Source of the DNA: an uncultured Candidatus Thioglobus sp.
GTDB lineage: Bacteria; Pseudomonadota; Gammaproteobacteria; PS1; Pseudothioglobaceae
Assembly: GCA_000205985.2 (NCBI GenBank)
Contig: GG730002.1
Location: 1 to 38,402, forward strand
Direction of reading: 5' to 3'
Length of the DNA: 38,402 nt
Below, one piece after another: positions 1 through 38,402 of this stretch (position 1 is its first letter; the number at the start of each line of letters is the position of its first letter). The translations under genes and the position numbers were made by a program. The notes under the pieces are model-generated. The model worked only from the letters and a program-made list of their open reading frames with translations. It searched no databases and was not told where the DNA came from.

Positions 1-19
1 TCCGGGGGGGGATCCCCCC
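1..19. other. Cloning-vector polylinker-like end
   Basis: The first bases are G- and C-homopolymer runs around a BamHI GGATCC. They resemble a fosmid cloning-site junction read with poor quality. The opposite end of the window also carries GGATCC with similar context, so this is probably vector rather than genome. The exact junction with the insert is uncertain by a few bases. Confidence 0.6.
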
Positions 20-222
20 AAGACTCTTCGAGTTTGATTTTGTGCCACGCCATAATCTGCATAAAAAAAGCTTTGAATTTCTTTGTGTACATGCCACACA
101 GGATCACCATCTCGCCCACATGCTGGATAGTACAATGAGTTTTCTAGTAGTTCTTTAAGTGGGAATTTATCAGTAATTTCCCCATCTTTAATTTTGATAT
201 TTTTAAGTAGCTCTTTGTGCAT
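20..222 (-). CDS. Hypothetical protein, 3' part cut by the insert end
   Basis: An open frame on the minus strand starts with ATG at 222-220 and runs without a stop into the insert end, giving about 68 residues of an incomplete protein. The N-terminus begins MHKELLKNIKIKDGEI and continues with a distinctive YYPACGRDGDPVWH stretch at about residues 36-49, then a FFYADYG motif. I do not recognise the family; the motif reads like a conserved domain rather than random translation. There is no strong Shine-Dalgarno. It lies at the element side of the orphan tRNA end at 669-691, so it is probably cargo of an integrated element. Function unknown. Confidence 0.6.
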
Positions 223-310
223 TTTTACAGCCTATTGAATAATTGAGCTTCAATTATCTCAAATAGTTAAGTCATGACATGTCTCTGACCTGTATAAGGT
301 ACGGGTTTTC

Positions 311-433
311 TTATTCAAATAAGTCTATTTGACTTTTAGACCGTAGAATAATTTTATTCATTTCCTTAGATTTTGATTTAAGTAACTCTTTAACTTTAAT
401 ATAGTTACTTCTATCTATCCATTTAGTGGACAT
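311..433 (-). pseudogene. Short degenerate reading frame, possible gene remnant
   Basis: A minus-strand frame from ATG 433 to TAA 311 encodes 40 residues, lysine/serine rich, beginning MSTKWIDRSNYIKVKELL. The same frame stays open upstream to about 515 without a start codon, giving roughly 65 codons between stops. That pattern suits the 3' remnant of a decayed gene. No family is recognised, and it could be a chance frame in AT-rich DNA. Confidence 0.25.
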
Positions 434-552
434 GGTGAGTTCTTGCTGTATACACTTGCAAGAAGAGTTCTTAAAGTCATTAACAACCTTGGTATAAGTC
501 TGTTTATCAAATATTTAATTTAAGTATTTTAAAAGTGATTTTTCTAGAAGAG

Positions 553-578
553 AAAGTTTCACTACAATTTAACTACAT
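553..578 (+). repeat. 26-nt repeat, copy 1 (candidate recombinase-binding site)
   Basis: This 26-nt segment matches 35513-35538 at 24 of 26 positions in the same orientation. It contains AAAGTTTCACTACA followed by a second ACTACAT. Copy 1 lies about 90 nt before the orphan tRNA end at 669-691; copy 2 lies 42 nt after tRNA-Ser. The shared position next to tRNA attachment sites suggests a tyrosine-recombinase arm or core site. The function is inferred, the repeat is directly visible. Confidence 0.6.
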
Positions 579-627
579 TGACAATAAACAGCCTTAAATA
601 TAGATATTCAAAAAGTGAAAACCCTTA

Positions 628-633
628 TATAAT
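628..633 (+). promoter_or_regulatory. Candidate -10 box upstream of serB
   Basis: A perfect TATAAT lies 74 nt before the serB start. The -35 region is weak (TATTCA at 605-610, 17-nt spacing). A TTGACA at 578-583 is too far upstream to pair with this box. If real, transcription would begin near 640, inside the putative element, and read out through the orphan tRNA end into serB-ccmF. Confidence 0.35.
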
Positions 634-668
634 AGGCATTTTTAACTGTGCATAGGTATCAACTTGCT

Positions 669-691
669 TTCGAGTCTCTCCTTCCGCACCA
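669..691 (+). other. Orphan tRNA 3' end (candidate att site, tRNA-Leu-like)
   Basis: The segment has the exact layout of a tRNA 3' end: T-loop TTCGAGT (669-675), T-stem 3' arm CTCTC (676-680), acceptor strand CTTCCGC (681-687), discriminator A and an encoded CCA (689-691). The preceding bases cannot form the T-stem (GAGAG would be needed), and no D-arm, anticodon arm or 5' acceptor (GCGGAAG) lies upstream. It is therefore a fragment, not a gene. Such fragments are left at the distal end of elements that integrate into a tRNA 3' end; the intact tRNA, probably tRNA-Leu, would lie left of the window. Confidence 0.75.
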
Positions 692-707
692 TAATCCTAT
701 TTAGGTT

Positions 708-1526
708 ATGAAAACAATCATTCAACACAGTACTGATGCGCAGATTTCTACACAGATAACAGACATCTATCACTGTAAGATCAAGTATTACGATACACAC
801 ATTCGTTTCTATACCGATCAACAAATTGATCTTGATGTGTTAAGACAAACTCATTCAACTGATTTTAATTATCTACCCACACTTGATTTTTCACAAATAA
901 AGTTATTTGTGAGCGATATGGACTCGACCTTAATTAATATTGAATGCATTGATGAGATTGCTGATTTTGCAAATATTAAACCTCAAGTGGCTGCTATTAC
1001 TGAACGTGCCATGCAGGGTGAGTTGGATTTTAAAACCTCTTTAATTGAGCGTGTTGCTTTATTAAAAGGACTTGATATTGATGTATTGAATAAGGTTTAT
1101 GCTGATCGATTGCGAGTAAATGAGGGAGGCAGGGAATTGGTTCGGTTTTTAAAAACCAAGTCGATAAAAACTTCAGTTGTGTCTGGCGGGTTTACTTTTT
1201 TTACCAATCGATTAGCCAAAGATTTAGGTTTGGATCATTCTCGTGGTTGTGTGTTAAATATTGAGAATAATCAACTAGCAGGAACAACGCAAGGAGATAT
1301 TATTGATGCTCGTGCTAAGGCTGAATTTGTACGAGAGTTGTGCAACGAGTACTCAATTGAGCTGAATCAAGTGATTGTCGTTGGCGATGGCGCTAATGAT
1401 TTAGAAATGATGAAAATAGCAGGATTGTCAGTGGCTTATCACGCAAAACCGTCAGTATTGGCGCAAGCAAATATTGTCATTAGTTTCGGTGGATTAGATA
1501 AAATAATAGATTTATTCGATGAATAG
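708..1526 (+). CDS. serB: Phosphoserine phosphatase
   Basis: This 272-residue HAD-family enzyme removes the phosphate from O-phosphoserine, the last step of serine synthesis, in the cytoplasm. HAD motif I is DMDST at residues 70-74, with D70 the expected nucleophile and D72 the acid/base. Motif II is the SGG at 159-161, and motif III is GDGANDLEMM at 226-235, which binds Mg2+. Residues 1-60 form a short N-terminal domain, shorter than in the enterobacterial enzyme. A weak AGG precedes the ATG. It is the first backbone gene after the orphan tRNA end and ccmF starts 6 nt after its stop, so the two are probably cotranscribed. Confidence 0.93.
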   Translation: MKTIIQHSTDAQISTQITDIYHCKIKYYDTHIRFYTDQQIDLDVLRQTHSTDFNYLPTLDFSQIKLFVSDMDSTLINIECIDEIADFANIKPQVAAITERAMQGELDFKTSLIERVALLKGLDIDVLNKVYADRLRVNEGGRELVRFLKTKSIKTSVVSGGFTFFTNRLAKDLGLDHSRGCVLNIENNQLAGTTQGDIIDARAKAEFVRELCNEYSIELNQVIVVGDGANDLEMMKIAGLSVAYHAKPSVLAQANIVISFGGLDKIIDLFDE

Positions 1527-1532
1527 GATTTT

Positions 1533-3437
1533 ATGCTAGTTGAAATTGGACATTTTGCATTAGTACTTGCATTGGTGTTTACCTTGCTACAGGTAATATT
1601 ACCAGCAATCGGATTTGCTAAACAAAACAAAACATTGGTTCAATTAACTAAACCTCTTCTATGGGGTCAGTTCTTTTGGATTGCAGTGTCATTTGCTGTA
1701 CTCATGAACGCTTTTGTTGTAGATGATTTTACTGTTAAATATGTAGCTAATAATTCAAATACAGAATTACCTTTACTTTTTAAGGTCTCTGCCGTTTGGG
1801 GTGCACACGAAGGTTCGTTGTTATTGTGGGCGCTCATTCTTAGTGCTTGGAGTGTTGCAGTATCAGTCTTTTCTAAGCGTTTGCCTTCAGAAGTACTTAA
1901 TCATATATTGATTGTTCTAGGCTTAATTAGTATTGGATTTTTATTATTTTTATTAATTACTTCCAATCCTTTTGAGCGCTTAAGTTTTATGCCTGTGCAG
2001 GGAAGAGAGCTTAACCCTTTACTGCAAGATTTTGGTTTAGCAATTCATCCGCCGATGTTATACATGGGTTATGTGGGTTTGGCAATACCCTTTGCATTTG
2101 TACTTTCTTCACTTATTCGTGGACAATTGGATTCAACTTGGCTCAGGTGGTCTCGCCCTTGGACCTTGGTTGCCTGGGCATTTTTAACGTTTGGTATTAC
2201 ACTTGGATCTTGGTGGGCCTATTATGAACTCGGCTGGGGCGGTTGGTGGTTTTGGGATCCGGTAGAAAATGCATCCTTTATGCCATGGTTAGTGGCGACT
2301 GCCTTGGTGCATTCTTTGAGTGTGAGTGAAAAACGTGGCGCTTTTAAACATTGGACAGTGCTGTTAGCGATCTCAGGTTTCTCTTTAAGTTTATTGGGTA
2401 CTTTTCTAGTGCGTTCTGGCATCTTAACTTCTGTACATTCTTTTGCCGCAGATCCAGCCAGAGGTCTCTTTATTTTGATATTTTTAGTGATTGTGATCGG
2501 TGGCTCGTTAATACTGTATGCATGGCGAGCTACCTTGATGCGTAGTAGTAATACATTTTCTCTCTTATCTAGAGAGAGTGGCTTATTGATTAATAATATC
2601 TTGTTAGTGGCGGCGATGCTCAGCGTATTTTTAGGTACGCTTTACCCGCTTTTGTTAGACTCATTAGGTTTGGGGAAAATTTCAGTCGGCGCACCTTATT
2701 TTGATGCGGTGTTTGTACCAATTATGATCCCCGCAGTATTGGTAATGGCTGTTGGGCCATTTTTACGTTGGAAAAAAGACACAATCAAAAGAACTGGAAA
2801 TCTACTAAAAATTATCTGGGCTAGTATTTTTCTATTATTTATCGTAACTTTATTTTTAACTGATAATATTTTTGTTCTATTGGCCACGTTTTTATTTGTT
2901 TGGATAGTGTTGCATTCATTAATGTTATTCATTCAGAGGTATCGTCAAAAAGGCACTATGAGTACTGCATTTATTGGCATGATAATGGCACACATTGGTA
3001 TTGCTGTGTTTTTATTAGGTGCAACGGTTACCACTCAGTATGGTATTGAAAAAGATTTAAAAATGGAGCTCAATGAAACCGTTGATATTAAAGGCTACCA
3101 ATTTACTTTCAAAGGCGTTAATAATTTTTCAGAACGAAATTACCAAGGCTTTAAAGGGCATATAGAGGTGCATTACGAGGGAGGTAAAATTGTAGATCTC
3201 AAACCTGAGAAGCGTAATTACAACACAGGTATGCCAATGACAGAAGCCGCTATTGATCCTTCCTTATATCGAGACCTTTATGTTGCACTAGGTGAGCCTT
3301 TGGAGAGCAGTGCATGGAGTTTAAGGATATATTATAAACCACTGATTCGCTGGATATGGTTGGGTGGAATATTAATTTCATTGGGCGCATTGCTGGCTGC
3401 CTTTGATAGGCGCTACCGATTAAGGAGAAAATCATGA
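1533..3437 (+). CDS. ccmF: Cytochrome c maturation heme lyase subunit CcmF
   Basis: This 634-residue polytopic inner-membrane protein is the core of the System I heme lyase, which joins heme to the CXXCH motif of apocytochromes c on the periplasmic side. The tryptophan-rich WWD signature, GWGGWWFWDPVENAS, is at about residues 234-248, and further hallmark segments include WGAHEGSLLLW near residue 90. More than a dozen hydrophobic segments are apparent, and length is normal for CcmF. It overlaps the next gene by 4 nt (ATGA), indicating translational coupling with CcmI. The substrates may include the periplasmic cytochrome c encoded at the right end of the window. Confidence 0.95.
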   Translation: MLVEIGHFALVLALVFTLLQVILPAIGFAKQNKTLVQLTKPLLWGQFFWIAVSFAVLMNAFVVDDFTVKYVANNSNTELPLLFKVSAVWGAHEGSLLLWALILSAWSVAVSVFSKRLPSEVLNHILIVLGLISIGFLLFLLITSNPFERLSFMPVQGRELNPLLQDFGLAIHPPMLYMGYVGLAIPFAFVLSSLIRGQLDSTWLRWSRPWTLVAWAFLTFGITLGSWWAYYELGWGGWWFWDPVENASFMPWLVATALVHSLSVSEKRGAFKHWTVLLAISGFSLSLLGTFLVRSGILTSVHSFAADPARGLFILIFLVIVIGGSLILYAWRATLMRSSNTFSLLSRESGLLINNILLVAAMLSVFLGTLYPLLLDSLGLGKISVGAPYFDAVFVPIMIPAVLVMAVGPFLRWKKDTIKRTGNLLKIIWASIFLLFIVTLFLTDNIFVLLATFLFVWIVLHSLMLFIQRYRQKGTMSTAFIGMIMAHIGIAVFLLGATVTTQYGIEKDLKMELNETVDIKGYQFTFKGVNNFSERNYQGFKGHIEVHYEGGKIVDLKPEKRNYNTGMPMTEAAIDPSLYRDLYVALGEPLESSAWSLRIYYKPLIRWIWLGGILISLGALLAAFDRRYRLRRKS

Positions 3438-4609
3438 GTATGTACCTGTGGTTTGGTTTGATGATCGCTACTTCTGTACTTTGGACGCTTTGGTTTTTTT
3501 ATCGGCCACTTAAAGATAACAGGACAGATCTTGAAAGTTCAAACATCGAATTAGGCAAGCAAAAACAACTTGAATTAGAACAAGATTTAGAACAAGGTTT
3601 AATTAATGATGGTGAATTCAATAAGGCCGTTGAAGAAATCACTCAAACACTTGCGATTGAGTTAAATCAAACTAGCGTTAATTTAAATAAAAAACAAGGC
3701 ACTCTATGGTGGGCTATTATCTTGGTATTAATTGCTTTACCAGCTACATCTTTATTGACGTACAACTATTTAGCCCCAAAGCACGATGTGGAGAAGGTTG
3801 CTAGTATTGCTCAAGTGCAGAATGCGCCGCTTAGCTTAGAACAAAGTGTGGTTAAAATCAAACAGGGCCTAGTGGGAGACCCAAATAATGCCGATTCTTG
3901 GAAAATTCTAGGGCTTACCTATTTTGAACTCGGTCAACTTGAAGAATCTTTAGGCGCTTATGAGCGCGCATACCAGCTAGCCCCTAAAGATGTTGGATTA
4001 TTGGTTGAATACGCATCAGTCATTGCTACTTCTCAAAACGATCAATTCGTGGGTCGGGCATCAACTTTAGTGCGAGAAGCGTTAGAGATTAATCCTAATG
4101 CACCCGATGCTTTGTATTTGGCAGGACTGGTCTCTGTCAATGCGGGGCAATTTGATTTAGCCAAAAAAGTTTGGCAACGAGCTTTGTCATTGTTGCCTCA
4201 AGACCACCCTGATCGTACTATTCTAGAAAATATTTTGGTTGAATTGGCAGAAATACAAGGTGAGGGAATTCCTCAACATCAAGTGACTGTTAATGTTGAT
4301 TTATCTGAACGCTTGCGCCAGGCAGAATTTAGCGAATATTATTTAATGGTTTATATTAAAGCCGCACAAGGTAGGCCGATGCCAATTGCCATTCAGAAAA
4401 TTAAACTCAAAGATTTTTCAGGAAAGGTAGTGCTCACGGATGGAAATTCAGTCATGCCGAGTAGCAAGTTATCTCAATCCAGTGAAGTAGTTGCTGTAGT
4501 GCGTCTTAGTCAGTCTGGCTCGGCAATGAAACAAGCGAATGATGTTCAAGTACTCAGTCCAGTAATTAATGTTAGGGATAATCCAACGGTTAATTTGCAG
4601 GTAGAATAA
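3434..4609 (+). CDS. ccmI: Cytochrome c maturation protein CcmI (TPR)
   Basis: The 391-residue protein has a transmembrane segment at about residues 4-22, a short cytoplasmic loop, a second segment at about 91-112, and then a periplasmic TPR region (about 130-280) with repeats such as ADSWKILGLTYFELGQ. This is the CcmI layout; CcmI holds apocytochrome c for heme attachment. In E. coli the same region is the C-terminal half of CcmH. AGGAG stands 7 nt before the ATG, which overlaps the ccmF stop. The thioredoxin CcmG and the redox protein CcmH/CcmL usually encoded between ccmF and ccmI are missing here. Confidence 0.87.
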   Translation: MSMYLWFGLMIATSVLWTLWFFYRPLKDNRTDLESSNIELGKQKQLELEQDLEQGLINDGEFNKAVEEITQTLAIELNQTSVNLNKKQGTLWWAIILVLIALPATSLLTYNYLAPKHDVEKVASIAQVQNAPLSLEQSVVKIKQGLVGDPNNADSWKILGLTYFELGQLEESLGAYERAYQLAPKDVGLLVEYASVIATSQNDQFVGRASTLVREALEINPNAPDALYLAGLVSVNAGQFDLAKKVWQRALSLLPQDHPDRTILENILVELAEIQGEGIPQHQVTVNVDLSERLRQAEFSEYYLMVYIKAAQGRPMPIAIQKIKLKDFSGKVVLTDGNSVMPSSKLSQSSEVVAVVRLSQSGSAMKQANDVQVLSPVINVRDNPTVNLQVE

Positions 4610-4618
4610 CCGCCTACC

Positions 4619-5743
4619 ATGAGTGATACTTTACAACTAGCAAAAGATTTAATCAGTCGACCTTCAGTCACACCTAAGGATGAAGGCTGCCAGTTGCTTA
4701 TGATAGATCGACTTGAGTCGGTTGGTTTTTCGATTAAGTCTTTAAAATTTGGCGAAGTTGAAAACTTTTGGGCAACTCATGGCGATACTGGACCAGTATT
4801 CGTTTTCGCCGGCCATACTGACGTTGTGCCCGTGGGTAAAAATTGGCAGACTGATCCTTTTAATCCAATAGTAAAAGACGGTTTACTGTATGGTCGAGGA
4901 GCGGCTGATATGAAAGGTTCACTTGCTGCGATGGTAGTAGCAAGTGAACGATTCGTTGCAGATTTTCCTAGTCACAAAGGCAGTATTGGTTTTTTGATCA
5001 CGGCTGATGAAGAAGGTCCGGCCGTTGATGGTACGGTGAAAGTTTGTGAGTATTTAAAAAAATCAAACCAATCAGTTGATTATTGTTTAGTGGGTGAGCC
5101 ATCTTCAACTGAGCAACTGGGTGATGTTATTAAAAATGGTCGTCGTGGCTCTTTGAATGGCCGCTTAACGATTATAGGCAAGCAGGGGCACATTGCATAC
5201 CCGCATTTGGCTAACAATCCTATTCATCTCGCCATACCAGCGTTGGATGATTTGTGTCGTGAATTATGGGATGAAGGTAATGACTATTTCCCTGCTACCA
5301 GTTTTCAAATTTCCAATGTTCATTCTGGGACAGGTGTGACTAATGTTATTCCAGGTAATACTGAAATTGTATTTAATTTTAGATATTCAACCGAGTCTAC
5401 TCATGAACAATTGCAAGATCGAGTAGCGGCAATTTTAGATAAGCGCGCGCTTAACTACACAATTAATTGGGAGCATTCTGGTTATCCTTTTTTAACGCCT
5501 GAAGGCGATTTAGTGAATGCTTGTGTGGATGCAATTCAAGTGGTGAAAGGTATTGATGTTGAATTATCAACCTCAGGAGGCACTTCAGACGGCCGGTTCA
5601 TTGCACCGGTGTTAGATGCTCAAGTGGTTGAGCTGGGTCCTCTTAATGCAACCATTCATCAAGTTGATGAGTGCGTTAGTACACAAGATTTGGATGATTT
5701 AACCGATATTTATTATCAAGTTCTTAAAAATATTTTAGTCTGA
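4619..5743 (+). CDS. dapE: Succinyl-diaminopimelate desuccinylase
   Basis: The 374-residue M20-family dizinc hydrolase converts N-succinyl-LL-diaminopimelate to LL-diaminopimelate and succinate in lysine and peptidoglycan precursor synthesis. Visible metal/catalytic residues include H66 and D68 in [11 protein letters not shown]97 in [10 protein letters not shown], the E131-E132 pair in ITADEEG, the glutamate of VGEPSS, and a C-terminal histidine in NATIHQVDE. Length matches the family. It begins 9 nt after ccmI, and its stop shares one base with the trmD start (TGATG), so it belongs to the serB-ccmF-ccmI-dapE-trmD run. dapA follows in a separate transcription unit about 2.5 kb downstream. Confidence 0.95.
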
Positions 5744-6414
5744 TGCGTTTTGATGTTATTACACTTTTCCCTGAAATGTTTTCAGCGATTAAAGATGAGG
5801 GTGTGATTGCACGCGGGATTAAGAAATCGCTATTATCCATTCACACTTGGCAACTACGTGACTTTAGCGACAACAAACATCGGAATATTGACGACAAGCC
5901 ATATGGTGGCGGTGCTGGTATGGTAATGCAAGTTAAACCCATACGTGATTGTATTAGAAAAATTAAACAAGACACACCTGGGACAATGGTTATTTACTTA
6001 TCACCTCAAGGTGAAAAATTGACCCATGATTTAGCTAAAGAATTGTCAGAGTTAGATTCGATTGCTTTATTGTGTGGTCGTTATGAAGGTGTGGATGAGC
6101 GCGTGATTGAGCATGATGTTGATAAGGAAGTCTCGATTGGTGATTATGTGATTAGTGGTGGTGAGCTCGCTGCAATGGTGCTTATTGATACTGTAAGCCG
6201 ACAAATACCGGGTGTGCTTGGTAACCAGGATTCTTTAAACGACTCATTTTCAAATGGTTTATTGGATTATCCGCACTACAGTCGACCTGAAGAAATTGAC
6301 AGCCAGGCAGTGCCCGCAGTTTTACTTAGTGGTCATCAAGCTAATATCAACGCTTGGCGTAGTAAACAGTCTATTAAAAAAACCGAAGAAAAACGAAAGG
6401 ATTTGCTTAAATAA
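5743..6414 (+). CDS. trmD: tRNA (guanine37-N1)-methyltransferase
   Basis: TrmD methylates G37 next to the anticodon in tRNAs reading CNN, Leu and Pro codons, preventing +1 frameshifting. This 223-residue SPOUT enzyme shows the trefoil-knot S-adenosylmethionine site: LLCGRYEGVDER at about residues 109-120 and SIGDYVISGGELAAM at about 131-145. The N-terminal [13 protein letters not shown] is typical of the family. It is somewhat shorter at the C-terminus than the E. coli protein (255 residues). Its start overlaps the dapE stop by 1 nt. In many bacteria trmD follows rpsP-rimM; here those two genes are about 23 kb away. Confidence 0.95.
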   Translation: MRFDVITLFPEMFSAIKDEGVIARGIKKSLLSIHTWQLRDFSDNKHRNIDDKPYGGGAGMVMQVKPIRDCIRKIKQDTPGTMVIYLSPQGEKLTHDLAKELSELDSIALLCGRYEGVDERVIEHDVDKEVSIGDYVISGGELAAMVLIDTVSRQIPGVLGNQDSLNDSFSNGLLDYPHYSRPEEIDSQAVPAVLLSGHQANINAWRSKQSIKKTEEKRKDLLK

Positions 6415-6499
6415 CAAACGGTTGCTTTTTTTTATATTTTTTCTATAATCAAACTAGTTATTTTGTAACGGCGCAAAATACAATATTAAGCATTGTTGC

Positions 6500-6529
6500 T
6501 TTACAAGTTGCCCATGGTGGGTTTATTAT
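6500..6529 (+). promoter_or_regulatory. Candidate sigma70 promoter of glnK-amtB
   Basis: TTTACA at 6500-6505 and TATTAT at 6524-6529 are separated by 18 nt, each one mismatch from consensus, placing the start near 6536. I did not find a convincing sigma54 -24/-12 element or a clear NtrC site in 6415-6566, although glnK-amtB operons are often nitrogen-controlled that way. Confidence 0.4.
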
Positions 6530-6532
6530 TTT

Positions 6533-6552
6533 GTAAGTTAATGAAAACTTAC
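6533..6552 (+). promoter_or_regulatory. Inverted repeat in the glnK leader
   Basis: GTAAGTT (6533-6539) and AACTTAC (6546-6552) form a perfect 7-bp inverted repeat around a 6-nt loop. It sits between the candidate -10 box and the Shine-Dalgarno GGAGGAG at 6560-6566. It could be an operator or a leader hairpin that tunes translation of glnK; the sequence alone does not decide. Confidence 0.3.
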
Positions 6553-6572
6553 TATTATCGGAGGAGATGAGT

Positions 6573-6911
6573 ATGAAATTTGTAACGGCAATTCTTAGAC
6601 CGCACAAATTAGACGATGTCAGGGAGGCATTATCTGAGGTTGGAGTATCTGGAATCACAGTGACTGAAGTTAAAGGCTTTGGTCGTCAAAAAGGACACAC
6701 TGAGCTGTATCGTGGCGCAGAGTATCAAATTGATTTTTTACCAAAAATTAAATTAGAGATTGCAATTCCTGCATCTAAGTTGGATGAAGTGATTGAAGTG
6801 ATCATTAATGTTGCCAATTCTGGCAAGGTTGGCGATGGCAAAATTTTTGTCACTAATTTAGATAAAGTGGTTCGTATTCGCACGGGCGAAACTGACCAAG
6901 ATGCACTTTAA
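6573..6911 (+). CDS. glnK: Nitrogen regulatory protein P-II (GlnK type)
   Basis: PII proteins sense 2-oxoglutarate, ATP/ADP and glutamine status and, in the GlnK form, plug the ammonium channel AmtB. The product is 112 residues, exactly the family length, if started at ATG 6573. An in-frame ATG at 6567 abuts the GGAGGAG ribosome site with no spacing, whereas 6573 gives proper spacing and the family start MKFVTAI. The T-loop carries Tyr51 (GHTELYRGAEY), the uridylylation site. The C-terminal GKIFV and RIRTGE motifs bind nucleotide. amtB starts 10 nt downstream, which favours GlnK over GlnB. Confidence 0.93.
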   Translation: MKFVTAILRPHKLDDVREALSEVGVSGITVTEVKGFGRQKGHTELYRGAEYQIDFLPKIKLEIAIPASKLDEVIEVIINVANSGKVGDGKIFVTNLDKVVRIRTGETDQDAL

Positions 6912-6921
6912 GGAGTAAAAA

Positions 6922-8199
6922 ATGAAAAAATTATTAATATTATTGGCTTTATTGCCAATGACCGTGTTCGCCGAAGGTTTGAATGGTGCGAATACCTCGT
7001 GGATTCTAACGTCAACCGTGTTAGTTTTATTTATGACCTTGCCAGGTCTGGCATTATTTTATGGTGGTTTAGTACGCACTAAGAACATTTTGTCAGTTTT
7101 GATGCAGTGTTTTGCTATTGCTGGCATTGTGTCAATCCTTTGGCTGGTGGCTGGCTATTCAATCGCCTTTGCTGAGGGTAATGCTTATTTTGGTGATTTA
7201 TCCAAGTTTATGTTGTCAGGTATTTTAGAAGGTACAGTACATAGTAGTGGTATTCCTGAAAGCTTGTTTGCACTTTTCCAGATGACGTTTGCTATTATTA
7301 CCCCAGCACTAATCATAGGTGGCTTTGCTGAGCGTATGAAATTTTCAGCAGTGCTATTGTTTAGTGCGATTTGGCTAATTGTAGTTTATGCACCAATTAC
7401 TCACTGGGTGTGGGGCGGCGGTTGGCTACAAAACATGGGCTTGTTAGACTTTGCTGGTGGTACGGTTGTACATATTACTGCCGGTGTTGCTGCTTTGGTG
7501 GCGGCAATTGTAATCGGTCCTCGCAATGGCTTCCCATCAAAGCCAATGCCACCACATAACATGACCATGACCATTACCGGTGCGGCGATGCTATGGGTTG
7601 GCTGGTTCGGCTTTAATGGTGGTTCTGCATTGGCGGCAAATGGTGATGCGGCAATGGCAATGCTGGTGACACACATTTCAGCAGCAGCAGGCGCAATGAC
7701 TTGGATGTTCTATGAATGGGTTAAGTTTGGTAAGCCAACGGCCTTAGGTGCAGTGACTGGTATGGTTGCTGGTTTAGGCACGATTACACCGGCTTCTGGT
7801 TTTGTAGGTCCTGCAGGTGGTTTAGTAATTGGTATTGTTGCAGGTATTGTGTGTTTCAACGCAGTTATACTTATTAAGCAAAAATGGAAAATTGACGATT
7901 CGTTGGATGTCTTTCCAGTGCATGGTGTTGGTGGCGTGATCGGTACATTAATGGCGGCAGTTTTTGCATCAAATGAATTGGGAATTTTTAGTGGTCAAGG
8001 CTTGGCAGAAGGTATGACTATTATGTCTCAATTAAATATTCAGGCAATCGGTGTTGTGGCAACGTTTACTTATACCGCTGTTGCAACTTATATTATTCTT
8101 AAAGTAGTTAATATGATTACAGGTTTAAGAGTGAGCGAAGAAGAAGAGCAACAAGGCTTAGACATTGTGTCTCATGAAGAAAAAGGCTACGATCTTTAA
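6922..8199 (+). CDS. amtB: Ammonium transporter AmtB
   Basis: This 425-residue Amt/MEP/Rh channel moves ammonium across the inner membrane. A cleavable signal peptide (about residues 1-18, ending MTVFA|EG) precedes eleven predicted membrane segments, as in bacterial Amt proteins. The two pore histidines are seen in GGTVVHITAGV (about residue 180) and FPVHGVGGVIGT (about residue 333); the family signature DFAGGTVVH is intact. A good AAGGAG site lies 7 nt before the ATG. It is cotranscribed with glnK and closed by a strong terminator. High-affinity ammonium uptake suits a marine or symbiotic life. Confidence 0.96.
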   Translation: MKKLLILLALLPMTVFAEGLNGANTSWILTSTVLVLFMTLPGLALFYGGLVRTKNILSVLMQCFAIAGIVSILWLVAGYSIAFAEGNAYFGDLSKFMLSGILEGTVHSSGIPESLFALFQMTFAIITPALIIGGFAERMKFSAVLLFSAIWLIVVYAPITHWVWGGGWLQNMGLLDFAGGTVVHITAGVAALVAAIVIGPRNGFPSKPMPPHNMTMTITGAAMLWVGWFGFNGGSALAANGDAAMAMLVTHISAAAGAMTWMFYEWVKFGKPTALGAVTGMVAGLGTITPASGFVGPAGGLVIGIVAGIVCFNAVILIKQKWKIDDSLDVFPVHGVGGVIGTLMAAVFASNELGIFSGQGLAEGMTIMSQLNIQAIGVVATFTYTAVATYIILKVVNMITGLRVSEEEEQQGLDIVSHEEKGYDL

Positions 8200-8219
8200 T
8201 TAATCTGAGTCTTTTATTA

Positions 8220-8255
8220 AAACCCATTAATGGCGAGTCATTAATGGGTTTTTTT
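8220..8255 (+). terminator. Rho-independent terminator of glnK-amtB
   Basis: A perfect 13-bp stem (8220-8232 with 8239-8251; AAACCCATTAATG and its complement) encloses the loop GCGAGT and is followed by a run of T to 8255. It lies 21 nt after the amtB stop. Confidence 0.93.
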
Positions 8256-8278
8256 ACGCCTTTAAAAATCAATTCGTA

Positions 8279-8284
8279 TATAAT
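8279..8284 (+). promoter_or_regulatory. Candidate -10 box of dapA
   Basis: TATAAT lies 27 nt before the dapA ATG and just after the amtB terminator, the place where a new promoter is needed. No good -35 hexamer is seen at the normal distance. Confidence 0.4.
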
Positions 8285-8311
8285 TACAACATAGCCTTAT
8301 TGTTTATTTGA

Positions 8312-9208
8312 ATGCGTATTAATCACCCTTTAGTTGGCTCCATGGTAGCCTTAATCACTCCGATGCTTGAAGATGGATCGGTGGATTTTAATGCTCTTAA
8401 AACGCTGGTTGATTTTCACGTTGATTCAGGCACTAAGGCCATTGTTTCTATGGGTACAACGGGTGAAAGCGCAACGCTTAATCACGATGAACACGTTGAA
8501 GTGATGCAAAAAACCGTTGAGTTTGCACAAGGGCGTATTGCCATTATTGCAGGCACGGGCGCTAACTCTACCACTGAGGCGATTGAACTTACTCAAGCGG
8601 CAAAAGATATCGGCGCTGATTTTTGTTTACTGGTAACGCCGTATTACAATAAGCCTACTCAGGAAGGGCTTTATCAGCATTATAAAGCCATTGCTGAAGC
8701 GGTTGATATTGATCAGATTTTGTACAACGTTCCAGGTAGAACTGCAGTGGATTTGTCGGTTGATACGGCGGTACGTTTATCTACCATTGATAACATTATT
8801 GGCATTAAAGATGCTACGGGTGATTTGAAAGTGGCCCAAGCTTTGATAAGCCAATGTCCTGAGGGTTTTTTACTTTACAGTGGTGACGATGCTACCGCAG
8901 TTGAGTTTATTTTAATGGGCGGTCATGGCGGTATTTCCGTGAGTGCGAATGTTGCCCCTAAACAAGTGTCTGACGCTTATAATGCTGCTATGAATAATGA
9001 TAGAAATTTAGCAGAATCAATCAATGAAAAATTGAGTGATTTACATCAGCATTTATTTGTTGAATCAAACCCTATTCCTGTTAAATGGGCACTGCATAAA
9101 ATGGGAAAATGTGAAAGTGGTATTCGTTTGCCATTAACTAAATTATCACAACAATTTCAAATAATTCTACAACAAGACTTATCTTCACTAGGAGTTATAT
9201 CAAAATGA
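8312..9208 (+). CDS. dapA: 4-hydroxy-tetrahydrodipicolinate synthase
   Basis: DapA condenses pyruvate with aspartate semialdehyde, the first committed step to diaminopimelate and lysine. The 298-residue TIM-barrel protein shows the Schiff-base lysine K166 in IIGIKDATGDL, the catalytic Tyr138 in ILYNVPGRT, and the GTTGES substrate loop at 48-53. The length is standard. The leader is short with no strong Shine-Dalgarno, consistent with the -10 box 27 nt upstream. The stop overlaps the bamC start by 4 nt (ATGA), the classical dapA-nlpB arrangement of gammaproteobacteria. Confidence 0.96.
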   Translation: MRINHPLVGSMVALITPMLEDGSVDFNALKTLVDFHVDSGTKAIVSMGTTGESATLNHDEHVEVMQKTVEFAQGRIAIIAGTGANSTTEAIELTQAAKDIGADFCLLVTPYYNKPTQEGLYQHYKAIAEAVDIDQILYNVPGRTAVDLSVDTAVRLSTIDNIIGIKDATGDLKVAQALISQCPEGFLLYSGDDATAVEFILMGGHGGISVSANVAPKQVSDAYNAAMNNDRNLAESINEKLSDLHQHLFVESNPIPVKWALHKMGKCESGIRLPLTKLSQQFQIILQQDLSSLGVISK

Positions 9209-10332
9209 TCAATAAATTATTAATTCTTTTAATGGCACTGTCTTTAGGCGGTTGTATTTCTTTGGACAAAAAAGAAAATAAACAAGCTGGTCTTGGAGAG
9301 AGAAGTATTAACTATTACTCTGACAAAACAGTAACTTCATTAGAAATTCCGCCCGATTTAACCAAACCCAGTTCACAAAATGCATTCAAGCTAAGTGAGT
9401 ATGTGTCCGTTCAAGAAGACACGATTAGTTTTTCTGAAAAAGATAACGCCATTAAGGAGGCATCAAGCATTCTAAGGGCGCCATCTAACGTTGAGGTTAA
9501 AAAGGCGGGAGAACGTCGTTGGTTGGTGGTTGATAAAAAACCAGATGCTGTTTGGAATCTGTCTAAAAGTTTCTTTAAATCTCATGGTTTTTCAATTAAA
9601 AAAACCAATAAAAAGATTGGCATAATGGAAACGGATTATTTAGAAAGTCATGCCGAGATCCCAGATCAGTCTTTAGGTGTTATTCGCTCCATGCTTAAAA
9701 AGGCACTAAAGGCTAGATATGCCTTACCAATTGTAGATAAATATCGTATTCGTATTGAGCCAACTGACAATGGCAACAAGTCTGAAGTTTATTTGACACT
9801 GACTTCCATGGTGGAAGTTATTACTGGAGAAGGTGGAGAGGCTGAAAATACTATTTGGCAGTCTCAAGAAAAAGACCAGGCCTTAGAAACGGAAATGTTA
9901 TATCGTTTGATGACATTCTTAGGTAGCGATCACGCTATAGCAAGGGAAAAAATTATTGCTGCTAAAGAAGAGAAAAATCTAGCAGTGAGCATTGCTGATG
10001 GTGTCGGTGGTTATGCAAAATTAGTTTTTTCTTTAAACCAGTACGATACTTGGGATAATGTAGGTTGGGCGTTGGATCAGCTCGAAGTTGATGTTGAGGA
10101 TAAGGATGTTAAAGAGGGCAGCTTTTACATTAACGTTGCTAGAACAGAAGATTTAGGGATATTTTCACGTATGTTCGGTGATGATGCAGTTAAAAAATCT
10201 TTCCAAATTATTGTTAAGCAGACGGGTACAGATAAGACCGAAGTCTATTTTAATGATTTGTCAGAAGAAAATGAACAAGCGACTATTGACTTTAGCCATG
10301 AATTTTTAGGAAACATTGCAAAGCAGTTTTAA
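9205..10332 (+). CDS. bamC: Outer-membrane assembly lipoprotein BamC (NlpB)
   Basis: The 375-residue protein starts with a lipoprotein signal MINKLLILLMALSLGGC, lipobox LGGC with lipidation at Cys17. A serine/lysine-rich linker resembles the unstructured BamC segment that binds BamD (EIPPDLTKP at about residues 49-57 is a recognisable piece). Two helix-grip domains follow, the first starting near RRWLVVDKKPDAVWNLSKSF and the second at about residues 260-375. BamC is an accessory part of the BAM complex that inserts beta-barrel proteins in the outer membrane. Translational coupling to dapA supports the call. Confidence 0.9.
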   Translation: MINKLLILLMALSLGGCISLDKKENKQAGLGERSINYYSDKTVTSLEIPPDLTKPSSQNAFKLSEYVSVQEDTISFSEKDNAIKEASSILRAPSNVEVKKAGERRWLVVDKKPDAVWNLSKSFFKSHGFSIKKTNKKIGIMETDYLESHAEIPDQSLGVIRSMLKKALKARYALPIVDKYRIRIEPTDNGNKSEVYLTLTSMVEVITGEGGEAENTIWQSQEKDQALETEMLYRLMTFLGSDHAIAREKIIAAKEEKNLAVSIADGVGGYAKLVFSLNQYDTWDNVGWALDQLEVDVEDKDVKEGSFYINVARTEDLGIFSRMFGDDAVKKSFQIIVKQTGTDKTEVYFNDLSEENEQATIDFSHEFLGNIAKQF

Positions 10333-10349
10333 GTGCAGGTAATACAAAG

Positions 10350-12288
10350 GTGACACTGTCACAGACAATCGTTGACAAGATCATCCGCCAACAAATATTG
10401 GTGGATGATTTATCAAATGATGAGTTGGCAGAATTTTGTCAAATAGCAAATTTAGCTTATCGTTCTGGAAGTTCAATCATTAGCGATCAAGATTATGATT
10501 TTATTTATCTTGCAGCGTTAAAAGAAAGAGATTCAAACAACCCACTTTTAAAGACAATAGAGCCAGAAGGCCATGAATTTTCTGAAGAGAAGGTTTTGTT
10601 GCCAGAAATTATGCTTTCTACTGATAAGGCTTACTCTTGGGGAGAGATAAATAAGTGGATAGAACGATTAGAAAAATCAGCCGTTGAGATTGTTTTAGAC
10701 TCACAAGATATTCAAATAAAAGCCACACCAAAGCTGGACGGATTTGCCGGATTTGATGATGGCAATCGTCTTTATACCCGAGGTGATGGAAAAAAAGGCA
10801 GTGATATTAGCCGTGTTTTTGAGCGCGGATTAGCAGTTTACAATGATTCTGGTCGTGGTCAAGGTGCGGGTGAAATTGTGGTTAAAAAAAGCTATTTTGA
10901 ACAATACTTGTCAGATAGTTTTGAATATCCACGAAATTTTCAAGCCAGCCTAATTAAGGAAAAGGAATTAGACGACAAAGCCAAACAAGCGATTTCAGAA
11001 AAGGCAGCATTGTTCGTGCCTTTTTCAGATCTACCCACTTGGAAAGGCGATATTAAAAAGTTAATTTCTCAATTTGATTCTATTGTTGAACGGGTTTTAC
11101 AAATGGTGGATTTCGATGTTGATGGTGTGGTATTTGAAGTCACTAATGAGAATTTAAAAAACTACATGGGTGCTAATCGAAAATTCCATCGCTGGCAAAT
11201 TGCCTTTAAGGAAAATAAAGATAAAGCACAAGTTAAGGTTTTATCGGTAACGCCTCAAGTTGGGCGTACCGGTAAGATTACACCAGTGGCAGAGCTGGAA
11301 CCGACACTGCTGAGTGGTGCAACGATTGTACGAGCAACAGGGCACCACTACGGATTGGTAAAAGAGCAGGGGTTTAGGTGCAGGCAGTGTGATTGAGCTT
11401 ACACGCTCGGGGCTGGTCATCCCTAAGATTAATCAAGTCTTAAAATCGGCACCTGTTAAGATTCCAAAGTTATGCCCAAGCTGTAGTGAAGCATTAGAGT
11501 GGGAGTCTGATTTTCTAATGTGCGTTAATCACGATTTATGCCCAGCACAAGTGATTGGAAAAATGGAATATTTTTTCAAGATATTAGCCAATAATGATGG
11601 GTTTGGCATTGCCACGATTGAAAAACTTTATGAACACGGCATTCGTAAAATTTCACAAATTTATGCACTGAGTGCAAGTGATTTGAGTGACATGGGTTTT
11701 GGTGATAAAACCAGTACAAATTTAGTTAATCAATTAAAACGATCAACCAATGAGCAGATTGAAGATTGGCGTTTTTTGGCGGCTTTTGGTGTGGTGAGAA
11801 TGGGTATGGGTAATTGTGAGAATTTATTAAAGACATATCCGCTTAATGAAATATTTGAGCTTAATTTAGAACAAATATCAGCCATTGATGGTTTTGCAGA
11901 GTTAACCGCTCAGATGATTGTGACAGGTCTTAAAATCATTCAAACAGAATTTAACTTACTTAGTCGGTATCGATTTAATTTAGAAATTACTTCTTTACAA
12001 AAAAATCTAGAAGAGTTTGCTCATGTCTTATTTGGGAAAAAAATTGTTTTTACCGGAAAGATGCAAGGCTCTAGAGATAAGATGAAAAAGCATGCAAAAT
12101 CTATCGGAATAAAGATTTTAACCAGTGTTAGTGCTAAAACAGATTATTTGGTGGTTGGTGAAAAAGTTGGGCAAAAGAAAATTGAAAGCGCAAAAAAATT
12201 TGGAGTTAAAGTGCTGTCTGAGGAAGATTACCAAGCTATGATTGAGCGACAAATGCAAAAAAACAGTTTACAATTAAGTTTGAATTAA
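10350..12288 (+). CDS. ligA: NAD-dependent DNA ligase, divergent; one frameshift
   Basis: Two frames together encode about 646 residues with the LigA domain order. Domain Ia has SDQDYDFIY near residue 50; the adenylation domain has the nucleotidyl lysine K128 in KLDG, then TRGDG, DVDGVVFEV and HRWQIAFK; an OB fold follows. After the frame change come a four-Cys zinc finger (CPSC, then CVNHDLCPAQ), helix-hairpin-helix repeats and a C-terminal BRCT domain (about the last 85 residues). Start is GTG 10350. The frame breaks at GGGG 11369-11372; removing one G gives KEQGLGAGSVIELTRSG, the normal family sequence. It seals nicks using NAD+. The adenylation domain is unusually compact, so it may be an atypical LigA paralogue. 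Confidence 0.85.
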
Positions 12289-12326
12289 ACGATGTTAAGT
12301 TTTTTTATTGAGGAATTTTTAAGAAA

Positions 12327-13253
12327 ATGAAAATTTCAGCGTTAATTGATAAGCAAAAAGATTTTTTGACTAATGAGCTAGAAGGTGGTTTTAAGCAATT
12401 AGCTCAGCAGTGTAATGGTGTAATGGACAGCACGGTTAGACTCGATGAGTTGTTGTTTGCGCATATGCAAAAATGTCGATATGCAAATTTAGTTTACGTA
12501 CTTGATCATAATGGTGTTCAACTGAGTGCCAATATTAATAAAAATGAGATATTATCTGACTTTCAAGGTCAGGATCTTTCAGCGCGCCCATTTTTTAATA
12601 TAATTAATCATCAGCATTCATTTTATTTATCCGATGCTTATATTTCAGGGGTAACTTTAAAGCCTTGTATTAGTGCCGTGCAAGCTATTTGCCAGAATGA
12701 TAAATTGATTGGTATGTTGGTGTTCGATCTTGAGCTGGAAAAACTACCACTGCTTGATCAGAAAATTGGCTTAAGTGATTTTCGTCAAATAAAAGGTGAT
12801 CCAGAAATTAGATCAAATTTATTTAACCAAAATAGAGTTCAGTCCGCTATGGATCAGTCGATTGATACGGTGCATAACATTGCTACTGAACTGCTATGTG
12901 AGTTGGGCGTGTTCCATCTTAAGTTGCATTATGCTTCTTCTAGGGCGACTATTTGGACTTATGATGACCCGTATAATTACCGGCTGCATGTTTTGGACGA
13001 AATTATTAACCCTAACATTTGTCTTTTGTATCCTAAAAAACCCTATCCACGAGAGGCGAAAGTATCCCAAGAGCAAGTTAAGCAAGTATTGAATAATTTT
13101 CATTACATGCGCTTTATGGACGAAAATTTATACTTAAAAACAGGCAGTTTAAACATCATGAATGGCACAGTAGGAATTAGTTTTTCATGTGACGGTAATC
13201 ATTATTTGTCAGTCGCGCAATTTTTAGAAAATTTTGAAGAAATGTATACTTAA
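12327..13253 (+). CDS. Cache/PDC sensor-like domain protein, cytoplasmic
   Basis: This 308-residue protein has no signal peptide or membrane segment. Residues about 40-140 read like a Cache (PDC-type) ligand-binding domain: a NLVYVLDHNGVQLSANI strand, the QDLSARPFF element, the FYLSDAYIS strand and LIGMLVFDLEL at the end. Cache domains normally sit outside the membrane in chemoreceptors and kinases, so a soluble stand-alone form is unusual. The C-terminal half (about 150-308) is not recognised. It is the last gene of the dapA-side run; IS copy A lies 10 nt after its stop. The ligand and output are unknown. Confidence 0.6.
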   Translation: MKISALIDKQKDFLTNELEGGFKQLAQQCNGVMDSTVRLDELLFAHMQKCRYANLVYVLDHNGVQLSANINKNEILSDFQGQDLSARPFFNIINHQHSFYLSDAYISGVTLKPCISAVQAICQNDKLIGMLVFDLELEKLPLLDQKIGLSDFRQIKGDPEIRSNLFNQNRVQSAMDQSIDTVHNIATELLCELGVFHLKLHYASSRATIWTYDDPYNYRLHVLDEIINPNICLLYPKKPYPREAKVSQEQVKQVLNNFHYMRFMDENLYLKTGSLNIMNGTVGISFSCDGNHYLSVAQFLENFEEMYT

Positions 13254-13266
13254 TATTAATTTTGGG

Positions 13267-13956
13267 TCAAGATAACTTTAGAGGCTCTTTTCTAAAAATC
13301 GCAAGCAAAATTCTATAAATATTTTGCTTGCGATTATTAAATCTAAATTCACATTCTTTTAAGTGTAAATTAAACATCTTTTTATCCATTCCTTTAAATT
13401 TTACCAATCTATTTTTAGCATAACCCCAAAATGATTCTATGCCGTTAATATGTGCATTTCCTCGTGCAAACTCATTCTTGCCATGGTGCACTCTAAAATG
13501 CTTCTTATAACCAAAATCTACTAAGCCATTATACCCTCGCCACCCATCTGAATGAATCACACTATCAACACTAGTCTTGCCCTTGATAATCCTTTGTAGA
13601 GTAGCACTTTTACAGTCTGGTACTATTTCTGTATAAACTTCATTACCACGTTTTAACAAGCCAAATACTATCGTTTTTCCTCTGGCGCCACGGCCGCGTT
13701 TACCGCGGACGCGCCGTGCGCCAAAATAACTTTCATCGACTTCAATCTGCCCCACTAACAAGGCAGATTGGATCATGGATAATTCCAAGATCCTGAGTCT
13801 AATAGCGGTCAAATATTTATTGACCGTTGGTCTTGATATCTTTGTTAAATGAGAGATTTGAGTTGCACTCAAATCCTCAGAAAACAACAAAATTATTTGT
13901 CTAAATTTAGCCTCAGAAATATGGGCATGTTTTACATACTTGTTTTTTACTGTCAT
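13267..13956 (-). CDS. IS1595-family (ISXO2-like) transposase, copy A
   Basis: The 229-residue transposase catalyses cut-and-paste or copy-type movement of its own element. A helix-turn-helix lies at about residues 26-54 (LSATQISHLTKISRPTVNKYL). The ISXO2-like catalytic domain has D74 in VDESYFGARR, D137 in HSDGWRGY, and the HINGIESFWGYAKNRL segment at 169-184 with N171 and K181, fitting the DDNK/DDEK catalytic set of this family. A basic RGKRGRGARGK stretch lies at 84-94. Its stop codon TGA lies inside the terminal inverted repeat. The small size points to the IS1016-like group. It appears intact. Confidence 0.93.
   Translation of the reverse strand: MTVKNKYVKHAHISEAKFRQIILLFSEDLSATQISHLTKISRPTVNKYLTAIRLRILELSMIQSALLVGQIEVDESYFGARRVRGKRGRGARGKTIVFGLLKRGNEVYTEIVPDCKSATLQRIIKGKTSVDSVIHSDGWRGYNGLVDFGYKKHFRVHHGKNEFARGNAHINGIESFWGYAKNRLVKFKGMDKKMFNLHLKECEFRFNNRKQNIYRILLAIFRKEPLKLS
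13297..13335 (-). repeat. 15-bp hairpin inside IS copy A
   Basis: AATCGCAAGCAAAAT (13297-13311) and its exact complement (13321-13335) flank a 9-nt loop within the C-terminal coding part of the transposase gene. The same hairpin is in copy B at 37913-37951. It may stop or slow outside transcription, or limit transposase expression. Confidence 0.6.
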
Positions 13957-13957
13957 A

Positions 13958-13985
13958 GAGGCATATTATCATGATATTATGCCTC
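13958..13985 (-). promoter_or_regulatory. 28-bp palindrome upstream of transposase, copy A
   Basis: Sequence starting GAGGCAT and ending ATGCCTC is a near-perfect 28-bp palindrome with two mismatched positions per arm centre. It lies 1 nt upstream of the transposase ATG and overlaps the inner part of the terminal repeat. It is a plausible autorepression operator or transposase binding site. Confidence 0.5.
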
Positions 13986-14040
13986 TAAAGTTATCTAGAC
14001 CCTTTCTATATTATTTAATTTTGAAAAATCCATATTAGTG

Positions 14041-15048
14041 TTAATCTACAATGTTAATATCAATACCCTGCTCTAGCAACTCTAGCTGTCGTACTTTGAG
14101 GTAATCGCCAAATCTAGGGAAATCCTCATAGTGCTTGCCACTCACATAGCGCAACACGGCGTTGAAATGGAAGCTGTACAGTTGGCCATCAACTTTAGTG
14201 ATATTCTTACCCTCATTAAACAGCAAAATCCCAGGGCGATAATTAAGGTCAAAATCTTTAACCATTTGCCTTGGCGAGGTCATATTGCCATCAAAATCAA
14301 TAATTTTTTGATCAGAATATGCGTCAAAGCGAACGAACAAATATTTGGATAATTCAGCTTTTACGTCATCTCTGTTGATGAGTTTTTCGTGGAAATTTTT
14401 GCAATCAATGCAGTCCTTGTCTTCAAACAGAATAGCTACTGGTTGCTTGTAATCTTGTAAATAACTGGCTTTTTCTAAACCTGGATAATCGATAAAAGTA
14501 TAGCCTTTGGTTGATTTTTCACTAGATTCGACATAATCTGATAACGTGGAATTTTTGTAAGATTGGCTTACTACATATTCCAACACATGACGAAAAGCTT
14601 TTGGTGTGCGATAGCCATTGGTTCTAAATACTTGCTTACCATCTTCACCGAAGAAAATAATGGTTGGCGTGTATTGCACTTTTAGCTTTTGGCTTAGTTC
14701 TTTTTCTAATAAGGTTTCATCTTCAGTCATTGTGATTTCTCGATCACCTTTAAGATTAACTGCAATCGCAGAAAAGTGCTTTTGGATAAATTCTAAGTTA
14801 TCGCCGCTTTTAAAATTTTGCACTAGCATGGCGTCACAATAAGGGCAGCCATCTAGGTGAAAATACAATAAAACACTTTTGTTTTCATCGCTTGCATCTT
14901 CAACGTCATCGCTAATGTCTAAGAAGCTATCGGTAAACCACGCAGGGATTTCATAATCAGCACCGCCGATAATTTTCCCTTCTTTGGCAACAACATTAAA
15001 GCTGATAAATACGGCCAAAATAATCGTTAATTTTTGTATAAATTTCAT
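14041..15048 (-). CDS. Periplasmic double-thioredoxin protein, SoxW-like
   Basis: The 335-residue protein starts with a signal peptide (residues 1 to about 21, FNVVA|KEG). The first thioredoxin fold has the active site CPYC at 68-71 and the cis-proline motif TPT at 127-129. A second fold has CIDC at 213-216 and a cis-proline segment YRPG at 270-273. Length and layout resemble SoxW-type thioredoxins of sulfur-oxidising bacteria, which keep Sox proteins or periplasmic cysteines reduced. No sox gene is in the window, so the substrate is inferred only. It might also supply reductant for cytochrome c maturation. Its 3' end faces IS copy A at 38 nt distance. Confidence 0.75.
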   Translation of the reverse strand: MKFIQKLTIILAVFISFNVVAKEGKIIGGADYEIPAWFTDSFLDISDDVEDASDENKSVLLYFHLDGCPYCDAMLVQNFKSGDNLEFIQKHFSAIAVNLKGDREITMTEDETLLEKELSQKLKVQYTPTIIFFGEDGKQVFRTNGYRTPKAFRHVLEYVVSQSYKNSTLSDYVESSEKSTKGYTFIDYPGLEKASYLQDYKQPVAILFEDKDCIDCKNFHEKLINRDDVKAELSKYLFVRFDAYSDQKIIDFDGNMTSPRQMVKDFDLNYRPGILLFNEGKNITKVDGQLYSFHFNAVLRYVSGKHYEDFPRFGDYLKVRQLELLEQGIDINIVD

Positions 15049-15164
15049 TGTATGAACTAATTTAAGTTATTCAAACTTAATTTATATTACGCTTAATCTC
15101 ATTTTATATTTAACTTTATTAAAATAAAAAGTTAAATATAAAACTATTAAAAGGTGATAATAAT

Positions 15165-15345
15165 AGTCGTCTGTTGTGTTTGTGGTTGACCATATCCCCT
15201 GAGCCGATAAATAAACACATAAGGAGATGCGATAGCTTACTATTGAGCAAGCCCACCTCGAAGTGGGAAGCCTGCGGTGATCTTCAAACTTCCGCCTTGA
15301 GCCTTCTTGGTTCAGGTTTCGTTCAGCACGACACAATAGATCTTT
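15165..15345 (+). ncRNA. ssrS: 6S RNA
   Basis: 6S RNA binds the RNA polymerase-sigma70 holoenzyme and represses it in stationary phase or starvation. The highly conserved CCCCTGAGCCGATA is at 15196-15209. The ends close a terminal stem (TCTGTTGTGT at 15170-15179 with ACACAATAGA at 15331-15340, one G-U pair). A hairpin CTTGAGCC/GGTTCAGG at about 15296-15316 matches the position of a conserved stem in the 3' half. The cyclo-ligase gene follows 27 nt downstream, the classical ssrS-ygfA arrangement. Ends are approximate. A candidate -10 GATAAT is at about 15156-15161. Confidence 0.92.
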
Positions 15346-15372
15346 TTCTTAATCTTTGGCGCTTCAGTTATA

Positions 15373-15936
15373 ATGCCAAATATGCAAACATTAAGGCAAT
15401 CCATTAGAATCCAAAGACGATCTGTTTCGGCGTCCGATCGAGAAAAATTTGCCAAAAAATTGTTACACCAAGTGCAAAAAATAGCAAATTTTCAAAATGG
15501 ACAAAAAATTGCTATTTATTTACCCAATGACGGTGAAATTAACCCAAAATATATACAAAACTTCTTAAAAAATAAGGGTTTTAGTGTCTATTTGCCTGTA
15601 TTAATCGGTAAAAGTCTTAAATTTGCAAAAATTGGTAAAAATTTCAGAAAAAATCGATTTGGCATTGATGAACCGATTTCTACCGAGATTTTGAATGCTA
15701 ATCAGATGAACATCATCTTTATGCCCCTTGTTGGTTTTGATGAGTTCAAAAATCGCATTGGCATGGGCGGTGGTTTTTACGATCGCACACTAGCATTTAA
15801 AAAACGGCAGCAAAACTATAAAAACCCTAAACTTTATGGTTTGGCTTTTGATTGTCAAGAAGTGGCAAAACTTAAAACTAAATCTTGGGATGTGTCACTT
15901 GACACGGTGATTACACCAACTACAATTTACCAGTAG
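15373..15936 (+). CDS. ygfA: 5-formyltetrahydrofolate cyclo-ligase
   Basis: This 187-residue cytoplasmic enzyme uses ATP to convert 5-formyl-THF to 5,10-methenyl-THF, returning the stored folate to the active pool. The ATP-binding signature GMGGGFYDRTL is at residues 130-140, and the N-terminus has the basic LRQSIRIQRR stretch typical of the family. Length is normal. In-frame ATGs are at 15373 and 15382; the first is used. The 6S RNA directly upstream is the conserved partner, and the mRNA is probably processed from a joint transcript. The last 17 bases overlap the 3' end of the convergent ubiH-type gene. Confidence 0.93.
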   Translation: MPNMQTLRQSIRIQRRSVSASDREKFAKKLLHQVQKIANFQNGQKIAIYLPNDGEINPKYIQNFLKNKGFSVYLPVLIGKSLKFAKIGKNFRKNRFGIDEPISTEILNANQMNIIFMPLVGFDEFKNRIGMGGGFYDRTLAFKKRQQNYKNPKLYGLAFDCQEVAKLKTKSWDVSLDTVITPTTIYQ

Positions 15937-17074
15937 CGTGTTTTTGAAAGAATGATTTTAAAGTTGGATTGTCGTTAATTAGATTCATACCAAAACCACG
16001 CAGCCACCTAAGTGGTTCGTTATTTTCTTTATAAATCCAATTCAGCCCAGTCATGGTTTTTGCCATTAGTTCGTTGTCTAATCGACGAGCTCTGGCGTAA
16101 GAACGCAATACACCATAATCTCCTAAAATCTTTGAACTTGATTTTAATTGATCCGATAATTCTTTAACATCTGAAAAACCAAGGTTAACTCCTTGGCCAG
16201 CAAGTGGATGAATGTTATGCGCTGCATCGCCAATTAATACTAAATTTTCTTTTACGTATTCTTTAGCACTACGCTCAATGAGTGGGAATGCCTGAATCTT
16301 GCTTAAAACTTTAAACTGGCCAAACTGATATTCCACACCTGCTGAAAGTCGACTGGAAAATTCATCGGTTGATAAACTCGTCAACTCATCCGCCAATGGA
16401 CTTTCTGCTGACCAAACGATTGAGGCTTGAGTATCACTCAAAGGCAATAAGGCGATAATACTGTCGGATAAAAATCGCTGCCAAGTGGTATTTTCAAACC
16501 CTTTCTCCGATTCAATGTTGCAAACGATGGCTTTTTGCTGATAATCAGTTTCACTAAAATCAATGCTGGATAATTCCCTGATGCGCGACCTTGCTCCATC
16601 AGCAGCCACTAATAAATGACAAGATATTTGATCTTGATTGTCCAGTTGAACTTGATAACCATCATCGGTTTTTTTAATACCCTCAAGTTTGGCTGAGATG
16701 AACTCAACCTTAGTATTACTAAGCGCTTCAAACAATGCAGACTGAATAACGTCATTTTCAATAATATAACCTAGGTGGTCTAATCCTTCATCGGCACTAC
16801 TAAAGTTTAAATGGCCGTGAGAATTTTGATCCCACACTTTGGTGTCGGTAAAAGCGTACTTACGTTTGATCAAATTCCATGCACCTAGTTTTTCTAACAG
16901 ATTTTCTGATTTTGGCGTAATGGCACTAACGCGCGTATGAAACTGATCATTCAGTGTTGGATTAGAATTATTAGGCTCAACAATGGCAATTTTTAAATCT
17001 TGGTCTGCCATCGATAAGGCAAACGATTGCCCCACCATGCCACCGCCAGCAATAATAATGTCAAAGCTATCCAT
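15920..17074 (-). CDS. FAD-dependent ubiquinone-pathway hydroxylase (UbiH/UbiI family)
   Basis: The 384-residue flavoprotein belongs to the UbiH/UbiF/UbiI/VisC family of aromatic ring hydroxylases in ubiquinone synthesis. The dinucleotide fold GGGMVGQS lies at residues 10-17, a GARSRIRELS segment (the family DG motif, ADGARS) near residue 160, and GDAAHNIHPLAGQGVNLG at about 286-303 contacts the FAD ribityl chain. Which ring position it hydroxylates cannot be told from sequence alone. It starts 1 nt into the pmbA stop (TAATG), so it is the last gene of the long minus-strand run, and converges on the cyclo-ligase gene. Confidence 0.88.
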   Translation of the reverse strand: MDSFDIIIAGGGMVGQSFALSMADQDLKIAIVEPNNSNPTLNDQFHTRVSAITPKSENLLEKLGAWNLIKRKYAFTDTKVWDQNSHGHLNFSSADEGLDHLGYIIENDVIQSALFEALSNTKVEFISAKLEGIKKTDDGYQVQLDNQDQISCHLLVAADGARSRIRELSSIDFSETDYQQKAIVCNIESEKGFENTTWQRFLSDSIIALLPLSDTQASIVWSAESPLADELTSLSTDEFSSRLSAGVEYQFGQFKVLSKIQAFPLIERSAKEYVKENLVLIGDAAHNIHPLAGQGVNLGFSDVKELSDQLKSSSKILGDYGVLRSYARARRLDNELMAKTMTGLNWIYKENNEPLRWLRGFGMNLINDNPTLKSFFQKHATGKL

Positions 17075-18393
17075 TAACCTTCTCCGGCAATGGTCATTTG
17101 ATTAATCAATACCGAACCAACTTTTAGGTTGCTACGCTGATCAACATCAGTACCCACATGAACAATACCCAGCAACATGTCTTTTAGATTGCCGGCAATG
17201 GTCAAGCCCGATACTGGGTATTGAATTTTTCCATTTTCCACCCAAAAACCCAATGCACCACGAGAATAATCACCCGTAGTACCATTTATTCCTTGGCCCA
17301 TGAGTTCAGTAACCACTAGACCTTTGCCCATGTCTTGAATCATTTCATCGAGTCCACCTTCAAAGTTGGCATCAACCATCACATTGTTAACACCACCAGC
17401 ATTGGCCGTGGTTTTTAAGCCCAATTGATTGGCCGAATATTGACCCATCACGTAACTTTTAACACGGCCATCATGAATAAAATATTGCTCTCGCTTGAGT
17501 ACCCCATCAGTATCAAAAGCTTTAGCGCCCAATGTTTTTTTGACAAATGGGCGCTCTAACAGGCTAATGTTTTTAGGCAAAATAATTTGATCAATGCTGT
17601 CCAGTAAAAATGTTGATTTTTTGTATTGTCTAGAACCGCTGAGTGCCCCCAATAATTGGGAGAACAGCCCGCCCGATAAGCGCGATGTAAAAATAACTGG
17701 GCATTTTTGTGACGTCAATGATTGTGCACCTAGCTTTTGCTGAGCCAAGGAAGCCGCCTTTATGCCAACGGTTTTAGGTGGGTTTAAATCATTTGCATCA
17801 AGTGCTGTAGTGTATTCATAGGCCGTTTGTTTGTCCTCGCCTCTTTTTGCAATTAGTGAGCAATGCAGCGAATGACGGGTACTGCTTTGTGTGGCAATCA
17901 AACCATTGGAATTAGCGTACAAGCCTTCACCTTCAAAACTAGACACTTCACTGCCTTCAGAGTTGTCAATCTCGTCTTGTTCTAAGGCAATTGCTTCACA
18001 CTCTTTAGCCAGATCAATGCTGTGTTGTGCATCCAAATCCCATGGATGGTACAAATCCAAATCAGGCGCATCAAAAGCCATGAGTTCTTTGGGCGCCAAA
18101 CCGTTAAAAGGATCGTCTTGAGTGTATTTCGCAATTAAACAAGCCGATTCGATGGTTTTGTTTAAACTGTCTTTACTCAGATCCACACTAGAGGCGTGGC
18201 CTTTTTTTTGGCCCATATACACGTTAATATCAAAACTTTTATCCAAGTGGTATTGCAGCGTTTCCACCTCACCCAGTCTGACAGAAGTGGATACGCCAGA
18301 ACTAGATCCTAGTGATATCTCATAATCACTGACGTTGTATTGTTTTAATAAATCAATGGCCAGTTGTGCGGTTTGCTCTAATGATGGCGACAT
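17074..18393 (-). CDS. pmbA: Metalloprotease-related protein PmbA (TldE)
   Basis: PmbA/TldE is the partner subunit of the TldD/TldE protease that processes microcin B17-like peptides and degrades CcdA. It lacks the zinc site itself. The 439-residue frame shows the family C-terminal signature KTTANAGGVNNVM followed by MGQGINGTTGDYSRGALGFWVENG, and the ending TIAGNLKDMLLGIVHVGTD. An upstream in-frame TTG (18399) would add two residues, but ATG 18393 is preferred. There is no good Shine-Dalgarno, so translation is probably coupled to the preceding gene, which stops 7 nt earlier. tldD is not in the window. Confidence 0.93.
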   Translation of the reverse strand: MSPSLEQTAQLAIDLLKQYNVSDYEISLGSSSGVSTSVRLGEVETLQYHLDKSFDINVYMGQKKGHASSVDLSKDSLNKTIESACLIAKYTQDDPFNGLAPKELMAFDAPDLDLYHPWDLDAQHSIDLAKECEAIALEQDEIDNSEGSEVSSFEGEGLYANSNGLIATQSSTRHSLHCSLIAKRGEDKQTAYEYTTALDANDLNPPKTVGIKAASLAQQKLGAQSLTSQKCPVIFTSRLSGGLFSQLLGALSGSRQYKKSTFLLDSIDQIILPKNISLLERPFVKKTLGAKAFDTDGVLKREQYFIHDGRVKSYVMGQYSANQLGLKTTANAGGVNNVMVDANFEGGLDEMIQDMGKGLVVTELMGQGINGTTGDYSRGALGFWVENGKIQYPVSGLTIAGNLKDMLLGIVHVGTDVDQRSNLKVGSVLINQMTIAGEG

Positions 18394-18400
18394 GGTCAAA

Positions 18401-19153
18401 TTATACTAAGTAATCCAAGTCGGTTGGCTGTGGAAATTGAATAGAGTGTTGCGCATGACTTTGATCACTAAACACCAATGATTTTACAGGTGACCACAAA
18501 GCCAACACGCCCAAAATAATGATCAATGCGCCCGAAAATTTTCTTACTATTGGTCTCTTAATGGCTTCACTGAGTTTTAGAGAAAACCCAGCCATTAACA
18601 ACAAACTCGGCAATGTTCCTAATCCAAAAGCTAGCATAATCATCCCGCCTTGAACGGCAGAACCAGACACGATAGCAAAACTCAACGCACCGTAGACTAA
18701 GCCACAAGGAATACCGCCCCAAAATAAGCCTACTAAAAACGCACTTTTTAGATTTTTTACCGGTAAGAATCGCTTAGTGATGGGTTGTAATACCGCCCAA
18801 AGTTTGGCACCTATTTTTTCTAATGCTTGTATTCCCATGTACCAATTAGCAATGTAAAAGCCCACCATAATCATCAGTACGCCTGAAAAAATTCTCAATA
18901 CTTTATCAAACACGCTCATTTGTAGCATGTTTGATAGTAGCTCACCAATGAGACCAAAAATCGCGCCCAACAAAATGTAACTTAAGATGCGGCCCAAGTT
19001 GTAATTAAAATGATAAAGTGAAATCTGTTTTGAATCAGACCTTACTTGTTCTGGTAAAGAAGCGGTCAGCATGCCAACCACACCACCGCACATGCTCAAG
19101 CAATGAACGCCACCCAATAGGCCCATTAGAAAAACAGAGATTAGAATATCCAT
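18401..19153 (-). CDS. Sulfite exporter TauE/SafE-type (UreH-like) membrane protein
   Basis: This 250-residue integral membrane protein has about six hydrophobic helices. The N-terminus carries GLLGGVHCLSMCGGVVG at residues 12-28 and the second half the related WGGIPCGLVYGAL, the paired HC..CGG/PCG motif typical of the UreH-like/DsbD-like transporter domain found near cbb3 oxidase and metal genes. Databases usually call it sulfite exporter TauE/SafE family. Real substrates are uncertain: sulfite, nickel or copper, or electrons are all candidates. The start overlaps the corC stop by 1 nt, and pmbA follows at once. Confidence 0.75.
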   Translation of the reverse strand: MDILISVFLMGLLGGVHCLSMCGGVVGMLTASLPEQVRSDSKQISLYHFNYNLGRILSYILLGAIFGLIGELLSNMLQMSVFDKVLRIFSGVLMIMVGFYIANWYMGIQALEKIGAKLWAVLQPITKRFLPVKNLKSAFLVGLFWGGIPCGLVYGALSFAIVSGSAVQGGMIMLAFGLGTLPSLLLMAGFSLKLSEAIKRPIVRKFSGALIIILGVLALWSPVKSLVFSDQSHAQHSIQFPQPTDLDYLV

Positions 19154-20007
19154 TAACCTTCAGGATTAATAATGTCAGGCGCTTTTTTTACTTCCAGTAG
19201 GTGCAGCCTTCTAGAATCGGTTTTTAACACCTTAAAATGAAAACCTTGTAAAGTGATTTCACTCATCTGTTCTGGCAAATAAGTAAAACCTGAAACAACC
19301 AAACCGGCTACAGTATCTGCATTGTCAGTTTCTAAGCTTACTTCAAAAAATTCATTGAACTCTTCCAGCGGTGTATTGGCCTTTAGTAAATATCGTCCCC
19401 CACCAAAATCGATGATGTTGTCTTCTTCCATGTCATGCTCATCTTCAATCTCGCCAACAATCTGTTCAAGTACGTCCTCAAGTGTAATCAATCCGGCGAT
19501 TTCACCGTACTCATCCATTACAATTGCCATGTGTGATTTTTTTTGCTGAAAATCTCTAAGCAAGGCGCCCAGTGTTTTACTCTCTGGCACCAAAATAGAA
19601 GGTCTTAAATATTCTTTGTAGCTGAATTCTTTTTTTCTATCACCAGCTAAATACCCTAATAAATCCTTTGCCAAAACAACGCCTTTTATTTTATTTTTTT
19701 GACTGTTGAACACGGGGAATCGAGAATGCGCCGATTTAATCATAACATCAAGAAAATCTTTTGTTTTGGCATTGTGCTCAATAATCACCATTTTTGATTT
19801 TGGCACCATCACATCACGCACTTCCATGTTTTCTAATTGCATGGTTCCCTCAATGATTGATCGTGTGTGTGAATCAATGACGTGACTTTCTTCTGCTTCC
19901 TTTAAAACCTGTAAAAGCTCATTGCTTGAATGCAATGCTTGATGAAAAAATTGTTTTTTTAGTCTTTGTAAAAAAGACAATATCGACGGAGGGTGTTCTT
20001 CTTTCAT
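19153..20007 (-). CDS. corC: CorC/YbeX-type CBS-domain protein
   Basis: The 284-residue cytoplasmic protein has a CBS pair (about residues 55-190, starting EVRDVMVPKSKMVIIE and containing HMAIVMDEYGEIAGLITLEDVLEQIVGEI) followed by a CorC_HlyC-associated domain (about 200-275). This is the YbeX/CorC layout; it lacks the DUF21 membrane domain of larger relatives. YbeX has been linked to Mg2+/Co2+ efflux and, with YbeY, to ribosome maturation. ybeY and phoH are not adjacent here. It lies 40 nt after rnfH in the minus-strand run and overlaps the next gene by 1 nt. Confidence 0.88.
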   Translation of the reverse strand: MKEEHPPSILSFLQRLKKQFFHQALHSSNELLQVLKEAEESHVIDSHTRSIIEGTMQLENMEVRDVMVPKSKMVIIEHNAKTKDFLDVMIKSAHSRFPVFNSQKNKIKGVVLAKDLLGYLAGDRKKEFSYKEYLRPSILVPESKTLGALLRDFQQKKSHMAIVMDEYGEIAGLITLEDVLEQIVGEIEDEHDMEEDNIIDFGGGRYLLKANTPLEEFNEFFEVSLETDNADTVAGLVVSGFTYLPEQMSEITLQGFHFKVLKTDSRRLHLLEVKKAPDIINPEG

Positions 20008-20047
20008 GTAACTCTAATTAACGGATAGATGGTTATTTTACCAAGAT

Positions 20048-20344
20048 TTAGGGCTTTTTGCCACTGCGCATTTCTTTGCCTTGGGCGGCGCGCTCTTTAC
20101 GCACCTTTTTAGGATCGGCGATTAATGGTCGATAAATCTCAACCCTGTCTTTCTCTCGAAGTACAGCGTCTAATTTAGCAATTTTTCCAAAAATACCGGT
20201 CTTGTCTATTTTAAGATTAATCTGCGGGTATTTATCCAAAATTCCAGAAATTTCAACGGCTTGTTTTAGCGTTGTTCCTTCATCCACTTCAAGGCTAAGT
20301 AGTGTTTGTTCTTTCTCTAAAGCATAGGTCACTTCAATGAGCAT
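20048..20344 (-). CDS. rnfH: RnfH family ubiquitin-like protein
   Basis: This 98-residue protein has the beta-grasp pattern of the RnfH/UPF0125 family ([23 protein letters not shown], then [13 protein letters not shown] at about residues 63-75, and a basic [11 protein letters not shown] tail). RnfH homologues occur beside ratA-smpB or rnf genes; the biochemical role is not established. An in-frame GTG at 20347 directly precedes the ATG chosen here. The start lies inside the 3' end of hisA (11-nt overlap), so translation is coupled. Confidence 0.87.
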
Positions 20345-21065
20345 CACAAAGCCTTTGTGCTTGTTTAAAGTCTAGCGTGCCTTCGTAAATTGCACGACCA
20401 GTAATCGCCCCCATGATGCCGTGATGCGCCTCAACCAATAGATTGGAGATATCATCCATATTAGTAATGCCGCCCGAAGCAATGATTGGAATTGAAGTTT
20501 GCTTGGCTAAATCTGCTGTGGCTTCAACATTAACGCCCTGCATCATACCGTCACGAGCAATATCGGTATAAACAATTGAACTGACACCATCTTGCTCAAA
20601 TTTCTTAGATAAATCCACCACATGTAAATCAGTTTGTTTGGCCCAGCCTTCAGTAGCCACCAAACCATTATTTGCATCCAAACCTACAATCACCTTACCA
20701 GGAAATTCACGGCACAATTCAGACACAAACTCAGGATTAGTGACAGCCATCGTACCTATGATCAAATAACTAATACCCGCCTCAACGTATGTATTGGCAA
20801 TATCCATGTTGCGAATACCGCCGCCGATCTGCACTGGAAGGTCTGGAAATTTATTAGTGATCTCAGTCACACTAGTGGCGTTGATTGGCTTACCTTCAAA
20901 TGCACCGTTCAGATCCACTAGGTGCAATCTTTTCGCACCTTGCTCTACCCACTGCGCCGCCATTTCAGATGGATTGTCCGAAAATACCGTAGTGTCATCC
21001 ATAAGTCCTTGTCTTAGGCGAACACACTGGCCATCTTTTAAATCAATTGCGGGAATAATAATCAT
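20334..21065 (-). CDS. hisA: Phosphoribosylformimino-AICAR phosphate (ProFAR) isomerase HisA
   Basis: HisA is a TIM-barrel isomerase that opens the ribose of ProFAR to PRFAR, the fourth step of histidine synthesis. The 243-residue protein has the general base Asp8 in [13 protein letters not shown], the phosphate loop QIGGGIR at 79-85, the catalytic Asp130 in VGLDANNG and the C-terminal phosphate motif ASGGITN. Length is standard. It is separated from any other his gene: upstream is comM (15 nt away) and downstream rnfH overlaps. The histidine pathway genes are therefore scattered in this genome, unlike the E. coli operon. Confidence 0.95.
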
Positions 21066-21080
21066 ATCTTTAATGTTTTT

Positions 21081-22587
21081 CTAACTAGCATGACGACGAT
21101 AACTGATGGCCTCGATTAAATGCGTCTTATCAACCAACTCGCTATTATCAATATCGGCAATGGTTCTTGCTACTTTTAATATTCGGTGATAAGCTCTTGC
21201 CGAGAGTTGTAATTTATCAATCACACTTTCTAGTAACTGTTTGTTTTCTTTATCCAATTTAACCAGTTTTTCTATCTCATCAGGGTTTAACCTATCGTTG
21301 GATTTCTTCTGGCGCTTCAACTGAACATTATAAGCACTTAACACTCTGTTACGTATGGTTTCACTGCCTTCGGACTTAATGTCGTCTTGATTTAACAACA
21401 CTTCTTTAGGCAATGGTGGCACGTCAAGCACCATGTCGATACGATCTAACAGTGGGCCTGATATTTTTGAATGATACTTATCAATTTGGTCTTCCGTACA
21501 ATGACACCTAGCACTGCCATCTCCTGCATATCCACAAGGGCAAGGATTCATCGCACCAATTAATTGAAAATTAGCCGGAAAAGTGACTTGTTGTGCTGCT
21601 CTAGAAAGATGCACCTCACCATTCTCTAGTGGTTGCCTCAATACTTCAAGTACCTGACGTGGAAACTCAGGCAGCTCATCTAAAAATAACACGCCTTCAT
21701 GTGCAAGTGATATTTCGCCCGGCTTTGGATTAGTGCCGCCACCCACCAAAGCAACCGCTGAAGAAGAATGATGTGGCGAACGAAAAGGACGAACTTTCAA
21801 CTCAGAAAGCTCTAAATACTTATTAGCAATTGAATAAATCGAGGCTCGCTCTAATGCTTTTTTGTGTCGTTAATGGTGGCATGATTGATGGCAATCTTTC
21901 TGATAACATGGTTTTTCCAGAACCTGGAGGGCCAATTAACAAGATATTATGCCCGCCAGCAGCAGCAATTTCTAACGCTCGTTTGGCATGGTATTGCCCT
22001 TTAACCTGAGAAAAATCTTTGCTGTATATTGCAGCTTGATGAGCATTCATCTCAGAAGCTTTAACTTCTACTGCACCTTGTAAAAAAGCACACACCTCTA
22101 ATAAATGTTCGCATGGATGAATAACTGCACCATCAACCAAAGCACATTGGTCCATATTGTTTTTTGGAATGACAATGGCATGCCCTTGCTCACTAGCCTT
22201 CACAATCGCCGGCAACAAGCCTTCTGTTGTTCGTAATAAACCATCCAACCCAAGCTCACCAAAAAATTCAAGATCGGCAATGTTAACTTGAGGCTTTAAT
22301 TGTTTAGACGCGACAAGTAAACCTAAAGCGATGGGTAAATCATAACGACCACCACTTTTAGGTAAATTAGCCGGTGCTAAACTAACAGTGATACGGCCTT
22401 TAGGGAACTTAAAATTTGAGTTCATTAACGCACTGCGAACTCTGTCCTTACTTTCCTTAACCGCACCTTCTGGCAAACCCACAATGGTAAAACTCGGCAA
22501 GCCACCAGAAATATGGACTTCAATGGTGACCAGTGGTGCATCCATGCCTGTTGAGGCACGAGTAAAAATTTTGGCTAATTGACTCAT
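21081..22587 (-). CDS. comM: ComM/YifB Mg-chelatase-like AAA+ ATPase; one frameshift
   Basis: ComM is a hexameric helicase that drives branch migration when natural-transformation DNA is integrated. The N-terminal part (start [14 protein letters not shown]) has the LonC-like domain and Walker [10 protein letters not shown]; the C-terminal part has [11 protein letters not shown], Walker [21 protein letters not shown] and the Mg-chelatase C domain ([15 protein letters not shown]). Together about 500 residues, the family length. The frame breaks at the T6 run 21858-21863 on the plus strand; removing one base gives the continuous family sequence [14 protein letters not shown]. The ATG at 22587 overlaps the tsaD stop by 4 nt, better than the upstream GTG. 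Confidence 0.9.
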
Positions 22588-23606
22588 ACGGCTTCTAATT
22601 CCTCCAGGCTCCACCTTGGTTTAATGATGATCTCATTGCCTACAGATGATTGCCCTTTGGTTAACCTTAAATGGCCTGCTAAGGCAATCATAGCGCCATT
22701 ATCCGTACAAAATTCTTGACCAGGATAAAAAACTTCTACGTCTAATTTTTTACCCATTTGGTTTAGAACTTGGCGTAGTGATTGATTGGCACTGACGCCA
22801 CCAGCGACCACCAAAGTAGAATAATGCGTTTTCTCTATTGCCCTTCGACATTTAATCATCAGTGTTTGTGTGCTAGCCACTTCAAAGGCTTTAGCAATAT
22901 CAGCTTTTTCATTGGGGTATTTAGCGAAAGTATTACGAGCAAATGTTTTTAATCCGCTAAAACTAAAATCTAACCCTGGTCGGTCGGTCATTGGCCTTGG
23001 GAATTTAAACCTTGTTTCATCACCTTGCTCAGCTAAAGCAGCTAAAGCGGGGCCACCTGGATAACCCAAACCTAAGATTTTAGCCGTCTTATCAAAAGCT
23101 TCACCCACTGCATCATCCAATGACTCGCCTAAAATTTTATATTCGCCAATACTCTTAACATCAACTAACATTGTGTGCCCTCCAGAAACTAAAAGTGCCA
23201 CAAAAGGAAATTTAGGACGGAATTCTTTCAGCAGAGGTGCCAATAAATGCCCCTCCATATGATGCACTGCTATGGCAGGAATTCTTAAACTCCAAGCTAG
23301 GCTTTTAGCAATGGATGAGCCCACCAATAATGCGCCTGCCAGCCCTGGTCCAGCTGTATAAGCAACACCACTAATGTTACTAAGTTTAAGATTAGCATCA
23401 GACAATACCGCTTTAATCAAAGGAATGGCTCTTTGAATATGATCCCTTGAAGCAAGCTCTGGCACCACACCACCATATTGTGCGTGCATCTCGACCTGAG
23501 AAAATAATTGATGGGCAATTAAGCCTTGCTCAGATGAATAAAGACCAATGCCGGTTTCATCACAAGAGCTTTCAATGCCCAGCGTAATAAACGGCCTAAT
23601 CCTCAC
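22584..23606 (-). CDS. tsaD: tRNA N6-threonylcarbamoyladenosine transferase TsaD
   Basis: TsaD transfers threonylcarbamoyl from its adenylate to A37 of ANN-decoding tRNAs, together with TsaB, TsaE and TsaC. The 340-residue ASKHA protein shows [13 protein letters not shown] at residues 7-19, the metal-binding HHMEGH at 115-120, VSGGHTML, the GEAFDKTAK segment and the C-terminal [10 protein letters not shown] metal motif. Length is typical. The start is GTG 23606, giving the correct family N-terminus, and overlaps lptB by 11 nt; the stop overlaps comM by 4 nt, so the three genes are translationally coupled. Confidence 0.96.
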
Positions 23607-24333
23607 TTTTTGATTCGCCTAAATAGACCTTCTTGACTTCCTCGTTTGATAAGATTTCTTGCTTATTACCTTGGGCAATAATCTTCCCGCCGTGTAATAC
23701 ATAAGAATGATCGCAAGTATCTAGCATTTCTCGATAATTGTGGTCAGTAATCAAGACGCCGATTCCCCTGTCTTTTAAATGATAAATAATTTGTTGGATG
23801 TCGCCCACTGAAATTGGGTCTACACCCGCAAAAGGCTCATCCAATAGTACAAACTTTGGATCCATAGCCAACGCTCTGGCAATCTCTACTCGCCTTCTCT
23901 CTCCACCCGAAAGACTTAAACCATCAATATGGCGAATGTGCTCAATGTGAAATTCTGCAAGCAATTCTTCTAACCGGTGTTTTCTTTGTTTTTTTTCAAG
24001 ATCTTTATTAACTTGCAAAACCGCCATAATATTATCTTCAACCGAAAGCTTACGAAAAATCGAAGGCTCTTGTGGCAAATAACCCAAACCCAGATGAGCA
24101 CGCTTATGCATGGGCAATTTGCCCACCTTACGATGATCGATAAATACTTCGCCTTTATCGGCACTCACCAGACCACAAGCGATGTAAAAACAGGTGGTTT
24201 TTCCTGCACCATTGGGACCTAAAAGACCAACAATTTCACCACTTTTTACCTCAAAAGAAACATCGCTCACTACCTCACGTTGAGCGTATTTCTTTCGAAT
24301 GTTTTTAACTTCCAAGGAGTACAAGACTTTCAT
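23596..24333 (-). CDS. lptB: Lipopolysaccharide export ATPase LptB
   Basis: LptB powers extraction of LPS from the inner membrane with LptF, LptG and LptC. The 245-residue ABC ATPase has Walker [10 protein letters not shown] at 39-47, signature [15 protein letters not shown] and Walker [14 protein letters not shown], followed by the H-loop ITDHN; the LSGGERRR and [11 protein letters not shown] strings are typical of LptB rather than other ABC ATPases. Start is ATG 24333. lptA and lptC, often immediately upstream, are absent; birA lies upstream instead. Confidence 0.94.
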
Positions 24334-24383
24334 GAGTAGGATTTTAATAGATTGAGCATTAATTTGAGTGTTTTAATCTTACC

Positions 24384-25139
24384 CTAAATTAGGTGAATTT
24401 GTTCAGAGCTGTACGCCTCAATCACACCCTTATCCGATTCGATTAACAATGCGCCTTCATCATTAATTCCGTTAGCAACTCCTGTTATTTTCTCATTTTG
24501 ATAACTAAGTTCAAGTGGTTTTCCCGATAGGTAATCGTATTCACGCCACTTGGATTGAAAAGCATCAAGCCCTTGTAATTCAAACACACCGCAATAATCA
24601 ATAATTTTATTAATCAATTTGGCACTAAGTTGCTCAAGATTTGGCGTACTTTGCAAAATTTGATTTAAGTCGATCCATGGCGTTTCACAAACAAAATTTT
24701 CACCTAAGTCGTTATTAAGGCCAAGACCAATAATAACCGATTGGGTGTTATTTTGCACACTGCTCTCAAGCAATATCCCTGCAAGTTTTTGTGTTTGAAA
24801 ATACACGTCGTTTGGCCATTTTAATTTTAATTGATTAATCCCATATTTTTTTGTTAGCACTTCAATCACCGCTAAACCAACCACTAAGCTTAGACCGTTT
24901 AACAACGTATTGACAGAAAAATTACGACGAATTGACAAAAGTATACTGCTGTTCTTTTTGCTCAACCATTGACGATTGTACTGTCCTTTCCCACAAGTCT
25001 GCTCTCGTGCAATGCAGACTTTAGTGTTATTAGAAAAGGGCTGATCCGCTAAATAATCATTCGTACTTGGCGTTGAATCCAGTACAAAACATTCAACGTT
25101 GTCGGGTAATAATTTAGCTAAAGTGGAATAACCAGCCAT
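24384..25139 (-). CDS. birA: Biotin-protein ligase BirA, catalytic form without HTH
   Basis: BirA attaches biotin to the acetyl-CoA carboxylase carrier protein through biotinyl-AMP. The 251-residue protein lacks the N-terminal winged helix of the E. coli repressor, so it is a monofunctional class I ligase. Seen are STNDYL (26-31), LKWPNDV (106-112), the KLAGILLE lysine K118, the GLGLNN segment, and a C-terminal SH3-like domain. The usual biotinyl-AMP loop GRGRRGR is changed to GKGQYNR at 50-56. That loop normally holds the reactive adenylate, so activity may be altered. The gene is divergent from truA over a 50-nt gap. Confidence 0.88.
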   Translation of the reverse strand: MAGYSTLAKLLPDNVECFVLDSTPSTNDYLADQPFSNNTKVCIAREQTCGKGQYNRQWLSKKNSSILLSIRRNFSVNTLLNGLSLVVGLAVIEVLTKKYGINQLKLKWPNDVYFQTQKLAGILLESSVQNNTQSVIIGLGLNNDLGENFVCETPWIDLNQILQSTPNLEQLSAKLINKIIDYCGVFELQGLDAFQSKWREYDYLSGKPLELSYQNEKITGVANGINDEGALLIESDKGVIEAYSSEQIHLI

Positions 25140-25189
25140 GTGATAATTTTTGATAAAATAACTGAATTAATTTTACACTTAAATGATTT

Positions 25190-25933
25190 ATGAAATTAGC
25201 ACTCGGTGTTGAGTACTTAGGCACAAATTTCCACGGTTGGCAATTGCAGAAATCGGGCATTCGAACGGTTCAACAGGTGGTTGAACAAGCGTTATCAAGT
25301 GTGGCAGATCATCCTGTTCGGGTTTTTTGCTCGGGTAGAACTGATGCCGGTGTGCATGCACTGGAACAAGTTATTCATTTTGAAACCACGGCCAAGCGTG
25401 AAGATAAGGCTTGGGTTTTGGGTGGTAACGTCAACTTGCCTTTTGATGTTAATTTTAAGTGGGCTAAGCAAGTCAATGATGATTTTCATGCTCGCTTTGA
25501 TGCCCATGCTCGTCAATACCATTATAAGATTCACAACACACCGGTGCGCTCCGCCGTTAAACATGCTTATACCTTATGGGAGTCAAGAACATTGGACATC
25601 AAGTTGATGAATCAAGCAGCAGAATGCTTAATCGGTGAACATGATTTCTCGAGTTTTCGTGGTAGCTTGTGCCAGGCTAAATCACCCATTAAAACCGTCG
25701 AGTTTATTCGATTAACCCAATCTGGCAATGGAATATTACTGGACATTAAAGCCAATGCTTTTTTGCACCACATGGTACGAAACATCGTAGGAACACTAAT
25801 AAAGGTTGGCAAAGGCGAGCAAGACTCTGCTTGGGTTAAAACCGTTTTGGATGCTAAAGACAGAAAACAAGCTGGGGTTACTGCTGAACCACAAGGCTTA
25901 TACTTTGTAAAAGCTTTTTACGACAACTTCTAA
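25190..25933 (+). CDS. truA: tRNA pseudouridine(38-40) synthase TruA
   Basis: TruA converts uridines 38-40 in the anticodon arm of many tRNAs to pseudouridine. The 247-residue protein has the catalytic Asp52 in CSGRTDAGVHAL, the N-terminal GVEYLGTNFHGWQ segment and the C-terminal FLHHMVRNIVGTL motif. Length is normal. It is the only plus-strand gene between the cyclo-ligase gene and the BicA-like gene, divergent from birA, with its promoter presumably in the 50-nt gap. The next 133 nt hold no clear gene or terminator before the convergent sulP end. Confidence 0.95.
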   Translation: MKLALGVEYLGTNFHGWQLQKSGIRTVQQVVEQALSSVADHPVRVFCSGRTDAGVHALEQVIHFETTAKREDKAWVLGGNVNLPFDVNFKWAKQVNDDFHARFDAHARQYHYKIHNTPVRSAVKHAYTLWESRTLDIKLMNQAAECLIGEHDFSSFRGSLCQAKSPIKTVEFIRLTQSGNGILLDIKANAFLHHMVRNIVGTLIKVGKGEQDSAWVKTVLDAKDRKQAGVTAEPQGLYFVKAFYDNF

Positions 25934-26066
25934 TGTAGAATTAATTTACAAGTATTTTTATTTTTTATGCGGAGGGTTTTGCAAATATTAAGGGAATATA
26001 GATAAACCATATGACCGAAATATTCGCAGAATTCGATAAATTAAAAATAGAAAAGACGAATTAAGT

Positions 26067-27825
26067 TTAGGAAATTAAATGCTTTAACGGGCTCTTAGAA
26101 GCCGCTTCTTCATCGCCTAATTCTTTCCAAGCATAACGTAATGCATCAGTACGACGCTCATAGAAACGATCTTTACCGTGCTTATCAACAAATCCAGAGC
26201 GAATTAAAACTTTTTCAATGCCTTCCATGCGTGCAAACAAAATTTCAACACCTGCAGCAGAACACCTGTCCAGCAAACCCGAGAGCATTTCTTCACCACT
26301 AGCATCAATTTGATTAATGCCAGCCATATCAACAATAATGTACTTTAAACAATGGTGTTTGTCAGCAATTAACTTTAGCATTCTATCTTCAAAATAACCG
26401 GCATTCGCAAAATAGAGAGAACCAGAGTACTTAACAATGGCAACTACTTCACAACGATTCAAATCATTATCAAGTGCATTCATAAACATGGTTGATCCGT
26501 CATGGGTTGAAAGCTCAGTAAATCTTGGCTCCATGGTGCGGAACAAGAACAAACCTAAGGATAGAATAACACCAATTACAATGCCGTTTTCCAAGTGTGG
26601 TGCGAATAATATTGTTAATACAAATGCAGTAACAGCAACAATAGCGTCGTGTTTCTCCACTTTCCATGCATGTAAAATCGGCTTAAATTTAATAAGGTTG
26701 ATGACTGCCATAATGATTACGGCTGCTAACGTTGCTTGAGGCAAATGATACAACAAAGGTGTTAGCCACAATAATGTAATACCGACAATTACCGCCGTTA
26801 CTACCGACGAAAAACCTGTAACTGCGCCTGCTGAGATATTCACTGCCGAACGTGAAAATGAGCCTGAAACTGCATAACCTTGAAAAAAGCTTGAAACAAC
26901 ATTCGACAAACCTTGACCCATTAGCTCTTGATCAGCATTAAGGCGTTGTTTGGTTTGTGCAGCCATGGCTTTCGCAATCGAAATAGCCTCCATAAAGCCA
27001 ATCAAACCAATCGTAATTGCTGTCACAATCATTTGGTTTATTATAGAAAAATCAAAATTTGGAACGGTTAAAGCAGGCAAACCCTCAGGAATGGAACCAA
27101 CAATTGCACCACCAAGACCGCCATCTGCTACTGGCATGCCAAAACTCATTGCCCAAGAAATAACAGTGGTCACTACTACTGCCAATAAAACACCGGGTAA
27201 TTTTGGTGCGTACTTCTTAACACCAATCATAATAGCAAAAGCAACAACTGCGGCAAACAGGGTCCATGCATGTGTATGTTGTGAAGCATTAGCTAAAACG
27301 CCCCAAACTTGTTCATAAGTATGCTCGCCTACGCCTTTTATCAACGCCAAATACCTTGGACAACTGCGAGGTGCCAATAATAATTGCAGCTGCATTGGTA
27401 AAACCAACTACCACAGGATGGGACAAGAAATTAATAACAAAACCAAGTTTTAGTGCGCCTAATGCAAATTGGAATATACCCACCAAAAATGCTAATAATG
27501 AAGCGTAAGCAGCATATGTCACCATATCTGCACCATCTGGAATGATTGTTGGAATTGCTGCTGCGGTTAATAAAGATACAACAGCAACTGGCCCCGTACC
27601 TAACTGCCTTGAAGAGCCCATAAGGGCGGCAATCATCACTGGTAAAAATGAAGCGTACAAACCGTATTGTGGTGCAAGACCTGCTAATTGTGCGTAAGCC
27701 ATTGATTGTGGCACTAATACCAATGCAACGGTTAAGCCTGCGACTAAATCCGCTTTTAATACGTTTTTATCTTTTATCTCATGAATCCAGGCTAAAAAAG
27801 GCAAGAATTTTGCAATCTTATCCAT
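26067..27825 (-). CDS. SulP-family anion transporter with STAS domain; one frameshift
   Basis: Two frames together encode about 585 residues of a SulP/SLC26 carrier. Residues from about 20 on show the classical signature LAPQYGLYASFLP and the TGP motif, then about 10-12 membrane segments, and a C-terminal cytoplasmic STAS domain (about the last 130 residues, IVDMAGINQIDASGEE). The frame breaks at the T4 run 27336-27339 on the plus strand; removing one base joins SKVFGVDK to GVGEHTYEQVWG. ATG 27825 is preferred to the upstream in-frame TTG 27837. Substrate could be sulfate or bicarbonate. It faces away from a second SulP gene that starts 195 nt away. Confidence 0.88.
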
Positions 27826-27875
27826 TTGTATTTCCAATTATGTATAAAAAAATAGCCAAATGCTATCAAGGCTCC

Positions 27876-27893
27876 ACTCAGAGAAGACTGAGT
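27876..27893 (-). promoter_or_regulatory. Inverted repeat between the divergent SulP genes
   Basis: ACTCAG (27876-27881) and CTGAGT (27888-27893) form a 6-bp inverted repeat with a 6-nt spacer, 51 nt upstream of the minus-strand sulP start. It could be an operator. On the plus strand a TATAAT at 27950-27955 is a candidate -10 box for the other SulP gene. Confidence 0.25.
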
Positions 27894-28020
27894 AAATATA
27901 TTAGTGATGCATTATATAATAATTCCTACATTTAATGTGTGTCATTTTGTATAATACTGATCTTGTCTTTTCAGACACATCCGTTTTAATAAATTTATAC
28001 AAGCACAAGGAATTAGATCC

Positions 28021-29676
28021 ATGAAACTCATTGAAAACCTACACTTTAACAACATTCGTGGCGACATTACGGGTGGCATTACGGCAGGCGTCGTTGCTCT
28101 GCCTTTTGCTATTGCCATGGGACTTGCCTCTGGTGCTGGTGCAATTGCCGGCCTTTATGGCGCAATCATTACTGGTTTTTTTGCTGCATTGTTTGGTGGT
28201 ACTGGTGCACAAGTATCAGGCCCAACTGGCCCTATGACCGTGGTCATGGCTTTGGTGGTTACTCAATTTGTGACTTTCTTTGAAGGCAAGATTGATCCGT
28301 TAACCGGCTTGGTCTATACTCACGATGCAGCCCTTGGCGCTGGTCTTACCATTGCATTTACCACGGTAGTTTTGGGTGGGTTATTTCAAATTACTTTTGG
28401 CTTGTTAAAACTAGGGCGCTTTATCAACCTAATGCCTCACCCTGTTACCTCTGGCTTCATGACTGGTATCGGCGTGATTATTATTATTTTACAAATCCCT
28501 CAAGTATTGGGTTTTTACGACATTAAGGGATCAACACTGGGGATTTTTTCTCAACTTGGCGATGTTCCAAATTATTTTATTAATACAGGCGCTATCTCAA
28601 TTGCCATCGTTACCATTGTTGTGGTTTATCTATTACCTAAAAAAATTGGGAAATTTATCCCGTCTCCACTGTTTGCATTAATTACTGGCACGTTGGTCCT
28701 GTTATTTTTTCCAGAATTCTTCTCGTCCAATGTAGAACCACTCAACAACATGATACTAGGAGACATTCCAACAGGTTTACCAACATTCCAAATGCCTTCT
28801 TGGGAAGCCAGTATTGTGGTCGATATGATCGCCTCAGGCATGATGCTAGCAATTTTAGGCTCAATTGATTCACTCTTAACCTCTTTAGTTTCTGATGAGA
28901 TTACTCGTACACATCACAAATCAGACCGTGAGCTGATCGGTCAAGGCATTGGTAATACTTTTTCTGGTTTATTTGGCGGTTTACCTGGTGCGGGCGCCAC
29001 AATGCGTACCATGACTAACGTTAAGGCTGGCGGTCTAACGCCGATCTCTGGTGCTCTACATGCCGTATTATTGCTAGCAATTGTTTTAGGTGGTGCGCAA
29101 TATGCCAAAGAAATTCCGCTAGCCGTGTTGGGCGCTATCCTGGTTAAAGTTGGCACCGATATCATTGACTGGGACTATTTAAAAAGTCTGGTTTCTGCAC
29201 CAAAATCAGGCGCTCTGATTATGGTTGTGGTTCTGGGAATTACTGTTCTTTATAATCTAATGGCAGCAGTTGGCGTTGGCTTGGTTATGGCCAGCTTAAT
29301 TTTCTTACAAAGAATGACCGATGTACAATTGGCCAGCATCGTATCCGTTCAAACCATTGAGGAGGCATCTCATCTTGATGAGGCCCATCAGGAATTAATT
29401 CGTGCCGGAAATACTCTGTTTTACCAACTTAACGGACCAATGAGCTTTGGTTCAGCAAAAGGAATTGTCAGAGATTTTTCCACAAAAACCAACTACAACA
29501 GAGTAATCCTAGACTTGTCCAACGTCCCTATTATTGACTATACCACTTCACGTGGAATTTCTGAAGTGTGTAATATCTGCACAGAAAAATCAGCAGAAAT
29601 TACCATTGTTGGTGCTAATACTAAAGTCAGACACTTTCTTGAAAACATTGGTATTGACAAGGCGTTCTTAACCTAG
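28021..29676 (+). CDS. BicA-like SulP anion transporter with STAS domain
   Basis: The 551-residue SulP carrier resembles the cyanobacterial Na+-dependent bicarbonate transporter BicA along its length, as far as I recall that sequence: LHFNNIRGDITGGITAGVV at residues 7-25, FFAALFGGTGA, SGPTGPMTVV, GLLKLGRFI, SGFMTGIG, ELIGQGIGNTFSGLFGG and GTDIIDWDYL. About 10-12 membrane segments are followed by a STAS domain (about residues 430-551). A bicarbonate uptake role suits an autotroph, but sulfate transport is possible. AAGGA precedes the ATG by 9 nt. It diverges from the other SulP gene and converges on rimM. Confidence 0.85.
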   Translation: MKLIENLHFNNIRGDITGGITAGVVALPFAIAMGLASGAGAIAGLYGAIITGFFAALFGGTGAQVSGPTGPMTVVMALVVTQFVTFFEGKIDPLTGLVYTHDAALGAGLTIAFTTVVLGGLFQITFGLLKLGRFINLMPHPVTSGFMTGIGVIIIILQIPQVLGFYDIKGSTLGIFSQLGDVPNYFINTGAISIAIVTIVVVYLLPKKIGKFIPSPLFALITGTLVLLFFPEFFSSNVEPLNNMILGDIPTGLPTFQMPSWEASIVVDMIASGMMLAILGSIDSLLTSLVSDEITRTHHKSDRELIGQGIGNTFSGLFGGLPGAGATMRTMTNVKAGGLTPISGALHAVLLLAIVLGGAQYAKEIPLAVLGAILVKVGTDIIDWDYLKSLVSAPKSGALIMVVVLGITVLYNLMAAVGVGLVMASLIFLQRMTDVQLASIVSVQTIEEASHLDEAHQELIRAGNTLFYQLNGPMSFGSAKGIVRDFSTKTNYNRVILDLSNVPIIDYTTSRGISEVCNICTEKSAEITIVGANTKVRHFLENIGIDKAFLT

Positions 29677-29705
29677 CAAGCTTGATGATGAGTGTGTTTA
29701 TTTAA

Positions 29706-30278
29706 TTAAAAATTATCGTCCCAATCAACCACAATTTGCTGTTTATCGATATCAACTGAAATCAGAAATGGTTCAATATATGGCACCCAATGCTCTTTTC
29801 TACCATTAACCACAAGCACACTGTTTGACCCGGTATCAACCAAACCGGATACTTTACCCAGTACAATTTTTTCTTGGTTAATAACATTTAAACCAATAAG
29901 GTCTTCCCAATAATATTCACCTTTATTGAGTTTTGGCAATTGTGACTTATTAATATAGATGTCAATGCCAATAAAAGTTCTTGCCTGATCCATATCATGA
30001 ACATCTTTAATCTGTGCAACAAGAGTTTTTCCCTGTTCTCGACCTTTAATAATATCAAGCGTTTGCCACTGACCATTTACCTCAATGTGCCACGGCTGAT
30101 AAGACAGGATGTTTTTTCGAGGATTTGTGTGTGAGAATACTTTTACCCAGCCCTGAATGCCAAAAAGGCCATTGATCTTACCGACCAACAGCCTTTTGTT
30201 GTTAGAAATGGAAGATGCTGAATTACTCAGCAGCCTTTTCCTCTTCTGTTGACTCCTCTGCGACTTCAGGCTTTGCAT
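29706..30278 (-). CDS. rimM: Ribosome maturation factor RimM
   Basis: RimM helps assemble the 30S head by binding S19. The protein has the RimM domain ([23 protein letters not shown], about residues 29-51) and a PRC-barrel half starting at [11 protein letters not shown]. The only ATG is 30278, which lies inside rpsP and gives a 56-nt overlap and an unusual basic 28-residue N-terminal extension (QKRKRLL). After the rpsP stop the frame has no ATG or GTG until TTG 30188, which would trim the first strand; an ATT at 30209 would give a natural length but is a rare start. The start is therefore uncertain; the identity is not. Confidence 0.88.
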
Positions 30279-30726
30279 CTTCTACCGGTGCTTCTTCTGA
30301 AACTTCTTCAGCACTTGCGGCCTCCGCTTCGGCGGCTGCCTTAGCTTCAGCTTCTTCTGCTGCTTTCGCCTCAGCTGCTGCTTTGGCCTCTTCGTCCGCT
30401 TTTGCTTTTACTTGTGCTGCTAATTTAGCTGCTACTGCTGCTGCTCTAACACCTTGTGCTGCAACACGTTTTTCACGAATTGAAGGGTCTTTAAACTCTT
30501 TAACAAGTTGCTTAACACGATCAGAGATTTGTGCACCTTTCGATGTCCAGTAATCTAATCTGTCTTCTTCGATGGTAAGCCTAACTTCTTGTCCGCGAGC
30601 CACTGGATTAAAATATCCAATACGCTCAATGTAACCACTGTCTCTACGTTTTCTAGAGTCTGTTGCTACAATTGAATAAAAAGGTTTTTTCTTGGCTCCA
30701 CCTCGGGCTAGTCTAATTTTAACCAT
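30223..30726 (-). CDS. rpsP: 30S ribosomal protein S16 with long acidic/alanine-rich tail
   Basis: The first 80 residues are a normal S16 ([20 protein letters not shown], then RIGYFNP and [13 protein letters not shown]). Residues 81-167 are a low-complexity tail dominated by Ala, Glu and Lys ([20 protein letters not shown]), predicted as a long helix that turns acidic at the end. S16 is usually 80-90 residues, so this doubles its length. AAGGAG lies well placed before the ATG. purB stops 58 nt upstream, and the end overlaps the annotated rimM start. Confidence 0.93.
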
Positions 30727-30756
30727 GGGTTTTTTGCTCCTTTTATATTAATAATA

Positions 30757-30776
30757 CTCATACCGAAAAGTATAAG
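30757..30776 (-). promoter_or_regulatory. Hairpin in the rpsP leader
   Basis: CTTATAC and GTATGAG (minus strand, 7 bp with one G-U) flank a 6-nt loop in the 58-nt purB-rpsP gap. It might end purB transcription partly or act as a leader control site for rpsP. Evidence is only the fold. Confidence 0.25.
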
Positions 30777-30784
30777 ACGCGAAA

Positions 30785-32167
<1,383 letters not shown>

Positions 32168-32227
32168 TTAAGTTAAATCAAATAAATGATAAAATTATAC
32201 GCTTTATATGATTCACTTTTTACGCAG

Positions 32228-34786
32228 ATGAAAACAGCCTATTTAGCTCACATTGAAGAGCGCGCTAAAGATAATTTACCACCACTGGTATTAAATGCAG
32301 AACAAACTCAATCCGTGGTTGAAAAATTAATTAATGGCGATGATGAAAAATTTTACCTGGATTTATTGACTCATCGAGTGCCTCCAGGTGTAGATGAGGC
32401 TGCCTATGTCAAAGCCAGCTTTTTGGCTAGTGTTGCCAAAGGTGAACAGACTTGCAATGCAATTGACCAAGCACAGGCAACGTTTTTATTAGGCACCATG
32501 TTGGGCGGTTATAACATATCACCATTGATCGAGCTATTAGAAATTGGCACGACAGCACAAGTAGCTTGTGATGCTCTATCAAAAACATTATTAATTTATG
32601 AAGCCTATCAAACGATTGTGGAGAAATCAATTGACAATACTTTTGCTAAGCAGGTCGTTGATAGCTGGGTAGATGCCGATTGGTTTACAACCAAAGAAGA
32701 ATTACCAAAAGAAATTAAACTAACCGTCTTTCGCGTAGAAGGTGAGATTAATACTGATGATTTATCGCCGGCAACTGAGGCATGGTCACGTCCCGATATT
32801 CCACTGCATGCTCAATCAATGTTGGTTAAAAAAATGGACGATCCGCTAGAAATCATTGCACAACTTAAAGAAAAAGGCTTGCCGCTTGCTTTTGTTGGTG
32901 ATGTTGTGGGTACTGGGTCTTCACGTAAATCAGCCATTAACTCTGTACTGTGGCACATGGGTAATGACATTAATTATGTGCCAAATAAGCGTGGTGGTGG
33001 CGTGGTACTAGGTGGCAACATTGCGCCAATCTTCTTTAACACAGCGGAAGACTCAGGGGCACTGCCTATTGAGTGTGACGTAACCAAGATGAACATGGGT
33101 GATGAAATTACCATCTACCCATACGAGGGGAAAATTACTAACGCCAGTGGCGAGACTATTTCTACTTTTGAATTATCGCCAACCACCATGCCAGATGAAG
33201 TGCGTGCAGGCGGCCGTATTCCACTGATTATTGGCAGAGGCCTTACAGACAAAACCCGTCAAGATTTAGGGCTGCCAGTGAGTAAGGTTTTCTTACGCCC
33301 ACAAGATGCCAGCAATAGTAGCGTAGGCTATACTTTAGCACAAAAAATTGTAGGTAAAGCTTGCGGTGTTAAAGGCATTCGTCCAGGTACGTATTGCGAA
33401 CCGCGCATGACCACCGTCGGTTCACAAGACACCACTGGTGCAATGACTCGTGATGAATTAAAAGAGCTAGCTTGTTTGGGCTTCTCAGCAGACTTAGTCA
33501 TGCAAAGTTTTTGTCATACGGCGGCTTATCCAAAACCAGTTGATTTAGAGCTCCAGCATTCATTGCCTGATTTTATGCAATCCCGTGGCGGTGTGGCGCT
33601 TAAACCGGGCGATGGTATTATTCACTCGTGGCTTAATCGCATGTTGCTACCCGATACAGTAGGCACAGGTGGTGACTCACACACACGATTCCCAATTGGT
33701 ATTAGCTTTCCTGCTGGATCTGGTTTGGTAGCTTTTGGCGCTTCAATCGGTGTTTTACCACTTGACATGCCAGAATCAGTATTGGTCAAATTTAGTGGCG
33801 CCATGCAAGAGGGCATAACACTACGCGACCTGGTGAATGCTATTCCATACGTCGCCATTCAGCAAGGGTTATTGACCGTTGAAAAATCCAACAAGAAAAA
33901 TATCTTTTCGGGTCGTATCTTAGAAATCGAAGGCTTGGGAGATCTTAAGATAGAACAAGCCTTTGAGCTTACTGATGCCTCTGCTGAACGCTCAGCTAAC
34001 GGCTGCACAATCAAGCTCAACAAAGAGCCAGTGTCGGAATACTTACAATCTAACATTGCCCTACTATCATCGATGATAGAGATGGGCTACGAAGATAAGA
34101 AGACCATCGCTCGTCGTATTCAAGCCATGCAAAAATGGTTAGACGCGCCTGAACTTTTAAAGGCGGATGATAATTGTGAATACGCTGCGGTAATCGAGAT
34201 AAACCTTGATGAAATCAAGGAGCCTATTCTAGCTTGTCCTAATGATCCAGATGATGTTAAGCTACTTTCAGATGTTGCCAATACTGCTATTGATGAAGTA
34301 TTTATTGGCTCATGCATGACTAATATCGGCCACTTTAGAGCGACTGCCCAGTTATTAAAAGACCAATCAAAATTACCAACTGAGCTTTGGGTTGCGCCAC
34401 CTACTCGTATGGATGAGGCGCAACTTAGGAAAGAAGGCATCTACAAGGTTTTTGATGCAATTACTAAGCATACTGAGATACCAGGTTGCTCGCTTTGTAT
34501 GGGCAATCAGGCTCGTGTTAATAATAATGCCACCGTAGTCTCAACCTCAACACGCAATTTTCCAAATCGCCTAGGCGATGGTGCGAACGTTTACTTATCT
34601 TCTGCCGAAGTAGCAGCCATTTCAGCAAAATTAGGCCACATTCCTACCGTTGATGAATACTTAAATGCGATGCGAGCAATCAAACCAATATCGACTGATA
34701 TTTACCAATACCTTAACTTTGATCGGATATCAGAATACCGAGAAGCGATTGGACACATTGCGCTTGATACTATTCTTGAAGAGTAA
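32228..34786 (+). CDS. acnB: Aconitate hydratase B
   Basis: AcnB interconverts citrate and isocitrate through a [4Fe-4S] cluster. The protein of about 852 residues shows the AcnB order: HEAT-like N-terminal domain ([18 protein letters not shown]), swivelling domain ([20 protein letters not shown]), then three catalytic domains with cluster cysteines in [12 protein letters not shown] and [11 protein letters not shown] and the [15 protein letters not shown] signature. ATG 32228 matches the family start ([14 protein letters not shown], like E. coli MLEEYRKHVAERA); an in-frame ATG at 32186 would add 14 residues. Neither has a strong ribosome site. It ends in a bidirectional terminator. Confidence 0.95.
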
Positions 34787-34800
34787 TATTTACTAGCGGA

Positions 34801-34840
34801 CAATAAAAAGCCGCTTATTTCAGATAGCGGCTTTTTATTG
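34801..34840. terminator. Bidirectional terminator between acnB and rpmB-rpmG
   Basis: A perfect 15-bp stem (34801-34815 with 34826-34840, CAATAAAAAGCCGCT and complement) with a 10-nt loop has A-runs on one side and T-runs on the other, so it can end both acnB and the convergent rpmG transcript. Confidence 0.93.
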
Positions 34841-34857
34841 GAATTTTTTAAAGAAAC

Positions 34858-35013
34858 TTATTTAATTTTTGTTTCTTTGTACATCACATGTTTTCTAACA
34901 ACAGGGTCAAACTTTTTAACTTCCACCTTTTCTGGGTGAAGGCGTTTGTTTTTAGTTGTTGTATAAAAATGACCCGTTTTGGCTGATGATACTAATTTAA
35001 TCTTTTCTCTCAT
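34858..35013 (-). CDS. rpmG: 50S ribosomal protein L33
   Basis: A 51-residue protein starting [20 protein letters not shown] and ending YKETKIK is a typical gammaproteobacterial L33 with the TKNKR and [12 protein letters not shown] segments. It is the Cys-free, zinc-independent type. It lies 9 nt after rpmB on the same strand, the conserved rpmB-rpmG pair, with a GGAGTAAAG site before the ATG. Transcription ends at the shared terminator. Confidence 0.95.
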
Positions 35014-35022
35014 ACTTTACTC

Positions 35023-35259
35023 CTAAACCTTTTCGCCACGTGCACGGATTTCTGCTAATACGGTATCAATGCCTTTCTTATCGACAATACGCAAACCCTT
35101 TGCAGTTAACTTTAATTTTACAAAACGATTTTCACTCTCCACCCAAAAACGGTGCGTGTGAAGATTTGGATAAAAACGACGACGCGTTCTGTTGTTCGCG
35201 TGTGATACATTATTACCACTAATCGGGCGCTTACCGGTGACTTGACATATCTTTGCCAT
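35023..35259 (-). CDS. rpmB: 50S ribosomal protein L28
   Basis: The 78-residue protein starts [12 protein letters not shown] and carries [19 protein letters not shown] and the [19 protein letters not shown] segment, all standard for proteobacterial L28. First gene of the rpmB-rpmG operon; its promoter should lie in the AT-rich 120 nt before tRNA-Ser, which is read the other way. Confidence 0.96.
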
Positions 35260-35341
35260 AACTAACTTACCAAAAATCTAAAAGAAAGGAATTATACTTA
35301 AAAAATACAAGTTTTCAAAGCTAAATTATATAAATATCCTA

Positions 35342-35370
35342 TTTACTATTGGGCCAACAAACGGTATTAT
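35342..35370 (+). promoter_or_regulatory. Promoter of tRNA-Ser
   Basis: TTTACT (35342-35347) and TATTAT (35365-35370) with 17-nt spacing sit 11 nt upstream of the mature tRNA 5' end. The position and spacing are good for a tRNA promoter. Confidence 0.55.
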
Positions 35371-35381
35371 AACCACCCATT

Positions 35382-35471
35382 GGAGGGATGGCAGAGCGGC
35401 TGAATGCACTGGTCTTGAAAACCAGCAAGGGTTAATACCCTTCCAGGGTTCAAATCCCTGTCCCTCCACCA
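35382..35471 (+). tRNA. tRNA-Ser (anticodon UGA)
   Basis: A 90-nt class II tRNA with acceptor GGAGGGA/TCCCTCC, anticodon loop CTTGAAA (anticodon TGA at 35416-35418), a long variable arm (AAGGGTTAATACCCTT), T-loop TTCAAAT and encoded CCA at 35469-35471. It reads UCN serine codons. Its 3' end faces the element remnant with an integrase fragment, so it is a likely attachment gene. Confidence 0.97.
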
Positions 35472-35512
35472 AATTACCCCTTATGTAGCAACGTTTACAA
35501 GATAATTTTTTA

Positions 35513-35538
35513 AAAGTTTCACTACATTTTCACTACAT
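35513..35538 (+). repeat. 26-nt repeat, copy 2 (candidate recombinase-binding site)
   Basis: Matches 553-578 at 24 of 26 positions. Within this copy the unit TTTCACTACA occurs twice in tandem, at 35517-35526 and 35528-35537, one helical turn apart (11 nt), as expected for recombinase arm-type sites. A partial inverted copy (TGTAGC) lies at 35484-35489 nearer the tRNA. Confidence 0.6.
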
Positions 35539-35604
35539 ACAAAAAAACACCCCATTAATTCACTAGCTTTTTTAGCTCTAGATATTGTTATTTTTTGTTA
35601 AGAA

Positions 35605-36351
35605 TTAATTTGCTGGCTGAGGGATTTTTCCATCTATTTGAAAGAATGTATATGGATAACGATATACCTTGTTGTGATGATCGCATCGAAATAACACTTG
35701 ATCGCCGTCCGTTTCACAAAACCACTGCGTTGTATCTACTGGCTTCTTACTGGCTAAGGCCTCAATATCAAATAATGCCACATTAATCCCCTCTTCAGGA
35801 TCTCTTGCTGAGATATATTCAAAGGCTTTAATGCCAAAAGATCTCATCGCATTACCGAGCCTCTGAGTTGCCTTATAATTACTAGAATCCGTTAGTATGC
35901 TCTTATGCTGTACGAATGGTTCTAATTGAAGTTGAGCACCATATTTTGACTTGTAGTCAACTGACAAAACGGTATGCTGCGTTCTTAATTTTGAACTAGG
36001 CGATGAACTCATGCCTATCCAAAAAATAAATCTATAGTAAGCTGCTTCACACATAAGAGTAGTTATAGATTTTGATCCAAAGAATAGACTTGTCTCGGTT
36101 TTTGAACCAAATCGAGAGCCCCAATCCAACGGAGGATATCTAAATGGCGTTGAAAGCAAGTAATGAATATTCTTATCTGTACTTTCAGATTTAGGCTTGG
36201 TCTCTTCTATCATTTGCTCCAAAAGTAACTGCTCTTCTAAAGAGTCTACCAGTCCCATTGTAGCAACTTGCTCTTGACTTTCAACAATCCGAAACATTGA
36301 ACTACTAACCGCACTCATGCCCGATTCTTCAATAAGCCCTTCCCAATTCAT
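35605..36351 (-). CDS. RES-domain toxin (NAD+ phosphorylase type)
   Basis: This 248-residue protein has the RES domain, named for conserved Arg, Glu and Ser. They are visible as R80 in WGSRFG (R71 in TPFRYPP is a second conserved Arg), E102 in CEAAYYRF and S181 in EYISARDPEEGINVALFD. RES toxins characterised so far degrade NAD+ (phosphorolysis or hydrolysis) and stop growth unless bound by a partner Xre/MbcA antitoxin. The first 60 residues, before the domain, are Glu/Ser-rich. The gene begins 2 nt after the antitoxin stop, in the usual antitoxin-toxin order. It is intact although the antitoxin frame is broken. Confidence 0.85.
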   Translation of the reverse strand: MNWEGLIEESGMSAVSSSMFRIVESQEQVATMGLVDSLEEQLLLEQMIEETKPKSESTDKNIHYLLSTPFRYPPLDWGSRFGSKTETSLFFGSKSITTLMCEAAYYRFIFWIGMSSSPSSKLRTQHTVLSVDYKSKYGAQLQLEPFVQHKSILTDSSNYKATQRLGNAMRSFGIKAFEYISARDPEEGINVALFDIEALASKKPVDTTQWFCETDGDQVLFRCDHHNKVYRYPYTFFQIDGKIPQPAN

Positions 36352-36353
36352 TA

Positions 36354-36716
36354 TTAAACTTTACCTCTAATTGCATCTAAATATCCGACAACAGTCATCA
36401 ATCCTGAAATGGATTGAATTTGCTCTGCAGGAATACCGCGAGTATGCGAATTTAGTGTGCGCATCCAGTGTTTGATTTGCTTGTTATCTCCGCCGACCAA
36501 TACAAAAATAGCACGGTAAATTCTAATGAAGATTTTAGCTATTTCACCAGTTTTACTGTCTGGGTCAACTGAACTACGACTAATCGATGACTGTCCTTTT
36601 CCAATTATTTTGCCAAGTTCTTTTTGAGTCAGACCCCATCTCTTTCCCTGCTTTTTAAATAGGCATTGGTCAATACATCTAATTTATTAATTTTATTTTT
36701 TTTCAGAAATACTCAT
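36354..36716 (-). CDS. Xre/MbcA/ParS-type antitoxin (two homopolymer indels)
   Basis: No long uninterrupted frame exists, but three frame segments join to about 120 residues. After ATG 36716 (AAGGAG 7 nt before) one extra A in the A8 run (plus-strand T8 36696-36703), then one missing A in the A5 run (T5 36652-36656), restore MSISEKNKINKLDVLTNAYL, then KKQGKRWGLTQKELGKIIGK, a helix-turn-helix. The C-terminal half (W-MRTLNSHTRGIPAEQIQ, ending VVGYLDAIRGKV) is the DUF2384 toxin-binding domain. It would bind the RES toxin and its own promoter. Its stop is 2 nt from the toxin start. The net length change is zero, so the breaks are either read errors or real slippery runs. Confidence 0.75.
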
Positions 36717-36799
36717 GTCATTTCTCCTTTTATTACTAAATATATGCTATATAGATATTATATACCTTATTTATGAAATAACGCATAATTAGTTATAAA

Positions 36800-37245
36800 T
36801 CAACCACAGGGTGCATACTTTATTACATCATTTAGATGGTCTGGAGATAAATGAGCATATTTTATCGTCATTGTTAAAGTGCTATGATTTAACACCTTCT
36901 GCAAGCTCAAAACATCGCCACCATTCATAATAAAATGACTGGCAAAGGTATGTCTCAATATATGTGTACTTTGTCCTTGAGCTTTTTTAATGCCCGATCT
37001 TTCATAACAACTCGCAAAAGTATTCTTATTAGCCGCTAATGGTAGATCTAATTGAGCTTCTAATTTTGGATTAATTGGAATATATCTATTCTTACCACTT
37101 TTAGTATTAAATAAACAAATCTTGCCGTTTCTAATATGCTCAGGTTGCAAGCTTCTAGCCTCTCCCCACCTTGTGCCGCAAGTTAAGCATATCAAAGCAC
37201 ACAGGTAAGTATCTTTATATTGTTTAAGCTCTTTAAATAATTTTT
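36800..37245 (-). pseudogene. Tyrosine recombinase (integrase), 5' part cut by IS copy B
   Basis: About 148 codons of the C-terminal catalytic domain remain. The active-site residues are visible: Arg in LTCGTRWGEAR, the HILRHTFASHF box with His and Arg, the second His in LNHSTLTMTIKYAHLS, and the Tyr in the same segment. The frame stays open through 37196-37245 (KELKQYKDTYLCALIC) into the IS edge, where the DNA-binding N-terminal half should start. That half is not on the far side of the IS. The TTG at 37195 is not a natural start. The fragment is probably inactive for integration. Confidence 0.85.
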
Positions 37246-37262
37246 GGGTCTAGATAACTTTA

Positions 37263-37290
37263 GAGGCATAATATCATGATAATATGCCTC
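37263..37290 (+). promoter_or_regulatory. 28-bp palindrome upstream of transposase, copy B
   Basis: Same near-perfect palindrome as 13958-13985, beginning GAGGCAT and ending ATGCCTC, 1 nt upstream of the transposase ATG. Candidate operator for transposase autorepression. Confidence 0.5.
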
Positions 37291-37291
37291 T

Positions 37292-37981
37292 ATGACAGTA
37301 AAAAACAAGTATGTAAAACATGCCCATATTTCTGAGGCTAAATTTAGACAAATAATTTTGTTGTTTTCTGAGGATTTGAGTGCAACTCAAATCTCTCATT
37401 TAACAAAGATATCAAGACCAACGGTCAATAAATATTTGACCGCTATTAGACTCAGGATCTTGGAATTATCCATGATCCAATCTGCCTTGTTAGTGGGGCA
37501 GATTGAAGTCGATGAAAGTTATTTTGGCGCACGGCGCGTCCGCGGTAAACGCGGCCGTGGCGCCAGAGGAAAAACGATAGTATTTGGCTTGTTAAAACGT
37601 GGTAATGAAGTTTATACAGAAATAGTACCAGACTGTAAAAGTGCTACTCTACAAAGGATTATCAAGGGCAAGACTAGTGTTGATAGTGTGATTCATTCAG
37701 ATGGGTGGCGAGGGTATAATGGCTTAGTAGATTTTGGTTATAAGAAGCATTTTAGAGTGCACCATGGCAAGAATGAGTTTGCACGAGGAAATGCACATAT
37801 TAACGGCATAGAATCATTTTGGGGTTATGCTAAAAATAGATTGGTAAAATTTAAAGGAATGGATAAAAAGATGTTTAATTTACACTTAAAAGAATGTGAA
37901 TTTAGATTTAATAATCGCAAGCAAAATATTTATAGAATTTTGCTTGCGATTTTTAGAAAAGAGCCTCTAAAGTTATCTTGA
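37292..37981 (+). CDS. IS1595-family (ISXO2-like) transposase, copy B
   Basis: The 229-residue product is identical to that of copy A, with the same helix-turn-helix, D74, D137, N171 and K181. Identity of both copies implies recent transposition or gene conversion and at least one active source. The stop TGA is again inside the right terminal repeat. Transcription here reads toward the 3' end of the cytochrome c gene. Confidence 0.93.
   Translation: MTVKNKYVKHAHISEAKFRQIILLFSEDLSATQISHLTKISRPTVNKYLTAIRLRILELSMIQSALLVGQIEVDESYFGARRVRGKRGRGARGKTIVFGLLKRGNEVYTEIVPDCKSATLQRIIKGKTSVDSVIHSDGWRGYNGLVDFGYKKHFRVHHGKNEFARGNAHINGIESFWGYAKNRLVKFKGMDKKMFNLHLKECEFRFNNRKQNIYRILLAIFRKEPLKLS
37913..37951 (+). 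repeat. 15-bp hairpin inside IS copy B
   Basis: Copy of the hairpin at 13297-13335: arms at 37913-37927 and 37937-37951 with a 9-nt loop, inside the C-terminal codons of the transposase. Confidence 0.6.
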
Positions 37982-37984
37982 CCC

Positions 37985-38384
37985 TTATTTAAACCTTGAA
38001 TCGTATTTTTGTTGTATTTCATTAGGCCACAAACTGTGAATATAATCTAACAAACCTTGCTTTTCAGCTTCATTTAATTGGTCTTTAAACGGTGGCATCC
38101 AACCGCCAAGTTTAGCACCACCATCGTTAATCGTAGTCATTAATGCCTTTGGCGAATGATGCCAAGCATGCGCTGTGCCATTAACAGGAGGAGCTGGGAA
38201 TTTTCCATCTGCATTCCTTTTTTTCCAATCCTTAGTCAATCCTTCTCCGGCTTGACCATGGCAAGCAATACAATTTTTATCAAAAACAGACTGCCCTAAA
38301 TTGGCACTCTTTTTAAGTTTTGTATTTTCGCTAAAAAAAGGTTGGCTTATTTTCACAGTTTCTTTTGCTGCTGCTTTTCCTGCT
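37985..38384 (-). CDS. Periplasmic c-type cytochrome, 5' end cut by the insert end
   Basis: About 133 codons of a class I cytochrome c. The heme site is CIACH (in FDKNCIACHGQAGEG), the axial Met is probably in GGWMPPFKDQL, and DYIHSLWPNEIQ closes the domain. The frame stays open upstream of an internal GTG (38356) into the insert end with an Ala/Lys-rich KAAAKET stretch, so the signal peptide is missing. It resembles small periplasmic electron carriers used in sulfur oxidation or nitrate respiration, and its heme would be attached by the Ccm system at the left end. Its stop is the first codon beyond IS copy B, so insertion happened exactly at its 3' end. Confidence 0.85.
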
Positions 38385-38402
38385 GTGGATCCCCGGTTCC
38401 GG
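38385..38402. other. Cloning-vector polylinker-like end
   Basis: GTGGATCCCCGG followed by TTCCGG resembles a blunt cloning site with BamHI and SmaI/KpnI sites (GTGGGATCCCCGGGTACC in common fosmids) read with a few errors. It supports a cloned-insert origin. I compared it from memory only. Confidence 0.65.

Follow-up and report, generated by a model that had tools for sequence, protein, structure and literature searches.

A displaced 3′ fragment of tRNA-Leu(UAG) before serB as the probable end of an integrative element in a Thioglobus/SUP05 genome

How does the tail of a tRNA gene come to lie directly before serB, with no tRNA upstream of it? This question is raised by positions 669-691 (TTCGAGTCTCTCCTTCCGCACCA) of a 38,402-nucleotide stretch of DNA, the window, which is contig GG730002.1 of assembly GCA_000205985.2 (contig C35 of bin G000) and whose base 1 is the contig end. 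The host is a marine sulfur-oxidising gammaproteobacterium of the Thioglobus/SUP05 group, and its bin comprises 1.17 Mb in 92 contigs, 85.5% complete and with 4.3% contamination. Our answer, to which we give a probability of roughly 95%, is that positions 1-691 are the attR of an integrative element inserted in the 3′ end of tRNA-Leu(UAG), between cysG and serB.

On the plus strand, positions 669-691 are the exact final 23 nt of tRNA-Leu(UAG), from the T-loop through CCA, and constitute the att core. The intact copy is an 85-nt tRNA-Leu(TAG) at 6620-6704 of contig C30 in the same bin; 62 of its 85 nt (73%) are absent at 669-691. Neither ARAGORN nor Rfam called a tRNA at these positions, and the only tRNA called in the whole window is a tRNA-Ser(UGA) at 35382-35471. 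When the 23-mer was compared with every position of the window, on either strand, only one exact match appeared and the second best had 8 mismatches, which excludes a chance match as the origin of the fragment. Exactly two copies occur in the bin, namely the fragment and the 3′ end of the intact tRNA on C30, and the fragment has the same orientation as the intact gene, a signature sought by Islander. The original prediction of an orphan tRNA 3′ end at this place was therefore correct, except that it expected the full tRNA to begin with GCGGAAG; the actual start is GCGGGAG, and the acceptor stem contains a G-U pair.

C30 also supplies an uninserted version of the locus, in the order cysG, intact tRNA-Leu, serB, ccmF, so that the intact tRNA-Leu directly before serB, proposed beforehand as a check, was found without an insert in the bin itself. 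The spacer between tRNA and serB is 16 nt long and identical on C30 and in the window. BLAST of C30 against the window gave one alignment, 96.3% identical over 1,979 bp and starting at C30 6682 and window 669; this is the first base of the tRNA fragment, and identity thus breaks exactly at the predicted element boundary. An uninserted site in a close relative, as used by Islander, is provided by C30 together with loci elsewhere in the family. C30 represents a sister strain or else a close relative that ended up in the same bin, and it serves as the uninserted comparison in both cases; C30 and C21 may also come from a sister strain or, with 4.3% contamination in the bin, from a contaminant, and the comparison holds regardless. 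The serB frame on C30 contains two single-base indels, possibly sequencing errors.

We then compared the serB locus (708-1526, plus strand) across relatives, using 83 family genomes (an order-level search gave the identical 83), of which 66 had a serB match and 63 the 23-mer. In 34 relatives (two tables combined), serB was preceded by the 23-mer at a distance of 7-861 bp, with both on one contig and strand, and ARAGORN found an intact tRNA-Leu near serB at 22 of 29 relative loci examined. Adjacency of tRNA-Leu(UAG) and serB is thus widespread in the family, although it is absent from genus g5. As predicted, serB is the first backbone gene to the right of the element. In several genomes tRNA-Leu and serB are on separate contigs, the pattern that an insertion would cause.

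Insertion polymorphism near serB, which the prediction had also made a point of, was seen independently in Ca. Thioglobus pontius (G062, JACNGB010000040), G076 and G080, and in decayed form in G004 and G045, where degraded fragments lie ~18 bp before serB, as expected for a useless relic. Ca. T. pontius has an intact tRNA-Leu with the identical arm motif on contig C56 and a naked fragment (attR) before serB on C14. This homologous element therefore has an intact, regenerated tRNA at its opposite end; the window contig ends at base 1. In G076 the arrangement is the same, but the arm motif differs, and the integrase beside attL at its tRNA-Leu has 312 aa. In G080 (CSMAG_2470), intact tRNA-Leu, ~160 bp of element end and fragment all lie within one contig. 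This remnant (L055, G080:C31, 6105-6372), which holds little beyond two element ends, is most readily explained as an element that would have lost its interior between its two arm repeats.

What lies to the left of the fragment had been predicted to be element DNA, and three features agree with this: a low GC content (30.5% versus 39.5 ± 3.2%), a gene present in one other family genome, and an end, at 553-668, that resembles those of other tRNA-integrated elements. The visible part amounts to ~650 bp, the remainder lying beyond the contig end. The G/C run at 1-22 is probably an assembly artefact of the contig end, homology to G004:C140 (L058) beginning at about base 20. At 23-228 (minus strand), the contig end truncates a gene for a 284-aa protein, of which the first 72-74 codons remain, 78% identical to L058:1779-2633; among the 83 family genomes this cargo gene is present only in G000 and G004. 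The protein matched nothing in Pfam, PHROGs or PADLOC and had no relative in viral_contigs. A second cargo gene, a small ORF of ~60 aa at 305-493 (minus strand), has its homologue in a small gene of the G004 and G061 islands (tblastx, 45-64%), and G004 carries both genes in the same relative order. Neither of the two matched PHROGs, and a viral_contigs search with the attR pattern gave no match. No tyrosine integrase is encoded within the 668 visible bases, nor was one belonging to the element at the tRNA-Leu site of Ca. T. pontius found in that assembly. Copies of the small ORF also occur in a 12-kb repeat of G061, but this proved uninformative: it duplicates part of another island, where these ends were not found. 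We make no claim that the element end is a promoter for serB, a scan having given fewer promoter-like sites than shuffled sequences.

The end itself consists of two parts, both on the plus strand. At 555-578 lies a direct-repeat pair, AGTTTCACTACA and ATTTAACTACAT, whose motif AGTTTMACYACANTTTMACYAYAT had 12 exact matches in the 83 genomes while a reversed-pattern control had 0. All 12 adjoin a tRNA or a tRNA fragment, and in the window's own bin the motif marks tRNA-Leu(UAG), tRNA-Ser(UGA) and tRNA-Ser(GCU). The motif starts ~43 bp past CCA at attL and ends roughly 90 bp before the core at attR. Arm-type sites of lambda-type tyrosine integrases are expected to be spaced in this way, and the repeats at 555-578 are thus putative arm-type sites of such an enzyme. 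Next to them, the AT-rich stretch at 604-668 forms the conserved inner part of attR and is identical at 63 of 65 positions to G062:C14 57-121. Since the adjoining serB of the window is only 71% identical to that of Ca. T. pontius, this conservation indicates a transfer of the element end between genera. A block related to 604-668 also occurs in the tRNA-Ser attR of G061 and of G000:C33.

The same kind of end is found near the other edge of the window, where the attL of a second element contains a regenerated tRNA-Ser(UGA) (35382-35471, plus strand; core 35449-35471). Here attL, attR and empty site were all recovered from the bin: attR lies on C33 (L166, 635-657), and the empty site on C21 (L167) has a left flank 97% identical to window 34746-35483 and a right flank that continues as on C33 (84% overall). 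Arm-like repeats, recognised by motif alignment, follow at 35515-35538 (plus strand), 43 bp past CCA. The element carries a RES-domain toxin-like cargo gene (35605-36351, minus strand; PF08808, E=1e-18) and the C-terminal part of a tyrosine integrase (36800-37245, minus strand; PF00589), which is 97% identical to the G061 integrase and is cut at 37245 by an IS1595-type insertion (transposase at 37292-37981; PF12762). At a third site, tRNA-Ser(GCU) on C42, the repeats accompany a 54-aa integrase remnant. One system thus marks three tRNA genes of this bin. The IS1595-type copy at 37292-37981 and another at 13267-13956 are 99.6% identical over 747 bp and in opposite orientation; the cytochrome c gene at 37985-38401, after the right copy, may have been joined there by assembly through the repeat.

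Related elements with these ends carry type IV pilus, PM2-like provirus, defence or zinc-uptake cargo. G061 has a complete 19.7-kb element in tRNA-Ser(UGA) (608,030-627,809 of G061:C1; L053 13030 to L054 13809), in which a 317-aa integrase with Int_N, Phage_integrase and arm-binding domains adjoins attL, together with type IV pilus genes (N_methyl pilins, T2SSE ATPases, secretin, PilY1) and a HigB-like toxin with an HTH partner. An IS1595-like transposase gene overlaps a pilin-like gene in this pilus element. The same genome has two attR-type tRNA-Ser(GCU) fragments ~5 kb apart around ZrgA, FtsX-permease, DUF3299 and Fur-family genes, and Ca. T. pontius carries YhaV/PrlF, AbiEi/AbiEii, a type I methyltransferase and a RhuM-like gene (PADLOC PDC-S23) beside its tRNA-Leu attL. 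In G002, tRNA-His is the site of an 11-kb provirus (L204) whose coat protein is of the PM2 type (P2_N and P2_C); like the window's elements, this PM2-like (corticovirus) provirus has the same arm repeats and end spacing and a related integrase (57-66%), and it differs in its tRNA and its viral cargo. L091 (IMG/VR 2663763580) joins an inovirus with a Zot-like protein, a replication protein and an ssDNA-binding protein to a further integrase, which shares 99% identity (317 aa) with the integrase of the G061 tRNA-Ser island and 97% with the window remnant. Unlike the window, the visible part of L091 has no matching att core or arm repeats, and no inovirus gene was seen in the window. The far end of L091 runs directly into uppS, with no recognisable tRNA fragment or arm repeats there.

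Beginning from what was observed directly, that is, the fragment, the same-bin empty site, the shared end structure and the occupied and empty states in relatives, we propose the following model. A tyrosine integrase most likely recombined the 23-bp core from T-loop to CCA, the agent presumably belonging to the 317-aa Int_N/Phage_integrase family. An element-borne copy would have restored a complete tRNA at attL, on the far left and outside the contig, and the chromosome's own tRNA 3′ tail would have been displaced to 669-691. The integrase would hold the right end through the direct repeats at 555-578, as candidate arm sites, and through 604-668. At the left end, the model predicts an intact tRNA-Leu followed ~43 bp further by AGTTTCACTACAATTTAACTACAT.

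Could the junction at 669 instead be an assembly chimera, in which the tRNA 3′ end served as a short repeat through which unrelated DNA was joined to serB? The contig of this MAG ends only 668 bp from the fragment, its first ~20 bases look artefactual, and the tRNA repeat seems to break assemblies, contigs of G047 and G072 ending at the tRNA. Yet we consider a chimera highly improbable, since an independent assembly, that of Ca. T. pontius, has the same 604-691 before its own diverged serB, which contradicts a chimera for that stretch, and G080 has intact tRNA and fragment in one contig. An inserted element is the reading that we prefer, and it may be that the Leu element is a decayed relic or end remnant, mostly deleted as in G080, and not a still mobile island. 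This is a real possibility that we nonetheless rather doubt: the G080 mini-remnant, with one arm pair in ~160 bp between intact tRNA and fragment, and the truncated integrases at both tRNA-Ser sites of the bin agree with it, but neither the fragment nor 604-668 shows decay, the interior holds at least 550 bp of cargo whose frames are partly open, and the contig continues.

That the Leu element is a small temperate virus (inovirus or PM2-like) and not an island appears unlikely, given that its visible genes lack a PHROGs match and that the closest relative at the Leu site carries defence genes instead. Favouring a virus are the occurrence of the same integrase/end system in inovirus L091, with its near-identical integrase, and in the PM2-like provirus in tRNA-His, as well as the position of the G004 homologue of the 284-aa gene near a weak filamentous-phage replication match (PF23343, below cut-off).

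The mechanism and the scar are of a well-known, textbook kind. The T-loop/junction subsite is among the known crossover subsites of tDNA-integrated islands (PMC4383910), and the element resembles the Islander-type islands of that study in its displaced tRNA 3′ fragment in direct orientation, its intact tRNA at the empty site and the tyrosine integrase beside attL, here seen in related elements; there is no essential difference; attL and integrase of the window's Leu element lie beyond the contig end. Tycheposons, described in Prochlorococcus and reported in Methylophilaceae (PMC10872708), share with it, so far as that secondary source portrays them, a marine streamlined host, islands linked to tRNAs and tyrosine recombinases, and variable, sometimes nutrient-related cargo, a likeness of description. 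A difference from tycheposons is that the integrase family here is common to small phages.

The somewhat novel part is a single integrase/end module common to unrelated cargo across several tRNA genes in the Thioglobus/SUP05 family; a literature search, thin on subscription journals, found no paper on such a shared module in this family. We define the module by the 317-aa integrase, the T-loop core and paired 12-bp arm repeats ~43 bp inside attL and ~90 bp inside attR. We tentatively suggest, with the case close to balanced and leaning slightly against, that this single module has spread over tRNA-Leu(UAG), tRNA-Ser(UGA), tRNA-Ser(GCU) and tRNA-His in the family and serves inoviruses, PM2-like viruses and virus-free islands (type IV pili, defence, zinc-uptake) interchangeably, as a tycheposon-like exchange system. 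If so, islands may move by means of borrowed phage integrases. The shared ends suggest a common entry route for phages, defence genes, pili and metal-uptake genes into streamlined Thioglobus/SUP05 genomes. The exact edge of an insertion hotspot is also pinned in uncultured marine sulfur oxidisers, and the arm-repeat motif finds element ends in fragmented MAGs even where tRNA fragment or integrase is missing.

Several minor observations were made alongside. In G051, three displaced tRNA-Ser(UGA) fragments and an intact gene lie within 21 kb (L176/L177, G051:C1:1353050-1374149), probably the product of tandem insertions whose ends are of other types. In G061, island segments of ~6 kb (L051/L052, about 521,700-546,700 of G061:C1) are duplicated at 99% identity with a spacing of ~12-13 kb, and contain Sel1-repeat-like and MazG-like genes, so named from sequence only. 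Finally, a 6S RNA (RF00013) lies at window 15165-15346, just upstream of a 187-aa ORF (15373-15936) that resembles a 5-formyltetrahydrofolate cyclo-ligase gene; this arrangement is an ordinary one.
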